Shown one piece after another: positions 1 to 64,000 of a DNA stretch of 64,000 nucleotides. The notes beneath the pieces were generated by a model that was not told the DNA's origin, did not search any database, and saw nothing but the letters and a program-made list of their open reading frames with translations. This stretch comes from Chitinophagales bacterium (lineage in GTDB: Bacteria; Bacteroidota; Bacteroidia; Chitinophagales; Saprospiraceae). A program made the translations under genes and the position numbers. The stretch spans positions 1 through 64,000 of the forward strand of contig JAAFJT010000004.1 in assembly GCA_013298955.1 (NCBI GenBank). Direction: 5' to 3'. Each line of letters opens with the position of its first letter. Positions within the stretch are counted from its first letter, which is position 1.

Positions 1-29
1 GTAAAGTCACAAAGTCGCTTAAAATTCCT

Positions 30-37
30 TATATTTG
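30..37 (+). promoter_or_regulatory. Bacteroidota -7 promoter box
   Basis: TATATTTG matches the Bacteroidota housekeeping box TAnnTTTG. It places the transcript start near base 43, about 48 bases before the TTG start at 91. The reading frame stays open to the window edge upstream, so this box is the main argument that the gene starts at 91. Confidence 0.6.
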
Positions 38-90
38 CCAACAAATCCTCAAACCCAGCTCTATTTGACTTATTTTTAAAACTTTTTATT

Positions 91-1110
91 TTGAAAAAAA
101 TCATTACTTTCCTTCAAAAACAATCTTTTTATGTCAATATTGGCTTAAAAATCACTTTTTTACTCTTTTTCGGCTTTCTTTTATATTACGAAATCTTTCG
201 ACGGGAGAACGTTGGCGAATTATACGCTCAATTTAAAAAACAAATTGTTAATGGTCAAACCCGTTGGTTTTGGCTCACCTTGCTCTTAATGCCTTTGAAT
301 TGGGTCGCCGAAACGTGGAAATGGTTGCCCTTAGTCCGAAAAGTGGAAAGCGATTTTTCGTTTTGGAAAGGCTACAAATCCATCCTCGCAGGAGTCACCT
401 TATCGCTTTTCACCCCGAATCGGATTGGCGATTACGGCGGGCGCATCCTCTATGTGCGTTCTGAAAACCATTTAAAAACCGTTTTTGCTACTTTAATTGG
501 CAGTTTTGCCCAACAAATCGTCTTAATTTCCTTTGGATTACTCGGATTGAGTTCTTTTTTGCACGTTTTTTGGAAAATAGAAAAATTTTGGTGGTACGGA
601 ATTATTTGGGGCAGTTGTACGTTAATAACCGTAATCATCATCGCGTTCATCAACATTCGATTATTCATCCCGTTGGCGCGGCGATTAAAATTATTACGCA
701 TCCGTCATATCCTCAAAAGTGCAAAAATTTTAAAAGCATACACAACCACTGAACTATTTACGACGTTATGTTGGGCAACGATACGCTACTTAATTTACAC
801 ATTTCAATACTATTTCATATTAAAATTTTTTGGAATAGACGCGCCCTTTTTACAGGGAATTGCTTGTATAGCAACGATTTACGTGATTCAAACGAGTATT
901 CCACTGCCGCCCGTATTTGGTTTGTTAGCACGCGGCGAGATTGCCATTAAAATATGGAGTCTTTTTCCGTCAGGTTTGAACAACGAAATCGGGATTTTGG
1001 CAGCAACGTTTACACTTTGGCTTATCAATTTAATTATACCGTCCTTATTTGGACTCATCTTACTATTAAAAACCAATTTTTTTAAAACAAAAAAAGAAAT
1101 CACACCTTAA
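91..1110 (+). CDS. Flippase-like multi-pass membrane protein (LPG synthase TM / UPF0104 type)
   Basis: The 339-residue product is an integral inner-membrane protein with roughly seven or eight hydrophobic segments. It looks like the lysylphosphatidylglycerol synthase transmembrane family, with the 'TPNRIGDYGGR' stretch near residue 110 typical of these flippase-like proteins. The family is linked to lipid handling, but the substrate here cannot be read from sequence. The start is TTG because no ATG is in frame nearby and a -7 promoter lies 54 bases upstream. A fully open frame continues to the window edge, so a slightly longer protein is possible. A DUF3108 gene follows after 5 bases, suggesting one transcript. 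Confidence 0.8.
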   Translation: MKKIITFLQKQSFYVNIGLKITFLLFFGFLLYYEIFRRENVGELYAQFKKQIVNGQTRWFWLTLLLMPLNWVAETWKWLPLVRKVESDFSFWKGYKSILAGVTLSLFTPNRIGDYGGRILYVRSENHLKTVFATLIGSFAQQIVLISFGLLGLSSFLHVFWKIEKFWWYGIIWGSCTLITVIIIAFINIRLFIPLARRLKLLRIRHILKSAKILKAYTTTELFTTLCWATIRYLIYTFQYYFILKFFGIDAPFLQGIACIATIYVIQTSIPLPPVFGLLARGEIAIKIWSLFPSGLNNEIGILAATFTLWLINLIIPSLFGLILLLKTNFFKTKKEITP

Positions 1111-1115
1111 AATAA

Positions 1116-1955
1116 ATGAAAAAATCCTTTTTCGCTGTCGCGCTTGGCGCAAGTATTTATTTGGGTTTGACCGCTTTCGCGCCTCAACCCACTGTTTTGG
1201 GACAAAATCCAGTCCCAAATACCCAAATTTGTTTCCAACATGGGGAAGAATTGACCTACAAAATGTATTATAATTTGAATTTTGTTTGGGTTCCTGCGGG
1301 CGAAGTCACGTTTCGGGTTACGGACGACGGTTCCAAATTCAAAATTGCTGCCACAGGGCGGAGTTATGCGTCCTACGACTGGTTTTTCAAAGTCCGCGAT
1401 AATTATTATACCGATTTAGATAAAACGACGATGTTGCCTACGCGTTCCGTCCGCGACATTGTGGAAGGCGGGTATCGGCTCTATGATGCGGTGACCTATG
1501 ACCAAAAAAATAAAATGGCGCAATATGAGCGCGGCGATTCCAAAGATAAAATCGAAACGCGGGGCAAATTAAATTTTTCTTCGGCGATGCACGACATTCT
1601 TTCGGCGATTTATTACACGCGGACGATGGATTTTTCCAACATGAGCGCGGGCGAAACATTTCCTGTAAAATTATTGCTGGATGAAAATACGTATCCATTG
1701 AATGTCAAGTATTTAGGTACAGAGACCAAACATATTAGAGATTTAGGCAAGTATAATACCATGAAATTCAGTCCACAAGTAGTGTCGGGAACGGTGTTCA
1801 GTGAAGGTTCTCAAATGAAAGTTTGGGCTACAAATGATGGCAATAAAATGCCCTTATTGATAGAATCACCCGTTTCAGTGGGCGCGGTGAAGGCGGTTTT
1901 GAAGAGTTACAAAGGTTTGAAATACGAAATGACCGCAAAACAAGTGGCAAAATAG
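1116..1955 (+). CDS. DUF3108 domain-containing secreted protein
   Basis: This 279-residue protein has an N-terminal signal peptide (charged start, hydrophobic run to about residue 22). The rest matches the DUF3108 pattern: a 'GEELTYKMYYNLNFVWVPAG' opening near residue 45 and a 'RDNYYTDLDKTTMLPTRS' segment near residue 95. DUF3108 proteins are periplasmic or outer-membrane associated beta-rich proteins of unknown biochemical role. The 5-base gap to the upstream flippase-like gene implies co-transcription and perhaps a joint envelope role. Family assignment is good; function is unknown. Confidence 0.8.
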   Translation: MKKSFFAVALGASIYLGLTAFAPQPTVLGQNPVPNTQICFQHGEELTYKMYYNLNFVWVPAGEVTFRVTDDGSKFKIAATGRSYASYDWFFKVRDNYYTDLDKTTMLPTRSVRDIVEGGYRLYDAVTYDQKNKMAQYERGDSKDKIETRGKLNFSSAMHDILSAIYYTRTMDFSNMSAGETFPVKLLLDENTYPLNVKYLGTETKHIRDLGKYNTMKFSPQVVSGTVFSEGSQMKVWATNDGNKMPLLIESPVSVGAVKAVLKSYKGLKYEMTAKQVAK

Positions 1956-1986
1956 AGCTAAATTAGGATTGATTGTTTAGCATGAA

Positions 1987-2031
1987 GTGGTTAATGTTTC
2001 AATAATCGACAACAACGCTTGGAGGGTTTAC
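1987..2031 (+). repeat. Degenerate fragment of the AACGTTTGGAGGG repeat family
   Basis: Bases 1987-2031 resemble the left half of the element seen complete at 49573-49696: a gtggttaatgtttcaa-like end, then CGACAACAACGCTTGGAGGG. The second half of the palindrome is missing. It looks like an old truncated copy. Confidence 0.5.
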
Positions 2032-2066
2032 ATTAAAATTCAACATTTGAGTCCGTATTTTTGCTG

Positions 2067-2134
2067 GGGACGCGGGTGTGTTGTTTTTTTGAATGGGGCA
2101 AAGTCCCATTTAAAAAAACAACACACACGCGTCC
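2067..2134. terminator. Long hairpin between convergent genes
   Basis: Arms at 2067-2096 and 2104-2134 (GGGACGCGGGTGTGTTG and its complement, plus internal A/T runs) form a stem of about 30 pairs with a few mismatches. It lies between the convergent DUF3108 and SET genes and can act as a bidirectional terminator. Nothing else was found in 1956-2239 apart from the repeat fragment at 1987-2031. Confidence 0.6.
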
Positions 2135-2239
2135 CTATTCCCTTCTTTTCGGCAGCGAAGCCGCCTACCGCGCAACTTGGGTTACTTATTAGGATTTAAA
2201 ATTATAAGAATACTAAACAACCTTCCTGCAAAACGCCGT

Positions 2240-2638
2240 TTAATCCCGTTTTTTACCATCCGTCATAAACCAAGTGGGTTCTTCATTTTTAGGGTCTCCA
2301 TTATAATTAATCGTAATTTCATCACCCGCTTCGATGTATCGAACTGCCACAATATCAATGGTTTCGGCTTCAAAATCCATGAAATAATCGGCATTCGCAG
2401 GGCAGAAATGATTGTATAACGAACCATAGCCTAACGCGATAACCGAACGCTCACTATCATCACCCCATAAGAAATAATAATCATATAAAGTCGTGGTATC
2501 TAAAATCGTGGTTTCGCCCGTTTTGAGCAAAATCACAGGACAAATCTCAATTAAATCGCCTTTTTTAATGGACGTGCCTGCAAAAACGCCCCGCCCGCCC
2601 AATTTACTGGGTGCGACATAGATAGATGGATTACGCAT
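2240..2638 (-). CDS. SET domain protein (putative protein-lysine methyltransferase)
   Basis: The 132-residue product is a stand-alone minimal SET domain. 'GGRGVFAG' near residue 15 is the N-terminal SAM-binding signature, 'YGSLYNHFCPANADY' near residue 73 corresponds to the usual NHSC motif (here NHFC), and 'EAGDEITINYN' near residue 105 is the C-terminal motif. SET enzymes transfer methyl groups from S-adenosylmethionine to lysine side chains; the bacterial target is not deducible. It lies 24 bases downstream of the AMP nucleosidase gene on the same strand, so the two are probably co-transcribed. Confidence 0.85.
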   Translation of the reverse strand: MRNPSIYVAPSKLGGRGVFAGTSIKKGDLIEICPVILLKTGETTILDTTTLYDYYFLWGDDSERSVIALGYGSLYNHFCPANADYFMDFEAETIDIVAVRYIEAGDEITINYNGDPKNEEPTWFMTDGKKRD

Positions 2639-2662
2639 AAAAATACTTTTTTTTTATTTAAA

Positions 2663-3436
2663 TCAAAACTTCAAATGTTTGACAGTCAATGAATTAGACA
2701 TCAGTTGTTTCAATGAATCAATCCCAACACTCAAATGTAAATCTGAAAAACGGGCAGCATTTTTTTTATCGCCTTCATCCGTTTTGACCCCTTCTGGAAT
2801 CATCGGAATATCCGAAACCAATAACAACGCACCCGCAGGAATATGGTTTTTAAACGCGACCGTAAAAATTGTTGCGGTTTCCATATCAATCGCCATACAG
2901 CGCAATTCGCGCAAATATTCTTTGAAATCCTCTTTATGCTCCCACACGCGACGGTTCGTCGTATAGACCGTTCCCGTCCAATAATCTTGTTCGTAATCGC
3001 GGATGGTGGTCGAAATGGCTTTTTGCAACGCAAAAGCTGGCAAAGCAGGCACTTCGGGCGGCATATAATCATTGGAAGTCCCTTCTCCTCGAATAGCAGC
3101 AATTGGTAATATGAAGTCACCGACTTTATTTTTATCATGCCTTAAACCACCGCATTTGCCCAAAAACAATACGCCTTTGACCTTCACAGCAGTCAATAAA
3201 TCCATAATCGTCGCCGCATTCGGGCTGCCCATGCCGAAATTGATAATCGTAATATTATGCGCCGTCGCACTGAGCATGGAACGGTCACGCCCGCGCACCT
3301 CCACTTGGAAGCGTTCTGCGAACATTTCGACATAATTGGAAAAATTGACTAAGATGATATATTGTCCAAACTCCGCCAACTTTGTGCCCGTGTATCGGGG
3401 CAACCAATTTTCTACAATTTGTTGTTTTGTTTTCAT
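2663..3436 (-). CDS. amn: AMP nucleosidase (short Bacteroidota form)
   Basis: The 257-residue protein belongs to the purine nucleoside phosphorylase fold. Features are 'INFGMGSPNAATIMDLL' near residue 65, 'LGKCGGLRHD' near residue 91 and 'MAIDMETATIFTVA' near residue 180, the last being the ribose/base-binding acidic segment. AMP nucleosidase cleaves AMP to adenine and ribose 5-phosphate in the cytoplasm. It lacks the extra N-terminal domain of the E. coli enzyme, as is usual for this phylum. It heads a probable operon with the SET-domain gene. A variant -7 box, TATCTTGC on the minus strand (3464-3457), lies about 20 bases upstream. Confidence 0.85.
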   Translation of the reverse strand: MKTKQQIVENWLPRYTGTKLAEFGQYIILVNFSNYVEMFAERFQVEVRGRDRSMLSATAHNITIINFGMGSPNAATIMDLLTAVKVKGVLFLGKCGGLRHDKNKVGDFILPIAAIRGEGTSNDYMPPEVPALPAFALQKAISTTIRDYEQDYWTGTVYTTNRRVWEHKEDFKEYLRELRCMAIDMETATIFTVAFKNHIPAGALLLVSDIPMIPEGVKTDEGDKKNAARFSDLHLSVGIDSLKQLMSNSLTVKHLKF

Positions 3437-3518
3437 AATCTAATTTAAAATTGGACGCAAGATAAAACCGTTTTTGATTCTTTTTTGAAAGAAAAAATTA
3501 AAATACTCGTTCTTTGGG

Positions 3519-3526
3519 TACATTTG
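3519..3526 (+). promoter_or_regulatory. Bacteroidota -7 promoter box
   Basis: TACATTTG fits TAnnTTTG and lies 52 bases upstream of the lipoprotein start at 3578, giving a leader of about 45 bases. Confidence 0.6.
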
Positions 3527-3577
3527 CAGTCTAAAAAATGGAAGTCAATCATTATTTTTTAAAAATAAACAAAACCA

Positions 3578-4627
3578 ATGGTTTTATTAAATTATAAATT
3601 CATTTTAGGGGTCAGTGTCTTTGCGATAATGAGTTGTCGCCACACGCCAAAAGAGCCAGAAGCGGTCGCGCTTTCGCCGTATCAATCCCTCTGCATCCTT
3701 TCCAAAGCGGATGCCGCAGATGCCATTGTGACAGATACGATTGAAAAATTTTTCGATAAGGTCAATCCACTCGAAATGAGCATCCAAATGAAGCGCAATT
3801 ATCCCGAAAATACGGAACGGGCTGCCATTTTGAAGGATTATAAAGCCTTTTTGCGCGAAGATGTGGATAGTTTTACCTACCAAGAAGGGCAAAAAATGAC
3901 GCGCATCCTGCGAGAAGCCTGTCAACTTTACAACAAAATCGAACCAAAAGCCTTTCCGTTTCAAATCAAATTGATAAAAACACATGCCAAACATTACGGA
4001 CAAGGTGTTTATTATACGCGTCAAAATGCGATTATCATTCCAGAACAGGATTTGAAATTGCCAGATGAAATGCTTTTGCAAACGATGTTACATGAAGTGG
4101 CGCACATTTATACGCGGCTGAATCCGAAAAAACAGGCTTCTTTGTTCCAATTAATTGGTTTTAGAAGACCCAAATCGCCGAATTTGGTTATTAGCGACTC
4201 GTTGTATAAACGGATTTTTTACAATCCTGATGGAATTGATTTGGCTTGGACAACTGATTTTACCATTGAGGGCGTGAAAAATGCACAAGTCCTTGCTTTA
4301 ATTTATTCAAAAGTAAATGTGTATCAACCTGATTTAAAAGACTTTATGGAACACATGGGTTGGGGCTATTTTGAAACACAACCAACAGATAAAGGTTTGG
4401 AAATCATGACGATTGGACAAAGACAACAAAGTACGCTCAATATGAAGGAATTGCCTATCCTGTTTTTGCAAAAATTCAATACCAATTACGTCATTCACCC
4501 CAATGAAATTATTGCGGATAATATCAAATTATTGGTGCTTTCGCAAAAAGATCCCCGCGTATTAACGCCCTTGACGAAGGAAGGAAGGGATTTGTTATTA
4601 AAAATAAAAACCGTTCTAAATCAATAA
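3578..4627 (+). CDS. HExxH-containing lipoprotein (putative zinc peptidase)
   Basis: The 349-residue product has a lipoprotein signal ending in 'FAIMSC' with the lipidated cysteine at residue 20. The motif 'LHEVAH' with H172, E173 and H176 is the zinc-binding HExxH signature of metallopeptidases, preceded by a strand-like 'GVYYTRQNAIIIPEQ' segment. The likely location is the periplasmic face of the inner or outer membrane. I do not recognise a named family. It does not clearly match the gliding lipoprotein GldB, which also carries an HExxH-like motif. The stop codon directly abuts a repeat array at 4628. Confidence 0.65.
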   Translation: MVLLNYKFILGVSVFAIMSCRHTPKEPEAVALSPYQSLCILSKADAADAIVTDTIEKFFDKVNPLEMSIQMKRNYPENTERAAILKDYKAFLREDVDSFTYQEGQKMTRILREACQLYNKIEPKAFPFQIKLIKTHAKHYGQGVYYTRQNAIIIPEQDLKLPDEMLLQTMLHEVAHIYTRLNPKKQASLFQLIGFRRPKSPNLVISDSLYKRIFYNPDGIDLAWTTDFTIEGVKNAQVLALIYSKVNVYQPDLKDFMEHMGWGYFETQPTDKGLEIMTIGQRQQSTLNMKELPILFLQKFNTNYVIHPNEIIADNIKLLVLSQKDPRVLTPLTKEGRDLLLKIKTVLNQ

Positions 4628-4868
4628 ACACATAGTTCACATAGAAGGACATAGGACACATAGAAGCTATCTTTCATAGATAGCCGCTATGTGTCCTATG
4701 TCTATTAACTTTTGTGATGAGCATCCTTGCCAGTTTCAGCTATCTATGAAAGATAGCCGCTATGTGTCCTATGCCTATTAACTTTTGTGATGAGCATCCT
4801 TGCCAGTTTCAGCTACCTATGAAAGATAGCCTCTATGTGAACTATGTCCTTCTATGTGAACTATGTGT
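4628..4868. repeat. 73-bp tandem repeat enclosed by 26-bp inverted repeats
   Basis: The outer arms at 4628-4653 and 4843-4868 (ACACATAGTTCACATAGAAG and its complement) are perfect inverted repeats of 26 bases. Between them a unit starting TAGCCGCTATGTGTCC at 4681 recurs at 4754 and, partly diverged, at 4827, an exact 73-base period. Units contain the hairpin CTATCTTTCATAGATAG. A related ACACATAGG palindrome occurs at 43211-43270. The array separates two convergent genes. Confidence 0.85.
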
Positions 4869-4876
4869 TTCATTTA

Positions 4877-7633
4877 TCAAATATTTTTTTTAAATTTAGA
4901 CATAACTTGTTGAATAACAGGTGGTTGTCTTTTGTAAAGGAACCAGTAGGCTGCCCAATTCAACATCAAAATCACCACCAAACCCACCCCAATATCACGC
5001 AGTTGAATCGGTCTATCCGCAATCAACGCCGCCGCCAAACCAAAGCCTTCCACTACAAAAATGCTATTCCAATCCCAATCATTGCCAGTTGAATGATTTA
5101 AATCTATATTTGATTCAGGCGCGGGCGCAATAACGCGCTCCGATACAGGCGCAATAATAGGTGCTGAAACGGGTTTTTCCACCGTCGGCAAAGGCGGCAA
5201 CTCCACTGTCGGGGCTATCAATGCCGCAAAAGAAGGAGTCATCTGCCGAATCGCGGGATAAGTTTCGTCTAAATTCGCAAACAAATCGGCTGCCGTCAAG
5301 CCAGCTTTTTGTCGAACCAAATTCGATAAAACCCTGTCTTTCAATAGAATATCTTTTGCCAAACTCGCAAAATCGGCTTTTTCCGCAAACGGCAAATGTT
5401 CATAGGCTTGCGCACATTTGCCCAAAGCCTGTGCCAATCGCTCGCGCACGATTTCCACAGGCGATTCATCGCCCCAATCTGCCATGACCGATTGTTCTAA
5501 TTGTTTAAACGCATTGCGATGAATGCGGCGGGTGATTTGTTCTGAAAGGTCAGGATGCGGGCTATTAGATTGATTATCAGTCGTTTGTGTATCCTCATTT
5601 TTATTCAAGAGATTTGTCACCAATTGAGCCAAACCAGTGGTTACACCCGCTTGTCGTTTCAATTTGCCCTGTTCGCTGATTTCAAACCAAGTGATAATGC
5701 CATCTCCTGTTAATTCATCTATACATTTTTTTAATAAAGTATCATCTTCTAAAACAGTGGCACAAATCCGCCATTTTTCCAAACAATTGATAACACCGCG
5801 CCGCGTCGTTTCGGTATCGGATTGCGTTTTCAAACGGTCATAATCGCGGTCGGTGCGCACAACCGCCCTTTTTGCAGCTTCCATCCGCGCCGTTTCAAGT
5901 CGGTCGGCTTGGATAGCAGGGTCTTCTTCGGCTTTTCGCAACGCTCGCCGCGCCATTTGCACCGCATCATAATTCATTTTTTTACATTCGGGCAAACTAT
6001 CCAATTGCCCTTCTGCATCAATATCCAACCAAGTCAAAATCCCATTTGGATGTGGCAAACCCGTTAATTCTTGCAATATTTGTTCCGCAATGGCTTTATT
6101 TTGAAACAAATCGTTTGCTTCTACCCATGCATCCAAACATTCCTTCACTTTAAATCGGGTTTCAGGATGCTGCGTATCTGCATTTTTGCGCAATTTTTGA
6201 TAGTTTTTATCAATAATTTCCAATTTTTCTTTGGCTTCCGTCAGTGTACGCGCTTGATTCGCCGCTTTTTGAATCTCTTCTAATCGCGCTGTAACCTCTT
6301 CTGTTTTGCCAGAGAACGTTGCAATTTGTTGTATCTCCGCCAATGCAGGATAATTATCCAACATTTTGCACGCTTTATTGGTGGCTAATTGTCCTTTCAA
6401 ATCCGTCGTCAACCACTTCAATGGGTTGTCTCCCAATAATTCAGATAAGGCAAATTCGGAAAAACGGCGGTCTTCTCCATACAAAACCATCCCAATCCGC
6501 GCCGTCCGAATACACCGAATCACCGATAAACGGGCTTCTAAACCTTCATTTTCACTTGTTTTGAGGGGCAATGCGTAATATTGATGCATCAAATGGAAGT
6601 ACAAACGGTCTGCGGCAGGGCGCAGACCTGTTTCATCCAATGCTTCCGTTTCCACTTTTAACAAGGTAGAACGCAACGAAAGCGCATCATAATTTTGAAA
6701 CAAATTTTTGATAATGCCATTGTTTTCAAAACCAAGCCAGTCGAATTGCCCACCGCCTTCCAGCTCCAACAAAGCCATTTTCGCAAACGCACCAGATACC
6801 GATAAGCCCTTAAACGCATCATTTGCCAAACGTGTCCCCATTTCGAGGAGTTGAAAAGCCATTTTTCGTTGTGGAGACTCCTCAAAACTTCCTGTCGCAA
6901 TATAATTATAATTAATATCTTGATATTTTTGAACCAGAAACGCCATTAATTCCGCCCCGATTTGCTCAATAACTTTGGCGCGTTCGTTGCCGTCAGGGTC
7001 AAGTTGACGACAACGCTTGATGTATAATTGAATATGTTTTAATTTATCCCCATTTTTTTGAAAAGCGTCTTTTAGAATCTCGGATGCACCATTCATTTTG
7101 AAAAAACTAATCAATAAATATTCATATACATGAGGCGATTCGGGTTCAATCGTACTCCGAATTTTCTCCGCAAATTCATACGCTTTTGCATAATCACCCA
7201 ATTCCAACGCATCTTGACAAAACATTAATTGTCGTTTAAACTCATGTCGCGCTACTTCGGTGTGCATTCCAGGCGTATCGGGGATTTCGGCAGGTCGAAA
7301 CGTCAAGGTCTCTTTCAAAAGCGGCGCAATGGAATTATTTTCAATAAATAATTTTGATACAACTGGATGAAAATCAGTGATTTGCAAAGCAGATATGTTT
7401 TGAGATAAGCGTTCCTGCATTGATTTTTGTTGTTGTAACAAGATTTCGGCAGATATCGTACCGGTATCAAAAGCCTGTTGCGCAGTCTTCCAATCCGATA
7501 AAATGGGTAAAATAACTTTTAAAATCGTCATATTATGAGCCCCAAAACGCCGCAAAATCACAGGCGTTTGGTCTAATTGCGCCCACACATGGTTTTTCAG
7601 TTCTGTTTTGAATACTTGAAAATCTTTTATCAT
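4877..7633 (-). CDS. Large orphan protein with three internal repeats and a C-terminal membrane anchor
   Basis: The 918-residue protein matches no family I know. It is mostly helical and charged, with a TPR-like stretch around residues 125-215. Three copies of a ~50-residue module can be aligned. Each runs from an R..V..C(L/I) segment to a (E/S)L(L/T)G turn and then a W....(G)(Q/K)L strand: 'LKWLTTDLKGQL', 'LTWLDIDAEGQL' and 'ITWFEISEQGKL'. Near the C-terminus a proline-rich linker (residues ~800-845) leads to hydrophobic segments 'FGLAAALIA' and 'VGLVVILMLNWAAYWFLY', then a lysine-rich tail. So the bulk is probably cytoplasmic and tethered at the C-terminus. It is transcribed divergently from the M14 peptidase gene. 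Confidence 0.75.
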   Translation of the reverse strand: MIKDFQVFKTELKNHVWAQLDQTPVILRRFGAHNMTILKVILPILSDWKTAQQAFDTGTISAEILLQQQKSMQERLSQNISALQITDFHPVVSKLFIENNSIAPLLKETLTFRPAEIPDTPGMHTEVARHEFKRQLMFCQDALELGDYAKAYEFAEKIRSTIEPESPHVYEYLLISFFKMNGASEILKDAFQKNGDKLKHIQLYIKRCRQLDPDGNERAKVIEQIGAELMAFLVQKYQDINYNYIATGSFEESPQRKMAFQLLEMGTRLANDAFKGLSVSGAFAKMALLELEGGGQFDWLGFENNGIIKNLFQNYDALSLRSTLLKVETEALDETGLRPAADRLYFHLMHQYYALPLKTSENEGLEARLSVIRCIRTARIGMVLYGEDRRFSEFALSELLGDNPLKWLTTDLKGQLATNKACKMLDNYPALAEIQQIATFSGKTEEVTARLEEIQKAANQARTLTEAKEKLEIIDKNYQKLRKNADTQHPETRFKVKECLDAWVEANDLFQNKAIAEQILQELTGLPHPNGILTWLDIDAEGQLDSLPECKKMNYDAVQMARRALRKAEEDPAIQADRLETARMEAAKRAVVRTDRDYDRLKTQSDTETTRRGVINCLEKWRICATVLEDDTLLKKCIDELTGDGIITWFEISEQGKLKRQAGVTTGLAQLVTNLLNKNEDTQTTDNQSNSPHPDLSEQITRRIHRNAFKQLEQSVMADWGDESPVEIVRERLAQALGKCAQAYEHLPFAEKADFASLAKDILLKDRVLSNLVRQKAGLTAADLFANLDETYPAIRQMTPSFAALIAPTVELPPLPTVEKPVSAPIIAPVSERVIAPAPESNIDLNHSTGNDWDWNSIFVVEGFGLAAALIADRPIQLRDIGVGLVVILMLNWAAYWFLYKRQPPVIQQVMSKFKKNI

Positions 7634-7661
7634 ATTTAGAGTAGGTTACATTTTTGAGTGC

Positions 7662-7707
7662 TGTGTATAGCGAATTGGAACGCAGACGACGCGTTCCGAT
7701 ATACACA
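7662..7707. repeat. Imperfect hairpin in divergent gap
   Basis: TGTGTATAGCGAATTGGAACGC (in two arms, 7662-7683) and GCGTTCCGATATACACA (7691-7707) form an imperfect stem with an internal bulge. It lies between divergent genes, so it is not an obvious terminator; it may be a repeat remnant or a leader structure. Confidence 0.4.
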
Positions 7708-7777
7708 ACTTGGATTTAAAAATTGTCAAAATTAAGGTTGTCTGGCGTAAATTCCAATTTTTTTGCGAATTTGCGCG

Positions 7778-7785
7778 TATTTTTG
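7778..7785 (+). promoter_or_regulatory. Bacteroidota -7 promoter box
   Basis: TATTTTTG fits TAnnTTTG, 42 bases upstream of the M14 peptidase start at 7827. Confidence 0.5.
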
Positions 7786-7826
7786 ATAAATTGAAAACGA
7801 TGTTTCAATAACTACCTTGAAGAACT

Positions 7827-9590
7827 ATGTTTAAAAACTACCTAATTGGGATTCTTTTTTGTTTTTGGGTTGCCAGCCTGCGGGCGCAACTCCCCAAATC
7901 GCCCGATTCGCTCCTCACGCCGTTTGAACACGGGCGCGGATTGCAAACGGCAACACACGCAGATGGAATTGCTTTTTACGAAAAATTGAGCCGCCTTTTT
8001 CCAAAACACTTGCGTTTGGAGACGCGCGGTGTCACAGATTGTGGATTGCCCCTTCATTTATTAGTCGTTTCGGATGATGCAATGAAAGCCTCTCCACAAT
8101 ATGCAACAAAAAAAAATAAGTGTATCTGGTTGATTAACAATGCAATACATGCGGGCGAACCCGATGGCGCAGATGCTTCCATGCTTTTCATCCGCGATTT
8201 AATGTTGGATTCGGTCAAACGCAAACAGGTTTTAGAAACAGCAATCATTTTGCTTGTGCCGTTTTACAATATTGATGGCGTTTTAAATCGCAATTCGACC
8301 ACACGCACCAATCAAAATGGACCTGAAAGCTATGGTTTTCGTGGAAATGCTAAAAATTTGGATTTAAACCGCGATTTCACCAAAGCCGATACGAAAAATA
8401 CGCGCTCTTTTCTCCAAATTTATAACCAATGGATGCCCGATTTGTTGTTGGATACGCACGTTTCCAATGGAGCCGATTATCAATACACGATGACGCTTTT
8501 GCCTACACAATCAGATAAATTACATTCATTACTTGGTCGTTTTCAACAAGATAGCGTTTTACCATTCCTTTATGAAGGCATGAAAAAGCGGCAACAAGAA
8601 ATGAGTCCCTACATCCATTTCGAGGAAACACCTGATAAAGGCATTACTGGTTTTTTAGATTTGCCGCGCTATTCCACCGGGTTTGCCGCGTTGCACCACA
8701 CGCTTGGTTTTATGTCGGAGACGCACATGTTGAAACCATTTAAAGACCGCGTACAAGCGACTCGATTATTGATGCACACGTTTTGCGAATTAATTGATAA
8801 TCAAGGTTTTAACATCATCCAAACGCGCAAACAAGCTGCCCAAGCCTGTATTTTGCAGAAAGCCTTTGATATTCATTGGAAATTAGATACGTCACAACGC
8901 AAATCATTGATTTTCAAAGGTTTTGAAGCCAAATATAAGCAAAGTAGCGTTACCAATTTGCTCCAACTTTGGTATGACCGAAAAGCACCATACACGAAAG
9001 CAATCCCTTATTTTCCGCATTTCAAACCCATCTTGACCGTTCAAAAACCAACCGCTTACATTTTGCCGAGAGCATATGCCGAAGTAGCGGAACGATTGCA
9101 AATCAATGGAGTACGCATAGAAATTTTAGAAGAAGATGATACACTTGATGTAGAAATGTATTATATTCGGGATTTTAAAACGACTCCTTTTCCGTATGAA
9201 GGACATTATCTGCACAGTCAAGTGCAGGTCGAGCCAGTGCGGATGCAACGAAAATTCCGAAAAGGCGATTATCGGATTCGGACGAACCAAGTCTCCAATC
9301 GTTTTATTGTGGAAATGTTGGAGCCACAAGCACCCGATTCTTACTTTTGTTGGAATTTTTTTGATGGGATTTTAATGCAAAAAGAAGGCTTTTCTGATTA
9401 CGTTTTTGAACCCTTGGCAGGAGAAATTTTGAAAAAAAATCCCGATTTGCGTCGAAAATTGGAAGAAAAACGCGGTAAAGAACCTGAATTTGCCCGTTCC
9501 GGCGCGGCGCAATTGGATTTTATTTATAAAAATTCACCTTACTATGAAGTGACGCATCAATTGTATCCGGTGGGGCGCATTTTGAATTAA
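7827..9590 (+). CDS. Secreted M14-family zinc carboxypeptidase
   Basis: The 587-residue protein starts with a signal peptide cleaved near 'SLRA-Q' (residue ~21). The M14 zinc site is visible: 'IHAGEPDG' supplies H108 and E111, and 'LLDTHVSNGADYQ' supplies H211. 'NLDLNRDF' near residue 187 is the arginine-bearing substrate motif, and 'GFMSETH' places the likely catalytic glutamate at about E298. M14 enzymes remove C-terminal residues or process peptides. A C-terminal region of ~200 residues, probably beta-rich, follows the catalytic domain. It probably acts in the periplasm or outside the cell. No T9SS sorting domain is seen. Confidence 0.85.
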   Translation: MFKNYLIGILFCFWVASLRAQLPKSPDSLLTPFEHGRGLQTATHADGIAFYEKLSRLFPKHLRLETRGVTDCGLPLHLLVVSDDAMKASPQYATKKNKCIWLINNAIHAGEPDGADASMLFIRDLMLDSVKRKQVLETAIILLVPFYNIDGVLNRNSTTRTNQNGPESYGFRGNAKNLDLNRDFTKADTKNTRSFLQIYNQWMPDLLLDTHVSNGADYQYTMTLLPTQSDKLHSLLGRFQQDSVLPFLYEGMKKRQQEMSPYIHFEETPDKGITGFLDLPRYSTGFAALHHTLGFMSETHMLKPFKDRVQATRLLMHTFCELIDNQGFNIIQTRKQAAQACILQKAFDIHWKLDTSQRKSLIFKGFEAKYKQSSVTNLLQLWYDRKAPYTKAIPYFPHFKPILTVQKPTAYILPRAYAEVAERLQINGVRIEILEEDDTLDVEMYYIRDFKTTPFPYEGHYLHSQVQVEPVRMQRKFRKGDYRIRTNQVSNRFIVEMLEPQAPDSYFCWNFFDGILMQKEGFSDYVFEPLAGEILKKNPDLRRKLEEKRGKEPEFARSGAAQLDFIYKNSPYYEVTHQLYPVGRILN

Positions 9591-9720
9591 ACCGCTAACA
9601 TATAGTACAACAAGCCCGAAATAAGTAGGAAAATCAACCCTCCACTTTCGCAAAGTATTTTTTTATTTTTAAATCATTTAGAAGAAAAATTTTTGAATAC
9701 CCATTATTCAGCATGTAAGC

Positions 9721-9769
9721 GTTGAAGGAATCAAGCAAATATTTAAAATGCGTCCTTAATTCCTTCAAC
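9721..9769 (-). terminator. Hairpin downstream of the glycosyltransferase gene
   Basis: GTTGAAGGAAT (9721-9731) and ATTCCTTCAAC (9759-9769) are perfect 11-base inverted arms placed just after the minus-strand gene ending at 9774. The loop is long (27 bases), so strength as a terminator is uncertain. Confidence 0.45.
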
Positions 9770-9773
9770 GCCT

Positions 9774-11249
9774 TCATTCCTGATTCAAAACATGGTGGTG
9801 CGCCATCGACAAAAGGCTCACCGCCCCAAATCCAATTGCCAAATTTAAATGAAAAACGAAAAAAAACATCACTCCATGCTTGAAACCCCAAATCGCCGCC
9901 GCCCCAAAGACAAGGGCTAAAACCCCTTCCAACACTGTTGAAATCGATGGATAGGTTGAATTATAATTTTTTTGATGAAACGAATCGCTTGATAGTTGAA
10001 TATTGTACTTGGGCGTGCGCACAAAATCCGATTTTTTTCCTAAAAAACCTTCCAAAACGGCTATCGAATTATGCAAACTCAATCCCATGCTCATCGGAAT
10101 AAAAAGGGGTAATAAAAAGATTATTTCCAATAAAGTTTGTCCAAAAGAGCGATTTCTAATATTTTCTTTCAAATTAGCGATTAAAATCAAAAGCGCAATC
10201 ACACCAAAACTCGAAAAAGTTAAGTATAAAATAGGGCTTTGAAAGGAGATTTTCGGCAGACAAAACAACAAGGGCAGACTCACAAACGCAGCCATAAAGA
10301 GCATCAAAAAAACACTACTGCCCAATAAATGTTGGGTTGCATGTATTTTTTGCGATATAGAAAAAGGTTTTGCCCACACTTTGCCCAATAATTTTCGGGC
10401 ATTTTCCGCGCCGCCTTTCATCCATCGGAATTGTTGTGCTTTCAAACCGTTCATTTCAACGGGCAATTCGGATGGAACGCCCATGGATTCGACATATTCG
10501 ATTTGCCAACCGCGCAATTGCGCCCGATAACTCAAATCCAAATCTTCGGTCAACGTATCGGCTTCCCAACCGCCCGCATCTTCAATCGCCGCCCGCCGCC
10601 AAATGCCTGCTGTTCCATTGAATTGCAATAAAAAACCACCGTTTTGTCGCCCCAATTGCTCCATCGTAAAATGAACATTTAATTGAAGTGCTTGTAAATA
10701 CGTGAGTAATGAATAACGATTATTAATATGTTCCCAACGACCTTGCACAACTGCTACTTTCGGATTTGCAAAATAAGGCAACATTTGTTTTAAAAAAGAA
10801 CTTCTTGGCAAAAAATCGGCATCGAAAATTGCCACAAAATCGCCTTTTGCCTGCGGCAATGCGTCGCGTAACGCACCTGCTTTGAAACCTGTTCTATTTT
10901 TTCTTTGAATATGAATGATTTGAATCGCTTGCATTTGGTAATATTGCACTTTTCGCGCAATCAATGCCGATGTTTCATCGGTCGAATCATCCAACACTTG
11001 GATTTCAAAACGGTCTCGCGGATAATCCAATTGCACGATATTGTCAATCAGCCGACTTACCACATATTGTTCGTTGTAAATCGGCAATTGAATCGTCACA
11101 AAAGGATAATCGGTCAAAGGATTTGGTGGTTTTGCATCTGTTTTTTTAAAATACAAACGACCTAAATTCAATTGAAATAAGCTGTATAATATAATACAAC
11201 TCATTGATAAACAGTATATTGCCCATAAAATAGAACCAATCAATATCAT
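9774..11249 (-). CDS. Cellulose synthase-like family 2 glycosyltransferase
   Basis: The 491-residue membrane enzyme shows the processive GT2 signature: 'VLDDSTDE' (first Asp), 'FDADF' (DxD, UDP-sugar and metal binding), 'TEDLDLS' (catalytic TED) and 'QQFRWMKG' (QxxRW, acceptor/product). One hydrophobic segment precedes the catalytic domain and about four follow it, as in glucomannan or beta-glucan synthases. It probably makes a surface polysaccharide from nucleotide sugars at the inner membrane. I place the start at ATG 11249 rather than a TTG at 11270, because the -7 box TAGCTTTG (11275-11268) overlaps the longer start. No accessory bcs genes are nearby. Confidence 0.85.
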   Translation of the reverse strand: MILIGSILWAIYCLSMSCIILYSLFQLNLGRLYFKKTDAKPPNPLTDYPFVTIQLPIYNEQYVVSRLIDNIVQLDYPRDRFEIQVLDDSTDETSALIARKVQYYQMQAIQIIHIQRKNRTGFKAGALRDALPQAKGDFVAIFDADFLPRSSFLKQMLPYFANPKVAVVQGRWEHINNRYSLLTYLQALQLNVHFTMEQLGRQNGGFLLQFNGTAGIWRRAAIEDAGGWEADTLTEDLDLSYRAQLRGWQIEYVESMGVPSELPVEMNGLKAQQFRWMKGGAENARKLLGKVWAKPFSISQKIHATQHLLGSSVFLMLFMAAFVSLPLLFCLPKISFQSPILYLTFSSFGVIALLILIANLKENIRNRSFGQTLLEIIFLLPLFIPMSMGLSLHNSIAVLEGFLGKKSDFVRTPKYNIQLSSDSFHQKNYNSTYPSISTVLEGVLALVFGAAAIWGFKHGVMFFFVFHLNLAIGFGAVSLLSMAHHHVLNQE

Positions 11250-11267
11250 TGTCTTTTTTTTGAAAGG

Positions 11268-11275
11268 CAAAGCTA
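11268..11275 (-). promoter_or_regulatory. Bacteroidota -7 promoter box
   Basis: Minus-strand TAGCTTTG fits TAnnTTTG, 18 bases before the ATG at 11249, implying a very short leader. It decides the start of the glycosyltransferase gene. Confidence 0.55.
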
Positions 11276-11319
11276 CATAATAAGTAGTTGATTAGAAATA
11301 CAGGACTCAAAAAAACGTC

Positions 11320-11351
11320 AACGACGTTGCGGTTGCAACCTCAACGTCGTT
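11320..11351 (-). terminator. Rho-independent terminator of the first DUF1501 gene
   Basis: Perfect arms AACGACGTTG (11320-11329) and CAACGTCGTT (11342-11351) are followed, on the minus strand, by GACG and a run of seven T. It lies 10 bases past the stop at 11361. Next to it, 11282-11298 resembles the AGTAGTTGA end of the 124-bp repeat family. Confidence 0.7.
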
Positions 11352-11360
11352 CTGGATTAC

Positions 11361-13250
11361 CTATTGCACCACAATTTTCTGCACGGTACTATGCACCCCA
11401 TGCCGCAATGTCAAAAAATAGACCCCATGACCATCCACCACCTTAGAAATATCCAATTCTAAATGGGTTGCCGCCGCCACATTTTGAAATTCGTGCAAAA
11501 CCAAGCGTCCATACAAGTCGGTCAACAGAATTTCAGTCGTATTTTCAAACCGTACATCGCCTTGAATCACTACTTGAATCCGACCATTCAAGACAGGATT
11601 GGGAAATACTTCTGCTGTAATCCCACTGCTGCGCTGCCCTTCAAAAGCAACCGACTGAACGGGTGAATACGTCGAACTACCATCTAACTCATTGATTTTC
11701 AATCGATAATAAAAAATGGTTTGCGCTATTGTGACGGGCAATTTTTCATCCAAAAAATGATAGCGTTGCGCTGTGTGCGAATGTCCTATCGCTTTCACTG
11801 TTCCGATTTTGACAAAACTGCGCCCGTCTAAGGAACGTTGTACGTCAAAATCACGAATATTACTTTCATTCATTGTCGTCCAATCCGCGTCTGCATCCTG
11901 TTTATTCGCCTTCGTCACTGCAAATTGAACCAATTCCAAAGGCAAAGGCGATGCAGGCGTACAAGCAGCATTCACCGTCCCCGTCAAAGGCGATTGATTG
12001 TGTTGCAAAATCGTCTCCGCCGCCACTTGACCGACGCAAAACCAATTGCGTAAAACAGACATATAAATTTGTCTATAATCGTATTGGATTGTAGGCGTTG
12101 CACTTGCGGAAGGATTGGCAGGAATCACGGCATTCGCGCCTACCACTGTCGGATTGACCGATTTGCCAAATAAAAACATCGGCGCAGAGTCACCATGATC
12201 CGTTCCACTTGAACCATTCGCCCGTATTCGCCGCCCAAATTCGGAAAAAGTCATCCCCAAAAAGCGGTCTTCCAAACCCAGCGTCGCAATATCGCTTTGA
12301 AATTCGCTGATAGCGTTGCTCAATTCCGTCATTAAATTAGCATGAATCGCCAATTGACCCGAATGCGTGTCGTATCCACCCGCCCGACACCAAAACACAC
12401 GGGTTTTCAAACCACCTTTCACCAATCGCGCCACAATCCGAAGTTGATCGCCCAACTTATTGTAAATGCCCGTCGGGGAAGCCGTGTACGCAAGCGAATT
12501 GCTGCCCGCCGCCCAAGCATCCACAATCGCCTGCCCATATTGATTGGTATAAACTTGCTGTTTTCGGAGAAAATCAATTTCTGTTCCCGCATTGCTATTG
12601 GGAATTGTTGTATTCACAAATCCTGTTTGTAATTGCGTGATAGAACCATTGAAATACGGCGAAACCGTCTGTCCTGTACTCGTCCCATAACCCATCAAAC
12701 CCCGCGAAACCGACGAACCTAATTGTATCGACAACGGGTGTGGCATCGTTGCATTGGGATAGGCGGCGGGAAAACCGGGAAATTCGTACTCCAAATACCG
12801 ACCTAACCAGCCCGAATCAATCACTTCGTCACTATCCGAACCCGATGTAAAGATGTCCGCCGCCCGAAAATGGGATAAATTGGGTTGCGCATAACCGACT
12901 CCTTGCACCACACATAAGCGTTGTGCATCATATATTGTTTTCAAACCCGTCAAAGACGGATGCAAACCCGTTTGAAAATTGCCAAGTTGCAATACTTGGT
13001 TTTGCGGAATCAAAATACTCGACCGCGCATTCGCCAAATTGGTGTATTGGTCTAACGGAATCACGGTATTTAAACCATCATTCCCGCCTTCCAATTGTAT
13101 AACAATCAATACCCGTCCATCATTTGCCGCCATAGACAATATCGCTGCCTCTTCCAAAGAAGGATTTAGCACCGATGCCATAATCTTATTAGAAAAAAAC
13201 GGGACGCTTGCTAAAACCGAACCCGCTTTGAGAAAATCACGTCTTTTCAT
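11361..13250 (-). CDS. DUF1501 protein with T9SS C-terminal sorting domain
   Basis: The 629-residue protein begins 'MKRRDFLKAG', a twin-arginine-like leader typical of DUF1501. Family features are 'QLEGGNDGLNTVIPLDQY' near residue 52, 'LSHFRAADIFTSG' near residue 124, 'GYDTHSGQL' near residue 293 and 'TFSEFGRRIRANGSSGTDHG' near residue 334, the last belonging to a sulfatase/phosphatase-like fold. Residues ~430-540 form a beta-rich linker and the last ~85 residues are a type A T9SS sorting domain ('VFPNPVLNGRIQV', 'GVYFLTLRHG', 'QKIVVQ'). So it is exported and attached to or released from the cell surface. It follows the DUF1800 gene after 21 bases. Confidence 0.9.
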   Translation of the reverse strand: MKRRDFLKAGSVLASVPFFSNKIMASVLNPSLEEAAILSMAANDGRVLIVIQLEGGNDGLNTVIPLDQYTNLANARSSILIPQNQVLQLGNFQTGLHPSLTGLKTIYDAQRLCVVQGVGYAQPNLSHFRAADIFTSGSDSDEVIDSGWLGRYLEYEFPGFPAAYPNATMPHPLSIQLGSSVSRGLMGYGTSTGQTVSPYFNGSITQLQTGFVNTTIPNSNAGTEIDFLRKQQVYTNQYGQAIVDAWAAGSNSLAYTASPTGIYNKLGDQLRIVARLVKGGLKTRVFWCRAGGYDTHSGQLAIHANLMTELSNAISEFQSDIATLGLEDRFLGMTFSEFGRRIRANGSSGTDHGDSAPMFLFGKSVNPTVVGANAVIPANPSASATPTIQYDYRQIYMSVLRNWFCVGQVAAETILQHNQSPLTGTVNAACTPASPLPLELVQFAVTKANKQDADADWTTMNESNIRDFDVQRSLDGRSFVKIGTVKAIGHSHTAQRYHFLDEKLPVTIAQTIFYYRLKINELDGSSTYSPVQSVAFEGQRSSGITAEVFPNPVLNGRIQVVIQGDVRFENTTEILLTDLYGRLVLHEFQNVAAATHLELDISKVVDGHGVYFLTLRHGVHSTVQKIVVQ

Positions 13251-13271
13251 TAGAATCGTTTTGGAGTTGAT

Positions 13272-14849
13272 TTAAGATAGATGAAATTCTGCCATATTTA
13301 AAATGGCTTTGTACAATTGTTTAAGCCGCGTTTTGACCGTACTTTCATAACTCGTATTCGTGGGTGTAGTCACATAATTGTTCCAAGCCGTTGTCCAATA
13401 ATAATCTTGCGTTTGATTGGAAAGCAAGATTTTTTTCAATTCCGTTTTCACCGCCGCATCGCTTGGCAGCGTATGCACCAATTCTAAGACTTCTGCTATC
13501 AATAAATTCGGGTCACTTGGCGTATTAAGGGTTTGTGTAAAGGTTAATACGTTGATTTTCATATCATTATCAAATCCATAATTCCAATTGCCAGTTACGC
13601 GGTCGGAAAATTCTTTGCGCCGACGCAGTGTATCGGCATTAATCCAGTTTTCATGAAATTCGGGCGCAGACCAATATGCCAGCCAACCCGAAACATTCGG
13701 CGGCGCGCCCAGCGTCATTTGCATATTCGTTGCTTGGTCAAAGAAATTGCGCCAATTTTTATACGTATTTGGCACATCGCTCAAAGGCGGCGTGACGTTG
13801 AAAGTGCGCGCAATCGTGATAACAAAATCAATCGGATTTTTGATAATACAACCTTGTGAATTGGTAATATCGTAAAAATGTTCGCTCCGAAATAACCTAT
13901 CCAAAACAGGTAGTATATCGTAATTGTTGGTTCTGAATAAGTTAGCTAATGGAACAATGATATTGGTTTCAATATCAGGTGTGATTTTATAATAGACAAA
14001 AAATCGATATAATTTCCGAACCACGAATAAAGCCACCTCATTTTTGGCAAAAATCAAATCTAACAAAGCGTTGATTTCGGTCATGCCGCCTGTTGCACCT
14101 GCGGCATAATTAATGACTGCATTATTGTAAAAACTCGAAAATGTTTTATTCGACGTATCGTGCAAATTCGCATTATAAGAAACAATATTATCGGGCCAAC
14201 TCACTTGCCAACCTGTCAATACTTTTGCCGCCATTTGCACATCCGATTCGGTGTAAAGCGGTGTCGTATCTTTGCCAATCGTGAATAATTCTTGCAATTC
14301 GCGGGCATAATTTTCATTCGGCGCGTATTTCGTGTTCAATTGTCCATCGAGATAGTTCAACATCGCAGGTTGCGTCGTCATCTCTCGAACCAATGTTTTA
14401 AAATTGCCCGTCGCGTGTTGCCGCAGCAATGCTACATACGCATAGGCAGGAATCGGCTCATTCACGACATCGCCAATGCTGATAGGCAAGTGATTATGCC
14501 AAAACAAAACCATTTTTTCTCGAATATTGCGGTCTTGATTCCACATCAAACCCATCCACCAGCCGCGCAACGACTGCAAACGCGGGTATTGATTGTTAGA
14601 ATCAATGGGTCCGTTCACCCAAGTCGCGCCTAACGGCACACTTGGGTCGGGCGTGGCAACATAATTTTGATAATCATTGACGGGTGGACTCGGATTTGCC
14701 AATGGCATTAACAATTCGGAGACTGATTGATCCATCGTTTGGGTCAAAAAGTAAGTTAAATCGGCTTTTTTAACCCCAAATAGGGTTCTGCGCAACAGGT
14801 GCAACACTTGGGCGCGCCCCCAAGTACCTGAATAGGCTGTAAGAGACAT
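13272..14849 (-). CDS. DUF1800 domain-containing protein
   Basis: The 525-residue product matches DUF1800: 'HLLRRTLFGVKKADL' near residue 16, 'EKMVLFWHNHLP' near residue 110, 'NENYARELQELFTIG' near residue 175 and 'NVSGWLAYWS' near residue 387. DUF1800 and DUF1501 proteins are nearly always encoded together; their role is unknown, perhaps in the envelope. I choose the ATG at 14849 ('MSLTAYSG') because the paralogue at 41340 also begins MSLTA and the -7 box at 14902-14895 overlaps the longer start at 14897. It heads a two-gene operon. Confidence 0.9.
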   Translation of the reverse strand: MSLTAYSGTWGRAQVLHLLRRTLFGVKKADLTYFLTQTMDQSVSELLMPLANPSPPVNDYQNYVATPDPSVPLGATWVNGPIDSNNQYPRLQSLRGWWMGLMWNQDRNIREKMVLFWHNHLPISIGDVVNEPIPAYAYVALLRQHATGNFKTLVREMTTQPAMLNYLDGQLNTKYAPNENYARELQELFTIGKDTTPLYTESDVQMAAKVLTGWQVSWPDNIVSYNANLHDTSNKTFSSFYNNAVINYAAGATGGMTEINALLDLIFAKNEVALFVVRKLYRFFVYYKITPDIETNIIVPLANLFRTNNYDILPVLDRLFRSEHFYDITNSQGCIIKNPIDFVITIARTFNVTPPLSDVPNTYKNWRNFFDQATNMQMTLGAPPNVSGWLAYWSAPEFHENWINADTLRRRKEFSDRVTGNWNYGFDNDMKINVLTFTQTLNTPSDPNLLIAEVLELVHTLPSDAAVKTELKKILLSNQTQDYYWTTAWNNYVTTPTNTSYESTVKTRLKQLYKAILNMAEFHLS

Positions 14850-14894
14850 GATTGATATATAATTTTTGCCTGAGTTGTTCAAGATATTTGAACA

Positions 14895-14902
14895 CAAAGT
14901 TA
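14895..14902 (-). promoter_or_regulatory. Bacteroidota -7 promoter box
   Basis: Minus-strand TAACTTTG fits TAnnTTTG and lies 45 bases upstream of the chosen DUF1800 start at 14849. It overlaps an alternative upstream start at 14897. Confidence 0.6.
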
Positions 14903-15015
14903 CAAATATTGTATATTTATTTTATAAATAGTTACATCGAATTTAAAAAAAATGACAGGCAAAAGATAAGTCGTTGAGGTAAAAGAATCGACCCAAAATC
15001 AAATTTATTTACAAA

Positions 15016-15711
15016 TCATTTAGAAAATATATATTTAAAAATCGTCCAAAGAATCTTATAACCTGCCAGAATCGTCCCTTTTACCGTCCCCGAAATCTTG
15101 GAAATGCCGACACGCCGCCGATATTGCACCGCTACTTCCGTACAGCGCAACCCTAATTTAGCGGCTTTGACCTGCATTTCCACCGTCCAACCAAAATTTT
15201 TATCTTCCATCCCAATTTTTTGTAGAGCGGAGTAGGTAATCGCTCGAAACGGACCTAAATCCGTAAAATGATACCCATAAAACCATCGAATCAAGGTCGT
15301 TGCCAACCAATTGCCAAAAATTTGTTGGGGCTGCATCGCACCGCGTTCCCGATTGCCCAACGCGCGAGAACCAATCACCATGTCGAACTGATTGATTATC
15401 AACGGTTCTACGAGTTGAAACAGTTCTTCGGGATGGTCTGAATAATCTGAATCCAGAAAAACAACGATGTCGGGCAACACTTTTTGTTGGTGAATCCAGT
15501 CTAAGGCTTTCAAACAGGCATTGCCATAACCGCGTTCCCGTTGAAAAACGACAGTTGCACCATGCTTTTGCGCGACTGCGCCCGTTCCGTCAGTGGAGTT
15601 ATTATCACAAACCACGATATGACGCACTAAGGCGCGAGGAATGTCGTTCAAGACCAAAGCAATCGATTTCGCTTCGTTGTAGGCGGGCATCACCACATCA
15701 ATTATTGGCAT
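15016..15711 (-). CDS. Family 2 glycosyltransferase (DPM1/DPG synthase-like)
   Basis: The 231-residue enzyme has the short GT-A layout of polyprenyl-phosphate glycosyltransferases: 'VVMPAYNEAKSI' at the start, 'VVCDNNSTDGT' near residue 33, 'VFLDSDYSDHPEE' near residue 84 (DxD-like DSD) and 'GSRALGNRERGAM' near residue 113. There are no clear transmembrane segments, so it is probably cytoplasmic or membrane-associated and transfers a sugar to a lipid carrier. It is divergent from the beta-helix lipoprotein gene, and its promoter is embedded in the inverted repeat at 15739-16011. Confidence 0.8.
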   Translation of the reverse strand: MPIIDVVMPAYNEAKSIALVLNDIPRALVRHIVVCDNNSTDGTGAVAQKHGATVVFQRERGYGNACLKALDWIHQQKVLPDIVVFLDSDYSDHPEELFQLVEPLIINQFDMVIGSRALGNRERGAMQPQQIFGNWLATTLIRWFYGYHFTDLGPFRAITYSALQKIGMEDKNFGWTVEMQVKAAKLGLRCTEVAVQYRRRVGISKISGTVKGTILAGYKILWTIFKYIFSK

Positions 15712-15738
15712 AAAGGTAGATTATTCAAAAAAAAGGAA

Positions 15739-15746
15739 CAAAGTTA
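15739..15746 (-). promoter_or_regulatory. -7 promoter box in the left repeat arm
   Basis: Minus-strand TAACTTTG, 28 bases upstream of the glycosyltransferase start at 15711. Its mirror image is at 16004-16011. Confidence 0.6.
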
Positions 15747-16003
15747 CAAATTGCGATACAATTGGAACGCGGATAACGCGGATTGGGCAGATTTTCGCAG
15801 ATTTTTTTTTATTTTTGCTTTATTTTTGTAGCGATTTCATCTTCGAGAGAGCACTTTTGGATACAATTGAAACAAGGATGACGCGGATTCGGCGGATGAG
15901 TGCGGATTTTTGGTAATAAGGTTTCAAATCTGTGAAAAATAAAAAAAATCCGCGAAAATCCGCCCAATCCGCGTCATCCACGTTCCAATTGAGTCGCAGT
16001 TCG

Positions 16004-16011
16004 TAACTTTG
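16004..16011 (+). promoter_or_regulatory. -7 promoter box in the right repeat arm
   Basis: TAACTTTG fits TAnnTTTG, 37 bases upstream of the ATG at 16048. It is the mirror copy of the box at 15746-15739. Confidence 0.6.
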
Positions 16012-16047
16012 TGTTTTTTATAAAAAAAGCAAAATCATTCAAAATCA

Positions 16048-17535
16048 ATGGGTATAAAAAACGTTTTGTTGTTAATTTTAACAATTACCACCTTGTTTAT
16101 CGCTTGTCGCAAACAAGACAATTTTATCACCGATACAGGTGCAAAACTTGCTTTTTCGCAAGATACGTTGCGATTTGACACGGTTTTCACCGCAATTGGG
16201 TCTGCAACCCGTTTTTTCAAGGTCAAAAATCCACATGCACGACCGATTCGCATCACTAAAATCGCATTGAGCAATCAATCGAATGCGACTTTTAACTTAA
16301 ATGTGGATGGGATTGCAGGTCGCTCTTTTGAAAATGTGGAAGTGCCGCCGAAGGATAGTATTTACGTTTTTGCAGAAGTGACCGTCAATCCAAACGCGCC
16401 TTTGAGCATCAGCCCGTTTGTGATTGCGAATGATGTTGTGTTTGAAACTAATGGCAATATTCAAAAAATTGTTTTAGAAGCATGGGGGCAAAACGCTAAT
16501 TACATACCGAGTCGATTTGGAAAAGGTAGTTTTACGGAGTTGGATTGTCAAGGTTCGACGGTGGTTTGGGATGATAAAAAACCATATGTGATTTACGGTA
16601 TTTTGTTTGTGAGCAATGGGATTTTGCGGATTTCGGCGGGGACGCGGGTGCATGTACACGGCGGTTTTAGCAAAAATCCGAGTCTCGGTTTGTACAATGA
16701 CGGTCGAATGTACATCCTCCCGTCTGCGCAATTGAAGGTGGAAGGCACCCGAGATAAGCCTGTTATTTTTCAAGGCGACCGTTTAGAAACGGAATTTAAA
16801 TCCGATGCAGGACAATGGAGTGGACTCATTTTATATCGCGGAAGTGTCGATAATCAATTGACACACACGATTATTAAAAATTCAAAATTTGGTGTATATG
16901 TTGATTCTGCTGCAACGTTGAATATGCAGTATAGCCAAATTTTCAATACAGAAGGGGCAGCATTAATTGGCTTTCGGGGAAGTATGACGGCGCAAAATTG
17001 CCTTTTTCATAATAATGGCGGCGGCACTTTGAATACCTTATATGGTGGCAATTACGATTTCACGTACTGCACGATGGCGAATTTGGGAACCACCAGCCCC
17101 GCCTTGAATTTGGGCAATTCGTATTGTGCGGCGGTGGATGAGCAGGGCAATTGTACGCGCCGCCCTGTGTATGCGTTGAAAGCAAACTTTACGAATTGTT
17201 TGATTTATGGCAACAAAGAAGATGAAATTGCTTTCGCCAATGCGAGTAAACCCAACAATTTCGACTTTTTGTTTAAAAATTGCATTGTTCGCGTCAAAGA
17301 TTTGACTAAAACGGAAAACACACCCGATTTTTTTACCAAGTGTACGGATTGCATCAATGCGCCGAGTGGTTCAAAAGTGTTTAAAAAGACAAGTGATTAT
17401 AATTTTCATTTAGATACGTTGTCCATTGCGTTCAAAAAAGCAAAACCTATTTCAAACATTTTGGATGATTTAGATGGCAAACGGAGAGATGTGAATACGC
17501 CTGATATTGGCTGTTATGATTTTCCAAATCGTTGA
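16048..17535 (+). CDS. Lipoprotein with Ig-like and right-handed beta-helix domains
   Basis: The 495-residue protein has a lipoprotein signal ending 'LFIAC' (Cys20). Residues ~35-140 form an Ig-like domain of the DUF1573/choice-of-anchor kind ('DTLRFDTVFTAIGSATRFFKV'). Residues ~150-470 have the irregular short-strand pattern of parallel beta-helix proteins ('TIIKNSKFGVYVDSA', 'NCLFHNNGGGTLN', 'DYNFHLD'). Such proteins often bind or cleave polysaccharides, but no catalytic residues can be assigned. The ending 'DLDGKRRDVNTPDIGCYDF' is a common beta-helix terminus. It is probably anchored to the outer membrane, and a SEC-C protein gene follows after 36 bases. Confidence 0.8.
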   Translation: MGIKNVLLLILTITTLFIACRKQDNFITDTGAKLAFSQDTLRFDTVFTAIGSATRFFKVKNPHARPIRITKIALSNQSNATFNLNVDGIAGRSFENVEVPPKDSIYVFAEVTVNPNAPLSISPFVIANDVVFETNGNIQKIVLEAWGQNANYIPSRFGKGSFTELDCQGSTVVWDDKKPYVIYGILFVSNGILRISAGTRVHVHGGFSKNPSLGLYNDGRMYILPSAQLKVEGTRDKPVIFQGDRLETEFKSDAGQWSGLILYRGSVDNQLTHTIIKNSKFGVYVDSAATLNMQYSQIFNTEGAALIGFRGSMTAQNCLFHNNGGGTLNTLYGGNYDFTYCTMANLGTTSPALNLGNSYCAAVDEQGNCTRRPVYALKANFTNCLIYGNKEDEIAFANASKPNNFDFLFKNCIVRVKDLTKTENTPDFFTKCTDCINAPSGSKVFKKTSDYNFHLDTLSIAFKKAKPISNILDDLDGKRRDVNTPDIGCYDFPNR

Positions 17536-17571
17536 TTTACAATCGTTTTATTTATTAAAATTTAAAATAAT

Positions 17572-19257
17572 ATGTTAAGCTACAATCAAACCTATTTTGA
17601 GAAAATGGGGGTAAAAATCACTACGGATACTTTGCCGCCGCCTTACGAAATGGCTTTACATCCCATCGTGCGTCAAGCATTGGATTTGGCAAATGCGCGT
17701 TATGTCAATAGTATGAGCGTTGCCAAAATGAAAAAATGGATACAACAATATCCACACGTTCCCCAATTTAAAAATTATTTGTCAACTTTATATGTGCGGC
17801 TCCAACAAACGCAAAATGCCAAAACAGCAGCTTTGGATTGTTTGGAAAAGCATCCTCATTATGTGTTTGGGAAATTGACCCTTGCCGATATTTATATTCT
17901 TGAAAAAAATTATGATAAAGCGGCGGAAGTCCTTGATATGCAGCAGGATGGCGCACAAGTCTTTGGAAATCAAGCGATTCTGAATGAAAGTGAATGGATG
18001 ATTTTTAATTATGGCATGCTGCGCATTGCCCTTGCCCAAGACAAAATGGATTTGGCAACGCAGTTGGCAGAGCGCGCTTGGCTTTATGACCCAAAACATA
18101 AACTCATCAAACCTATCATAGACGAGTTACTCAAAAAGCGTTTTGAGGCTTGGCAACCTCAAACAAAAAGTCCGAATCAACGGGTCAGTCAGTTTAAAGC
18201 CAATTATGAGCCAACTCCAACGACTCAAATGCCAATTTTTCAACATCCGATTATCGCAACCTTGTACGATTATCCGTTGGACGAATTGCCAGAAACCATC
18301 ATGGCAGAGATAATGGCATTGCCGAGAGCGACTTTAATAGCCGATTTGCGCTTGATGTTGCAAGACGCAGTAGCACGAAAATCCGTTATTTTTAAAATTA
18401 TAGACGCATTTGACCCCAAAAAAGCCGATTATCATCCAATTATGGACATCCCCGTCCATGCAGCGCACTTTTTGGGCGCGTTGCACGCGGAAGAAGCTTT
18501 AGAGGATTTATTGAATTTCATGCGGCAGTCGGATGATGCGCTTGAAAATTGGTCGTCTGATTTACCAGAGCAATATACGATACCGCTTTACTTTTTAGGA
18601 CACAATCGTTTGGTAGATTTGCAACATTTTGTGTTGCAAGGCGGCAATACCAGTATCAGCAAGATGGTGGTGTCAACGGCAGTGGCGCAAGTGGCATTGC
18701 AGGAACCCGAACGGCGTTCAGAAGTGATTGATTGGTATAAAGCAGTGATTCAAAATCACTTAGATAATCCAACAAATGATTATTTGATAGATTCTGAATT
18801 TATATCTTTTTTGATTAGTGATATTATTACGATTCGAGGCACGGAGTTGGAAACGGATGTAGAACGTTTGTTTCAAACAAATTGGGTTGAGACTTGGATT
18901 GAAGGCGATTGGCAATCGGTACAAAAAAAATTGTCGAAAAAACCACAATCTTATGATAAAATAATCATGCCGACAACGATTACTGAATTTTACGAAATGC
19001 CGCCTTACAATATGGAGGAAGAGGAGGAGGAAGATGAGAATATTATACTGTCAAAATCGCCTTTTGAGCAATATTTGTTGGAATGCCGATTGGGTAAAAT
19101 ACAGGACGCTTACAGGGAACCCATAACGCCCCAAGCCGTTCCAAAACAGGCTCCTGCGTTGAAAACGATTACCAAGTCGAATGTCCCCAAAGTAGGTCGA
19201 AATGATGCTTGTCCATGTGGCAGTGGCAAAAAATATAAAAAATGTCATGGTGCGTAA
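17572..19257 (+). CDS. TPR-like protein with C-terminal SEC-C zinc motif
   Basis: The 561-residue protein lacks a signal peptide and should be cytoplasmic. Residues ~60-200 are TPR-like helices ('[20 protein letters not shown]', '[18 protein letters not shown]'). The middle (~270-460) is helical and looks like the DUF1186 region often fused to SEC-C. An acidic stretch of consecutive glutamates lies near residue 483, and the last 21 residues are a SEC-C motif, '[18 protein letters not shown]', which binds zinc as in the SecA C-terminus. The role may be scaffolding or protein-protein interaction; no enzyme activity can be inferred. Confidence 0.75.
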
Positions 19258-19271
19258 TTGGGAGTGTATAA

Positions 19272-19395
19272 ATAGTTAAAATGAACGAATAGACAAAAAT
19301 AATACGGGCTAAAATGTTGATTTTCAAGGTCGTATAACGTTTGGAGGGTTTGAAACCCTCCAAACGTTGTTGTCGGTTTTTTTAATTCAACTCCT
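19272..19395. repeat. Copy of the ~124-bp AACGTTTGGAGGG element
   Basis: The core palindrome AACGTTTGGAGGGTTT/GAAACCCTCCAAACGTT is at 19336-19368. It is flanked on the left by AATACGGGCTAAAATGTTGA and on the right by GTTGTCGG and AATTCAACTCCT. Outer ends are weak inverted repeats. Order, spacing and length match the copy at 49573-49696. Confidence 0.85.
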
Positions 19396-19413
19396 AAAAT
19401 AGTACGCGGTAAG

Positions 19414-19495
19414 GTCTGAATTAGGATTTTTGGGATTTTTAAGATTCAATTAGAATTGATTTTTAGGATTTTACCCTAAAAATCCTAATTCAGAC
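19414..19495. repeat. Palindrome of the GAATTAGGATTTTTA family
   Basis: Arms GTCTGAATTAGGATTTTTGG (from 19414) and its complement ending at 19495 form a 21-base stem. The interior (19435-19473) holds further GGATTTTTAAGATT-like copies. A sister palindrome is at 55023-55089. It ends 13 bases before the dioxygenase stop and may terminate transcripts from either side. Confidence 0.75.
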
Positions 19496-19507
19496 CCACT
19501 TTTAAAA

Positions 19508-20386
19508 CTACCCAATTTTCAATGAAGTCATAGAAAACGAGCCACCAATTACCGCATCATTAAAAAACGCCACATTTTCCTTGCTTTCGCGCAAAGCAAT
19601 CGCGTACAACATAGGCAAATAATGGTCTGGCGTAGGCGCGGCAAGCCTTAATGCCGTACTATATTTTTCAAAATCAATCAAATCTTTATAATTATTTTCC
19701 AAAATCAGCTTTTTAAAACTTTCATTCGCCTCAATTGCCCAATCGTGTCCAAAATGCGTATTAAAATCACCTCGAATTTGAGCGTATTGAAAGTTATGAA
19801 CCATATTTCCACTACCGATAATCAGCACCCCTTTTTGGCGCAAACCCTGCAATTGTTTGGCTAAATCGTAATGATAAGCTGTATTTTTGGTGTAATCCAA
19901 GCTCAATTGCACCACAGGCACATCGGCTTCAGGGTACAAATGTCGCAAAACGCTCCAAGCCCCATGATCCAACCCCCAAGTCGTATCCAAGCCAACAGGC
20001 GCGGACTGAATGACGCGCTGCGTCTCTTCCGCAAGCCAAGTACTCCCATTCGCAGGATATTGAACTTCAAATAATTTTTGAGGAAAACCGCCAAAATCGT
20101 GAATGGTCTGAGGTTTTTGCAAGGCAGTCACGAAAGTACCTTTGGTTTCCCAATGCGCCGAAACCATCAAAATTGCTTTGGGTTTTGGGACATACATCAA
20201 CATATTTTTCCAACCACGTGTAAATTCGTTGTCTTCAATCGCATTCATCGGGCTGCCATGACCGATGAAAAGGACAGGCATTGGAACGTCCTGTGCTTTC
20301 CAATTTGCGGTTAAATGTTGGAAAGAACCGAGTGTAGTCATTGAGGATAAACCAATTATAGATTTAAGAAAATCTTTACGTTTCAT
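19508..20386 (-). CDS. ygiD: YgiD-type extradiol ring-cleavage dioxygenase (4,5-DOPA dioxygenase)
   Basis: The 292-residue protein belongs to the LigB-like extradiol dioxygenases. Visible metal-site segments are 'LFIGHGSPMNAI' near residue 40, 'ILMVSAHWET' near residue 73, 'GLDHGAWSVL' near residue 138 and 'GSGNMVHNF' near residue 192. YgiD opens the ring of L-DOPA to a betalamic-acid precursor in vitro; the physiological substrate in this phylum is unknown. It carries an N-terminal leader 'MKRKDFLKSIIGLSSM' of about 30 residues, absent in E. coli YgiD, so it may be exported. It is a single-gene unit. Confidence 0.85.
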   Translation of the reverse strand: MKRKDFLKSIIGLSSMTTLGSFQHLTANWKAQDVPMPVLFIGHGSPMNAIEDNEFTRGWKNMLMYVPKPKAILMVSAHWETKGTFVTALQKPQTIHDFGGFPQKLFEVQYPANGSTWLAEETQRVIQSAPVGLDTTWGLDHGAWSVLRHLYPEADVPVVQLSLDYTKNTAYHYDLAKQLQGLRQKGVLIIGSGNMVHNFQYAQIRGDFNTHFGHDWAIEANESFKKLILENNYKDLIDFEKYSTALRLAAPTPDHYLPMLYAIALRESKENVAFFNDAVIGGSFSMTSLKIG

Positions 20387-20560
20387 TGCAAAATGATTTT
20401 TTTGATTACGATAAACCTTTCGCCTGTTGTTATCTTTTTTTAAGTTTCACTCATTAACGCAAGTTGCAGGTTACTATTATTCAGAACTCCAATCATTGAG
20501 CCGTTTCGGAAAATTTAATAGATTTAAAAAGCAAAGAAACAAAAAAAAAGGGTTTCTTTG

Positions 20561-20568
20561 TAACTTTG
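20561..20568 (+). promoter_or_regulatory. Bacteroidota -7 promoter box
   Basis: TAACTTTG fits TAnnTTTG. Its predicted start point (~20574) lies next to a possible GTG start at 20576, which favours the ATG at 20597 for the gene downstream. Confidence 0.6.
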
Positions 20569-20596
20569 CTTTCGTTTGTGTCTAAAAAAATTAAAA

Positions 20597-22258
20597 ATGA
20601 TGCACTTCTTAATACGTATTTCAATTATAATCAATCTTTTAACTATCGTAGGTTGCGCCAATATCGTTCCGCCGACAGGTGGCAAAAAAGATATGATGCC
20701 ACCCAAAATCGTGCAAGCGCGGTCAACGCCGAATTTGCAAACTCATTTTAAAAAGCAAAATATTGACCTAACTTTTAACGAATGGTTGAAATTAGAGGAT
20801 GTTTATAATCAAGTTGTCGTATCGCCGCCTTTGAATGAGCGTCCTGAAGTCACCTTAGATGGCAAAATGGTGCATTTTAAGTTTGCAAAAGAGGAAGTTT
20901 TGCGCGAAAATGCCACTTATACCATCAATTTTGGTAATGCTGTGAAGGATTTTACGGAAGGAAATCCTGCGGAAAACTTGCGATTTGTGTTTTCGACAGG
21001 AGCTATTTTGGATTCGTTGCCGTTTCGGGCGCAAGTAGTAGATGCCGAAAAAGGCGAAATCATGGAAAATGTCTTGGTCATGTTGTACGATAACGCGGCG
21101 GATTCGGTGGTGCGCAAAATCAAACCGTTTTATTTCGCTCGAACCAATAAATTGGGTATTGCCCAAATCCAAAACATAAGAGCAGGAAAATTCAAGTGTT
21201 TTGTATTGAAAGACAATGATTTAAACTATCTTTTCAATCAAGATAATGAAACGATTGGTTTCCCCGATACGTTGGTGACGTTGCCGCAAAACGATACGAG
21301 TGGCATCAAAATCAGGGCTTTTGACCCGATTCCAAAATTGCGTTTAAAAAATAAAGAAACGAATAGTTATGGTTTTGTAAAATTTAATTTTACTGGTGAC
21401 GCACATAAAGCAAAGATTCGTTGGCAAGAGGGCGTTTCAAAAGTGTTATTGGATTATGGAAAAGAGGCGGGAAAAGACTCGGTTCGCCTTTGGTATGACC
21501 AGCCTTCGGATGCCGCATGGTACGCGTACACGCAGACCGACACAAATAAAATCGATACGATTCGCGTAAAACCCAACTCGAATCGGGCTGATTTTTTGAA
21601 AAAAAGTAAATTAATCGCTACATCTATCAAACAAAAAGTAGTAAATGAGCCTGTTTATCCATTGCCTGTACATCCGTTGAAAACACACATTATTCGATTC
21701 AATCATCCGATTTGGAACGTCGATACATCCAATATTTTTATTACAGATACGTTCTCTAAAAAACAGCCTTTTCGATGGGAACGAGATTCGTCGCAACCCA
21801 CCGTTTTGCATTTAAAACTAAAAACCGCTTGGGTAGAGGGCATGAAATATCAAGTTCACTTGTTGCCGAATGCGATTACGGATTTATTTGGCTTGAAAAA
21901 TGATAGTTTACAACAAAGTATAGTCATTCAAAATCGAAAAGAATTAGGTGATATTCAATTGAAAGTCAAAGGTTTAAATAAAGAAAAAAATTATATTATA
22001 CAAATTTTAACGGGTGGTAATCTTTTGGAAGTGCAATTTTTCGTGGATAAAGTGGTCTCTTTTGAAAAGCGGATTGAGGCAGTGAATCCTGATAATTACA
22101 CGGTTAAAATCATCGAAGATTTGAATCGCAATCGCGTTTGGGATACAGGCGATTATGATTTAAAAAGACAGCCTGAACGTATTTTTTGGAAAAAATTGGA
22201 ACAATTGCGCTCTAATTGGGAATTAGAAGCGGATATTTTATACGAAATTAAAAATTAG
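20597..22258 (+). CDS. Ig-like domain lipoprotein (SbsA_Ig type, Bacteroidota)
   Basis: The 553-residue protein begins with a signal ending 'IVGC', followed by 'ANIVPPTGGKKDMMPPK', a hallmark N-terminus of a widespread Bacteroidota lipoprotein family with a bacterial Ig-like domain. Residues ~55-120 read as the Ig-like domain ('LTFNEWLKLEDVYNQVVVSP', 'TINFGNAVKDFTEGNP'). The remainder is beta-rich, including a late 'DLNRNRVWDTGDYD' calcium-loop-like segment near residue 510. It is probably an outer-membrane lipoprotein of unknown role. An ATG at 20597 is preferred over an in-frame GTG at 20576 because of promoter position. Confidence 0.8.
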   Translation: MMHFLIRISIIINLLTIVGCANIVPPTGGKKDMMPPKIVQARSTPNLQTHFKKQNIDLTFNEWLKLEDVYNQVVVSPPLNERPEVTLDGKMVHFKFAKEEVLRENATYTINFGNAVKDFTEGNPAENLRFVFSTGAILDSLPFRAQVVDAEKGEIMENVLVMLYDNAADSVVRKIKPFYFARTNKLGIAQIQNIRAGKFKCFVLKDNDLNYLFNQDNETIGFPDTLVTLPQNDTSGIKIRAFDPIPKLRLKNKETNSYGFVKFNFTGDAHKAKIRWQEGVSKVLLDYGKEAGKDSVRLWYDQPSDAAWYAYTQTDTNKIDTIRVKPNSNRADFLKKSKLIATSIKQKVVNEPVYPLPVHPLKTHIIRFNHPIWNVDTSNIFITDTFSKKQPFRWERDSSQPTVLHLKLKTAWVEGMKYQVHLLPNAITDLFGLKNDSLQQSIVIQNRKELGDIQLKVKGLNKEKNYIIQILTGGNLLEVQFFVDKVVSFEKRIEAVNPDNYTVKIIEDLNRNRVWDTGDYDLKRQPERIFWKKLEQLRSNWELEADILYEIKN

Positions 22259-22336
22259 CTTAAAACAATTTTTGTTCAAAAGGCAACCCAATCAACAAAA
22301 ATAGCTATATTGTGGCTCATTTTAACGAAAAATAGG

Positions 22337-23239
22337 ATGACTAAAACCATTAATTCGCCCTTTCGATACGCAGGCGGTAAGTTTTATGCCAGAAAATTAA
22401 TATTGGAATATCTTACGCCGCATACGCATTATTTAGAACCGTTTGCAGGCGGAGCTTCTATTTTTTTTGCCAAAAATAAAGTGCGTAGCAATTGGCTCAA
22501 TGACCTTGACCCGAATTTAATCAATTGTTTGACCATGATTCGGGATTTTCCACAAGAATTGTCAACCGCTTTGAACGGTGAAATCGCAACCAAAGAACGA
22601 CATGCTTTTTATAAAAATGAGTTTGAACCCCAAAATGAGCTTGAAAAAGCATTGCGTTGGTATTATTTGAATCGAACTTCGTATTCTGGTATTATGAATA
22701 TGAAAAATTGTTATTTTGGTTACGGCGATAAATTTAGTATGCGTCCCGAAAATTGGGGAGCCAATATTTTGCGCACTTCCCACAAATTGCAGGGCGTGAA
22801 GTTAACTTGTCTTGATTTCGAGTCTGTTTTAAAACAAATCCCTACAAATGAATCGTATTTTTTGTTTATAGACCCACCTTATTTCAATGCAGCACAAGAT
22901 AAATTTTATACACATTCGTTTAGTGCACAAGATCATATTCGGTTAGCAGCATTATTGGAAGAGCATAAAAATCGATTTAATTTTCTGTTAACCTATGATA
23001 ATGCCTTAGAAATCAGGGAGTTATATAATTGGGCTGAAATTCATGACAAGGAATGGAATTATGCCATTAATCGTACAGATGATCAAAAAAATAAATTAGA
23101 GCGCAAAGGCACTCGATACAAAGGGCAAGAAATTTTCATTTTTAATTATACACATACGCCCCAGTTAAATTTGTTAGATTTCTCCTTGATAGAGCCGCAA
23201 ATCGGTTTTTTGGAGGATGCGATGGAACACATTGTTTGA
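22337..23239 (+). CDS. D12-class DNA adenine-N6 methyltransferase of a type II R-M system
   Basis: The 300-residue protein is a Dam-like (D12 class, alpha group) N6-adenine methyltransferase. 'PFRYAGGKFYARKLI' near residue 9 is motif X/I with the SAM-binding glycine pair; 'YLEPFAGGASIFF' near residue 36 is motif I; 'FLFIDPPYF' near residue 180 is catalytic motif IV (DPPY). It uses S-adenosylmethionine to methylate adenine and would protect the host from the nuclease encoded opposite. I use the ATG at 22337 rather than an upstream TTG at 22310. Its 3' end overlaps the convergent nuclease gene by 66 bases. Confidence 0.88.
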   Translation: MTKTINSPFRYAGGKFYARKLILEYLTPHTHYLEPFAGGASIFFAKNKVRSNWLNDLDPNLINCLTMIRDFPQELSTALNGEIATKERHAFYKNEFEPQNELEKALRWYYLNRTSYSGIMNMKNCYFGYGDKFSMRPENWGANILRTSHKLQGVKLTCLDFESVLKQIPTNESYFLFIDPPYFNAAQDKFYTHSFSAQDHIRLAALLEEHKNRFNFLLTYDNALEIRELYNWAEIHDKEWNYAINRTDDQKNKLERKGTRYKGQEIFIFNYTHTPQLNLLDFSLIEPQIGFLEDAMEHIV

Positions 23240-24031
23240 TTCATTAATATAATGCCAAGTTTCAGTAGGTATATAACGGTTTGCGGGAAATTTGATAATC
23301 GGATAATTGGGAATAAAACCACAATTTTGTTTATCTGCACATTTCGTTCGGGTACAAATATGTGGATTTGCTGTCGTAATCGCTAAATCAGCAGAAGGTG
23401 CGATATACATCGCGTGATAAGCAAATTTTTGTAAATGAGTGATAGATTCGTTGTGAAACGAAGCAAGTTGTTCCAAAAAATGGATACCTTCCTTAGAAGG
23501 TTGCCATTCATAAGCATCCGTTTCATCATTGGTTTCGTAAAACGCATTGCCAATACTTGTAATAACTGCATCAAAATCAGTAGGCAAATATTGGTCATTG
23601 TGAACGGATAAAAGGGCTTCTGAAATGCCTATTTTTTTGGACAATTCAGCCACTTTTGCAGTGCCGAGTGTCCGAGAACGCATACATTTGACCTTAATTG
23701 CTGTACTACCGTCTTTTTGCAAACGGAAATTGCCTTTGCCTGCTAACTTACATTCAACACGAATTATTTTGCGCGTAGGTTTGTGAATCACTCGAATATC
23801 AACATCATGCAGACCAAATTGTGCATTGACAGCAGGTTTATCAACAATCCACTCCGTTGTTGGAAGGATTTGTTGCAAACGTAATAAGGCAGAAAACTCA
23901 AAAGCTTTGCCTCGAACCATTGGAATTACCTTCGGTTCATTCAGAATTTCGGCTAAATAGGAAAGTGGAATATCATATTTCAAGCAATATTGCTTTATTT
24001 TTTCAATCCAAGTTAAATTATTTTCTAACAT
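23174..24031 (-). CDS. Putative type II restriction endonuclease (PD-(D/E)XK)
   Basis: The 285-residue protein pairs with the methyltransferase by position. 'HDVDIRVIHKPTRKIIRVECKLAGKG' (residues ~74-98, written as D-x-n-ECK) has the spacing of a PD-(D/E)XK nuclease core, with D76/D78, E92 and K94 as candidate metal ligands and catalytic lysine. A cysteine cluster near residue 238 ('CTRTKCADKQNC') may bind zinc or shape the DNA-binding part. No named restriction enzyme family is recognised, so the target is unknown. A minus-strand promoter TATCTTTG sits at 24067-24060. Residues are counted by eye and approximate. Confidence 0.7.
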   Translation of the reverse strand: MLENNLTWIEKIKQYCLKYDIPLSYLAEILNEPKVIPMVRGKAFEFSALLRLQQILPTTEWIVDKPAVNAQFGLHDVDIRVIHKPTRKIIRVECKLAGKGNFRLQKDGSTAIKVKCMRSRTLGTAKVAELSKKIGISEALLSVHNDQYLPTDFDAVITSIGNAFYETNDETDAYEWQPSKEGIHFLEQLASFHNESITHLQKFAYHAMYIAPSADLAITTANPHICTRTKCADKQNCGFIPNYPIIKFPANRYIPTETWHYINESNNVFHRILQKTDLRLYQGEI

Positions 24032-24059
24032 TTTGTTTTATTAACATAAAATATATGGG

Positions 24060-24067
24060 CAAAGATA
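24060..24067 (-). promoter_or_regulatory. Bacteroidota -7 promoter box
   Basis: Minus-strand TATCTTTG, the best consensus form of TAnnTTTG, lies 28 bases upstream of the restriction endonuclease start at 24031. Confidence 0.65.
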
Positions 24068-24123
24068 AATTTATATGTTCAAATGAGTGGTATTTTTTAT
24101 TCAAAAATAAAAATTTAAATTTT

Positions 24124-24861
24124 ATGAAATTACAAGCCATTAATTTGGTTAAAATATATGGCAAACGCCAAGTCGTTACGGATGTTTCTTTTGAAATCAA
24201 TACAGGAGAAATTGTTGGACTTTTGGGTACGAATGGCGCGGGTAAAACGACTTCTTTTTATATGACGGTTGGTTTTATCAAGCCTAATTCGGGGAAAGTG
24301 TTTTTGGGCGATGAGGAAATTACCCAACTCGCCATGTATAAACGCGCTCAAAAAGGCATCGGATACCTGCCGCAAGAAGCCTCTGTATTCCGTAAGTTGA
24401 GTGTTGAGGACAATATCAAAGCGGTTTTGGAAATGACGAAATTGAGTACTACCCAACAAAAAGAGAAGTTAGAATCGTTGATTGCAGAATTTAATTTGGA
24501 AAAAGTGCGCAAAAGTTTAGGCGATATGCTTTCGGGTGGAGAACGCCGTAGAACGGAAATCGCTCGCGCATTGGCAACGAGTCCGAATTTTATTTTGTTA
24601 GATGAACCTTTTGCGGCGATTGACCCGATTGCAGTGGAAGATTTACAAAACATTGTTTTGCATTTAAAAACCCAAAATATTGGCATTCTCATTACAGACC
24701 ATAATGTGAAAGCGACTTTATCCATTACGGATAGAGCTTATTTGATGTCAGAAGGCAGGATTGTTAGGGCAGGCTCTGCGGAGGAATTAGCCCAAGATGA
24801 ATTGGCGCGAAATATCTATCTCGGACAAGATTTTGAATTAAAAAGACGCGTTATACATTAA
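24124..24861 (+). CDS. lptB: LPS export ABC transporter ATP-binding protein LptB
   Basis: The 245-residue ATPase has Walker A 'GTNGAGKTT' near residue 37, the signature 'LSGGERRRTEIARAL' near residue 138, and Walker B 'FILLDEPFAAIDPIAVEDL' near residue 158, followed by the switch 'ITDHNV'. The 'FAAIDPIAV' and 'AYLMSEGRIVRAG' segments are typical of LptB, which powers LptFG to extract lipopolysaccharide from the inner membrane. The frame is open upstream to 23857, but that part overlaps the nuclease gene and lacks homology, so ATG 24124 is the start. The M16 peptidase gene follows after 30 bases. Confidence 0.92.
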   Translation: MKLQAINLVKIYGKRQVVTDVSFEINTGEIVGLLGTNGAGKTTSFYMTVGFIKPNSGKVFLGDEEITQLAMYKRAQKGIGYLPQEASVFRKLSVEDNIKAVLEMTKLSTTQQKEKLESLIAEFNLEKVRKSLGDMLSGGERRRTEIARALATSPNFILLDEPFAAIDPIAVEDLQNIVLHLKTQNIGILITDHNVKATLSITDRAYLMSEGRIVRAGSAEELAQDELARNIYLGQDFELKRRVIH

Positions 24862-24891
24862 GATTCTTTTCAACAAAACCTATTTGCTACA

Positions 24892-27615
24892 ATGAAAAAA
24901 ACACTATTAAGTGTCCTTTTCCCTTGTTTAAGCGGGCTTGTACTCGCTCAAACGCCAACTAATTTGGAAAAATTGGCTTCTGTCGAAGGCATTACCGAGT
25001 ATCGACTCAAAAACAATGGGTTGAAAGTACTCCTTTTTCCAGATGCCTCGAAACCGACGATTACCGTTAACATCACGTATTTGGTCGGCAGCCGACATGA
25101 AGGTTATGGCGAGACGGGCATGGCGCACCTTTTGGAACATATGGTGTTTAAAGGCTCTGCGAAACATGTCAATCCTTCCAAAGAATTGAAGGATCATGGT
25201 TGTCAATTCAATGGTTCGACTTGGCTCGACCGTACCAATTATTACGAAACTTTTGCCGCAACCGATGAAAATTTGGAATGGGCATTGGATTTGGAGTCGG
25301 ATAGGATGATTACATCGCGGATTGCCAAAAAAGATTTGGATACGGAGTTTTCCGTTGTGCGCAATGAATTTGAATCAGGCGAAAATAGTCCGACCAGTAT
25401 TTTGATGGAACGGGTGCTTTCGGCTGCTTTTCTTTGGCACAATTACGGAAAATCGACGATTGGGAATCGGTCAGATATTGAAAATGTGCCGATTGAAAAT
25501 TTACAAGCGTTTTACCGAAAATTCTATCAACCTGATAATGCCGTTTTAATCGTCACGGGCAAATTTGAAGGCGATAAAACGTTGAAAATGATTGACAAAT
25601 ACTTTACGCCGATTGCTAAACCGTCTCGCACGTTGCCTCAAAGTTGGACGGTGGAACCGACGCAAGATGGCGAAAGAAATGTGATTTTGCGGCGCACGGG
25701 CGATGTGCAAGTCGTGTCTTGCGGCTATCATGTGCCTGCGAGTTCGCATCCCGATTACGCTTCCGTGCAACTTTTGGTGGAAGTGATGACCAATCGACCT
25801 TCTGGGCGGTTGCATCAGGCGTTGGTCGCGAGCAACAAAGCGGCTTCTCAGTGGGGTTTTTCCTTCTGGACGAAAGAACCGGGATTTGCGTATTTCAATG
25901 TGGATGTGCGCAAAGAGCAAAATTTGGATTCTGCCAAACTCCTTTTGCTGAAAACATTTGATGATTTATCAAAAACACCCATCACCGAAGCCGAATTGAA
26001 GCGTTCTAAAACGATTTCCTTGAAACAAGTCGATGAAATGTTCCGCAATTCGGAAACGACTGGGACGATTATTAGCGAATTTATCGGTATGGGCGATTGG
26101 CGATTGTTCTTCATTTTGCGCGATGCGATGGAAAATGTGACGGTTGCCGACATCAATCGGGTTGCGAATGCGTATTTCAAACCTTCTAATCGGACGGTTG
26201 GTTTATTCCTGCCAGATGCCAAACCCGACCGCGCTGAAATGCCTGCGGTGCCAGATATTGCTGCCTTAGTTTCGGGTTACAAAGGAAAAGCAGCGATTGC
26301 CGAAGGAGAAGTTTTTGAATCAAGTCCGCAAAATATCGAAAAACGCACCAAAAAAGGACAAATTGGCGAATTAAAAACGGCTTTTTTGACCAAAACCACT
26401 CGCGGCAATACTGTAAATGCCGTGTTGAATGTTCGTTATGGCGATTTGAAAACGCTCGAAGGCAAACGCATGACTTCCTACATGGCGGGACGGATGTTGA
26501 TGAAAGGGACGAAAACGTTGTCGCAACAACAAATTAAAGATAAATTGGATGAGTTGAAAGCGACGGTGCGCATCAACGGCAGCAAAGACCAAACGACGGT
26601 GAATGTGGAAACCGTCCGCGATAACTTGCCCGAAGTGATGAAAATTATTACGGACGTTTTGATGAATCCGTCTTTTCCAGAAAAGGAATTTGAAGAAATT
26701 CGGCAAGAAGAATTGGCAGGTACGGAACAGCAGTTGGCAGACCCGCAAGCATTGGCTTTCAATACGTTAGACCGTCATTTGAATCCACAACAAAAGGGCG
26801 ATATTCGTTATGTGATGACTCCGCAAGAAGAAATTGACGCTTTGAAAACCGTGAAATTGGCGGATGCTCGACAATTTCATAAAGATTTTTATGGCACGAG
26901 TGCGGCTACTTTGACGATTGTGGGCGATTTTGACGCGCCTGCGGTGGAAAAAGTATTGCAAGACGGATTGGGCAAATTTAAAAGTCCGAAAGCACATCAG
27001 CGTTTGCCGAATGATTTTAAAGAAATTCCAGTTAAAAATGAGTCAATTAAGACTCCTGACAAGGCAAATGCGATGTTTGTGGCAGGGATGAATGTCAAAA
27101 TGGACGAAAACGACCCCGATTATGCGATGATGGTGGTGGGTAATTACATTTTGGGCGGCGGCGGATTGAGCAGTCGCTTGGCAGACCGCATTCGGCAGAA
27201 AGAAGGTTTGAGTTATGGGGTTGGCTCGTATTTGCAAGTGGATCCGATTGTGAAAGCGGGCGTTTTTGGGGCATACGCGATTTACGCGCCCGAAAATGTG
27301 GAAAAATTGGAAATCGCCTTCAAAGAAGAAGTCGAAAAAGTATTGACAACGGGGATTACGGAGAAAGAATTGACCGATGCCAAAAAATCTATGTTGCAAG
27401 CGCGGATGATTGGGCGTTCCGATGACCAACAATTAGTTGGCAGATTGGACAAATACTTGTATTATAATCGGACAATGGACTGGGATGCGAAATTTGAATC
27501 GGCAGTTACTGGTTTGACAGTGGATGCTGTCAACAAAGCGTTGAAAAAACATATTGATTTGAAAAAAATAAGTATCATCAAAGCGGGCGATTTTGGTAAA
27601 GTCAAAAAACCATAA
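24892..27615 (+). CDS. Secreted M16 family metallopeptidase (two fused halves)
   Basis: The 907-residue protein has a signal peptide cleaved near 'VLA-Q' (residue ~20). The first M16 domain carries the inverted zinc motif 'HLLEH' at H79-H83, with the distal glutamate in 'EFSVVRNEFESG' near residue 155. The second half (~490-900) repeats the fold, including 'GGGGLSSRLADRIRQKEGLSYGVGSY', but lacks an HxxEH, as in pitrilysin-like fused enzymes where the C-terminal half is inactive. Such enzymes degrade short peptides in a closed chamber. It probably acts in the periplasm. A terminator follows at 27657-27688. Confidence 0.9.
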   Translation: MKKTLLSVLFPCLSGLVLAQTPTNLEKLASVEGITEYRLKNNGLKVLLFPDASKPTITVNITYLVGSRHEGYGETGMAHLLEHMVFKGSAKHVNPSKELKDHGCQFNGSTWLDRTNYYETFAATDENLEWALDLESDRMITSRIAKKDLDTEFSVVRNEFESGENSPTSILMERVLSAAFLWHNYGKSTIGNRSDIENVPIENLQAFYRKFYQPDNAVLIVTGKFEGDKTLKMIDKYFTPIAKPSRTLPQSWTVEPTQDGERNVILRRTGDVQVVSCGYHVPASSHPDYASVQLLVEVMTNRPSGRLHQALVASNKAASQWGFSFWTKEPGFAYFNVDVRKEQNLDSAKLLLLKTFDDLSKTPITEAELKRSKTISLKQVDEMFRNSETTGTIISEFIGMGDWRLFFILRDAMENVTVADINRVANAYFKPSNRTVGLFLPDAKPDRAEMPAVPDIAALVSGYKGKAAIAEGEVFESSPQNIEKRTKKGQIGELKTAFLTKTTRGNTVNAVLNVRYGDLKTLEGKRMTSYMAGRMLMKGTKTLSQQQIKDKLDELKATVRINGSKDQTTVNVETVRDNLPEVMKIITDVLMNPSFPEKEFEEIRQEELAGTEQQLADPQALAFNTLDRHLNPQQKGDIRYVMTPQEEIDALKTVKLADARQFHKDFYGTSAATLTIVGDFDAPAVEKVLQDGLGKFKSPKAHQRLPNDFKEIPVKNESIKTPDKANAMFVAGMNVKMDENDPDYAMMVVGNYILGGGGLSSRLADRIRQKEGLSYGVGSYLQVDPIVKAGVFGAYAIYAPENVEKLEIAFKEEVEKVLTTGITEKELTDAKKSMLQARMIGRSDDQQLVGRLDKYLYYNRTMDWDAKFESAVTGLTVDAVNKALKKHIDLKKISIIKAGDFGKVKKP

Positions 27616-27656
27616 TTGCTTTGTATTTGAATTGAAAATAGACGAGATGAGTGGAA

Positions 27657-27688
27657 AAAGTGCGGCAGGTTACAACTTGCCGCACTTT
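27657..27688. terminator. Bidirectional terminator between M16 peptidase and HTTM gene
   Basis: Arms AAAGTGCGGCAGGT (27657-27670) and ACTTGCCGCACTTT (27675-27688) form a 14-base stem with one G-T pair and a 4-base loop, flanked by A-rich sequence on the left. It separates convergent genes. Confidence 0.75.
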
Positions 27689-27748
27689 GTGATTGAAATT
27701 CGGTTGGAATTAAAAATAGATGGTTGGAAAAAAGCGCGCTAAGTTTTT

Positions 27749-28663
27749 TTACAACTTCAATGAAGCGCGTCCTGTTACGAGCCTTTTGGGAATCGACCAA
27801 GCGATTGAAATGGGTGCATAAGCGCATAGATTCCAAATCATCATAATCGCTGCAAAAAACCATAAACCCATAAAAATGGCAATCCCCAAATGCAGGGTAA
27901 TGATAGAACAAAGCCAAAAACGCCGTGTTTTTTCAAAATTAATGCCGATTGGATAAAAAAATTCAATAAAAAGCGTGAATAAACAAAAAAATTGCGCCAG
28001 CCAAGGCACTTCTGCTAAAAAACTACAATCAAATACTGCAAAATCGCGGGACATCACACTCCGCCATAAGGCTTCACCATTCCACCAAGTCGTCCCTAAG
28101 GCTTTGCCAAAACCCGAAAAAAAATAAATACAACCCAAATGCACTCGCAACCAAAACAGGTAAAAAAAATAATCTTTCTGATTGCTATTTTGATTCAAAA
28201 TCGCATCCACCGAGAAGGTCGAACCAACTGGAAATATTAAGCAATAAAAAAAACTCGAACATATAAAATAATCAAAACCATAGCAATACGCATAACTGGT
28301 TCCTATAAAAAAGATTTGTAAAAAAAGGCATAGCAGGGCAGTGAAGCGGGTGCAAAAACCAATCATTAATAAAAAACAACCTATTAAAAAAATATAATAA
28401 ATATTTTCAATAAACCTAATTTCTTGATTATCAACAATATGCAACCAGTTTTGTATCCATGATAAACGCGGCTGATAAGTAGGTAGAATCCTTTCTGTAA
28501 CCTCAGGTTGAAGGTAACCATATTTGCCAAAAATATCAAGTATATCACTGCGCAAGCAGATGTATTGTATCATAGCCGTCAATGCAATACTGATTCTGAA
28601 AAATGCTAAATAAGTGATACGCATTGGCTCAAAAAGGCAATTAAAGCATTTTTTTAAATTCAT
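27749..28663 (-). CDS. HTTM-domain membrane protein, SdpB-like
   Basis: The 304-residue protein has about eight hydrophobic segments. The core has HTTM (horizontally transferred transmembrane) features: an amphipathic 'RITYLAFFRISIALTAMIQY' start, 'LRVHLGCIYFFSGFGKALG' followed by 'TWWNGEALW' near residue 185, and 'HLGIAIFMGLWFFAAIM' near residue 262. HTTM is related to the vitamin K carboxylase membrane domain and is found in SdpB, which with SdpA matures the SdpC antimicrobial peptide in Bacillus. The gene overlaps the upstream 188-residue gene by 23 bases, implying translational coupling. The operon is described in the findings. Exact substrate is unknown. Confidence 0.75.
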   Translation of the reverse strand: MNLKKCFNCLFEPMRITYLAFFRISIALTAMIQYICLRSDILDIFGKYGYLQPEVTERILPTYQPRLSWIQNWLHIVDNQEIRFIENIYYIFLIGCFLLMIGFCTRFTALLCLFLQIFFIGTSYAYCYGFDYFICSSFFYCLIFPVGSTFSVDAILNQNSNQKDYFFYLFWLRVHLGCIYFFSGFGKALGTTWWNGEALWRSVMSRDFAVFDCSFLAEVPWLAQFFCLFTLFIEFFYPIGINFEKTRRFWLCSIITLHLGIAIFMGLWFFAAIMMIWNLCAYAPISIAWSIPKRLVTGRASLKL

Positions 28664-29207
28664 ATCTATTATTTTCTTTTAAGATTGGCAATTTTCCCTT
28701 TCTAAAATCTCCCATACAAGGTAAATCATAGTATGGGGATAAAATATTGATTTTGATTGAATTAGGATATTTTTCAAAAAGACGGGCAGCAATTGATTGG
28801 GCAAAAAGCACCCCTAAAGAGTCGGCATCTTCACCTGTTTTTATCCGCATCATAAAATGATGCGCCGTCTTCAATTTATTAGACATTTCTTGCGAATGAG
28901 CTTCCAAATAGTTCGTTGATAAGGGTTCGTTTATACCTTCTTTTTGAATCAAAAGCCGACTCCCTGCCAAAGGGTCAGGTGAAAAAAAACAGTAACTTGT
29001 CACACCACTACAAATTACATAACTATCTAATAGAATTAAAAAATTTTGAGGTAGTAACTGAAACCGATTTTTGAAAAAAGAGGCAGCCTGTTGAGGAAAT
29101 TTGAAAACAATTTGCTTTTCATTAAAAACACTTATAATATTGATATTTGTATATAATATTGAAATTACATGTAAACCTAAAAATGAGAGCAAAAAGTATT
29201 TTTTCAT
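28641..29207 (-). CDS. Single-pass membrane protein, SdpA-like partner of the HTTM protein
   Basis: The 188-residue product has one N-terminal hydrophobic segment (residues 3-20) and a soluble remainder facing the periplasm or outer face. 'YCFFSPDPLAGSRLLIQ' near residue 72 resembles the (W/Y)xFF(S/T)xxP motif of SdpA-type and other HTTM-partner proteins. Size, single anchor, order and a 23-base overlap with the SdpB-like gene match the sdpA-sdpB arrangement. Overall similarity to B. subtilis SdpA cannot be confirmed by eye. A hairpin with a T run lies between this gene and the upstream peptide gene. Confidence 0.6.
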   Translation of the reverse strand: MKKYFLLSFLGLHVISILYTNINIISVFNEKQIVFKFPQQAASFFKNRFQLLPQNFLILLDSYVICSGVTSYCFFSPDPLAGSRLLIQKEGINEPLSTNYLEAHSQEMSNKLKTAHHFMMRIKTGEDADSLGVLFAQSIAARLFEKYPNSIKINILSPYYDLPCMGDFRKGKLPILKENNRYEFKKML

Positions 29208-29239
29208 AGCTAAAATCCTTTAAAATGAAATAAAAAACG

Positions 29240-29274
29240 GTTTGGCAATTTCTAATTCAAAGGAATTGCCAAAC
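29240..29274 (-). terminator. Intercistronic attenuator-like terminator after the peptide gene
   Basis: On the minus strand GTTTGGCAATT (29274-29264) pairs perfectly with AATTGCCAAAC (29250-29240), with a 13-base loop, and is followed by CGTTTTTTATTTC. This is a rho-independent terminator sitting between the peptide gene and the two membrane-protein genes, which would make the peptide message more abundant than the rest of the operon. Confidence 0.75.
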
Positions 29275-29309
29275 AGATAACAGGGAAAATGGGTTCAAGC
29301 CAACACAGA

Positions 29310-29576
29310 CTAATGAGTCCGTGCTACATTTGGAACTGCTTTTATCTCTACTTTTTTTGCATCCGCAGGTTTCCACCAGATGAGAATACCACCGCTGACA
29401 TTACCACCATTTTTGCCTTTGATAGTAGATGTTGGACTTACTTTCTCTACATTCGCCTTTCCATAAGTGGCGATTGGGGCAGTTTGCTCCATTGTGATTG
29501 CTTTTGCTTCTGTTTGTGCATTGGCTGCAACGGTTGCGCTGACGAATGAAAGCGCGATAATCATTTGTTTTAACAT
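29310..29576 (-). CDS. Small secreted peptide precursor (candidate SDP-like peptide)
   Basis: The 88-residue product has a clear signal peptide with cleavage predicted at A20-Q21 ('TVAANA-Q'). The mature part is rich in Ala, Lys, Thr and Val and has no cysteine. A glycine-rich stretch (residues 54-63) leads to the hydrophobic 'GGILIWWKP' (62-70) and a charged tail. It matches no family I know. Position as first gene of a unit with SdpA-like and SdpB-like genes, a strong terminator right behind it and a ~200-base leader suggest a peptide precursor made in excess. SdpC toxins of Bacillus contain a disulfide, absent here, so this would be a different peptide class. Confidence 0.65.
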   Translation of the reverse strand: MLKQMIIALSFVSATVAANAQTEAKAITMEQTAPIATYGKANVEKVSPTSTIKGKNGGNVSGGILIWWKPADAKKVEIKAVPNVARTH

Positions 29577-29784
29577 GGTTAATTAGAATTTAATAAGCTA
29601 AAGAAAAAATGAATATTGCCTACTCTATCCCGCTTTTCGGCTTCCGCGCTCACTCGTTTGTGCATAACAAGGGCTATACAAGGTCGTGTGATTTCCACCT
29701 TATTTCTTAACTATTTGATATTGAATGGATTATGATTTTCATTTGGTTTTTAAGAGCAACTATATTTCTTCGTAATTGATGATA

Positions 29785-29792
29785 CAAAGGTA
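29785..29792 (-). promoter_or_regulatory. -7 promoter box of the peptide operon
   Basis: Minus-strand TACCTTTG fits TAnnTTTG. The predicted start near 29779 leaves an untranslated leader of about 200 bases before the peptide ATG at 29576, long enough to hold a regulatory structure. No clear hairpin was recognised in the leader. Confidence 0.55.
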
Positions 29793-29944
29793 GGATGCTT
29801 TGCCATGCTGCGCACTACCCATTGTGTGTAGTTAAAAATTTTTATTTTTTATTTTCCAACCGCTTTTAGGTTCAAAATCAATTTAAAAAATTGATAATCA
29901 ATTATTTATGTAACAACTACCTTTGGGTAGGCGTTATTAAAAAA

Positions 29945-29996
29945 AATTTGAAATAGGATGTTTATGATTTCAAGGATTCCCAAAGCGGAAATTATG
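29945..29996. repeat. Truncated copy of the AAATAGGATG palindromic family
   Basis: AATTTGAAATAGGATGTTTA then TGATTTCAAGGATT and CCAAAGCGGAAATT match the outer parts of the 150-bp palindrome at 57821-57970 with the centre deleted. It abuts the ammonia-lyase remnant at 30041. No gene was seen in 29793-29944. Confidence 0.6.
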
Positions 29997-30040
29997 GGCA
30001 ACTTGCCGCACTTGCCGCACATGCTGCTGAATACTGGATT

Positions 30041-30297
30041 TCAAGAGGTAGTCGGAAGCGACACTTTATCACCCATCCCAATCGCAGGAGACATCACTAA
30101 TTTTTTTTGCCATTGAATTAAATCATTTTTGAAATTTCCATGTCACATAATGAGCCAAAGCCCGTATTAATTTCGTAAATGGGATGACGTGCTTTTTGCA
30201 AAAGTTCGTCTAAAAAAAATCGAAATTGTAAAACCGTTTGCATTGCCTGTGGGGATAAAACTCACGTAAAACCTTGATTTACAATTTTTTGAATTTA
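30041..30297 (-). pseudogene. Decayed N-terminal fragment of a histidine/aromatic ammonia-lyase
   Basis: Read on the minus strand from about 30297, the frames give 'IQKIVNQGFT', stop, 'VLSPQAMQTVLQ', then 'RFFLDELLQKARHPIYEINT' and 'GFGSLCDMEISKMI', stop. After a one-base shift comes 'IQWQKKLVMSPAIGMGDKV'. This is the N-terminal pattern of the HutH/PAL family, whose hallmark is the (I/V)YG(I/V)NTGFG motif followed by a (N)LLxSHxxGxG segment. At least one in-frame stop and one frameshift break it, and the ~500-residue remainder, including the Ala-Ser-Gly cofactor site, is missing. It is a relic, perhaps truncated by the neighbouring repeat. Confidence 0.75.
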
Positions 30298-30444
30298 TCA
30301 TATAATTAAAAAATTGCATTTGATAAAATAAATTCTTTGCATTGCCTTCCTTAAACTCGTGATTAAAATGTTGCAAAGATGGCGTACCGTTAGAATATTG
30401 TTAAATTTTTTGGCGCAAAAAAGTTTTAATTTAATAAAGATTAG

Positions 30445-30452
30445 TAGCTTTG
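30445..30452 (+). promoter_or_regulatory. Bacteroidota -7 promoter box
   Basis: TAGCTTTG fits TAnnTTTG, 33 bases upstream of the ATG at 30485. It lies inside a longer open frame that begins at 30359 and so argues for the shorter protein. Confidence 0.6.
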
Positions 30453-30484
30453 TGGCGCGTAATATTTATAAACAACAGTTTTAC

Positions 30485-32857
30485 ATGACATTTCTATATC
30501 AAAGGCTTGCAATATTGGGTATATTGTGGAGCGTTGCAACTGTCGCGTCCTGCGGACAAGCAGTTGTAGGCTTACCTAACAAGCATTTTACTGCTATAAA
30601 CTTTCAAACGCCTCTTTTTTTACAAACAAACAACCCTATAAATAAAGGTTGGACGGTCTTCAAGGATACATTAGGCGCGTTTTCTATTGAGTTACCCAAT
30701 TATCCTACATGTAAATCGTTGAATAATAGTTTTTTATCCCCTTATGAGTATGATGTCATTGGGCTAAAAATGCACTTATTTAAAAGTGTAGATGCCCAAG
30801 GCAATACCTATGTGATTCGGTATAATGACCTTCCCGCAGGGCGTTCGTTGTCGGATATGGATGCATTTTTCAAAGAAAATTTAAGTCAGCTATGGCAAAA
30901 TCATGAGCCTAAAATATTGAAAGTCAATAACCTAGATATGAATGGTTATGCTGGTCGGTACATTGTGTATGAGGTGCAGCATATGGAAATTCATGTGCGC
31001 TGTTGGTTGCGCGGCAATCGCGTCTATTTGCTGGTGTTGCAACCGCCTACCTTAGTCGCAAAAGGCGATAAAAAGATAGAAAGTGGCTTTACAAATGCAG
31101 AAAAGTGGTTTGATTCGTTCCAATTTGAGCCTTTTGCACCTACTACTTTTGTCACACAACCGTTGAAAAATGAAAAATATATGGTAGGTGTGCCTGTGGG
31201 AACATCCCCTATTCAGGTTTCAGAATCGGAGCATCCGGGCGATTATCCCGAAGTGCGCGAAACGACTTGGCGGGTGACAAGTCCGCAGTCGGGCGTTTCC
31301 TTTTCGATTGCGCAGATTCGGTTTTCGCCTTATTATGCACCTGAAAATGAAGATTCCTTGTGTTATCGTTTTTTGCGTTGGCGTTTCAATCGCATTCCCG
31401 AGCAAATGACGATTATTGATACCACGTTTCAAGGACAAAAAGCCAAATCATTGCGCTTCAAATTGGATAAACGGGGTACGATTTATCGAAACATTATGTT
31501 TAGAATTGGGAGTGAATGTTATGAATTATCAGCACATTTGCCTCATGAAATTTCCGAAGAAAGTTTTATTAAAACGTTTTGTGATAAGTTTAAATTCGTA
31601 AATCCGCCGCATGCTGATAATCTTCAACAATTTTATATGCCTAAAACAGATATTTTGTTGCAACATCTTTTAAGCAATAATGCCAATAGAATCCAAGCAC
31701 GAACGATTTTGCCAGAATATAATTTCAAAAAAGAAGATTTAAATAAATTATATTCGGTTGTTTTAGCCAATTACGATGATGATTCTTTACAAATGAATTC
31801 GACCCGCTATCTTTTGTTGGACAAAATATTGGCATTCCCTGCCTTAGAACAAGACGCAGAACGGGTAGATTGTCTAAAACAATTGTTTTATCGCGATACC
31901 ACTGCAACTCTTTTACAAGCGCGGATTCTAACAGATGTATTTGCTAAAACGCTTACCAATTATTCAAATTCATCTAAATTGTTTGAAACGCTGTTTTTTA
32001 ATTTAGCAAATCAGTGGAATGTATCGGCAGCAACAGGAGTCCATTTGGCAAATTCTATTTTAAATGATGCCCGTCTTGCGCAAAAAAAACATTTTGATAA
32101 AATGGCGCATTTATATCAACGCATGATGAAAGAATTATATGATAAAAAATCATTTAAATTACTTTTAAACCAATTTTCCATACAATTATTGGAAGGTGAA
32201 GCGGCTTGCACTCATTTAGTGGATGAGTATCACCCTCTTTTCGTAGCGCGTGCGCAAATCCTCTCGACGCAAGTGCAGCAACTTGAGTCCTTGCAAGAAG
32301 CCCTTTACTTAGTGCCTGTTTTGGGTAAATTGCGCAAAAATGAATTGATTATAAACCTTTTACGCAAAAATATTCATAGTAATAAGATTGCCTTAGCTGC
32401 TGAAACGGCACTTGCTTATATGCAACAAGGCGAAATATTGCCAGCAACCGTTTGGAAACGCCTTTTTGCTGACAAAAATGTGTGGTATCATATGTTGGTA
32501 CAGTTATCAGAAATGCGACAACTCAAAGCGATTCCGCAAGAATATCTATCGCATGCAGAAGTCGTTAAAGCGATTATTTATGGCAAAATGGCTTATGAAC
32601 TGGAAAATATGGTTCCATATCAAATTCAAATCATTGAAAAAAGAGAATTTACATATAATGATAAAAAATTATTTATTTTTGTATTTCGCGCTGTTATTTT
32701 TGATGCGGATTGGAATATGACTGAATTTTATGGTGTTTGTTCGCAACCTGCGATGGAAAAGCAATATTCTATTACGCCTGATATTTTTAAAATCGACGTT
32801 TTGCCCGAGCAAGAAAAGGATTGGAAATCCATGATTTGGAATATGCTGCATGAGTGA
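30485..32857 (+). CDS. Large lipoprotein of unknown function
   Basis: With the start at 30485 the 790-residue protein begins with a lipoprotein signal ending 'ATVASC' (Cys ~22). The first half holds two related-looking beta-rich segments, 'LGAFSIELPNYPTC' near residue 62 and 'NEKYMVGVPVGTSPIQVSE' near residue 230, each followed by a region ending in an 'FKFV'- or 'FQFEPF'-like strand; this hints at a duplicated domain. The second half (~400-790) is helical and repeat-like. No family is recognised. The stop codon lies inside a strong hairpin (32854-32924). It is probably an envelope protein. Confidence 0.7.
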   Translation: MTFLYQRLAILGILWSVATVASCGQAVVGLPNKHFTAINFQTPLFLQTNNPINKGWTVFKDTLGAFSIELPNYPTCKSLNNSFLSPYEYDVIGLKMHLFKSVDAQGNTYVIRYNDLPAGRSLSDMDAFFKENLSQLWQNHEPKILKVNNLDMNGYAGRYIVYEVQHMEIHVRCWLRGNRVYLLVLQPPTLVAKGDKKIESGFTNAEKWFDSFQFEPFAPTTFVTQPLKNEKYMVGVPVGTSPIQVSESEHPGDYPEVRETTWRVTSPQSGVSFSIAQIRFSPYYAPENEDSLCYRFLRWRFNRIPEQMTIIDTTFQGQKAKSLRFKLDKRGTIYRNIMFRIGSECYELSAHLPHEISEESFIKTFCDKFKFVNPPHADNLQQFYMPKTDILLQHLLSNNANRIQARTILPEYNFKKEDLNKLYSVVLANYDDDSLQMNSTRYLLLDKILAFPALEQDAERVDCLKQLFYRDTTATLLQARILTDVFAKTLTNYSNSSKLFETLFFNLANQWNVSAATGVHLANSILNDARLAQKKHFDKMAHLYQRMMKELYDKKSFKLLLNQFSIQLLEGEAACTHLVDEYHPLFVARAQILSTQVQQLESLQEALYLVPVLGKLRKNELIINLLRKNIHSNKIALAAETALAYMQQGEILPATVWKRLFADKNVWYHMLVQLSEMRQLKAIPQEYLSHAEVVKAIIYGKMAYELENMVPYQIQIIEKREFTYNDKKLFIFVFRAVIFDADWNMTEFYGVCSQPAMEKQYSITPDIFKIDVLPEQEKDWKSMIWNMLHE

Positions 32858-32924
32858 GGACTTTACGTAAGTGTTCGTAAAGTCCTTTGCGAGGACTTTA
32901 CGAACACTTACGTAAAGTCCTCAC
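32854..32924. terminator. Perfect 33-bp stem hairpin between convergent genes
   Basis: Arms 32854-32886 and 32892-32924 (GTGAGGACTTTACGTAAGTG onward and its complement) are perfectly complementary with a 5-base loop. The left arm overlaps the stop codon of the upstream gene and an A run follows at 32925. It also contains internal copies of ACTTTACG, so alternative folds are possible. Confidence 0.8.
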
Positions 32925-32931
32925 AAAAAAT

Positions 32932-33963
32932 TTACAAATGAGTAGAAAGCGTCAAATGATTCGATCCACCAGCTAAATGAAAATTTCCGCGTCCATAATC
33001 CAACCGAAATCGATTGATTTTCAAACCTACTCCGAAACTGAATCCACCATAACTCAATAAGTTCGGTACCATCATTTCTTTTCTCCGTTGATGATTATAA
33101 CCAAATCTTAATCTAAAATTTTCGCTTTTGCCCATTAATAATTCGGCATTGAAAATTAAATGACGGAAAAAATTATCTGTATTTTGCACCCAAGCCTGTG
33201 TGGTAGCGGGCGTTTCTCCCAGAATATTGGTTTCTGCCGCCGCTTTTGCTTCGTAACGCAGATTCCACTGTTGCAAATCATGTGCAATCAACGAAAAGCG
33301 AAACGGCGCACGCGACAATTTTTTAGAGATACCTATTTGAATATCAAGTGGTAATGAATTTTTAATATCGTTATAAGAACTCAATTGCACACCCAAATTT
33401 CGGGCTACCACTGTGAAACCAAATCGACTTGTCGCATCATAATACGCACCCGCCAAATCCGTTGCCAAACCCGTCGATTGATACGTTTCCAATTGAGAAC
33501 GGATGTATTTGACATTCATGCCAATCGAAAAGCGTTCATTAATTTGGTGTCCCGCGCCGATATTGAAGGCAGTTTCGGCTGCCGAAAATGATTCGGTTGC
33601 ATTTCCAAACGGGTCATTCCCTTGCATGATACCATAATTTAGGTATTGAACGCCGCTTAAAAAGGTGGTTTTCCATTTGGAAACGTGCCAAACGGCTCCT
33701 GCAAAACCACTTTGAACGCCGCCCAAGAGAAATTCATGGCTGAAACTGATATTTCGGTGCATGCTATCGTTCAACATCGCAGGATTGCGGAAACCCAAAG
33801 CAGGGTCATTATCGCGCACCGCAATCACTTCGCCCCCAAGCGCGGTGATGCGTGCCGATACCGAATGATTCAAAAATGGAAAAGCGACACGCCCGCCCAC
33901 TTGCGCCGCCCCCATGACCGTACTCAAACAAAGTAAAAAACAGAACTGATTGCGTATCAACAT
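32932..33963 (-). CDS. porQ: Type IX secretion system protein PorQ
   Basis: The 343-residue protein has a signal peptide (cleavage near 'GAAQ', residue ~20) and the beta-barrel pattern of PorQ: 'PFLNHSVSARITALGGEVIA' near residue 30, 'RDNDPALGFRNPAML' near residue 50, 'SFSHEFLLGG' near residue 73 and 'RLDYGRGNFHLAGGSNHL' near the C-terminus. In Porphyromonas PorQ works with PorV, PorU and PorZ in the outer-membrane attachment complex that cleaves sorting domains and links cargo to lipopolysaccharide. It fits the sorting domains found on both DUF1501 proteins in this window. Other T9SS genes are not in the window. Confidence 0.88.
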   Translation of the reverse strand: MLIRNQFCFLLCLSTVMGAAQVGGRVAFPFLNHSVSARITALGGEVIAVRDNDPALGFRNPAMLNDSMHRNISFSHEFLLGGVQSGFAGAVWHVSKWKTTFLSGVQYLNYGIMQGNDPFGNATESFSAAETAFNIGAGHQINERFSIGMNVKYIRSQLETYQSTGLATDLAGAYYDATSRFGFTVVARNLGVQLSSYNDIKNSLPLDIQIGISKKLSRAPFRFSLIAHDLQQWNLRYEAKAAAETNILGETPATTQAWVQNTDNFFRHLIFNAELLMGKSENFRLRFGYNHQRRKEMMVPNLLSYGGFSFGVGLKINRFRLDYGRGNFHLAGGSNHLTLSTHL

Positions 33964-34112
33964 TTTGTTTTGATTTTTTATCCATTAAAACGGACGCAAT
34001 ATAAGAAATATTATCTTTTACAGGAAACATATCGAATCGGCGGTGCAGGTTGCGCCACTATCCATTGAGTTTGGATTATAATTAAAACAAATAGTTTGTT
34101 TTTTAGTTTGAA

Positions 34113-34204
34113 AAATTTCGTAAATTTTTCAAATTTACGAAATTTGTTGCGCAAAATAGGATTTGCACCTAAAATTTCGTAAATTTTTCAAATTTACGAA
34201 ATTT
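34113..34204. repeat. Two direct copies of a 33-bp palindrome
   Basis: AAATTTCGTAAATTTTTC followed by its complement GAAATTT occurs at 34113-34145 and again at 34172-34204, spaced 59 bases. Each copy is itself an inverted repeat. The linker holds TTGCGCAAAATAGGATTTGC. Confidence 0.8.
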
Positions 34205-34205
34205 G

Positions 34206-34237
34206 TAGGACAGGGTTTCAAACCCTCCAAACGTTAT
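34206..34237. repeat. Half copy of the AACGTTTGGAGGG element
   Basis: AGGGTTTCAAACCCTCCAAA followed by CGTTATA matches the right half of the core palindrome of the 124-bp family, followed by a second CCAAACGTTA at 34241-34250 that reaches the stop of the next gene. The left half is missing, joined directly to the preceding palindromes. Confidence 0.6.
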
Positions 34238-34247
34238 ACTCCAAACG

Positions 34248-34583
34248 TTATTTTTTGGCTTCTTTTTCTGCCAAATCATTTAATTCGTCCATTTTATCTG
34301 CCACTGCGTCTTTCGCACTGACCATCGCATTTTTCGCTTTTTCGACTAAATCGCTCGGATTTCCAATCGCATTTTTCGCTTTTTCGACCAAATCACTTGG
34401 ATTTCCAATTGCTTCTTGCGCATCATGCACTTTATCCATGACGGCATCTTTGAGGTCATCCAAATGCAAATCGGCAATTTTGTCTTCTACGACATCTTTC
34501 AATGCTTCTGCTTTATCAGCGATAGCGTCTTTAGCTTGTTCGAGCATCGCGCCCGCTTTTTTTAATAAATCTCCGAATGACAT
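34248..34583 (-). CDS. Small amphipathic-helix repeat protein
   Basis: The 111-residue product is almost wholly predicted helix, rich in Ala, Lys, Asp and Glu, with no signal peptide or cysteine. It contains a tandem pair of a 14-residue unit, 'AIGNPSDLVEKAKN', encoded by a 42-base direct repeat at about 34345-34428, and looser copies of an 11-residue pattern elsewhere ('AKDAIADKAEALKDVVEDKI'). This resembles LEA-like or YtxH-like stress proteins, but no clear family is recognised. It lies 33 bases downstream of the DUF4197 gene on the same strand and is probably co-transcribed. Confidence 0.65.
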   Translation of the reverse strand: MSFGDLLKKAGAMLEQAKDAIADKAEALKDVVEDKIADLHLDDLKDAVMDKVHDAQEAIGNPSDLVEKAKNAIGNPSDLVEKAKNAMVSAKDAVADKMDELNDLAEKEAKK

Positions 34584-34616
34584 GATATTGATGATTTTAA
34601 AGTTGATGAAAAAAAA

Positions 34617-35342
34617 TTATTTATCTTGTTTCGCAAATACTTTCTGCAAAAGGTCTGTGGTGCGTTGCGATTTATCGCCGCGAATCCCTTTTTCCTTGTC
34701 TTCGACCATTGAAAACAAGCCTTTCAAGGCTTCTGTCGTTACATAATCTTCCAATTTTGGATTTGCCCGCGTCACTAATGGAATTTTATTATACGTATTC
34801 ACCGCATCCGACCAATAACTGCGTGCATTGTACTTGTCCAAAGAACCCGCAATCACAGGAGAAAAAGATTGAAACAATTGGTCATATGTTGCTTTTTTCA
34901 AAAACGCAGTTGCAGCACCTTTACCGCCCATTAAAATCCCCATTGCATCATCAAAACTCATGGATTTGATGGCATTGATGAAAATCGGTTTGGCTTTCAC
35001 GGCTGCATCTTCCGCCCCCGCATTGATTTTTTCCAAAATCGAATTTTCAATGCCTTTGAAACCGGGAATCATTTGTAATTTATCCGTAATCTGACGAGCT
35101 TCTGGAGGCAATAAAATTTTGTAAGCACTATTCATGTAGCCGCCTTTTTTGGAAAGTAGGTCTGAACCATTCGTGATACCGAATACTAATGCCTCTTTCA
35201 AACCGCCTCCAATGTCCAAATTGGATAATAATTGGTCGGCGATGACTGAAGTAGCAGCTTTTTTGAGGCTGTCGCAAGAGGCAAAACCCGCCCCAAACGC
35301 GCCTAAACCTATCGAAACGACAAGTATTTTACTTGTTTTCAT
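34617..35342 (-). CDS. DUF4197 domain-containing lipoprotein
   Basis: The 241-residue protein has a signal ending 'GFASC' and fits DUF4197: 'GLKEALVFGITNGSDLLSKK' near residue 48, 'YKILLPPEARQITDKLQMIP' near residue 74, 'SMSFDDAMGILMGG' near residue 125 and 'LKGLFSMVEDKEKGIR' near residue 212. The family is helical, periplasmic and of unknown function. I use the ATG at 35342 because it gives a proper lipoprotein signal; the longer frame from 35405 would bury it. A variant -7 box TATCTTGC (35387-35380, minus strand) lies about 38 bases upstream. Confidence 0.85.
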   Translation of the reverse strand: MKTSKILVVSIGLGAFGAGFASCDSLKKAATSVIADQLLSNLDIGGGLKEALVFGITNGSDLLSKKGGYMNSAYKILLPPEARQITDKLQMIPGFKGIENSILEKINAGAEDAAVKAKPIFINAIKSMSFDDAMGILMGGKGAATAFLKKATYDQLFQSFSPVIAGSLDKYNARSYWSDAVNTYNKIPLVTRANPKLEDYVTTEALKGLFSMVEDKEKGIRGDKSQRTTDLLQKVFAKQDK

Positions 35343-35459
35343 AGTATCTTTGAATTTTTTTAATGAAAAATGGTTAATTGCAAGATAACGCTTTTTGAAA
35401 CACAATATTACTTTGAAAATAATTTTTTACTACGCAAATAGATTGCGTAGTAGCACAAC

Positions 35460-35467
35460 TATCTTTG
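35460..35467 (+). promoter_or_regulatory. Consensus -7 promoter box facing the tRNA-like gene
   Basis: TATCTTTG followed by C is the best-known form of the Bacteroidota -7 box. The predicted start near 35474 lies 134 bases before the tRNA-like sequence at 35608, so it may drive that RNA, the protein gene at 35826, or both. Confidence 0.6.
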
Positions 35468-35607
35468 CAACATCAAACGTTGATAATCATCGTTTCAAAA
35501 TATTTAAGGTCAAGTTTGGGTTACTTCTATCACACTCCTAATGTAAAAACCTGAGCAATTATCTATTTTTTTTGAAACGATGGTTTGATACGCAAAATAG
35601 TGATATG

Positions 35608-35729
35608 AGGACAGTAGCTCAGTGGTAGAGCAGCTAAAAGTTTTGTGATTATCTGTCAAAGGTCAAATGAAACTTACTTCTCTCCCATTAACGGAGCGGG
35701 TCGCGGGTTCGAATCCCGCCTGTCTTCCA
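35608..35729 (+). tRNA. tRNA-like gene interrupted by a 48-nt insertion in the anticodon stem
   Basis: The 5' part (35608-35635) gives acceptor AGGACAG, UA, D-stem GCTC/GAGC with loop AGTGGTA, and the start of an anticodon stem. The 3' part (from 35684) gives the rest: stem closing GGAGC, variable GGGTC, T-arm GCGGG-TTCGAAT-CCCGC, acceptor CTGTCTT. Removing 48 bases (about 35636-35683) joins GCT to CC and restores a perfect GCTCC/GGAGC stem with a 7-base loop CATTAAC. The loop lacks U33, the acceptor holds a G-U pair, and position 73 would be C, so identity and function are doubtful. Read literally, the anticodon would be UUA. It may be a relic, a composite of two tRNAs, or an unusual RNA. 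Confidence 0.5.
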
Positions 35730-35825
35730 ATATAGGTCAATTGTTGCTTACTTCTAAAATCAATTGGTGAAACAGCAACAAAATTACCTTATTTTTTAAC
35801 ACTGTTCAAGCACAATTCATTGAAT

Positions 35826-38075
35826 ATGAATGATTTATTGAAAATATCTTTGCGTCAAAATGCTGTTTTTATTCCTAAAACAGCCCTTGTTGATGCACCT
35901 AAAAGACTTTCTCAAAGCACTGGATTATTGGTTGCCAATTTGGGCAAATTGGGTTTTGGCGTTTCAGAACCATTGTTGCACGCCCTCAATGGTTTGAAAT
36001 CCGATAATCACACCGAAATTTTAAATATATTTCGGGAAATCATGGGTGTTAACAAAAACTGGACACCTTTGGTTCGGGCTTGGGATAAACCCACAGGTGA
36101 GTCGCATATGGATCATCTTATCACTTTTTTTCACAATGTTTTCAAATTGGATGGCGGCACACGGCTTGCTTGTGGACATACGATTCCTGCACACACGTTT
36201 CCATTGGAACGCTATACCGGTTGTCCGTTTTGCGGTATGCCGTTTAAAACCCATTTTTTGCCTTTGCAAAGTCAAGGCAGCAAACGCAAGATTTTAGAGT
36301 TGTGGTCAGAGGCGGATATGAAACCTTTTTTAAACGATTTGTTGATTTCCAAAACCGCTTTGGATGCGACGCAAATCGATAGTTTAAAAATTTTGTTAAA
36401 AGCCTTTTCCTCCGAAGTGGATTGGGCAACTGTCAAAATTGGCATGAAGGAAACGTTGATGGCAGTCGTCAACGCATTGGTCGAAAATGAACAAGGCGCA
36501 CAAGCGCAAGCCTTGTTTACATCACCGACTGACATCTTGCGTTACCTTTGGTATAACAAAACGGGTTATTTACAAATCATTGAACCTAAAACGATTGTAA
36601 AAAGAAATCGCAAAAATGCGTTGCATTTTGGAAAGGGGAAAGAGGCTGGTGCGCAAGCAGATTTGGCAAAAAAATTAGAATTAAAACTGTATTACGATAG
36701 AAAAGAAAGCGTTGTGATTGCGCGGTGGTTGAATGGTTTGCCGGGTGAAGTCGAAAAAATCTGCGAAATCATGCACCCAAAACGCGGGATGTGGGTGCGT
36801 TACATCCGCGCCTTGCGCTTGACGGAGTATGCTAAACGCCCCGGTTTTGAAAAATTAGCGGCTTTATTGCAGGCTTTTTACCACGAATTGTATGATGTTT
36901 GGGAAGGACGGATTCATTTTTTTCGATTGAAAATGGATGCACATAAAACATTTAGTTTATTGCAACAACGTCCCGGTTTATTTGCACGGTCTTTATTTGC
37001 CAACATTTTGTGGTTTGGCGCGGACGATACAATCGCCGCATTCGCGGCTGTGGTCGATAAAGTGCCTGCTCGATTGGTTTTTTCATTGAATATGTATGCA
37101 GAAACCTATTTCGACCCAACTATTGAACGGACGGTCAAACCATTAGGCGGAGTTGCAAAACGAATCCCTGCAAACAAATTGTTAGGTAGTTTCAATGCAG
37201 CACAATTGGAAGCTATTCAAGAAAAAGTGCAAGGATTGACCTTATTGGCAATGGAAAAACGGTTTGCAGCAGTGCAAAATTTGAATAAAACGATGTATAT
37301 CGAACCGATTTTGTATAAAATGCCTGTGGCGATTGGCGACCGAAGTGAGACGATTCAAGATTTGCCTGTTGCGTTGCAAGGGACGCGGTTTGCGATACAG
37401 GGCGATATGGTTCGATTGTTCATGCAGTGGGGCGCGGGATTGCCTGCGCAACATATGGATATGGATTTGAGTGCGCATCTCGCTTTTCACGATAAACGGA
37501 TGGAAGCCTGCTCCTATTATCAGTTGACGGCAACAGGGTCGAAACACTCAGGCGATATTCGGAGCATTCCCGACAGAGTCGGTACAGCAGAGTATATTGA
37601 ATTGAATATCAAAGCATTACGCGAAGGAAAAGTGCAATATGTGACGTTTACCTGTAATGCGTATAGTCGCGGCAGCATCACGCCGAATTTGGTTTTGGGT
37701 TGGATGAATAGTAAATTTCCGATGAGCGTTTCCGAATTAACGGGCGTTGCGTATGACCCTTCTTGCGTGCAACACCAAGTACGAGTGACGCAAAGTTTGG
37801 CAAAAGGCATGGTTTTCGGAGTGTTAGATGTAGATAATCATGAAATTGTTTGGTTGGAAATGCCGTTTCAAGGTCAAATGGTTGCACAATTGGATACGCA
37901 AGCAGTACAAGGTTTGTTAGCGAAGTTAGATGCCAAATTGACTATTGGTAAATTATTGAAAATCAAAGCATTCGCTCAAAATATGACGCTTGTAGAAACG
38001 CCAGAAGCAGATGAAATCTATACCAAACAATGGGGCTTAAATGCGGCTGCGGTGACGCAATTGTTGATTGATTGA
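35826..38075 (+). CDS. RING-like / TerD-like protein (MXAN_6230/SCO0854-type)
   Basis: The 749-residue protein has a RING-like zinc module at residues ~116-136 ('ACGHTIPAH' with C116 and H118; 'GCPFCG' with C133 and C136) and a C-terminal domain (~560-700) resembling TerD. The latter shows 'DMDLSAHLAF' for the DLDxSA calcium motif, 'KHSGDIRS' for the HSGDN segment and 'VTFTCNAYS' for the last strand. The middle is helical. This layout matches a RING protein family that accompanies tellurite-resistance/TerD-type stress modules in other phyla; that identification is from memory. No other ter genes are in the window. The ATG at 35826 is preferred to TTG 35820. Its 3' end overlaps the convergent DUF1501 gene by 39 bases. 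Confidence 0.65.
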   Translation: MNDLLKISLRQNAVFIPKTALVDAPKRLSQSTGLLVANLGKLGFGVSEPLLHALNGLKSDNHTEILNIFREIMGVNKNWTPLVRAWDKPTGESHMDHLITFFHNVFKLDGGTRLACGHTIPAHTFPLERYTGCPFCGMPFKTHFLPLQSQGSKRKILELWSEADMKPFLNDLLISKTALDATQIDSLKILLKAFSSEVDWATVKIGMKETLMAVVNALVENEQGAQAQALFTSPTDILRYLWYNKTGYLQIIEPKTIVKRNRKNALHFGKGKEAGAQADLAKKLELKLYYDRKESVVIARWLNGLPGEVEKICEIMHPKRGMWVRYIRALRLTEYAKRPGFEKLAALLQAFYHELYDVWEGRIHFFRLKMDAHKTFSLLQQRPGLFARSLFANILWFGADDTIAAFAAVVDKVPARLVFSLNMYAETYFDPTIERTVKPLGGVAKRIPANKLLGSFNAAQLEAIQEKVQGLTLLAMEKRFAAVQNLNKTMYIEPILYKMPVAIGDRSETIQDLPVALQGTRFAIQGDMVRLFMQWGAGLPAQHMDMDLSAHLAFHDKRMEACSYYQLTATGSKHSGDIRSIPDRVGTAEYIELNIKALREGKVQYVTFTCNAYSRGSITPNLVLGWMNSKFPMSVSELTGVAYDPSCVQHQVRVTQSLAKGMVFGVLDVDNHEIVWLEMPFQGQMVAQLDTQAVQGLLAKLDAKLTIGKLLKIKAFAQNMTLVETPEADEIYTKQWGLNAAAVTQLLID

Positions 38076-39629
38076 CTGCACCGCCCCATTTTGCAAGCGG
38101 CAATAATAGACACCACTCGACAAACGGTCGGCATTGAAATACACTTTATACTTGCCTTCCGCGTAATCGCCATCCACAGGAGTCGCCATCAACCGTCCTT
38201 CGGTGTCAAAAACTTGCACCATCGTATGTCCGCCAGTGGTTTGAAATTCAATCGTTGTCGTCGAACTAAACGGATTTGGATAATTAGAAATCAAGGAAAT
38301 TCCTGCGGCTACATTTTCCTCATGCGTCGGCGTGACGCAAGTGGGCGAATTGACAATGCGCAATTGTTGGAAATTTTGCAACATGATGGTATTCAAATCC
38401 GTCGCGTTGACGCAAAACCAATCTTTCAAAATCGATGCATACACCGAACGGAAGTCATATTGCATCGGCAAATTGTCATTCACGCCCACTGTCGCATTAA
38501 TCGTTGGATTATTTCCCAAAACGCCACCATGCAAACGCGTCCCAAAAACAAACATCGGTTCTGCCGCACCATGATCCGTCCCGCTACTCGCGTTGGATTT
38601 GATACGCCGACCAAATTCGGAAAAGGTCATTCCCAAAACGCGTTGGTCTAAACGCATTAAATCTAAATCGGATTGGAATGCCGAAATCGCCTCCGAAAGG
38701 ATTTGCAACAAGCCCGCATGATACCCAATCGCATGGTTATTGGGATCGACTTGCGCCGAATGCGTATCATAACCACCCGTTTGAACCATATAGACCCGCG
38801 TTTTCAACCCACCTTTTATCAATCGGGCAACGATTTTCAACTGGTCTGCCAACGAATTGCGGGTTGCAGGATAAGTTGCCATGTTCGTCCCCGCTTGATA
38901 GGCAGTTTGAATCACCTGTCCATATTGTTGCGTTTGACGCGCTACGGTGCGCAAAAATGCCAATTCTTTGCCCATATAACCAGAAGGCAAAGGGTCATTC
39001 GTATTATTGACAATGTTGTAAAACGTAGCTGGGTCTGAAATCGTCATGCCCATACTCGTCGTCGCACCTTGAAACGTGATGGATTGAGACGAGCCAATTT
39101 GAATCGCTAACGGGTCGGGCATGGTCTGATTGGGATAACCTGTCGGATAATTCGGGTATTCCGTTCCCAAATAACGCCCCATCCAGCCCGTATCCAACAC
39201 TTGATTGTTGTTAGAAGCCGTCATCCAAATATCGGTTGCCCGAAAATGGGAAAAATTGGGAGTCGGGTAGGAGACACTTTGAATGATTTTCAAACGCCCA
39301 CCATTGTATAAATCGCGCAAACCGGGCATCGAAGGATGCAAACCCGTTGCGGTTACGCCATTTAAACGCAATACTTGATTTTCATTAATCAAAATATTGC
39401 CCCGCGCCGTCGCCAAATTGGTGTATTGGTCTAATGGAATGACCATATTCAACCCGTCATTGCCGCCCGACATTTGGATAATGACCAAAACATGGTCTGT
39501 ATCGGTCGTCGCATTCGTCATCGACTCCATCCAAGGCGATAATCCAATCGCATTGACCCCGTAACCGCCAAATAAAGTGGGCATCACCGCGCCTAATGCT
39601 GCTTTTTTGATAAAATTTCTTCTTTGCAT
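38037..39629 (-). CDS. DUF1501 protein, second copy, with T9SS-type C-terminus
   Basis: The 530-residue paralogue of the protein at 11361 has the same landmarks: 'MQRRNFIKKAALG' leader, 'QMSGGNDGLNMVIPLDQYTN', 'GYDTHSAQV' and 'TFSEFGRRIKSNASSGTDHG'. It lacks the ~100-residue linker. The last ~75 residues look like a type A sorting domain ('NYPNPFSSTTTIEFQT', 'SSGVYYCRLQNG') but end 'LRHRSRI' rather than the usual basic/hydrophobic final strand. The end is shared, in antisense, with the 3' end of the RING/TerD-like gene. It is preceded by DUF1800 after only 7 bases. Confidence 0.88.
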   Translation of the reverse strand: MQRRNFIKKAALGAVMPTLFGGYGVNAIGLSPWMESMTNATTDTDHVLVIIQMSGGNDGLNMVIPLDQYTNLATARGNILINENQVLRLNGVTATGLHPSMPGLRDLYNGGRLKIIQSVSYPTPNFSHFRATDIWMTASNNNQVLDTGWMGRYLGTEYPNYPTGYPNQTMPDPLAIQIGSSQSITFQGATTSMGMTISDPATFYNIVNNTNDPLPSGYMGKELAFLRTVARQTQQYGQVIQTAYQAGTNMATYPATRNSLADQLKIVARLIKGGLKTRVYMVQTGGYDTHSAQVDPNNHAIGYHAGLLQILSEAISAFQSDLDLMRLDQRVLGMTFSEFGRRIKSNASSGTDHGAAEPMFVFGTRLHGGVLGNNPTINATVGVNDNLPMQYDFRSVYASILKDWFCVNATDLNTIMLQNFQQLRIVNSPTCVTPTHEENVAAGISLISNYPNPFSSTTTIEFQTTGGHTMVQVFDTEGRLMATPVDGDYAEGKYKVYFNADRLSSGVYYCRLQNGAVQSINQQLRHRSRI

Positions 39630-39636
39630 GATGATT

Positions 39637-41340
39637 TTAACTTAAATGGTAATCAGGTTGCCCAACGATATATTTGTAAAACGCCATTAAACGAGTGGTC
39701 ACGGTATTTAAAGCCATTGCATTGGTCGGTGCCGCAAGATACGCATTCCAAGCGTCCGTCCAATAATGGTCACTCGCTTGATTGGATAATAAAATACTTT
39801 TTAAAAAATCTATAAATCGCTGTGTTTGAGGCACTCGATATAGTAATTGCAACGAATCCGCAATTAAAGTATTCGGGTCTGCCGCCCGCGTTCCGAATAA
39901 AGCCGCAAATTTGACAGGCTCAATCCAGATTTTTTTCCCAGTTGCCACGGCGTAACCTGCGGTGGTCAACATGGAATCCATCAATCTCACCCGTTTTGGA
40001 TACGTATCGGTATTAATCCACTGTTCGTGATATTGCGGCACTTGATAATACGCCGTCCAACCCGACACATTCGGCGGATCGCCTATATCTTGTTGCAATT
40101 TCGCCAAGCCAATCACGTTAGCATTCCCATTCAAGCCCGCCAAAAAGCCCCAAGCAATGTATTGAGTGGCAAAATCGGTGGCTGCGGGAAAAGCAATATT
40201 AAATTCTCTCGCCATACCAATCACAAAATCGACAGGCGATTTAATGACACAACCCCAATTAGCCGCATCAAAAAAATGTTCACTTTTAAACAACGCTTGC
40301 AAAACAGGTCGAATATCATAATTATTCAATCTAAAAATATCTGCAAGGGGTTGAATAACATTGAGTTCCGTTGCCGCATCAATTTCATAATACACAAACC
40401 AACGATATAATTTCCGACAAATATGCGCTGCTGTTTCGCGGTTTGCAAAAAGCATGTCCAACAAACTATCCAATTCTAAGGCACCATTCGCGCCCGTCTG
40501 TCCCGTGATGACGCGATTGCCATAAAAAGTCGAAAACGTTTTATTCGTCGTATCATGCTGGGTCGAGTCGAAATAAGAAGACATCGGTGTTGCCGTCCGA
40601 GTTGGCATCGTTCCCGACAAGGCTTGCAGCCGCACGCGGTATCCTGTCAGCACTTTTGCGGAAGCCTTAACATCATCTTCCGTGTACCAAGGCGTGACTT
40701 GGCTCTTGCCAATGCAAAACAATTCTTGCAATTCGCGCCCATAATTTTCATCAGGAGCCACTTTGCTACTGAGCCTTCCATTGAGGTAGTACAGCATTAA
40801 TGGGTCTAAACTCACGTCTTTTACAAACACTTTAAAATTGCCTAACGCATTGCGTCTCAACATTTTATAATGATTATAAGCCATTAAAGCGGTCCAATCG
40901 GTGGCTTCCGTTGCAAAATGATTGTGCCAAAAAAGCACCATCTTTTCATGCACGGTGCGCTCTTGATTGAGCATTACGCCTACCCACCAAGCCTTGAGGT
41001 TGTTACGGCGTTGCCCATCAATGCCGCCGATTTCACCAAAATTCACCCAAGTTTGTCCTGGTGCGATTTCAGGTTCGGCATCGACATTGTTGACCAAACC
41101 CGAATAGGTTTTCACAGGCGGCGCAGGTTCAGCTGAGTTTGGGGTGGTCAAGGCAGTGACGACAGCATCCAGCGTCATGCCCGAAAAAAAATCAATATCC
41201 GCTTTTGCCGCGCCAAACATGGTGCGTTTAAGCAAGTGAATCAGTCGGTCGCGGTCAAACATACCCGCATAAGGCGTGAGTCCAGAAGCGACTCGCGCAA
41301 CTCGAACCGATTGCGTTTCAGAAATGGCGGTTAGACTCAT
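39637..41340 (-). CDS. DUF1800 protein, second copy
   Basis: The 567-residue protein is a paralogue of the one at 13272: 'HLLKRTMFGAAKADIDF' near residue 33, 'EKMVLFWHNHFA' near residue 135, 'DENYGRELQELFCIG' near residue 202 and 'NVSGWTAYYQVPQ' near residue 427. It starts MSLTA like its paralogue, with an extra ~18 residues before the first shared motif. No signal peptide is obvious, which is usual for the family. It heads the second DUF1800-DUF1501 operon, with a -7 box TATTTTTG about 160 bases upstream (41505-41498). Confidence 0.9.
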   Translation of the reverse strand: MSLTAISETQSVRVARVASGLTPYAGMFDRDRLIHLLKRTMFGAAKADIDFFSGMTLDAVVTALTTPNSAEPAPPVKTYSGLVNNVDAEPEIAPGQTWVNFGEIGGIDGQRRNNLKAWWVGVMLNQERTVHEKMVLFWHNHFATEATDWTALMAYNHYKMLRRNALGNFKVFVKDVSLDPLMLYYLNGRLSSKVAPDENYGRELQELFCIGKSQVTPWYTEDDVKASAKVLTGYRVRLQALSGTMPTRTATPMSSYFDSTQHDTTNKTFSTFYGNRVITGQTGANGALELDSLLDMLFANRETAAHICRKLYRWFVYYEIDAATELNVIQPLADIFRLNNYDIRPVLQALFKSEHFFDAANWGCVIKSPVDFVIGMAREFNIAFPAATDFATQYIAWGFLAGLNGNANVIGLAKLQQDIGDPPNVSGWTAYYQVPQYHEQWINTDTYPKRVRLMDSMLTTAGYAVATGKKIWIEPVKFAALFGTRAADPNTLIADSLQLLYRVPQTQRFIDFLKSILLSNQASDHYWTDAWNAYLAAPTNAMALNTVTTRLMAFYKYIVGQPDYHLS

Positions 41341-41405
41341 TGTATAAATGATTGGTTTTCAAACAAACAAATATTTTTTGTGCAACAGGGGATAAGTTTG
41401 AGGGC

Positions 41406-41443
41406 GTTTCGGAGTCGGGAAATAAATTTCCCGACTCCGAAAC
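41406..41443. repeat. Palindrome GTTTCGGAGTCGGGAAAT
   Basis: GTTTCGGAGTCGGGAAAT and its complement form a near-perfect ~18-base stem with a 2-4 base loop. It lies in the leader of the second DUF1800 operon, not past a stop codon. It shares TTCCCGACT(CC) with hairpins at 50862-50908 and 57658-57697. Confidence 0.7.
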
Positions 41444-41497
41444 TTGTTATCTTGTTTGGACGGTTGATAATGAAATAAGTTTAATATTTTTTTTGTG

Positions 41498-41505
41498 CAA
41501 AAATA
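41498..41505 (-). promoter_or_regulatory. Bacteroidota -7 promoter box
   Basis: Minus-strand TATTTTTG fits TAnnTTTG. It would give the second DUF1800 operon a ~150-base leader containing the hairpin at 41406-41443. Confidence 0.45.
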
Positions 41506-41533
41506 GGGATATTTTATCAAATTGAGAAACATA

Positions 41534-41600
41534 AGTAGTTGAATTAAAAGAACCGACAACAACGTTTGGAGGGTTTGAAACCCTCCAAACGGTATACTCC
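41534..41600. repeat. Copy of the AACGTTTGGAGGG element (right end shortened)
   Basis: AGTAGTTGAATTAAAAGAAC is followed by CGACAACAACG and the core palindrome at 41561-41591, then GGTATACTCC. It is in the reverse orientation relative to the 19.3 and 49.6 kb copies and seems to lack the GGGCTAAAA side. Bases 41601-41780 hold nothing I can identify. Confidence 0.75.
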
Positions 41601-41780
41601 CTTGATAATCAATCTTTTTGTAGGTATCTCTTTTGGTCGCTTTTTTCCTTTCAACAACTTACTGGAAACTTCGGATATCTTTTTTGGGCGCGACACCTCA
41701 ACATTATAATTTGGAAAATGATTTTTAATACAAAAAAAAATTAAAATCCATTGCGTCCTGCAATAAATCGCAATTCTAAG

Positions 41781-41788
41781 TATCTTTG
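41781..41788 (+). promoter_or_regulatory. Consensus -7 promoter box
   Basis: TATCTTTG followed by C, 49 bases upstream of the ATG at 41837. Confidence 0.65.
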
Positions 41789-41836
41789 CGGTCAGCTGCT
41801 TTTTTTTAAAAATCAAAAATTAAGACCAACCTTGTT

Positions 41837-43219
41837 ATGGAGACAGACCTGTTATTCCAACCTATTTTATTAGCATCTACCACGGATTTGTTGGGTGCTT
41901 TTGTCTTGTTTTGCGTGCTGCTGACCTGCGCCGCTTTGATTGCAGGGTCAGAAGTAGCCTATTTTGGGTTGACTCCTACGGATATTAATGACCTTTCAGG
42001 GGAAGAATCGCCTTCTTCGGTACGCATTTCACACTTGATTCAACACCCTAAACGGTTATTAGCGACGATTTTAATAGGGAATAATTTTGTCAATATTGCC
42101 ATTGTTTTGCTATCTGATTATCTTTTGTTGAATCTTTCGCCGCCGTCCTTGTATCGGGGATTAGCTACTTTTTGTTTTGAATTTTTCCATAAAGGGACGA
42201 TTGAAAGTTGGGAAAAAGCCCTTTCTTTTGGAGTCAATGTGGTGGGCGTGACGTTTCTGATGGTACTTTTTGGGGAGGTTGTGCCGAAAACTTATGCCAC
42301 GATTAATAAGATTTCCTTAGCGCGATTCATGTCTGTACCGTTGAGTGTAATGTCATCTGCGTTTAAACCATTGTCTAACTTTTTGATAAAAACGACCAAA
42401 TATGTCGAAAAACGCTTGGAAAAGGCAGGCGCAAACAATCAAATGACCGCAAATGATTTGGATGAAGCCATCGAACTCACCGTCCGAAACGATGTGGATG
42501 CCGAAACTGAAGTCGATATTTTAAAACGCATTGTAAAATTTAATGATGTATCAGTCAAACAAGTCATGCGCCCGCGTATGGATGTGGTGGGTATTGATTT
42601 TCGGACGAGTTATAAAGAAGTGCTACAAATTGTTACCGAATGCGGGTTTAGTCGCTTGCCAATTTACGATGAAGATTTTGATAATATGACCGGTATTTTA
42701 TATGCGAAAGATTTAATTGACCATTTATTTGAACCTCATGATTACGAATGGCAATCGTTGGTGCGTCCGAATTTGATTTATGTGCCTGAAAGTCGCAAAA
42801 TCCATGATTTGTTGAAAGATTTCCGCAAGGAACGCATGCATTTGGCAATTGTGGTGGATGAATATGGCGGTAGCGCGGGCATTGTGACGTTGGAAGACAT
42901 CATGGAAGAGGTGATTGGCGAGATTCAAGATGAGTTTGATGACGAATTAGAAGTGGATTTTAAAAAAATAGATGAATTTACCTACGTTTTTGATGGAAAA
43001 ACGTTGTTAAATGATGTTTCACGGGTGCTGAAAGTCGATACCGAAACGTTTGAAGCAGGAAAAGGTGATTCCAATTCATTGGCAGGGTTGGTTTTAGAAT
43101 TGCATGGCGGTTTTCCAAAAGTGGATACAGAGTTGACTTATGACAAATACGCACTTAAAGTATTGTCTGTCAATAAAAGACGCATTGAACAAATTCAAAT
43201 ACAATTGCCAAACACATAG
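41837..43219 (+). CDS. gldE: GldE-like hemolysin C/CNNM family membrane protein
   Basis: The 460-residue protein has four hydrophobic segments in a CNNM/DUF21 domain (~15-190, including 'LIAGSEVAYFGLTPTDI'), two CBS domains (~235-350, 'VKQVMRPRMDVVGID', 'VDEYGGSAGIVTLEDIMEEV') and a CorC_HlyC domain (~370-455). This is the layout of GldE, a gliding-motility-associated protein of Bacteroidota, and 'ANDLDEAIELT' near residue 206 agrees. GldE is thought to act with GldD; general CorC-family roles include ion transport. The usual neighbours ssb, mutY and gldD are not here, so a generic hemolysin-family protein remains possible. The stop codon lies in a hairpin. Confidence 0.75.
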   Translation: METDLLFQPILLASTTDLLGAFVLFCVLLTCAALIAGSEVAYFGLTPTDINDLSGEESPSSVRISHLIQHPKRLLATILIGNNFVNIAIVLLSDYLLLNLSPPSLYRGLATFCFEFFHKGTIESWEKALSFGVNVVGVTFLMVLFGEVVPKTYATINKISLARFMSVPLSVMSSAFKPLSNFLIKTTKYVEKRLEKAGANNQMTANDLDEAIELTVRNDVDAETEVDILKRIVKFNDVSVKQVMRPRMDVVGIDFRTSYKEVLQIVTECGFSRLPIYDEDFDNMTGILYAKDLIDHLFEPHDYEWQSLVRPNLIYVPESRKIHDLLKDFRKERMHLAIVVDEYGGSAGIVTLEDIMEEVIGEIQDEFDDELEVDFKKIDEFTYVFDGKTLLNDVSRVLKVDTETFEAGKGDSNSLAGLVLELHGGFPKVDTELTYDKYALKVLSVNKRRIEQIQIQLPNT

Positions 43220-43270
43220 GACACATAGGTGTGCTATGTGTCCTATGTAAACCTATGTGAACTATGTGTT
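43211..43270. repeat. ACACATAGG palindrome, related to the 4.6-kb array
   Basis: AACACATAGGACACATAG (43211-43228) pairs with CTATGTGTCCTATGT (43234-43248), and a further CCTATGTGAACTATGTGTT follows. The words ACATAGGACACATAG and CTATGTGAACTATGTG are shared with 4628-4868. It overlaps the stop codon at 43217-43219. Confidence 0.75.
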
Positions 43271-43303
43271 ACACCATTTCAATTTATAACTAATTGATTA
43301 TCA

Positions 43304-44335
43304 ATGTTTAAAAACAAAACGGCTTGGATTGTGGGCATCATCGTATTTGCAATGGTTGCTCCTTTTTTTTTAAAATTCTTGGGCAACCTGTCCAATGAGC
43401 GTACGGTGGAACCACCGCCGCCCCCTGCAAAAGTGGCGTATCCCGAAGTCAAAGCGACTTTCAATGCGGATGCCGCTTATGCCTTAACCGAAAAATTATT
43501 GACTTTCGGTCAACGGCATTTTGATACGAAAGGACACGAAGCGGTGCGTCAATGGTTGGTTTCGGAGTTGAAAACACGCGGCGCGACCGTTCTCGAACAG
43601 CCGTTTAAAGCCAAAACGCCTGCGGGCAAAGAAACGAATGGTACGAATCTCATCGCTTCTTATAATCTTGCCAATCCAAAACGGATTTTATTCGCAGTGC
43701 ATTGGGATTCGCGCCACATCGGAGACCGGGATGAAGACCCAAAATTCCAAAAAGAGCCGATTCTCGGTGCAGATGATGCTGGCACAGGCGTAAGTATTTT
43801 GTTAGAAATGGCAGCAATGTTGCAAAAAGATAGCAGTCACTTGGGCGTTGACCTTATTTTCTTTGATGCAGAGGATTGGGGAACGAGTCAGACCACTGAA
43901 TCTTGGTGTCAAGGTTCGCAATATTGGTCGCGGACTCCACACGCGCCGAGTTACAAACCCAAACATGCGATTTTATTGGATATGGTAGGCGCGAAAAATG
44001 CCCGTTTCCCCAAAGAGCAAATTTCAACCAAATATGCGTCGAGAACAGTTGAAAATGTATGGAAAACGGCTCGTCAATTGGGTTATATGCAGCTTTTTGT
44101 AGATGAACCGTCTCGGGATGCGGTCATTGATGACCATAAATTTGTCAATGAAATTGCTCAAATTCCGATGATTGACATTATTAATTATCCTGCCGACCGT
44201 TTTTTGGGCGAATATCATCATACGCATTTGGATAGCGGGATGAGTCATATTGATAAAAGTACGATACGGGCAGTGGGGCAAACGCTTTGGCATTTTTTGC
44301 ATTATGACAATGCAGGTGTTTTTGAGGGCGACTAA
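43304..44335 (+). CDS. M28 family enzyme, glutaminyl-peptide cyclotransferase-like
   Basis: The 343-residue protein has one N-terminal membrane segment (residues 7-26) then a proline-rich linker 'VEPPPPPA'. The M28 fold has the zinc-site landmarks of glutaminyl cyclases: 'FAVHWDSRH' near residue 130, 'LGADDAGTGVSILLEMA' near residue 151, 'FFDAEDWG' near residue 186 and 'YHHTHLDSG' near residue 304. Such enzymes convert N-terminal Gln to pyroglutamate or act as aminopeptidases. Many T9SS cargo proteins have N-terminal Gln after signal cleavage, so an envelope cyclase is plausible; this link is inference. Confidence 0.82.
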   Translation: MFKNKTAWIVGIIVFAMVAPFFLKFLGNLSNERTVEPPPPPAKVAYPEVKATFNADAAYALTEKLLTFGQRHFDTKGHEAVRQWLVSELKTRGATVLEQPFKAKTPAGKETNGTNLIASYNLANPKRILFAVHWDSRHIGDRDEDPKFQKEPILGADDAGTGVSILLEMAAMLQKDSSHLGVDLIFFDAEDWGTSQTTESWCQGSQYWSRTPHAPSYKPKHAILLDMVGAKNARFPKEQISTKYASRTVENVWKTARQLGYMQLFVDEPSRDAVIDDHKFVNEIAQIPMIDIINYPADRFLGEYHHTHLDSGMSHIDKSTIRAVGQTLWHFLHYDNAGVFEGD

Positions 44336-44544
44336 ATGGGTTGCATACCTTGCGTCAAGTTTATTGATTCACTCATGTTGTGCAGGTCGTTTTAAATAGA
44401 AAAATATTCTTGGGTTTTAAAAAAAGAGCGAAAATTCGCCCGTTAAGTCCCAATATTTCCTTACCTTCGTTGAAATAAATGAGCAATAAAAGAAGGTTTT
44501 TCGATAAAAACCTATTTTTATTTTTTTTTATTTAAATAGCATCT

Positions 44545-44552
44545 TATTTTTG
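44545..44552 (+). promoter_or_regulatory. Bacteroidota -7 promoter box
   Basis: TATTTTTG fits TAnnTTTG, 42 bases upstream of the ATG at 44594. Confidence 0.55.
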
Positions 44553-44593
44553 CGTTAGTATCGGTGTAAGCTAACCAAAAAAAATCAATATAA

Positions 44594-45139
44594 ATGGCAT
44601 TTGTTATCAAAATAGCGGAAACGCCCTACGAATTTGAACAGATTGAACGCCTCAACTATGAGACGTTTGTGGAAGAAATCCCACAACATGCGCACAATCC
44701 TGACAAACGGTTGAGAGATAAATTCCATGAGAAAAATCAATATCTGATAGCCGCGATGAACGGCGAAGTACTTGGCATGGTCGCGCTCAATGCACAACGT
44801 CCTTTTTCCTTAGATGCTAAAATTGAGCAATTGGATTCTTTTCTCCCGCCTTTTCAAAAAATAGTAGAAGTGCGGCTTTTAGCGGTGCAGAAAACGGCAC
44901 GCGGTGGTAAGATTTTGTATCAATTGATACAGGGCATGGTCGAGTGGAGTCATGGTAAAGGTTTTGACATTGCGATTATTTCGGGGACGACACGACAACA
45001 AAAATTGTATAAAAAAGTGGGATTTGTGCCTTTTCACCCCATTGTTGGGGCTGAAGACGCGGCTTTCGTGCCAATGGTGCTGATAATACAGCAATTTATG
45101 GACACGCAAAAGCACCTCATCCCGAAAACTCAACCTTAA
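44594..45139 (+). CDS. GNAT-fold acyltransferase (FeeM/acyl-amino-acid-synthase-like)
   Basis: The 181-residue protein has a GNAT core: 'LIAAMNGEVLGMVALNAQ' near residue 52 and 'VEVRLLAVQKTARGGKILYQ' near residue 92, the latter being the acyl-CoA-binding region. The N-terminal part ('IERLNYETFVEEI', then a basic 'NPDKRLRDKF') and the 'RPFSLDAKI' segment resemble N-acyl amino acid synthases and the related autoinducer-synthase fold more than ordinary acetyltransferases. If so it would use an acyl-ACP or acyl-CoA donor; the acceptor is unknown. The class V aminotransferase gene follows after 8 bases. Confidence 0.7.
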   Translation: MAFVIKIAETPYEFEQIERLNYETFVEEIPQHAHNPDKRLRDKFHEKNQYLIAAMNGEVLGMVALNAQRPFSLDAKIEQLDSFLPPFQKIVEVRLLAVQKTARGGKILYQLIQGMVEWSHGKGFDIAIISGTTRQQKLYKKVGFVPFHPIVGAEDAAFVPMVLIIQQFMDTQKHLIPKTQP

Positions 45140-45147
45140 ATTGTTAC

Positions 45148-46203
45148 ATGATTGCAAAGGCTTCGCTCAATTTTTCGACTGGACCGGTGGGCATTGCCCC
45201 CCGTATCAAACAGGTTTTTAAAAAAGAAGGGATTTCACATCGTTCCGAAGCGTTTCAACGCCTGCTGACGCAAGTGCAAACGGTTCTTTGCGCAGGGACT
45301 AAAGCCCCTTTTGTACACATTCTGACGGGTTCGGGGACGCTCGCCAATGATGTTATGGTCGGGCAGCTTAAAGTGAGCCGCGAAAAAGGCTTGATTTTAA
45401 GCAATGGCGATTTCGGCAAACGATTGATGTCTCAATGCAAACGGCAAGGAGTGCCTCATTACACTTATTCGGTCGATTACGCTGTTCCATTTGATTTGGC
45501 AGCCGTAGAAGCATTGTTAAAGGCGCATTCGGATATAAAATGGCTGCTTTTCGCACATTGTGAGACGAGTGTTGGGTTTTTAAACCCTTTGAAAGCACTT
45601 TGTACCTTAGCAAAAAAATATAATGTAAGAGCCAATGTGGATTTGATGAGTTCGATTGGCTGTGTCGAATTGGATTTGTCAGAGGTATCCCTCGCAACAG
45701 CTTCGAGTGGCAAAGGCTTGGCTTCGATAGCGGGTTTGGCGTTGTTGTTTTCCAATCAAAAATGGAAAACAGCGACCGATTTGCCTTCCTATTTGGATTT
45801 GGGTGTCTATTTCGACAAAGCGGGCGTGCCTTACACCTTGTCGCCGCATCTTTTGGAGGCATTAGCCGTGCAATTGGATATTGTAATGTCGCCCGAACAT
45901 TGGGCGCGAACGCACGCATGGAGTCTTTATTTGTCGAAAGCCTTGCAAAAATTGGAATGGATTCGGTTGGTACATGCAGAACAAACCCACGTTTTCACGC
46001 TTTTTCTGCCGAATGAGCGAGATAATCCGAATAGTGCAGCACAATTAGGCGAATTTTTACAAACACGCGGTATTGAAGTGAGTTTTCAAAGCGATGCCTT
46101 GCGCCAAGCAAACTATTTGCAAATTACGCTCATGTGTGAACATACCCAAAAAGACCTTGATTTTTTGATAAAATCGATGAAAAAATATCATTCTTTCAAA
46201 TAA
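45148..46203 (+). CDS. Class V PLP-dependent aminotransferase
   Basis: The 351-residue enzyme has the fold of the serine-pyruvate/phosphoserine aminotransferase group: 'NFSTGPVGIAP' at the start, 'ILTGSGTLANDVMVGQL' near residue 58, 'VDLMSSIGCVELDL' near residue 168 and the PLP-lysine segment 'ATASSGKGLASIAG' near residue 184. It would transfer an amino group between an amino acid and a keto acid with pyridoxal phosphate in the cytoplasm. Substrate cannot be assigned. The tight coupling with a GNAT-type acyltransferase suggests one short pathway in which a transaminated product is acylated, or the reverse. Confidence 0.8.
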   Translation: MIAKASLNFSTGPVGIAPRIKQVFKKEGISHRSEAFQRLLTQVQTVLCAGTKAPFVHILTGSGTLANDVMVGQLKVSREKGLILSNGDFGKRLMSQCKRQGVPHYTYSVDYAVPFDLAAVEALLKAHSDIKWLLFAHCETSVGFLNPLKALCTLAKKYNVRANVDLMSSIGCVELDLSEVSLATASSGKGLASIAGLALLFSNQKWKTATDLPSYLDLGVYFDKAGVPYTLSPHLLEALAVQLDIVMSPEHWARTHAWSLYLSKALQKLEWIRLVHAEQTHVFTLFLPNERDNPNSAAQLGEFLQTRGIEVSFQSDALRQANYLQITLMCEHTQKDLDFLIKSMKKYHSFK

Positions 46204-46222
46204 ACTTGTGGTGACGGAGGGG

Positions 46223-46316
46223 CAAACGGATAGCACGGCTTTTTTCACAGGATTTTTACAGTTTACAATTCAAAGTATTCGTAAAAATCCTGTGAAAAAC
46301 CGATGGAATCCGTTTG
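46223..46316. terminator. Long hairpin between convergent genes
   Basis: Inner arms TTTTTCACAGGATTTTTAC (46241-46259) and GTAAAAATCCTGTGAAAAA (46281-46299) pair perfectly over 19 bases. Outer arms CAAACGGAT (46223-46231) and ATCCGTTTG (46308-46316) extend the structure. It occupies the whole gap between the aminotransferase and O-antigen ligase genes. Confidence 0.75.
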
Positions 46317-46320
46317 TCCA

Positions 46321-47757
46321 TCATTCCACCCCCTGCTGCTGATTTAAAATATCTACATTCACCAAAACCGCTAAATTCATAAAAAAGAAGGGACCAACTT
46401 TATCAGATTCAATTAAATCATTGATGATGATTAAAATAAGGATTATCACAAATGATAATAATACAGTCATAACCATCCGTTTGCGCACCCTATCGGTGGT
46501 CTGATGATAAATTGTCTCGCCCTTCACTAAACCTAAAACGCATAATCCTAAAAAAAGGATACCGCCTAAAACACCATTATCCACCGTCGTCATCAAGTAA
46601 TAACAATGAATTCCCGATTTTTCAGTATTATCACTCACATACGTGCGAAAGCGGGTTAATGTAAAGGGTTTGTAAAACGTGTAGAAATTACCAGGTCCGA
46701 AACCAAAATACAAATGTTTTTGAACCATAAAACTCCCCGCAACCCAACGATAAACCCGTTCCATCGTCGAAATATCTTCTAATTTGTAGGTTGCTTCGAT
46801 TAAATTTTCAAAACGGGTGTGCGAAACAGCGTGTTCATAATTGGGCGCAAAATCCAAATATTTGTTTCGGGTTTGGAGGAAACCAATCAGCCAAACTAAA
46901 CCGATAAGACCCATCAAAACAATATATTTAGTTAATTTATAATGCACAATCCAATAATAACCAATGGCTACTACAATTGCAACATAGGCTGTACGGGTGT
47001 AAGAAAATTGAATGCCTATTAAAAATATAAAAAAAAACAGGGTTAAAAAATACCTTTTCGTGCTGCCTACCCGCGATTCTTGTCGCATCCAAAAGATAAA
47101 AGGCGTGAATAATGCCAATAAACATGCATAATCTACATGGTTCCGAAAATAGGGCTGCATCACGTAATTCGATTGCTCAAATGCAAAACCCGATGGCACA
47201 TGTCGTATTAAAGTCAATACAACAGCGATACTTAATGGTACAAAAACAATCCAGCTGAGTTTTAGTAAATCAACTTTTTGTTTTAATATCCAGCCTGACA
47301 TGAAATAAAAAGTCGCTACATACCATAATTTGGCTAAAAAAAACTTGATGGATGTAATGGGGGCTTCCGAATGAAGAACGCAAATAAACATCCACCCAAG
47401 ATGCAGCCCCAGAAAAAGCGTGATTGGATGTTTTAAAAAACGCGATTTTAAGATTTTATGTGGGTTTGCCGCTAATAACAAAATACTTACAAGTAAAAAG
47501 CCGACCATTAAGGGTTCATTAGGCAAGTTTGTCGCGAATCCGCCCGGTAATTCGATTTCTAAGGAAAACGGAATGCAACACCATAATAAATAATAGACGC
47601 TCCGAAAATCAAGAATCGTCCAGTAGGTAATGATTAGGATAGCGGGTATTAAAAAAAACAAAAAGTTTTGAAATGCGACTGCGGCGCAGATACTTAGGGC
47701 AGTGATGAGGGCGTATAGTTGGAAGGATAGGTCGGAAATTTTTATATTTTTTATCAT
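46321..47757 (-). CDS. O-antigen ligase / Wzy-type polymerase family membrane protein
   Basis: The 478-residue protein has about eleven hydrophobic segments and a large loop at ~320-410 ('TRFENLIEATYKLEDISTME' then 'RVYRWVAGSFMVQKHLYFGF'), with 'GFGPGNFYTFY' near residue 357. This is the Wzy_C/WaaL pattern, in which the loop supplies catalytic arginine and histidine. Such enzymes join or polymerise lipid-linked glycans on the periplasmic face of the inner membrane. No polysaccharide cluster surrounds it, so the glycan is unknown; the two glycosyltransferases at 10 and 15 kb are too far away to assign as partners. Confidence 0.8.
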   Translation of the reverse strand: MIKNIKISDLSFQLYALITALSICAAVAFQNFLFFLIPAILIITYWTILDFRSVYYLLWCCIPFSLEIELPGGFATNLPNEPLMVGFLLVSILLLAANPHKILKSRFLKHPITLFLGLHLGWMFICVLHSEAPITSIKFFLAKLWYVATFYFMSGWILKQKVDLLKLSWIVFVPLSIAVVLTLIRHVPSGFAFEQSNYVMQPYFRNHVDYACLLALFTPFIFWMRQESRVGSTKRYFLTLFFFIFLIGIQFSYTRTAYVAIVVAIGYYWIVHYKLTKYIVLMGLIGLVWLIGFLQTRNKYLDFAPNYEHAVSHTRFENLIEATYKLEDISTMERVYRWVAGSFMVQKHLYFGFGPGNFYTFYKPFTLTRFRTYVSDNTEKSGIHCYYLMTTVDNGVLGGILFLGLCVLGLVKGETIYHQTTDRVRKRMVMTVLLSFVIILILIIINDLIESDKVGPFFFMNLAVLVNVDILNQQQGVE

Positions 47758-47875
47758 TTGATACGATTTTGTACGTTGCTTGAAAATGACACTTGCGGCG
47801 CAACTTTTTCCTCCTCGATTTAGGATTCAAAGCACAAGTTGCGAAAGGTCAGTCGTATTTTCCAATTAAAGTCTG

Positions 47876-47883
47876 CAAAGGTA
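47876..47883 (-). promoter_or_regulatory. Bacteroidota -7 promoter box
   Basis: Minus-strand TACCTTTG fits TAnnTTTG, giving the O-antigen ligase gene a ~110-base leader. It is only 32 bases from the divergent box at 47916. Confidence 0.6.
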
Positions 47884-47915
47884 TTTTTTTTTGAAACTTC
47901 TAAGTTGATTTTAAC

Positions 47916-47923
47916 TACTTTTG
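47916..47923 (+). promoter_or_regulatory. Bacteroidota -7 promoter box
   Basis: TACTTTTG fits TAnnTTTG, 17 bases upstream of the ATG at 47940, implying a very short leader. Confidence 0.55.
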
Positions 47924-47939
47924 TCAAAAAAATAGAACC

Positions 47940-49559
47940 ATGCAAACGATTCAAAAAATAGGCATTGCTGTATTTGCGATTGCTTTTACCGTTTTTTTGA
48001 CGGCTCCTGCCCTAAGTGAATACGCGCTTTCTCCCGACATCCTTCAACAGGTGATTCAAAAACCGTATCATGCGGCGGCGATTACAAAGGAGGCGCAATC
48101 TATGTTGGGTAAAACGTATTCAAATAATTTCATTTTTATAAATGATTTAAATACAGCCTTATCCGCCGCCAAAACCCAACAAGACCAAGCTGCTAAAATC
48201 GTACATTGGAAAGCCACAGCCCTGCCTGAGGGCGTTTCAGAATGGGATTTTCGGATAGGCGATTTGAATCCATATCGTTTTGAACTCGTCAAAGCCAGTT
48301 CCAAAGGTTTTTTAACGGCGCACACGCCTTTGATGCTGTTTTTGAGTTTTGGATTGGGCATTTTGGGTGCGTTGTTGTACATTTTGCCGAAAGGCAACTC
48401 CTTAGCGGGCATTCAACATCATGGTATTTTCCACAGTTCGATGCACTTTCGAGGGTGGTTAGGGATTTTGACAGGCATTTTTTTAATCGTATTTTACATT
48501 TTTCTCTATTGGTTTCCCGAATATTTGACGGGTTGGGTGCAATTAGTCGAGCCATTGAGTCGGCGATTGAGTGGGAATGGGGCAAGTCAATGGTTTTTAT
48601 ACGGCGTTTTATATACGATTTGTGTTTTGGTGATGGGCGTGCGCATGTTGTTGAAATACCGACACAACCGTTACCAACAAATCCGAACTTTATCCGTCAT
48701 GTTTTTTCAAACGACTTTTGCCTTCTTGATACCCGAAATATTGGTTCGTTTACACCAACCGTATTTCGATTTTAAAAATATGTGGCCCCTCAAATATGAC
48801 TTTTTTTTTGAATGGCATTTGGAAAAATTATTGAAAAACGGTACATTTGGGCTGTTTATGTTGGTCTGGGGCATGGCACTTTTCCTGATTGGCGTACCTG
48901 TGTTGACCTACTTTTTTGGAAAACGCTGGTATTGTTCTTGGGTTTGTGGCTGCGGCGGTTTGGCAGAAACGTTGGGAGACCCGTATCGACAATTGAGTGA
49001 TAAAACGTTGAAAGCGTGGAAGTTAGAACGTTATTTAATTCATGGTGTATTGGTTTTTGCGGTGGTAATGACGGCATTGGTTTTATATACGTATTTTACA
49101 GGAGCGTCTAATATTTTGTTTTTAAGCAGTTACGATGTGCGGTCATGGTACGGCTTTTTGATAGGTTCGGCTTTTGCAGGCGTAGTGGGAACAGGCTTTT
49201 ACCCGTTGATGGGCAACCGCGTTTGGTGTCGATTCGGATGTCCTTTGGCGGCATATTTGGGGATGGTTCAAAAATACAAATCCCGATTCCGCATCACCGT
49301 CAATGGCGGACAATGTATTTCCTGCGGCAATTGTTCCACCTATTGCGAAATGGGAATTGATGTGCGCTCATATGCACAAAAAGGGCAAGATATAGTTCGT
49401 TCATCCTGTGTAGGTTGCGGGGTTTGTGCGGCAGTTTGTCCGAGAGGCGTTTTGCGCTTGGAAAATGGCGATGATATAGCCGAGCGAGCGCAAACGGAGC
49501 GTGTCATCCATATTCGATTGGATCAAGTTGGTTTATTGAATCAAGATATTTTGAATTAG
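47940..49559 (+). CDS. Membrane polyferredoxin (NapH/NosR/CcoG-like 4Fe-4S protein)
   Basis: The 539-residue protein has about seven membrane segments. 'CSWVCGCGGLAETLGDP' near residue 330 and 'RFGCPLAAYLG' near residue 430 are the CxxxCP-like membrane-edge cysteines of NapH/NosR proteins. Two 4Fe-4S motifs follow near the C-terminus: 'CISCGNCSTYCEMG' (~460) and 'CVGCGVCAAVCPRG' (~494). Members carry electrons from quinols to periplasmic or cytoplasmic oxidoreductases; the partner is not encoded nearby. The N-terminal ~130 residues form an extracytoplasmic domain between the first two membrane segments. Confidence 0.8.
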   Translation: MQTIQKIGIAVFAIAFTVFLTAPALSEYALSPDILQQVIQKPYHAAAITKEAQSMLGKTYSNNFIFINDLNTALSAAKTQQDQAAKIVHWKATALPEGVSEWDFRIGDLNPYRFELVKASSKGFLTAHTPLMLFLSFGLGILGALLYILPKGNSLAGIQHHGIFHSSMHFRGWLGILTGIFLIVFYIFLYWFPEYLTGWVQLVEPLSRRLSGNGASQWFLYGVLYTICVLVMGVRMLLKYRHNRYQQIRTLSVMFFQTTFAFLIPEILVRLHQPYFDFKNMWPLKYDFFFEWHLEKLLKNGTFGLFMLVWGMALFLIGVPVLTYFFGKRWYCSWVCGCGGLAETLGDPYRQLSDKTLKAWKLERYLIHGVLVFAVVMTALVLYTYFTGASNILFLSSYDVRSWYGFLIGSAFAGVVGTGFYPLMGNRVWCRFGCPLAAYLGMVQKYKSRFRITVNGGQCISCGNCSTYCEMGIDVRSYAQKGQDIVRSSCVGCGVCAAVCPRGVLRLENGDDIAERAQTERVIHIRLDQVGLLNQDILN

Positions 49560-49572
49560 TTATAATCAATGG

Positions 49573-49696
49573 AGTAGTTGAAGTTAAAGAATCAACAAAA
49601 AAAATGCGGGCTAAAAGATTGATTTTCAATATAGTATAACGTTTGGAGGGTTTGAAACCCTCCAAACGTTGTTGTCGGTTATTTAAATTAAACTAC
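49573..49696. repeat. Complete ~124-bp MITE-like element with terminal inverted repeats
   Basis: Left end AGTAGTTGAAGTT (49573-49585) mirrors right end AAATTAAACTACT (49684-49696), with three mismatches. Inside come ATGCGGGCTAAAAGATTGA, the core palindrome AACGTTTGGAGGGTTT/GAAACCCTCCAAACGTT at 49638-49670, and GTTGTCGG. It has no coding capacity. It is the best-preserved copy of the family in the window. Confidence 0.8.
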
Positions 49697-49715
49697 TTAT
49701 ATAATTTAAAAAAGT

Positions 49716-50801
49716 ATGGAAAAAATAATCACGTTTGTAGCTGCCCATGATGTCGCTTTTGTCTTTGGGATATTGCTTTTTTTTGGCTTGGTGGAAGCCC
49801 TTTTCGGGTATTTGTCTCAGTCGAAACGGTCGAAAGGCGATGTGTGGATTGAAACCATTAATGCGTTTGCATTGTTCCTTTTTACCAAACCATTGATTAC
49901 CTTTTTGGGTTATAAAACCATGCAATTTTTATTGCCCAATCAAGCTAATGTGTTGAAAACCATGCCTTTCTGGGGCGGATTGTTGCTTTTTTTATTGGTC
50001 GATGATTTTTTGCAATATTGGTATCATCGGTCTGCACATGAGTACAAATGGCTTTGGAAATGGCATCGCCCGCACCACACGGCAACCGAAATGGGACTTT
50101 TAGTCTCGTATCGACAAGCCGTTTATTATTATTTGTTGATGCCTAACATTTGGTGGATGGGCATTTTCACTTTTTTGGGCGGCGGATTACCCCTATCTAT
50201 TGGATTGATTTTAAAACAAATAATCATTATTTCGTCGCATAGTTTGGCAACTTGGGACTCTTTTTTTCATAAACGCCCTGCTTTGATGCCGATTTTGAAG
50301 GTTTTGGAACGCATTTTCATCACGCCTGCGTTTCATCACGGGCATCATGCCGAATCCAAAATCGACAATATTGGCAATCCCAATGGCAATTATGGTAATA
50401 TGTTTTCGATTTGGGACCAACTGTTCGGTTCAGCCACCTTTTCACACGCCTTTCCGACGACTTATGGCATCCCGAATGACCCACAAGATGATTGGACAGC
50501 CCATGTTTTTTACCCACTCGTGACTTCCGATAAAGCAGGTTCCGAATTATCAAAAGCATATCAATTTGAAAAAACGACGGTTTTAGAACCCGCAACAATG
50601 GTTTTAGAGCCGGGCGCGTACCTGTATTGCGCTTGCGGATACAGCAAAAATCAACCTTTTTGTGATGGCTCCCATCATGGAACCAAGATTCAGCCCGTCC
50701 GATTTACCATTCAAAAAGAAAGAAGTTATAAATTATGTCAATGCAAATTGTGTGAAAAAGCCCCTTTTTGTGATAATTCGCATCTGACGAAATCCATCTA
50801 A
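49716..50801 (+). CDS. Sterol desaturase/fatty acid hydroxylase fused to two CDGSH iron-sulfur motifs
   Basis: The 361-residue protein joins two modules. Residues ~1-285 form the membrane hydroxylase: four hydrophobic segments and histidine boxes 'HRSAHEYKWLWKWHRPHH' (~110-127) and 'FHHGHH' (~207-212), which bind a di-iron centre. Residues ~300-358 hold two CDGSH-type motifs, 'CACGYSKNQPFCDGSH' and 'CQCKLCEKAPFCDNSH', each with three Cys and one His for a 2Fe-2S cluster; the second has CDN instead of CDG. The fusion suggests that the iron-sulfur part feeds electrons to the di-iron hydroxylase. The substrate may be a fatty acid or sterol-like lipid. Confidence 0.85.
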   Translation: MEKIITFVAAHDVAFVFGILLFFGLVEALFGYLSQSKRSKGDVWIETINAFALFLFTKPLITFLGYKTMQFLLPNQANVLKTMPFWGGLLLFLLVDDFLQYWYHRSAHEYKWLWKWHRPHHTATEMGLLVSYRQAVYYYLLMPNIWWMGIFTFLGGGLPLSIGLILKQIIIISSHSLATWDSFFHKRPALMPILKVLERIFITPAFHHGHHAESKIDNIGNPNGNYGNMFSIWDQLFGSATFSHAFPTTYGIPNDPQDDWTAHVFYPLVTSDKAGSELSKAYQFEKTTVLEPATMVLEPGAYLYCACGYSKNQPFCDGSHHGTKIQPVRFTIQKERSYKLCQCKLCEKAPFCDNSHLTKSI

Positions 50802-50807
50802 AATTTT

Positions 50808-50853
50808 CGAAATAGGATGCTTCTGATTGTAAGGATTGAAGCATCTTATTTCG
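50808..50853. repeat. Short palindrome of the AAATAGGATG family
   Basis: CGAAATAGGATGCTTC (50808-50823) pairs with GAAGCATCTTATTTCG (50838-50853) with a mismatch. It carries the same words as the 150-bp palindrome at 57821-57970 and lies 7 bases past a stop codon, so it may also terminate transcription. Confidence 0.75.
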
Positions 50854-50861
50854 ACCGATTC

Positions 50862-50908
50862 GGGGGTGTATAACCAATTTCCCGACTACCCAATTGGTTA
50901 TACACCCC
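50862..50908. terminator. Hairpin downstream of the hydroxylase gene
   Basis: GGGGTGTATAACCAATT and AATTGGTTATACACCCC flank TCCCGACTACCC, a stem of about 17 bases followed by ATTTTATT. Confidence 0.65.
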
Positions 50909-50940
50909 ATTTTATTGAAAAGCATTGACAATCCATTATT

Positions 50941-51171
50941 TTAATCATCTGCATCTAACTCTTTACCTTCGGCGAGCAACGTAACTTCCTCAACAGCTAA
51001 TTTTGAAATCTTTGAAACAGCAGCAATTGGCAAACCTTCATTTAAAGATTCTTTTGCGATTTCAATATTTCGGAGCCGAATACTTTTATCTACAGCGGTT
51101 TCGATGACCGAATTTTCGATTCGCCGATTTTCAATATATCGCTGATAAGCACGACGTTCCTCAAAACTCAT
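50941..51171 (-). pseudogene. C-terminal remnant of a PD-(D/E)XK transposase-like (Rpn family) protein
   Basis: The 76 residues starting 'MSFEERRAYQRYIENRRIEN' resemble the C-terminal tail of the Rpn/PD-(D/E)XK transposase family: a 'SxEERxAYxxYxxxRR' segment, a short charged helix, then 'IAKESLNEGLPIAAVSKISK' and a final 'EEVTLLAEG' helix-turn-helix-like end. The nuclease domain (~200 residues) is absent. The frame continues upstream to 51243, but that part covers the promoter of the ABC-F gene and shows no homology. I read it as a truncated relic. Family assignment is from pattern memory. Confidence 0.6.
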
Positions 51172-51224
51172 GCGCTGGGCGTATAACAAATCAACTTGAA
51201 TGACGGATTGGCAAAAAAAAGTTG

Positions 51225-51232
51225 TATTTTTG
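51225..51232 (+). promoter_or_regulatory. Bacteroidota -7 promoter box
   Basis: TATTTTTG fits TAnnTTTG, 29 bases upstream of the ABC-F start at 51261. Confidence 0.55.
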
Positions 51233-51260
51233 CCGTTTTTCAAGCCTAAATTGATCTGTT

Positions 51261-53096
51261 ATGAATTATCTGACCTTAGAAAATGTGACTAAAACGTATG
51301 GCAATAAAGTTTTATTCAAAGACGTTACCTTGCACATTGATAAAGGACAAAAAATCGCGCTTGTTGCCAAAAATGGTACGGGTAAAACCACTTTGTTACG
51401 CGTCCTTTCAGGGGAAGAAGGCGTTGAAGGCGAGCAATCTAAAATATTGATTAGCAAGGAGATACGCACAGGCGTACTGGTGCAAGAACCCAAATTTGAC
51501 CCGCGCATGACGGTCGAAGCGGCTGTTTTTGATTCTCAAAATGTCGTGTTACAAGCGATTCAAGCCTATGAAGCAGCCTTGTTGATTGGCGATGATAAAC
51601 GCATTGAAATGGCGATGCAGCAGATGGATGATTTCAAAGCATGGGAATTGGAAGCCAAAATGCGCGAGATTTTATCGAAATTGAAGGTCGATAGGATGCA
51701 GGAACGGGTGGGCGTACTCTCGGGTGGACAACAAAAAAGGTTGGCATTAGCCAAATTATTGTTGGATGAACCTGATTTTTTAATCCTTGATGAGCCGACG
51801 AATCACTTGGATTTGGAAATGATTGAATGGTTGGAAACGTATTTGACCCAATCGAATCGGACGATTTTCATGGTTTCGCATGATAGGTATTTTTTGGATG
51901 CGGTTTGCAATACGATTATTGAGTTGGATGGCGGCAAATTTCATCGGTACAAGGGCAATTATGCTGCTTTTTTAGAACAAAAAGCGGCGCGACTCGAAAA
52001 TGAAGCGTCGAGTTTGGATAGAACCAAGAAATTATATCGAAAAGAATTGGATTGGATGCGCCGTCAACCGCAAGCGCGGACGACCAAAGCTAAAAGTCGC
52101 ATTGATGATTTTTATGATATAAAAGAAAAAGCGCACAAGCGTTTAGACAGTGATATTGTGAAAATGGACATTAAAAATGCTTGGATGGGCAGCAAAATTG
52201 TCGAATTACACAACATTTCTAAGAAATATGGCAATTTAAATTTGATTGAAAATTTTTCGTATAAGTTTAAACGCAAAGAACGACTCGGCATTGTCGGCAA
52301 AAATGGGGCGGGCAAGTCAACGATTTTGAACATTCTCACAGGTGCGTTGCAGAGCGATACGGGCAAAGTGGTGATTGGCGAGACCATTGTTTTTGGACAT
52401 TATGGGCAGGGCGGCATTGATTTGAAGGTCGATAAACGCGTGATTGAGGTGATTACGGACATTGCGGAGTTCATTCCATTGGAAAAAGGGTTGAAATTAA
52501 CCGCAAGTGCGTTGTTAGAACGCTTTTTATTTACCCGCGACCAACAACAAGTTTTTGTCTCGCAATTGAGTGGAGGCGAGCGCAGGCGATTGTATTTGAT
52601 GACGATTTTGATGAAAAATCCCAATTTTTTGATTCTCGATGAGCCGACCAATGATTTGGATATTGTGACGTTGAATGTTTTGGAGGATTTTTTGGAAGAT
52701 TATCAAGGTTGTCTCGTGATTGTGACGCATGACCGTTATTTTATGGATAAATTAGTCGATCATTTGTTCATTTTTGAGGGCGATGGCAAAATCAAAGATT
52801 ACAACGGAAATTACAGCGAGTACCGCGAACAACGAAAATTGGAGGAGCGCGCCGCGTACAAACAGGAAAAAACAACGCCTGTGGCAGCGCAACCGTCCAA
52901 AAATGTGGATAAACGCGCTTTGCAAAATTTAGAAAAAGAAATTGCGAAGTTGGAAAAACGCGAAAAAGAATTGACCGAAAAGTTCAATGACCCCAAAATC
53001 AAACCCGAAGATATTCGCAAATTTTCTAAGGAATTGGGCGAAGTAAAAGCATTGTTGGAAGAAAAAGAATTAAAATGGTTGGAAATGAGCGAGTAA
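51261..53096 (+). CDS. ABC-F family ATPase (Uup-like)
   Basis: The 611-residue protein has two ATPase domains and no membrane segment. Domain 1: 'AKNGTGKTT' (~34), 'LSGGQQKRLALAKLL' (~152), 'FLILDEPTNHLD' (~172). Domain 2: 'GKNGAGKST' (~347), 'LSGGERRRLYLMTIL' (~436), 'FLILDEPTNDLD' (~456). A linker at ~240-290 and a C-terminal coiled coil (~540-610, rich in Lys/Glu) are typical of Uup. ABC-F proteins bind the ribosome and ease stalled translation; Uup also has reported DNA-related roles. It is a single-gene unit bounded by a promoter and a repeat array. Confidence 0.9.
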   Translation: MNYLTLENVTKTYGNKVLFKDVTLHIDKGQKIALVAKNGTGKTTLLRVLSGEEGVEGEQSKILISKEIRTGVLVQEPKFDPRMTVEAAVFDSQNVVLQAIQAYEAALLIGDDKRIEMAMQQMDDFKAWELEAKMREILSKLKVDRMQERVGVLSGGQQKRLALAKLLLDEPDFLILDEPTNHLDLEMIEWLETYLTQSNRTIFMVSHDRYFLDAVCNTIIELDGGKFHRYKGNYAAFLEQKAARLENEASSLDRTKKLYRKELDWMRRQPQARTTKAKSRIDDFYDIKEKAHKRLDSDIVKMDIKNAWMGSKIVELHNISKKYGNLNLIENFSYKFKRKERLGIVGKNGAGKSTILNILTGALQSDTGKVVIGETIVFGHYGQGGIDLKVDKRVIEVITDIAEFIPLEKGLKLTASALLERFLFTRDQQQVFVSQLSGGERRRLYLMTILMKNPNFLILDEPTNDLDIVTLNVLEDFLEDYQGCLVIVTHDRYFMDKLVDHLFIFEGDGKIKDYNGNYSEYREQRKLEERAAYKQEKTTPVAAQPSKNVDKRALQNLEKEIAKLEKREKELTEKFNDPKIKPEDIRKFSKELGEVKALLEEKELKWLEMSE

Positions 53097-53190
53097 GTAG
53101 TTGATTTGAAACAAACTATCAAAACGTAAATAATTGATAATCAGTGCATTCGCATCGAATCAAGGTCGGCGAGGTTGCCACAGAATAGAA

Positions 53191-53428
53191 AAAGGTGCGT
53201 AGCACCGCAATATTTGTAGCAAAACAGAATTAAAAACCCATTGAAAGGTGCGTAGCACCGTAACACACCTTTCAATGGGTTTTTAATTCTGTTTTGCTAC
53301 AAATGTTGTGGTGCTACGCACCTTTCAATGGGTTTTAATTCTGTTTTGCTACAAATGTTGTGGTGCTACGCACCTTTCAATGGGTTTTAATTCTGTTTTG
53401 CTACAAATGTTGTGGTGCTACGCACCTT
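53191..53428. repeat. 52-bp tandem repeat array with an inverted copy (GGTGCGTAGCACC type)
   Basis: TTCAATGGGTTTTAATTCTG onward recurs at 53271, 53324 and 53376 with a period of 53 then 52 bases, each unit ending in GTGGTGCTACGCACCT. To the left, 53191-53260 carries the same sequence inverted (AGGTGCGTAGCACC, GTAGCAAAACAGAATT, AAAACCCATTGAAAGGTGCG), so the array can form a long stem. The gap 53097-53190 begins with AGTAGTTGATTTGAAAC, like an end of the 124-bp family; 53429-53578 shows nothing clear. Confidence 0.85.
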
Positions 53429-53578
53429 TTTATGTTGCAAAATGGTTTGAATGCCGATAAGGATTTTATGGGTAATGGATAGGGTTTTAAACCTTGCTGA
53501 CGTTAGCAATCTTTTCCCCCTAAAATTGTAGGGCATTCACCAAAAGAGACTTATAGGTATAAAATAGGTTTCGTCCCT

Positions 53579-54112
53579 TCATTCCTGCTTCAAATAAAGG
53601 GGTGGAACCTGTTCCGTAAGCCAAACGCCATTAGCAGATACCCAAAAAACATATCCATCCGCTACCATTTGACTTGCCAAAACGGTCAAAATCACAGGTG
53701 CGCCATGTCGCATCCCCACTTTTCGGGCGGTTTCGGTGTCCACTGACAAGTGAACGTGATGCCGATTGCCTTTTATAAGTCCTTGTTTTTCAATGCTTTG
53801 TAAATAATGCCGCGCTGTGCCATGATATAAAACCGTAGGCGGCATGGCAGGTTCATAACCCAAATCAATCTCGACAGAATGTCCTTGATTCGCTCGAATC
53901 ATGGTTTGAGCATCATTGAAAGCAAAGCGTTTTTTATCATTGTCTGCGACAACCATTTCCAAAACAGTCCTTTCCATGTGGGTTGCTTTCAACAATTCAT
54001 CTACGCTAACCCAGCCCTTTTCATCCAAAGTCAATCCGACAGAGGCAGGGTCGTGGCGCAAAATGTAGCTTAATTTTTTGCTGAAAGATTTTAGTTTATT
54101 TTTATCCATCAT
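53579..54112 (-). CDS. kptA: RNA 2'-phosphotransferase (Tpt1/KptA)
   Basis: The 177-residue enzyme matches KptA: 'LSYILRHDP' (R19, H20), 'LTLDEKGWVSVDELL' (~27), 'YHGTARHYLQSI' (H97 to R100), 'HHVHLSVDTETARKVGMRHG' (~118) and 'FWVSANGVWLTEQVP' (~155). Tpt1 enzymes remove an internal RNA 2'-phosphate by transferring it to NAD+, releasing nicotinamide and ADP-ribose 1'',2''-cyclic phosphate. The Arg-His-Arg-Arg catalytic set is apparently intact. In fungi and plants this ends tRNA splicing; the bacterial role is unsettled. It lies 7 bases downstream of the NAD kinase gene. Confidence 0.92.
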   Translation of the reverse strand: MMDKNKLKSFSKKLSYILRHDPASVGLTLDEKGWVSVDELLKATHMERTVLEMVVADNDKKRFAFNDAQTMIRANQGHSVEIDLGYEPAMPPTVLYHGTARHYLQSIEKQGLIKGNRHHVHLSVDTETARKVGMRHGAPVILTVLASQMVADGYVFWVSANGVWLTEQVPPLYLKQE

Positions 54113-54119
54113 TTATAAA

Positions 54120-55004
54120 TTAATGATTTCGAGCATCTTGTCCCCAAGCCAATTTTGCTCGAATCGTTTTTAAAAACGTATCGCCTTCCAATTGCACGAG
54201 TTTTATTTTAAAATCAGCCGTCGTAACCGCCAATTGTATATCCGAATGCACCGTTTCAAAACGCGAATCCAGCGTACATAGAAAATTTTCAGCGCGTCCC
54301 TCCACCTCAAAACTGATAACCGAAGTATCCGACACAATCACAGGGCGCAGGTTCAAATTATGCGGCGCGACTGCCGTAATCACAAAATTATTGGAAGCAG
54401 GAAAAATAATAGGTCCCCCACAACTCAACGAATAGCCCGTCGAACCAGTCGGTGTAGCGACTATCAACCCATCTGCCCAATAGGAATTGAGGTACGCGCC
54501 GTTGACAAACGCATGAATCGTAATCATGGAAGAGGTATCGCGTTTCAACAACGTAAAATCATTCAACGCAAACGGTGTTTCGCCAAAAATAGGCAAATTG
54601 GATTCTAATTTTAACAATTTGCGTTCCTCAATCGCATAATTTCCAATGAGTAACGCATCAATCGCTTCATTAATACGTTTTTTACCTACTGATGCCAAAA
54701 AACCCAATCGACCCAAATTGATGCCCAAAACAGGCACTTGCGTATCTCGCACTTCCGTAATCGCCGTCAAAACCGTCCCGTCTCCACCCAAACTCAAGAC
54801 AAAATCGATGGCATGAATCTTAAAATCAGCATACCCATCAAAAACACCAATGTTTTTTTTGAAATGAATTTTTGAACTAATTTGTTTCAAATAAGGCGCA
54901 TAGACGTACAAATTGATGCCTTCCGCTTGGAGTCGGTCAAACAACATTTGGACGTATGGAATATCCGTATCATGTAAAACTTTGCTGAAAATAACGATTT
55001 GCAT
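54120..55004 (-). CDS. nadK: NAD kinase
   Basis: The 294-residue enzyme phosphorylates the 2'-hydroxyl of the adenosine ribose of NAD to give NADP. The motif 'LSLGGDGTVL' near residue 71 is the GGDG signature, 'GINLGRLGFLA' near residue 94 and 'TPTGSTGYSLSCGGPI' near residue 185 are further conserved parts, and 'ALNDFTL' near residue 145 takes the place of the usual NE(V/F). It precedes kptA in a two-gene operon. Both enzymes concern NAD and 2'-phosphate chemistry. Confidence 0.93.
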   Translation of the reverse strand: MQIVIFSKVLHDTDIPYVQMLFDRLQAEGINLYVYAPYLKQISSKIHFKKNIGVFDGYADFKIHAIDFVLSLGGDGTVLTAITEVRDTQVPVLGINLGRLGFLASVGKKRINEAIDALLIGNYAIEERKLLKLESNLPIFGETPFALNDFTLLKRDTSSMITIHAFVNGAYLNSYWADGLIVATPTGSTGYSLSCGGPIIFPASNNFVITAVAPHNLNLRPVIVSDTSVISFEVEGRAENFLCTLDSRFETVHSDIQLAVTTADFKIKLVQLEGDTFLKTIRAKLAWGQDARNH

Positions 55005-55022
55005 AAGTCCTATATATTTAAG

Positions 55023-55089
55023 TTTGAATTAGGATTTTTAAGATTGTAAGGATTATTAATCCTTACAATCCTAAAAATCCTAATTCAAA
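55023..55089. repeat. Palindrome of the GAATTAGGATTTTTA family
   Basis: TTTGAATTAGGATTTTTAAG onward (from 55023) and its complement ending at 55089 form a stem of about 30 bases with one mismatch and almost no loop. Related to 19414-19495. It sits 8 bases past the Lon stop and may terminate the lon transcript. Confidence 0.75.
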
Positions 55090-55096
55090 ACGTTAT

Positions 55097-57520
55097 TTAA
55101 CTCAATGCGATTTGCACCACATCCAGCATTTTATCCACATAATGAAAATGGATGCCTTTGAGATACGCCGCCGTGATTTCTGCAATATCTTTTTGGTTTT
55201 CCCGACACAAAATAATATCGGTGCAACCTGCCCGTTTTGCAGCCAACACTTTTTCTTTGATACCGCCAACAGGCAACACTTTTCCGCGCAAGGTAATTTC
55301 ACCTGTCATGGCTAAATGAGGCTTCACAGGCTGTTTTTTAAACGCCGAAACTAAGGCAGTCAACATCGTCACCCCCGCAGAAGGACCATCTTTTGGAATC
55401 GCACCTTCAGGAACATGTATATGTATATCTTTGTTTTCCAATAAGTTATCGTCAATACCCAATTCTTCAATGTGCGATTTGATGAAACTCAAAGCCGTTG
55501 TAGCCGATTCTTTCATCACCGCACCGAGATTACCTGTCAAGGTCAAATTGCCCTTGCCTTTCGACAAACTGGTTTCGATAAACAAAATATCGCCGCCCAC
55601 TTGCGTCCATGCCAAACCAATCGCTACGCCTGCAATCCCGTTATTTTCATAATTTTCTTTGGAAAAACGCACCGCACCCAAAATTTCTTTCAAATCGGAT
55701 TTCATAATATTAGGGCGATATTTTTCTTCAAACGCCACTTTTTTCGCCACATACCGCATCACCGCCGCAAGCCGCCTATCCAAAGAGCGCACGCCCGACT
55801 CCCGAGTATAGTCTTGAATGACTTGTGCAATCACATCATTCGTCAAGCGAATGTCTTTTTCTGCCAAACCATGTTCGATTCTGCGTTCTGGAACCAAATG
55901 TTGTTTGGCAATTTCGATTTTTTCCTCTACGGAATAACCCGCCAAACGAATGATTTCCATCCTATCCAACAACGCAGGTTGAATGGTTTCCAACGAATTA
56001 GCCGTAGCAATGAACAATACTTTCGATAAATCGTACTCCGTTTCCAAATAATTGTCGTAAAAAGTGCTATTTTGTTCAGGGTCAAGCACTTCTAAAAGCG
56101 CGGAAGATGGGTCTCCGCGAAAACTCGTACCGACTTTATCAATCTCATCTAAGATAAAAACAGGATTCGACGAACCCGCTTTGCGCATCGATTGCACAAT
56201 CCGACCGGGCATTGCACCAATATACGTCTTGCGGTGTCCGCGAATTTCCGATTCATCGTGCAAACCGCCCAAAGACATTCGGATGAATTTTCGATGCAGC
56301 GCATTTGCCACCGACTTGCCCAAAGACGTTTTGCCCACTCCCGGCGGACCCACAAGCAACAAAATCGGCGCTTTCATATCGCCTTTGAGTTTCAAAACCG
56401 CGAGATGTTCCAAAATCCGCGATTTGACATCCTCCAAACCAAAATGATCTTGGTCTAACGTTTGTTGCACGGTTTTCAAATCAAAATTATCTTCCGTCAC
56501 CTCATTCCAAGGTAGATCCAAGAGCGTTTCCAAATAATTTAACATAATCGAATATTCCGCCACTTGCGCAGGCATTCGACGCACTTTCGTCAACTCTTTT
56601 TGAAATTGTTTAGCAACCGCTTCCGTCCATTTTTTCTTTTTACCGCGTTCCGCAAGCGCGTTCAACTCTTGTTCTTGCGAATTACCACCCAATTCTTCTT
56701 GAATCGTTTTCAATTGTTGATTGAGTAAATAATCCCGTTGTTGTTTATCGACTTCACCGCGCACTTTTTGTTCAATCTCGCCGCGCAATTCCAAATGTTG
56801 TAATTCTGAATCTAAATGTTGCAAAAGCGTGGTTGCTTTTTCCGCTAAATCATTGATTTCCAATATTTTCTGCTTAATCGGCGTTTTGACATTCATGTTC
56901 GACGTGATGAAATTCAACAGAAAAACATCATTATTAATATTGCGCAACATGACATTTGCCTCATTCGGTAAGTGCGGGGTTAACTCCACTACGCGCTGTG
57001 CTTTATCACGGATACTGGCAGTTAAAGCATTGAAATTCAATTCATTATCAGGGTCACGGGGTTCATATTCAAGGGGAAGAATCTCGGAAATCATGTACGG
57101 GTCATCCGAGATGACTTGCATACTGCGAAAGCGTTTGCGTCCTTGTAAGACGGCTGTGGTCGTGCCATCAGGCATTTTGAGCAGGCGTAAAATCCGCGCA
57201 ATCGTTCCAACTTCAAACAAATCAGGAGCTGCAACCGAGTCATTATTACTATCGCGTTGCGCCAAAACGCCAATTAATTTATGGCTATCAAATGCTTTTT
57301 GAACCGCCCGAATCGATTTTTCCCGCCCAACCGTAATCGGAATGATGACTCCTGGAAACAAAACCGTATTTTTCAAGGGCAAAATCGGCAAAACCATCGG
57401 ATACGTTTCTTGCCGTTTCACATCATCATTATCCTCCTCAACAGACATCATGGGCGAACCCGTTGGAGCTTCATTCGCTTCTTGAGATAATGCCATGGTT
57501 TGCAAAAGTTCATCAAACAT
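55097..57520 (-). CDS. lon: ATP-dependent Lon protease
   Basis: The 807-residue protein shows the LonA layout: N-terminal substrate domain ('MVLPILPLKNTVLFPGVIIP', ~42-61), coiled region, AAA+ ATPase with Walker A 'GPPGVGKTS' (~388) and 'VFILDEIDKVG' Walker B, then the protease domain with the catalytic serine in 'PKDGPSAGVTM' (~711) and lysine in 'GGIKEKVLAAKRAG' (~753). It degrades damaged and regulatory proteins in the cytoplasm. A perfect palindrome 31 bases before its start (57551-57565) may be an operator. The GldE, KptA and NadK genes do not appear linked. Confidence 0.95.
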   Translation of the reverse strand: MFDELLQTMALSQEANEAPTGSPMMSVEEDNDDVKRQETYPMVLPILPLKNTVLFPGVIIPITVGREKSIRAVQKAFDSHKLIGVLAQRDSNNDSVAAPDLFEVGTIARILRLLKMPDGTTTAVLQGRKRFRSMQVISDDPYMISEILPLEYEPRDPDNELNFNALTASIRDKAQRVVELTPHLPNEANVMLRNINNDVFLLNFITSNMNVKTPIKQKILEINDLAEKATTLLQHLDSELQHLELRGEIEQKVRGEVDKQQRDYLLNQQLKTIQEELGGNSQEQELNALAERGKKKKWTEAVAKQFQKELTKVRRMPAQVAEYSIMLNYLETLLDLPWNEVTEDNFDLKTVQQTLDQDHFGLEDVKSRILEHLAVLKLKGDMKAPILLLVGPPGVGKTSLGKSVANALHRKFIRMSLGGLHDESEIRGHRKTYIGAMPGRIVQSMRKAGSSNPVFILDEIDKVGTSFRGDPSSALLEVLDPEQNSTFYDNYLETEYDLSKVLFIATANSLETIQPALLDRMEIIRLAGYSVEEKIEIAKQHLVPERRIEHGLAEKDIRLTNDVIAQVIQDYTRESGVRSLDRRLAAVMRYVAKKVAFEEKYRPNIMKSDLKEILGAVRFSKENYENNGIAGVAIGLAWTQVGGDILFIETSLSKGKGNLTLTGNLGAVMKESATTALSFIKSHIEELGIDDNLLENKDIHIHVPEGAIPKDGPSAGVTMLTALVSAFKKQPVKPHLAMTGEITLRGKVLPVGGIKEKVLAAKRAGCTDIILCRENQKDIAEITAAYLKGIHFHYVDKMLDVVQIALS

Positions 57521-57550
57521 ATTATGATAATTTAAAATATTTTAAAACTG

Positions 57551-57565
57551 CTGACAGTTTGTCAG
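57551..57565. promoter_or_regulatory. Palindromic operator candidate upstream of lon
   Basis: CTGACA-GTT-TGTCAG is a perfect 6-base inverted repeat with a 3-base spacer, centred 38 bases before the lon ATG. No TAnnTTTG box was found here, so lon may use another sigma factor or regulator. Confidence 0.45.
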
Positions 57566-57657
57566 TCCATTGGGTCGAAAAGTGCTTAGATAGTTTGCAC
57601 AGGAGTAAGGCAAGGATTGTACCGACCCGAAAAAGATGCCAAAAAGACAGGGAGCGC

Positions 57658-57697
57658 ACTCATTGGAGTCGAAAAAAAATTCCCGACTCCAATGAGT
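57658..57697. repeat. Hairpin with the TTCCCGACTCC word
   Basis: ACTCATTGGAGTCG (57658-57671) pairs with CGACTCCAATGAGT (57684-57697). The loop is A-rich. It shares TTCCCGACT with hairpins at 41406-41443 and 50862-50908. Confidence 0.65.
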
Positions 57698-57820
57698 GGG
57701 CATAATTTTTTTTGGTCACACTTAACGAATCCCCTGCTTATATGAGCAAATTGGTTTAAAAATGTTCTTACAAATCAAGTATAAAGCCGCTGTATAATCT
57801 ACAAAAAACAATATTGAAAA

Positions 57821-57970
57821 GGGCAGCAATTTCCGCTTTGGAAAATTTGTGAAATAGGATGCTTATGATTTTAAGGATTTTAAGGAACTTTTTAGTTAAA
57901 AAGTTCCTTAAAATCCTTAAAATCATAAGCATCCTATTTCACAAATTTTCCAAAGCGGAAATTGCTGACC
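57821..57970. repeat. Near-perfect 150-bp palindrome
   Basis: Left arm 57821-57893 and right arm 57898-57970 are complementary over about 72 bases with a single inserted base, around a 4-base centre (AGTT). Words include TTCCGCTTTGG, GAAATAGGATGCTTATGATT and AAGGAACTTTTT. Related shorter copies are at 29945-29996 and 50808-50853. It fills most of the gap before the beta-barrel gene. Confidence 0.9.
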
Positions 57971-58016
57971 CTTTATATCCTAAAAAGCGTTGCATTTTAA
58001 CCTGCCGTATCTTGTA

Positions 58017-59315
58017 TTAAAATAATACATTGATTCCAATTCTGACAGCCGCTTGTTTAGCACTCATGGCACTTAATGCTGTAATCATATTATCCGTAGA
58101 AGCGAATATATGAACCTTTTTAAAATCCATATTCGTTTGAATACCAACGTTACTAAACGAATTATTGCGAATACTGTAACGCAAACCGACTTTCCAACTT
58201 GGCGTAATTTGTTTCATTCCAACCAACGCAATCCCATAATTGTTGATGCCATGCAATGCCTCAAAATAAAGATTCGTACCGATTTCATAACCATTCGCAA
58301 GGCGATAAAACGCATTGGCAGTGATGCGAAAAGGCAATGCTTCCGTCGTCGCGTCTGTATTATTCGTCAAATGCAACACTTTTTTCAACGTATCTTTGAA
58401 AAAAGTGCTATTCAAACTATCAAATTGAAAAAAAGCATTGGTTTGTAAACCCGCATAAGTGGCTTGACCTGTGACCGAAGTATTATTTGCATTTTTCGAC
58501 CAGCCAATGCTGCCTATATCTTCCAATCCAATCGAAACCGTCGTTTTCTCATCCGCATAAGTCGCACCCAAATCGACCGCAAAACCGCCATCGCCCGAAA
58601 AAAATCGACTCGAAGCAGGCGAATTAGAAGTCATACCATAGGTTTTGACGATGTAATTGTTGTTCATTTTCAATTGATAATGCGCTGTATCGGTCAAAAG
58701 CGTCCCATTACCAGTGGCGAAAAGTCCTGTCACCCCATTCAATTTTTTCAACCTTGCACCAATCGTCCAATTCGGATGCACTTTATACGCCGCCGATAAA
58801 CCCAATTCGGCGTAAATAGCAGCATACATATTACCTTGAATATCAATGGTTTGCCCTACAAATTGGGCATTGCCCTTGCCCAATAATTGCAATAAATTTT
58901 CATTTACTTCGCTTGATACATAAGAGCGCAAAGCGTGATGCACACCGATTGCCCAATTGCCAAAACCTTTGCTAAAACCCACTGTCGGGATATTGAATCG
59001 AAGGTTCAATTGATTCTTCGGCAACGCTAATGGCAAAATGTTTCTAAACGAAAGGTAATTTTCACCTTCTATGGCAACCACCATTTGGCTGAATGAAAAC
59101 GCATTATTATTGACATCTAAGTTTAAAGAAGGCAAATTCAAGCAATTGCGTTCCAAATGGAGTAAAGACGGATTCCCACCTGCTTGTTCATCGGCGATAC
59201 TTTTGGAAAAAGACGGTGGTTTCGGGAGCAAAGTTGCTGCCTCTTGCGCGTGTAGTAGCGGTAGATGCGCTACGAAAAAAAATAGAGCTAATGGATTCAA
59301 TAGTTGCTTCATCAT
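58017..59315 (-). CDS. DUF5723-like outer-membrane beta-barrel protein
   Basis: The 432-residue protein has a signal peptide (cleavage near 'LLHAQ', residue ~24) and an alternating strand pattern throughout, ending in 'AVRIGINVLF' with a terminal aromatic, typical of barrels. 'NPSLLHLERNCLNLPSLNLD' near residue 50 and 'GATYADEKTTVSIGLEDIGS' near residue 252 fit the DUF5723/PorV-like family of Bacteroidota. Its role is unknown. A box TAACTTTG (59324-59317, minus strand) is so close to the start that a leaderless message from the second ATG (59312) is possible. Confidence 0.75.
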   Translation of the reverse strand: MMKQLLNPLALFFFVAHLPLLHAQEAATLLPKPPSFSKSIADEQAGGNPSLLHLERNCLNLPSLNLDVNNNAFSFSQMVVAIEGENYLSFRNILPLALPKNQLNLRFNIPTVGFSKGFGNWAIGVHHALRSYVSSEVNENLLQLLGKGNAQFVGQTIDIQGNMYAAIYAELGLSAAYKVHPNWTIGARLKKLNGVTGLFATGNGTLLTDTAHYQLKMNNNYIVKTYGMTSNSPASSRFFSGDGGFAVDLGATYADEKTTVSIGLEDIGSIGWSKNANNTSVTGQATYAGLQTNAFFQFDSLNSTFFKDTLKKVLHLTNNTDATTEALPFRITANAFYRLANGYEIGTNLYFEALHGINNYGIALVGMKQITPSWKVGLRYSIRNNSFSNVGIQTNMDFKKVHIFASTDNMITALSAMSAKQAAVRIGINVLF

Positions 59316-59384
59316 TCAAAGTTAAGTTTAAATAAGGCGCAATGTGACCATTTATTTGGAAAAAAGGCATGAACCAATGGATAA

Positions 59385-59435
59385 TTTTAAGAATTCAAAG
59401 GTTTATTTCCAAAATAAAACCTTTGAATCTTAAAA
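59385..59435. repeat. A/T-rich hairpin
   Basis: TTTTAAGAATTCAAAGGTTTA (first arm, 59385-59405) pairs with the complementary segment ending 59435, with a small mismatch. It lies in the 279-base gap between two minus-strand genes; nothing else was recognised in that gap. Confidence 0.6.
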
Positions 59436-59594
59436 AATCTTCCTTTAAAGCTCCTTGATTAATGGTTTGACAATTGATAAAAGTCAATCAAAAATGGATT
59501 TATTGAGAAAAATATTTTATACCAATTACTTTTCCATTCCAAACTACGCATTACAAAAATTCGATATGACTTATTTTTTTACCTAAAAACCTTG

Positions 59595-60266
59595 TCAATG
59601 CACATACACCGGATGCCTATCATCATATATCAATAAACATTTAAATAATCGTTCATTCAACGCATCACCTTTAAACGCATTAACGGCGGCAATCAAATCG
59701 GCATCATCTTGAATCCATTTTTTAAAATGCTCAGGAGTCAAATCCGCAATCGCCCCATTTTCAAACAAAAGTATTTTTTCATGAATTATAGTTCGTTCAT
59801 TTTCAATGATTTTTGAAATAAATGGAATCCCATTCAACGGATTGTACGCCGTAATCGGGACGCGCACGATTTGAGTGGTTTCATAAGAAAAATAACAAAT
59901 CTTTCCGCGCAATTGCAGCCCTGCAAAAGCCGTTAGAGGCTTTTGCAAGGCTGTTTTTGGCAATCGCAAGTAGGGAATACCATCCAAAACAACGCCCCAA
60001 ACCGAATCAGGCACAATCACCACCCCCGTTTTGCGAACCGTCAGGTGTTCCACTTGGGTTAGAAAAGTTTGCGGATTCGTCAAAACACCGGCATCCAAAC
60101 TATCCCAAGCCCAAGTCGGTCGATTTTTTTGCCATTCCTCAAAGGTGCGATAAACGCCATTGCGGAATTTAAAATTTTTAGTAATAGATTCTGCCATTTG
60201 CGCTTGCACACGCAAAGCGGATAGACAGCCTAATAAATGGATTATCAAATACTTGCGTTGTAACAC
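59595..60266 (-). CDS. Small secreted protein of unknown function
   Basis: The 223-residue product starts at GTG and has a hydrophobic leader ending near 'VQAQ' (residue ~23), so it is probably exported. Landmarks are 'FRNGVYRTFEEWQKNRPTW' near residue 34, 'DSVWGVVLDGIPYLRLPKT' near residue 85 and 'KIICYFSYETT'-like strands near residue 118. I know no named family, though the 'GVYxTFEEWxxNxP' opening recurs in Bacteroidota secreted proteins. It is followed 165 bases later on the same strand by nothing, and preceded by a hairpin at 60362-60414. Confidence 0.6.
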   Translation of the reverse strand: MLQRKYLIIHLLGCLSALRVQAQMAESITKNFKFRNGVYRTFEEWQKNRPTWAWDSLDAGVLTNPQTFLTQVEHLTVRKTGVVIVPDSVWGVVLDGIPYLRLPKTALQKPLTAFAGLQLRGKICYFSYETTQIVRVPITAYNPLNGIPFISKIIENERTIIHEKILLFENGAIADLTPEHFKKWIQDDADLIAAVNAFKGDALNERLFKCLLIYDDRHPVYVH

Positions 60267-60361
60267 GATTTGTTTTTTTATTTTTTAAACCTGCCGAGGT
60301 GATACTTTCTGTACGATTTTTTTGCGATACAATCGATTACATCGCAACTCATATACAACAG

Positions 60362-60414
60362 AAAATGGTTTTGGGAAATATTATGGGTGATTTAAAAAAA
60401 CCAAAACCATTTTT
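60362..60414 (-). terminator. Terminator after the GlmU-like gene
   Basis: AAAATGGTTTTGG (60362-60374) and CCAAAACCATTTT (60401-60413) form a 13-base stem; on the minus strand it lies 18 bases past the stop at 60432. Confidence 0.6.
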
Positions 60415-60431
60415 CATTGTTTATATAAAAA

Positions 60432-61652
60432 TTATATTTTATTTTTCGACTTTTCCCAAGTACGATATTGGGCTGTTTCATCAAAAATGTGTTTTAAAAT
60501 CTGCTCATCCTCCTCTGTTAACGTAATATGACGGCGTTCCGTTACGCGTTGCGCTGTATCATAGGCTTTTTCAAAACGATAGGTCTCAAAACCACTCGAC
60601 CCGCCCCAACTAAAAGACGGAATAAAATTGCGCGGGTAGCTCCCGCCATACACATTCGCACTTACACCGACCACTGTTCCCGTATTAAACATCGTATTAA
60701 TACCACTTTTAGAATGGTCGCCCATAATCAACCCCAAAAATTGCAGCCCCGTTTTCACAAATTTATTTTCATCATAAGACCATAATTTCACCGATTCATA
60801 ATTGTTTTTGAGGTTAGATGTATTCGTATCCGCGCCCAAATTGCACCATTCGCCCAAGACCGAATTGCCTAAATACCCATCATGCCCCTTATTCGAGTAA
60901 CCCATTAACACTGAATTACCGATTTCGCCGCCCGCTTTGCAGTGAGGACCAATTGTCGTTGCCCCATAAATCTTCGCGCCCATTTTAAGCGTCGCTTCCT
61001 CACAAAGTGCCAACCCACCGCGCACTAAACAACCCTCCATCACTTCCGAATCTTTGCCGAGATAGATAGGTCCACTTTTCGTATTAAAAATCGAACATTC
61101 TGCTTTTGCCCCCGATTCTAAAAAAATTAAATTCGGGTCACCTATAATTTGATTCGTTTTACTAAACAGTTGAGATTTGCGGTTGTGCGTTAACAAAGCA
61201 AAATCATTTTTAATTTCAACATCATTCATTTGAAAAATATCCCATACATATTTGATTTCGTGGATAGGAGTATCTTCGATTTCGATGCCTTTTAATTCGT
61301 CTATATCATTTTCTTCTATGAGATTATATAATTGTAATTCACTCATACGTGCCGCAATTAATTCTCCATGTCTCAATAAAGCCTGATTCGGCTCCAATTG
61401 AAGAATGCGTTTACAAAGCCTATCGCTTGGGACGATTGAACCATCAATAATATAATTATCTGCCGATATATGAATGGGAAATTTATCGGACAAATACGGC
61501 TGTGTAATGTGGGAAACACGCGCTTTCAAATGCTTTTCCCATTTTTCCCGCAACGTTAGGATGCCCACCCGCAGTTCGCAAACAGGGCGCGTAAACACTA
61601 AGGGCAATAGATGATTGCGCAAATCGTTGTCAAACAAAATAATATTTTTCAT
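60432..61652 (-). CDS. GlmU-like putative sugar nucleotidyltransferase
   Basis: The 406-residue protein begins 'MKNIILFDNDLRNHLLPLVF' and continues 'TRPVCELRVGILTLREKW', the opening of a Bacteroidota family annotated as GlmU-like or putative sugar nucleotidyltransferase. Residues ~180-350 form a left-handed beta-helix of hexapeptide repeats ('GPIYLGKDSEVMEGCLV', 'GAKIYGATTIGPHCKAGGEI'). The N-terminal half lacks the classic GxGTRL nucleotide-binding loop, so transferase activity is uncertain; acyltransferase or sugar-binding roles are possible. Cytoplasmic. Confidence 0.8.
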   Translation of the reverse strand: MKNIILFDNDLRNHLLPLVFTRPVCELRVGILTLREKWEKHLKARVSHITQPYLSDKFPIHISADNYIIDGSIVPSDRLCKRILQLEPNQALLRHGELIAARMSELQLYNLIEENDIDELKGIEIEDTPIHEIKYVWDIFQMNDVEIKNDFALLTHNRKSQLFSKTNQIIGDPNLIFLESGAKAECSIFNTKSGPIYLGKDSEVMEGCLVRGGLALCEEATLKMGAKIYGATTIGPHCKAGGEIGNSVLMGYSNKGHDGYLGNSVLGEWCNLGADTNTSNLKNNYESVKLWSYDENKFVKTGLQFLGLIMGDHSKSGINTMFNTGTVVGVSANVYGGSYPRNFIPSFSWGGSSGFETYRFEKAYDTAQRVTERRHITLTEEDEQILKHIFDETAQYRTWEKSKNKI

Positions 61653-61757
61653 ACCGAATTAGCTGATTTGGATGCGGCAAAGTTCTAAATTTTTAGCGAA
61701 AACCAAGTACTTGCCCCCTGTATCTCCTTCATAAATTAAAAATAAAGTTTTTTTTTG

Positions 61758-61765
61758 TACCTTTG
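61758..61765 (+). promoter_or_regulatory. Bacteroidota -7 promoter box
   Basis: TACCTTTG fits TAnnTTTG, 25 bases upstream of the ATG at 61791. It overlaps an alternative TTG start at 61755 and so excludes it. Confidence 0.65.
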
Positions 61766-61790
61766 TGACCAAATATTCTTAAAAAAAAAT

Positions 61791-62201
61791 ATGGCACGCA
61801 TCATAGGAATTGATTACGGACTCAAACGAGTCGGAGTAGCAACCACAGACCCGCTTCAAATCATCGCAGCACCGCTCGATACGATTGAAACAAGTCAAAT
61901 TGTAGCTTTTTTGAAAAAATATTGTTCAGAAGAGCCTGTCGAGTGCATCGTCATCGGCGAACCCAAGCGATTGAATGGGGATGATGCCGATATACTACCT
62001 ACGATTCGACTGTTTGCCGCCACTTTACAAAAATTATTGCCCGACGTGCTTATCGCTTGGCAAGATGAACGATACACTTCGTTTGAGGCAAAACAAGTGA
62101 TGTTAAAAGCAGGTTTTAAAAAAAAACAACGACAGGATAAAGGGCTGACCGATAAAATATCAGCAGCGATTATTTTACAAGCCTACCTTCAATCCAAATA
62201 A
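61791..62201 (+). CDS. ruvX: Holliday junction resolvase-like protein RuvX (YqgF)
   Basis: The 136-residue protein is an RNase H-fold nuclease. 'IIGIDYGLKRVGVA' at the start holds the first catalytic aspartate, 'CIVIGEPKRLNG' near residue 46 corresponds to the second acidic strand, and 'WQDERYTSFEA' near residue 87 and 'TDKISAAIILQAYL' near residue 120 complete the motif set. YqgF proteins are required for 16S rRNA 5'-end maturation and were also reported as Holliday junction resolvases. Peptide deformylase follows after 80 bases. Confidence 0.92.
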   Translation: MARIIGIDYGLKRVGVATTDPLQIIAAPLDTIETSQIVAFLKKYCSEEPVECIVIGEPKRLNGDDADILPTIRLFAATLQKLLPDVLIAWQDERYTSFEAKQVMLKAGFKKKQRQDKGLTDKISAAIILQAYLQSK

Positions 62202-62281
62202 AAACGGTAAAATGATTTTAAGTGAAATTTAAATCATTGGAGCCTTTCATACCACATCTCTAAAATTTATTTTTTAAGCAA

Positions 62282-62848
62282 ATGTTACTTCCTATTTACG
62301 CATACGGGCATCCCGTTTTGAAAAAAAAAGGGCGCGAAATCGCACCTGAATACCCCGATTTACAACTATTAATCGAAAATATGTGGCAAACCATGTATGA
62401 AGCGGCAGGCGTTGGTCTGGCTGCTCCGCAGATTGGTTTGGATATACGTTTATTTGTGGTGGACACGGAACAGTTGAAAGACGACGACGATAGGCAAAAA
62501 CCATTGCTGAATGGTTTCAAAAAAGTGTTTATCAATGCTCAAAAGTTGGAAGAATCGGGAAAACCTTGGGGCTACGAAGAGGGTTGCCTCAGCATTCCGA
62601 ACATTCGCGGCGAAGTCAAACGCCCTTCCATTTTGAAATTGCGGTATTGGGATGAAAATTTTGTAGAACATATAAGCATTTTCGATGGGATGAATGCCCG
62701 TGTCATTCAACACGAGTATGACCATATCGAAGGGACGTTGTTTACCGAACACCTTTCCATTGTGAAACGCAATTTGATTCGTCCGAAATTGGATAAAATC
62801 CGAGTTGGCAAGATTGTAACCGAGTATCGGATGAAGTTTGCACGATAA
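62282..62848 (+). CDS. def: Peptide deformylase
   Basis: The 188-residue enzyme has the three deformylase motifs: 'GVGLAAPQIG' near residue 43, 'EEGCLSIPN' near residue 100 (metal-binding Cys) and 'QHEYDHIEG' near residue 142 (HExxH-type metal site). It removes the formyl group from the N-terminal methionine of new proteins. An insertion of about 15 residues between motifs 1 and 2 ('KDDDDRQKPLLNGF') is common in Bacteroidota. It probably shares a transcript with ruvX, as no promoter box was found in the 80-base gap. Confidence 0.95.
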   Translation: MLLPIYAYGHPVLKKKGREIAPEYPDLQLLIENMWQTMYEAAGVGLAAPQIGLDIRLFVVDTEQLKDDDDRQKPLLNGFKKVFINAQKLEESGKPWGYEEGCLSIPNIRGEVKRPSILKLRYWDENFVEHISIFDGMNARVIQHEYDHIEGTLFTEHLSIVKRNLIRPKLDKIRVGKIVTEYRMKFAR

Positions 62849-63141
62849 ATTTTTAATCGCAAAACGCTAAAAAGGTTCGTAACAGGATTACTTCTGCAAA
62901 CGTAAATTTTGCCTAATCTGAAAAATAAGCGTTACAATTATCTATAAAAAAACGAATTGTTACTTTTAAAATGCTTTTCGTCTGAATGACGAATCGCCAC
63001 AAAGAGTCGATTTGAAGGAATCTTATAAATAATTGCACAAATGTTTTGTAATCAAAAGAAGACTCCGTTAATTTGCAACGTTTTAGTCAAAAAAATCATA
63101 CAAACGAACTTTTTTATCTAACTTTCTTTCTAAAAAAAATC

Positions 63142-63378
63142 ATGGCAACTATTGCAGACAAAGTTAAAGAAATCATTGTCAACAAATTGGGCGTTGATGA
63201 ATCTGAAGTCGTCGCAGATGCGAATTTCACTAATGATTTGGGTGCAGATTCTTTGGACACCGTGGAATTGATCATGGAGTTTGAAAAAGAATTTAACGTC
63301 ACGATTCCCGACGAAGAAGCAGAACGCATCCAAACGGTAGGTGATGCAATTGATTATTTAACAACAGCAAAAGTGTAA
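63142..63378 (+). CDS. acpP: Acyl carrier protein
   Basis: The 78-residue acidic protein carries the phosphopantetheine attachment motif '[12 protein letters not shown]' with Ser38 or thereabouts. It shuttles acyl intermediates in fatty acid synthesis. The ATG at 63142 is chosen over an upstream one at 63073 because the product then has the normal AcpP length and a near-consensus -7 box (TTAATTTG, 63068-63075) would overlap the longer start. The 293-base gap before it shows no gene. FabF follows, with a terminator and separate promoter between. Confidence 0.95.
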
Positions 63379-63447
63379 CCCCTCCAAAGGATTACCTTGA
63401 GCGCGAATCGGAAACCGATTTTAGGTTTTGGAGCGACCGTTCCATCC

Positions 63448-63496
63448 AAAAAAATCCGCAAATCGACTTAAAAAGTCCTGATTTGCGGATTTTTTT
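63448..63496 (+). terminator. Rho-independent terminator of acpP
   Basis: AAAAAAATCCGCAAATC (63448-63464) pairs perfectly with GATTTGCGGATTTTTTT (63480-63496), ending in a T run, 70 bases past the acpP stop. Confidence 0.85.
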
Positions 63497-63539
63497 GTAA
63501 AAAGGGGCGATTTTTTTGGAAGGTACGCTATTTTTATTG

Positions 63540-63547
63540 TAACTTTG
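63540..63547 (+). promoter_or_regulatory. -7 promoter box of fabF
   Basis: TAACTTTG followed by C fits TAnnTTTG. Its predicted start near 63553 gives fabF a leader of about 240 bases (63553-63792), in which no gene was recognised. Confidence 0.6.
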
Positions 63548-63792
63548 CTGCAAGATTGACCATCTACAAATTTTTTTAAGAAGCGTTTTTAATCAAAGTG
63601 CAATTAGGCGAACGGTTCTTATTGTTCATAGCCTCATCACGCCATTTTGTTGCACGACTGTTAACGTTGATTTGCAGTGAGTTCGCAGCTACATCGGATT
63701 CGTGTTAATGACAATAATACTTTGTATAACATTGATTACCAATACATTACAAAACCCAAACCGCCTTCATCGGTTGCCATAAAACAAAAAGA

Positions 63793-64000
63793 ATGAAAAG
63801 AGTGGTTATTACCGGTATGGGTGCTGTTACGCCCATCGGCAACACCGTTTCTGAATATTTGCAGCATTTGCAACAAGGCGTGAGTGGTTCGGCTGCGATT
63901 ACGCGGTTCGACGCATCGCTTTTTAAAACGCGTTTTGCGTGCGAAGTCAAAAATTTTAAACCCGAAGTCGCTATTGATAAAAAGGAAGTGCGGCGCATGG
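63793..64000 (+). CDS. fabF: 3-oxoacyl-ACP synthase II (FabF), 5' part only
   Basis: The 69 residues present before the window edge, 'MKRVVITGMGAVTPIGNTV' onward, are the N-terminus of FabF, the KAS II condensing enzyme that elongates acyl-ACP with malonyl-ACP. The catalytic Cys-His-His residues lie beyond the window. The acpP-fabF order is the usual one, but here a terminator and a long leader separate the two genes. Confidence 0.93.
   Translation, partial: MKRVVITGMGAVTPIGNTVSEYLQHLQQGVSGSAAITRFDASLFKTRFACEVKNFKPEVAIDKKEVRRM

Follow-up and report, generated by a model that had tools for sequence, protein, structure and literature searches.

The stretch analysed here (64,000 nucleotides of a Chitinophagales genome, referred to as the window) contains at positions 35608-35727 of the forward strand a sequence that looks like a tRNA gene with 48 extra bases in the 5' strand of its anticodon stem. 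This raises the question of what such an element is: a tRNA awaiting splicing or a collapsed tandem duplication, both raised in the original prediction, or an RNA in its own right. We consider it quite probable that the element is a structural noncoding RNA gene with a Y-type arm set into a tRNA-shaped body, located upstream of the gene for a Ro60-like protein. For simplicity, this tRNA-plus-Y-module RNA is called tY RNA. No earlier report of tY RNA or of its pairing with a RING/TerD gene was found among the titles and abstract openings listed for the open-licence literature; it may already be known elsewhere.

The Rfam tRNA model (RF00005) matches 35608-35727 with 45.2 bits (E 2.1e-6 for the window, cut-off 29), placing a large insert in the anticodon arm, in agreement with the predicted interruption of an otherwise intact tRNA fold; ARAGORN called no gene at these positions. 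The acceptor 5' strand (35608-35614) pairs with 35720-35726 at all seven positions (one G-U), the D arm GCTC/GAGC (35617-35631) at four of four and the T arm GCGGG-TTCGAAT-CCCGC (35703-35719) at five of five. The discriminator is C35727 and CCA is not encoded. The insert spans 35634-35681, with an ambiguity of 2 bases in its boundaries because CT occurs at both insert ends. When it is left out, GCTCC and GGAGC form a 5-bp anticodon stem around the loop CATTAAC, as was foreseen together with the literal anticodon UUA and the absence of U33, which is replaced by A. The 3' part of the anticodon arm, CTCC-CATTAAC-GGAG-C, occupies 35682-35697, and its last base, C35697, can pair with G35633. Measured against a functional tRNA, with a continuous 5-bp anticodon stem and a 7-nt loop containing U33, the stem strand is split here by 48 nt and position 33 is an A.

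The insert comprises linkers and a self-contained hairpin module of the form AUUAYC-loop-GGUCAA. Its outer helix, AGTTTTGT/ATGAAACT (35639-35674), pairs 35639-35646 with 35667-35674 and encloses a conserved internal loop and a loop-closed inner stem, ATTATC ... GGTCAA (35648-35666). The module is followed by the conserved UUACUUC (35674-35680), which is largely single-stranded and also occurs in TROVE-linked Y RNAs. Two other readings of this segment were rejected: a tRNA-His based on a GTG in the insert, whose five flanking bases pair at 3 of 5 positions (by eye, one G-U) and belong to the module helix, and a group I or other known intron, for which no Rfam intron match was obtained within 35608-35727. 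The cloverleaf-plus-arm layout rests on comparison and not on energy because the bare RNA is predicted to fold otherwise: its minimum-energy fold has a value of -36.1, compared to -28.2 for the cloverleaf plus arm and -23.2 when the split outer anticodon pair is included.

The comparison was based on 26 non-redundant tY RNA copies, from which a covariance model (called R1) was built; the window copy, itself part of the training set, scores 106.5 bits. Rows were picked by requiring the acceptor, D and T arms together with the search motif GGTCA with TTACT, and the module helix was not used, so that the statistics of the acceptor, D arm and T arm are biased because these arms served in selection. 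Over the whole structure, 97.2% of the cells pair versus 81.4% in shuffled alignments, and the covariation score is 0.585 versus 0.257 in shuffled and at most 0.142 in slid versions. The acceptor, one of the arms used in row selection, is paired in 98.9% of the cells with two-sided changes at six of its seven pairs. The module outer helix, free of this selection, shows two-sided changes at all seven counted pairs and 91.8% of cells paired, whereas the three inner module pairs vary on one side only. Across the 26 sequences, every base of GGTCAA is invariant (GGTCA belonged to the search motif), as are the two leading bases of ATTATC, A and T.

In the window, tY RNA lies between two free-standing Y-like hairpins, all just upstream of the gene at 35826-38075. 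Hairpin 1 (35502-35569), GGTCAA ... GTTACTTC ... AATTATC, is a diverged copy of the module with 7/7 distal and 1/5 basal pairs and is weak on its own (fold z -0.69). Hairpin 2 (35729-35794), GGTCAA TTGTTGC TTACTTC ... GCAACAA AATTACC, abuts tY RNA and has 7/7 distal and 2/5 basal pairs (fold z -2.34, equalled in 5 of 200 shuffles). The likeness between the insert and the downstream flank at a spacing of 74 bases, on which the idea of a collapsed tandem duplication was founded, is real: both carry GGTCAA-N6-CTTACT, and the pattern GGTCAA-N(4,9)-YTTACT occurs twice in the window versus 0.10 expected, with no two occurrences in any of 100 shuffles. What is shared, however, is a conserved module that stands free in all 80 homologous loci examined and in most of these loci also forms an arm within tRNA-like RNAs with several anticodon loops. 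A search with the local DNA in 40 genomes (own included) returned a 124-base match across the insert in G025, a member of another family of the order, and a partial match in G019; both loci contain the module in the anticodon arm of tRNA-like RNAs, free hairpins and a homologue of the gene at 35826-38075 downstream. The comparison of related genomes suggested in the original prediction, i.e. whether an intact tRNA exists elsewhere and this copy is in random decay, showed relatives with the same insert and compensatory changes. A duplication or a decaying tRNA pseudogene, which the window's loop without U33 would fit, is hence hardly credible in view of the same architecture with compensatory changes across Bacteroidota.

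The linkage to the gene was determined with the 80 top-ranking homologues out of 246 from named genomes, whose record titles indicate Bacteroidota taxa except for L079, which is labelled only 'bacterium'. Copies of the loose motif are present upstream of the gene and on its strand in 80/80 loci, with a single copy on the other strand; most lie within about 650 nt, and each locus has 1 to 10 of them. With a strict test (at least 5/7 distal pairs, 900 nt upstream of the gene), 212 hairpins were found, distributed over 80/80 loci, versus none in 1,239,349 control bases (the gene and its downstream region on the plus strand and the whole minus strand). Of these hairpins, 210 lie outside tRNA-like RNAs and still cover 80/80 loci. 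The first hairpin test had let basal pairs help; when the 3' anchors were chosen without basal pairs, 55 non-redundant free hairpins averaged 3.40/5 basal pairs versus 2.28 in swaps (reached in 0/2000). An integration (att) site had also been considered and was dropped, as the motif clusters upstream of one gene family.

This one-sided position on the gene's strand is what would be expected if the hairpins were a cis-acting autoregulatory 5' leader of the RING/TerD mRNA, i.e. binding sites for the protein of that gene and not separate RNAs. We judge this unlikely: the tRNA body with its open acceptor looks made for release as a separate RNA, the copy number varies as given above, and similar hairpins were seen by eye downstream of the gene outside Bacteroidota (L150, L153).

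A script that demanded an acceptor, a D arm and a T arm detected module-bearing tRNA-like RNAs in 74/80 loci. R1 exceeded 60 bits in 74/80 loci as well, corresponding to 58 of the 64 other loci because 16 of the 74 had supplied model rows. Of the six remaining loci, L071, L113 and L142 reached 54.5, 53.4 and 52.1 bits, respectively, and L073, L078 and L137 gave no such match. The two methods miss different loci and together place tY RNA in 78/80; L073 and L078, in which neither method found a clear copy, do contain free hairpins. Two plasmid copies outside the training set scored 93.2 (Hymenobacter, L148) and 89.0 bits (Segatella, L149). In some tRNA-like RNAs (L072, L129, L137, L140, L145) two modules are found within one anticodon arm, in part with an extra T-arm-like hairpin inside.

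The same model was run on 60 genomes (own included), six of which contain the RING family and five TROVE. Only two genomes, G000 and G025, gave scores above 60 bits; each has the gene and is represented in the training set. With stricter filters, this score was exceeded in 0/54 genomes without a RING-family gene. The highest listed match elsewhere (58.3 bits) was at ordinary tRNA length. Among the other gene-bearing genomes, G019 gave two parts of a copy (50.2 and 20.8 bits) and G057 40.2 bits, the G049 locus has free hairpins only, and in G023 the RING-family gene is split across contig ends. Inspection by eye of the G019 copy (L025, about 1570-1735, read on the minus strand) revealed that roughly 150 bases split the module loop; their ends resemble inverted repeats, as in a small transposable element.

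Could the module be an intron, removed and the halves ligated (e.g. by RtcB) to yield a working tRNA? With the insert disregarded, 22/26 non-redundant rows form a 5/5 anticodon stem, compared to a mean of 2.85 and a maximum of 9 in 2000 swaps, and to 10/26 and 5 rows in controls slid by -1 and +1, respectively. These values supersede a swap control on all 87 rows, in which 30.6% had a 5/5 stem because the Flavobacterium rows are near-identical. Many of the loops are canonical. CTTTTAA (34) and CTTCTAA (13) are found among the 87 copies together with TTGTTAA, TTGTGGT and TTTTGGT, which we take to resemble the loops of tRNA-Lys UUU, Arg UCU, Asn, His, Gln and Pro; the variety therefore points to several tRNA identities, presuming these assignments. 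RtcB is also present in 6/6 gene-bearing genomes of the set. Nevertheless, the insert follows 0 to 5 nt of the anticodon-stem 5' strand depending on the row, the linkers vary too, and U33 is present in 15/26 loops and absent in 11/26, the window's among them. Moreover, the domain that makes up the insert also stands free in its immediate neighbourhood and in 80/80 loci, ordinary tRNAs exist apart from the element in the window's genome (e.g. two tRNA-Lys(UUU)), and we know of no bacterial tRNA-splicing endonuclease of the kind needed. We therefore regard splicing as quite improbable. Bacterial tRNAs with group I introns are likewise interrupted in the anticodon region; tY RNA differs from them by its 48-nt hairpin insert and by the lack of a group I intron match at the element.

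RtcB matches lie in the flanks of 31/80 loci, contig ends having truncated some of the flanks. Most of these loci are from Flavobacterium, with others from Emticicia (L072), Chitinophaga (L132) and a MAG (L079); Rhodococcus phage Weasels2 has RtcB near the gene as well. In G049, RtcB is found within 500 bases upstream of the RING-family gene, and a Variovorax RING-family gene lies near rtcR. The window gave no RtcB match.

The gene at 35826-38075 (forward strand, ATG start chosen by us) encodes a protein of 749 residues, a distant relative of the MXAN_6230/SCO0854 RING family according to its match to NF041916 (131.7 bits over residues 12-702, under the curated cut-off of 600). Pfam yielded nothing above cut-off, with Prok-RING_4 at 15.5 bits (cut-off 27) indicating a weak RING-like motif. 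An AlphaFold2 model of the full-length protein (41 sequences; mean pLDDT 77, pTM 0.53) contains a Ro60/TROVE-like helical domain at about residues 155-500 and a TerD domain at about 492-697. Comparison with VIA recovered the TerD fold (3ibz, Z 13.9 over 155 residues; 2qng, 13.6; 2kxt, 11.8), and among the 50 matches shown for the full-length model the sole one with more than 200 aligned residues was Ro60 (9nfa, Z 7.7, 321 residues, rmsd 5.1). Residues 155-500 folded alone reached a pLDDT of 87 and a pTM of 0.72. The six best VIA matches of this domain were all TROVE/Ro60 with Z 8.9-7.5 over 252-268 residues, rmsd 5.7-6.4 and 8-16% identity: 9kop (Z 8.9, 252 residues, rmsd 6.2), 9l5y (8.7), 9nfa (8.1), 2i91 (7.8), 2nvo (Rsr of D. 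radiodurans, 7.7) and 1yvr (7.5). TROVE/Ro60 accounts for 8 of the 11 best matches, the other three aligning 95-96 residues with Z 7.2-7.4, and weaker TROVE matches tie with CAND1 (Z 7.4, 96 residues); according to the VIA advice for helical repeats, a Z under about 13 can mean a common arrangement. Foldseek returned no match at E 0.001 or better for the helical domain and nothing significant for the full-length protein, whose low-ranked matches were taken as chance.

Taken together, the models suggest that the helical domain is akin to Ro60/TROVE. As in Ro60/Rsr, Y-type RNAs flank the gene; unlike Ro60/Rsr, the protein has a C-terminal TerD domain and a weak RING motif, and no match to PF05731 (Pfam TROVE) at E 1. 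A classification as Pfam TROVE was accordingly rejected, and the kinship appears at the level of structure. The window's genome gave no PF05731 match either.

Bacterial Y RNAs are partners of TROVE/Rsr proteins and mimic tRNAs with a closed acceptor; to our knowledge, YrlA has no free CCA end. The RF02553 model starts and ends at the basal stem, followed by the T arm, the closed acceptor and the D arm. According to PMC8394870, the large stem of YrlA is formed by its own 5' and 3' ends and tethers Rsr. In both YrlA and tY RNA, a stem whose internal loop is conserved is attached to a tRNA-like part made up of D arm, T arm and acceptor. They also have in common a link to RNA-repair genes and the UUACUUC motif, seen in the TROVE-linked loci L057 and L157, and both lie beside a Ro60-type gene if the tY partner, whose likeness to Ro60 is structural and of modest Z, is counted as one. 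They differ in that YrlA ends at the Ro-binding stem and has its acceptor closed, while tY RNA combines an open acceptor with a closed Y arm, which is the opposite circular permutation. With its order of acceptor, D arm, module, anticodon part, T arm and acceptor, tY RNA departs from RF02553 in its ends and acceptor, and up to E 10 this model found nothing between positions 35400 and 35850 of the window (cut-off 69 bits). In the wider sense of a stem with a conserved internal loop plus a tRNA-like domain, tY RNA has the makeup of a Y RNA.

RF02553 matches the TROVE locus of G019 (L057) end to end with 40.8 bits (cut-off 69), and GUUACUUC is present in this locus. In the TROVE locus of Streptomyces phage BRock (L157), the model matches twice in part (32.8 and 32.4 bits), and UUACUUC appears several times; upstream of the TROVE genes in L060 and L156 no UUACUUC-type motif was seen. 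Beside the RING homologue of phage Weasels2 (L154), the YrlA model matches in part (26.4 bits, positions 23-86), and UUACUUC hairpins accompany this match by eye. By eye as well, free modules containing a T-arm hairpin were noted at L117 3740-3830, L091 3757-3834 and L074 3827-3919, those of L117 and L074 having in addition a closed acceptor-like hairpin (tetraloop-closed in L117), i.e. minimal YrlA-like forms. Both permutations appear to coexist in one locus because some Flavobacterium loci pair an open tY RNA with such YrlA-like free modules. Like tmRNA, tY RNA has tRNA ends and a large insert replacing part of the anticodon arm; it differs in its length of about 120 nt, and the Rfam tmRNA match to a Flavobacterium tY RNA (L117 3621-3740, 27.7 bits) is below the cut-off of 47.

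As judged from sequence, tY RNAs form a conserved family, characterized by their anatomy, covariation, strict linkage to one gene family and a YrlA-like motif and layout. A tY RNA is best read as a variant bacterial Y RNA with an un-permuted tRNA body and a new kind of Ro60-like partner, and its conservation beside the Ro60-like gene suggests an unrecognised RNA-handling system in Bacteroidota. In such a system, the tY and hairpin RNAs would be transcribed and the Y-type arm, with its GGUCAA/AUUAYC internal loop and UUACUUC, might be held by the RING/TerD protein through its predicted Ro60-like domain. The tRNA body would act as a tRNA mimic, processed and modified by tRNA enzymes, and may tether, gate or decoy a partner that acts on tRNA during RNA repair or decay. 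More tentatively, and in our view less likely than not, these RNAs could represent a second Ro60/Y-RNA lineage with a RING/TerD partner, in which complete tRNAs with many different anticodons received the Y arm as a graft. With true tRNA ends (RNase P, CCA) and a displayed anticodon arm, they would act as sentinels that sense anticodon nucleases or as decoys that draw them, in conjunction with repair by RtcB.

Open-acceptor tY RNAs with a different Ro60-like partner would extend the Ro/Y system to Bacteroidota without TROVE, such as the window's genome, and would tie RING/TerD proteins of unknown function to RNA handling. They would also give a natural test of the role of the tRNA-like part because the acceptor may be CCA-tailed or even charged. 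The occurrence of both permutations (open here, closed and YrlA-like in some of the same loci and in a phage) would, if true, mean that tRNA mimicry is a modular property of Y RNAs and arose more than once. For annotation, it should be kept in mind that tY RNA is missed by ARAGORN and labelled by Rfam as tRNA or, in Flavobacterium, as weak tmRNA, with possible misannotation.

A candidate operator/promoter of the cluster (35430-35467, forward strand) consists of the palindrome CTACGCAAATAGATTGCGTAG (35430-35450) and TATCTTTG (35460-35467), the latter fitting TAnnTTTG, presumably the Bacteroidota -7 box. Palindromes of this pattern occur within 1.5 kb upstream in 66/80 loci; in 952,336 control bases the pattern matched 216 times with overlaps counted, at roughly half that number of distinct sites. 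The palindrome combined with TAnnTTTG was found in 4/80 loci and 13 times in the control, so the combination is not conserved. As for the consensus promoter box originally proposed upstream, a sigma-70-like box exists, but six such sites lie in 600 bases compared to 2.5 (s.d. 1.7) in shuffles.

Distant homologues are found on phages (6 records) and plasmids (17 records); in a search for close phage or viral homologues, 36 stretches matched a pattern in viral contigs and none was confirmed. Outside Bacteroidota, stretches resembling hairpins, with loops of the CUUCCUUCU or CAUCCUUCU type, adjoin the gene in Variovorax, Streptomyces, Deinococcus and Vibrio plasmids (by eye, unscored). Hairpin-like repeats of the type CTTCCTTCT/CATCCTTCT were noted beside RING-family genes at L150 5443-6029, L153 6206-6620, L152 3157-3576 and L151 2821-3371, the hosts being Variovorax (with rtcR near), Vibrio (with an RNA ligase gene near), Deinococcus and Streptomyces plasmids. 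Elsewhere in the window's genome, a group I intron match of 42.4 bits (cut-off 50) lies beside tRNA-Gly(GCC) (L011 180-383, minus strand) and may split tRNA-Leu(UAA), which is absent from the ARAGORN list for the loci taken; in the relative G004 a group I intron (65.1 bits, L037 1622-1826) lies downstream of tRNA-Gly. The window itself contains at 29617-29650 (minus strand) the Rfam DUF805b RNA motif with 38.7 bits (cut-off 35.6).
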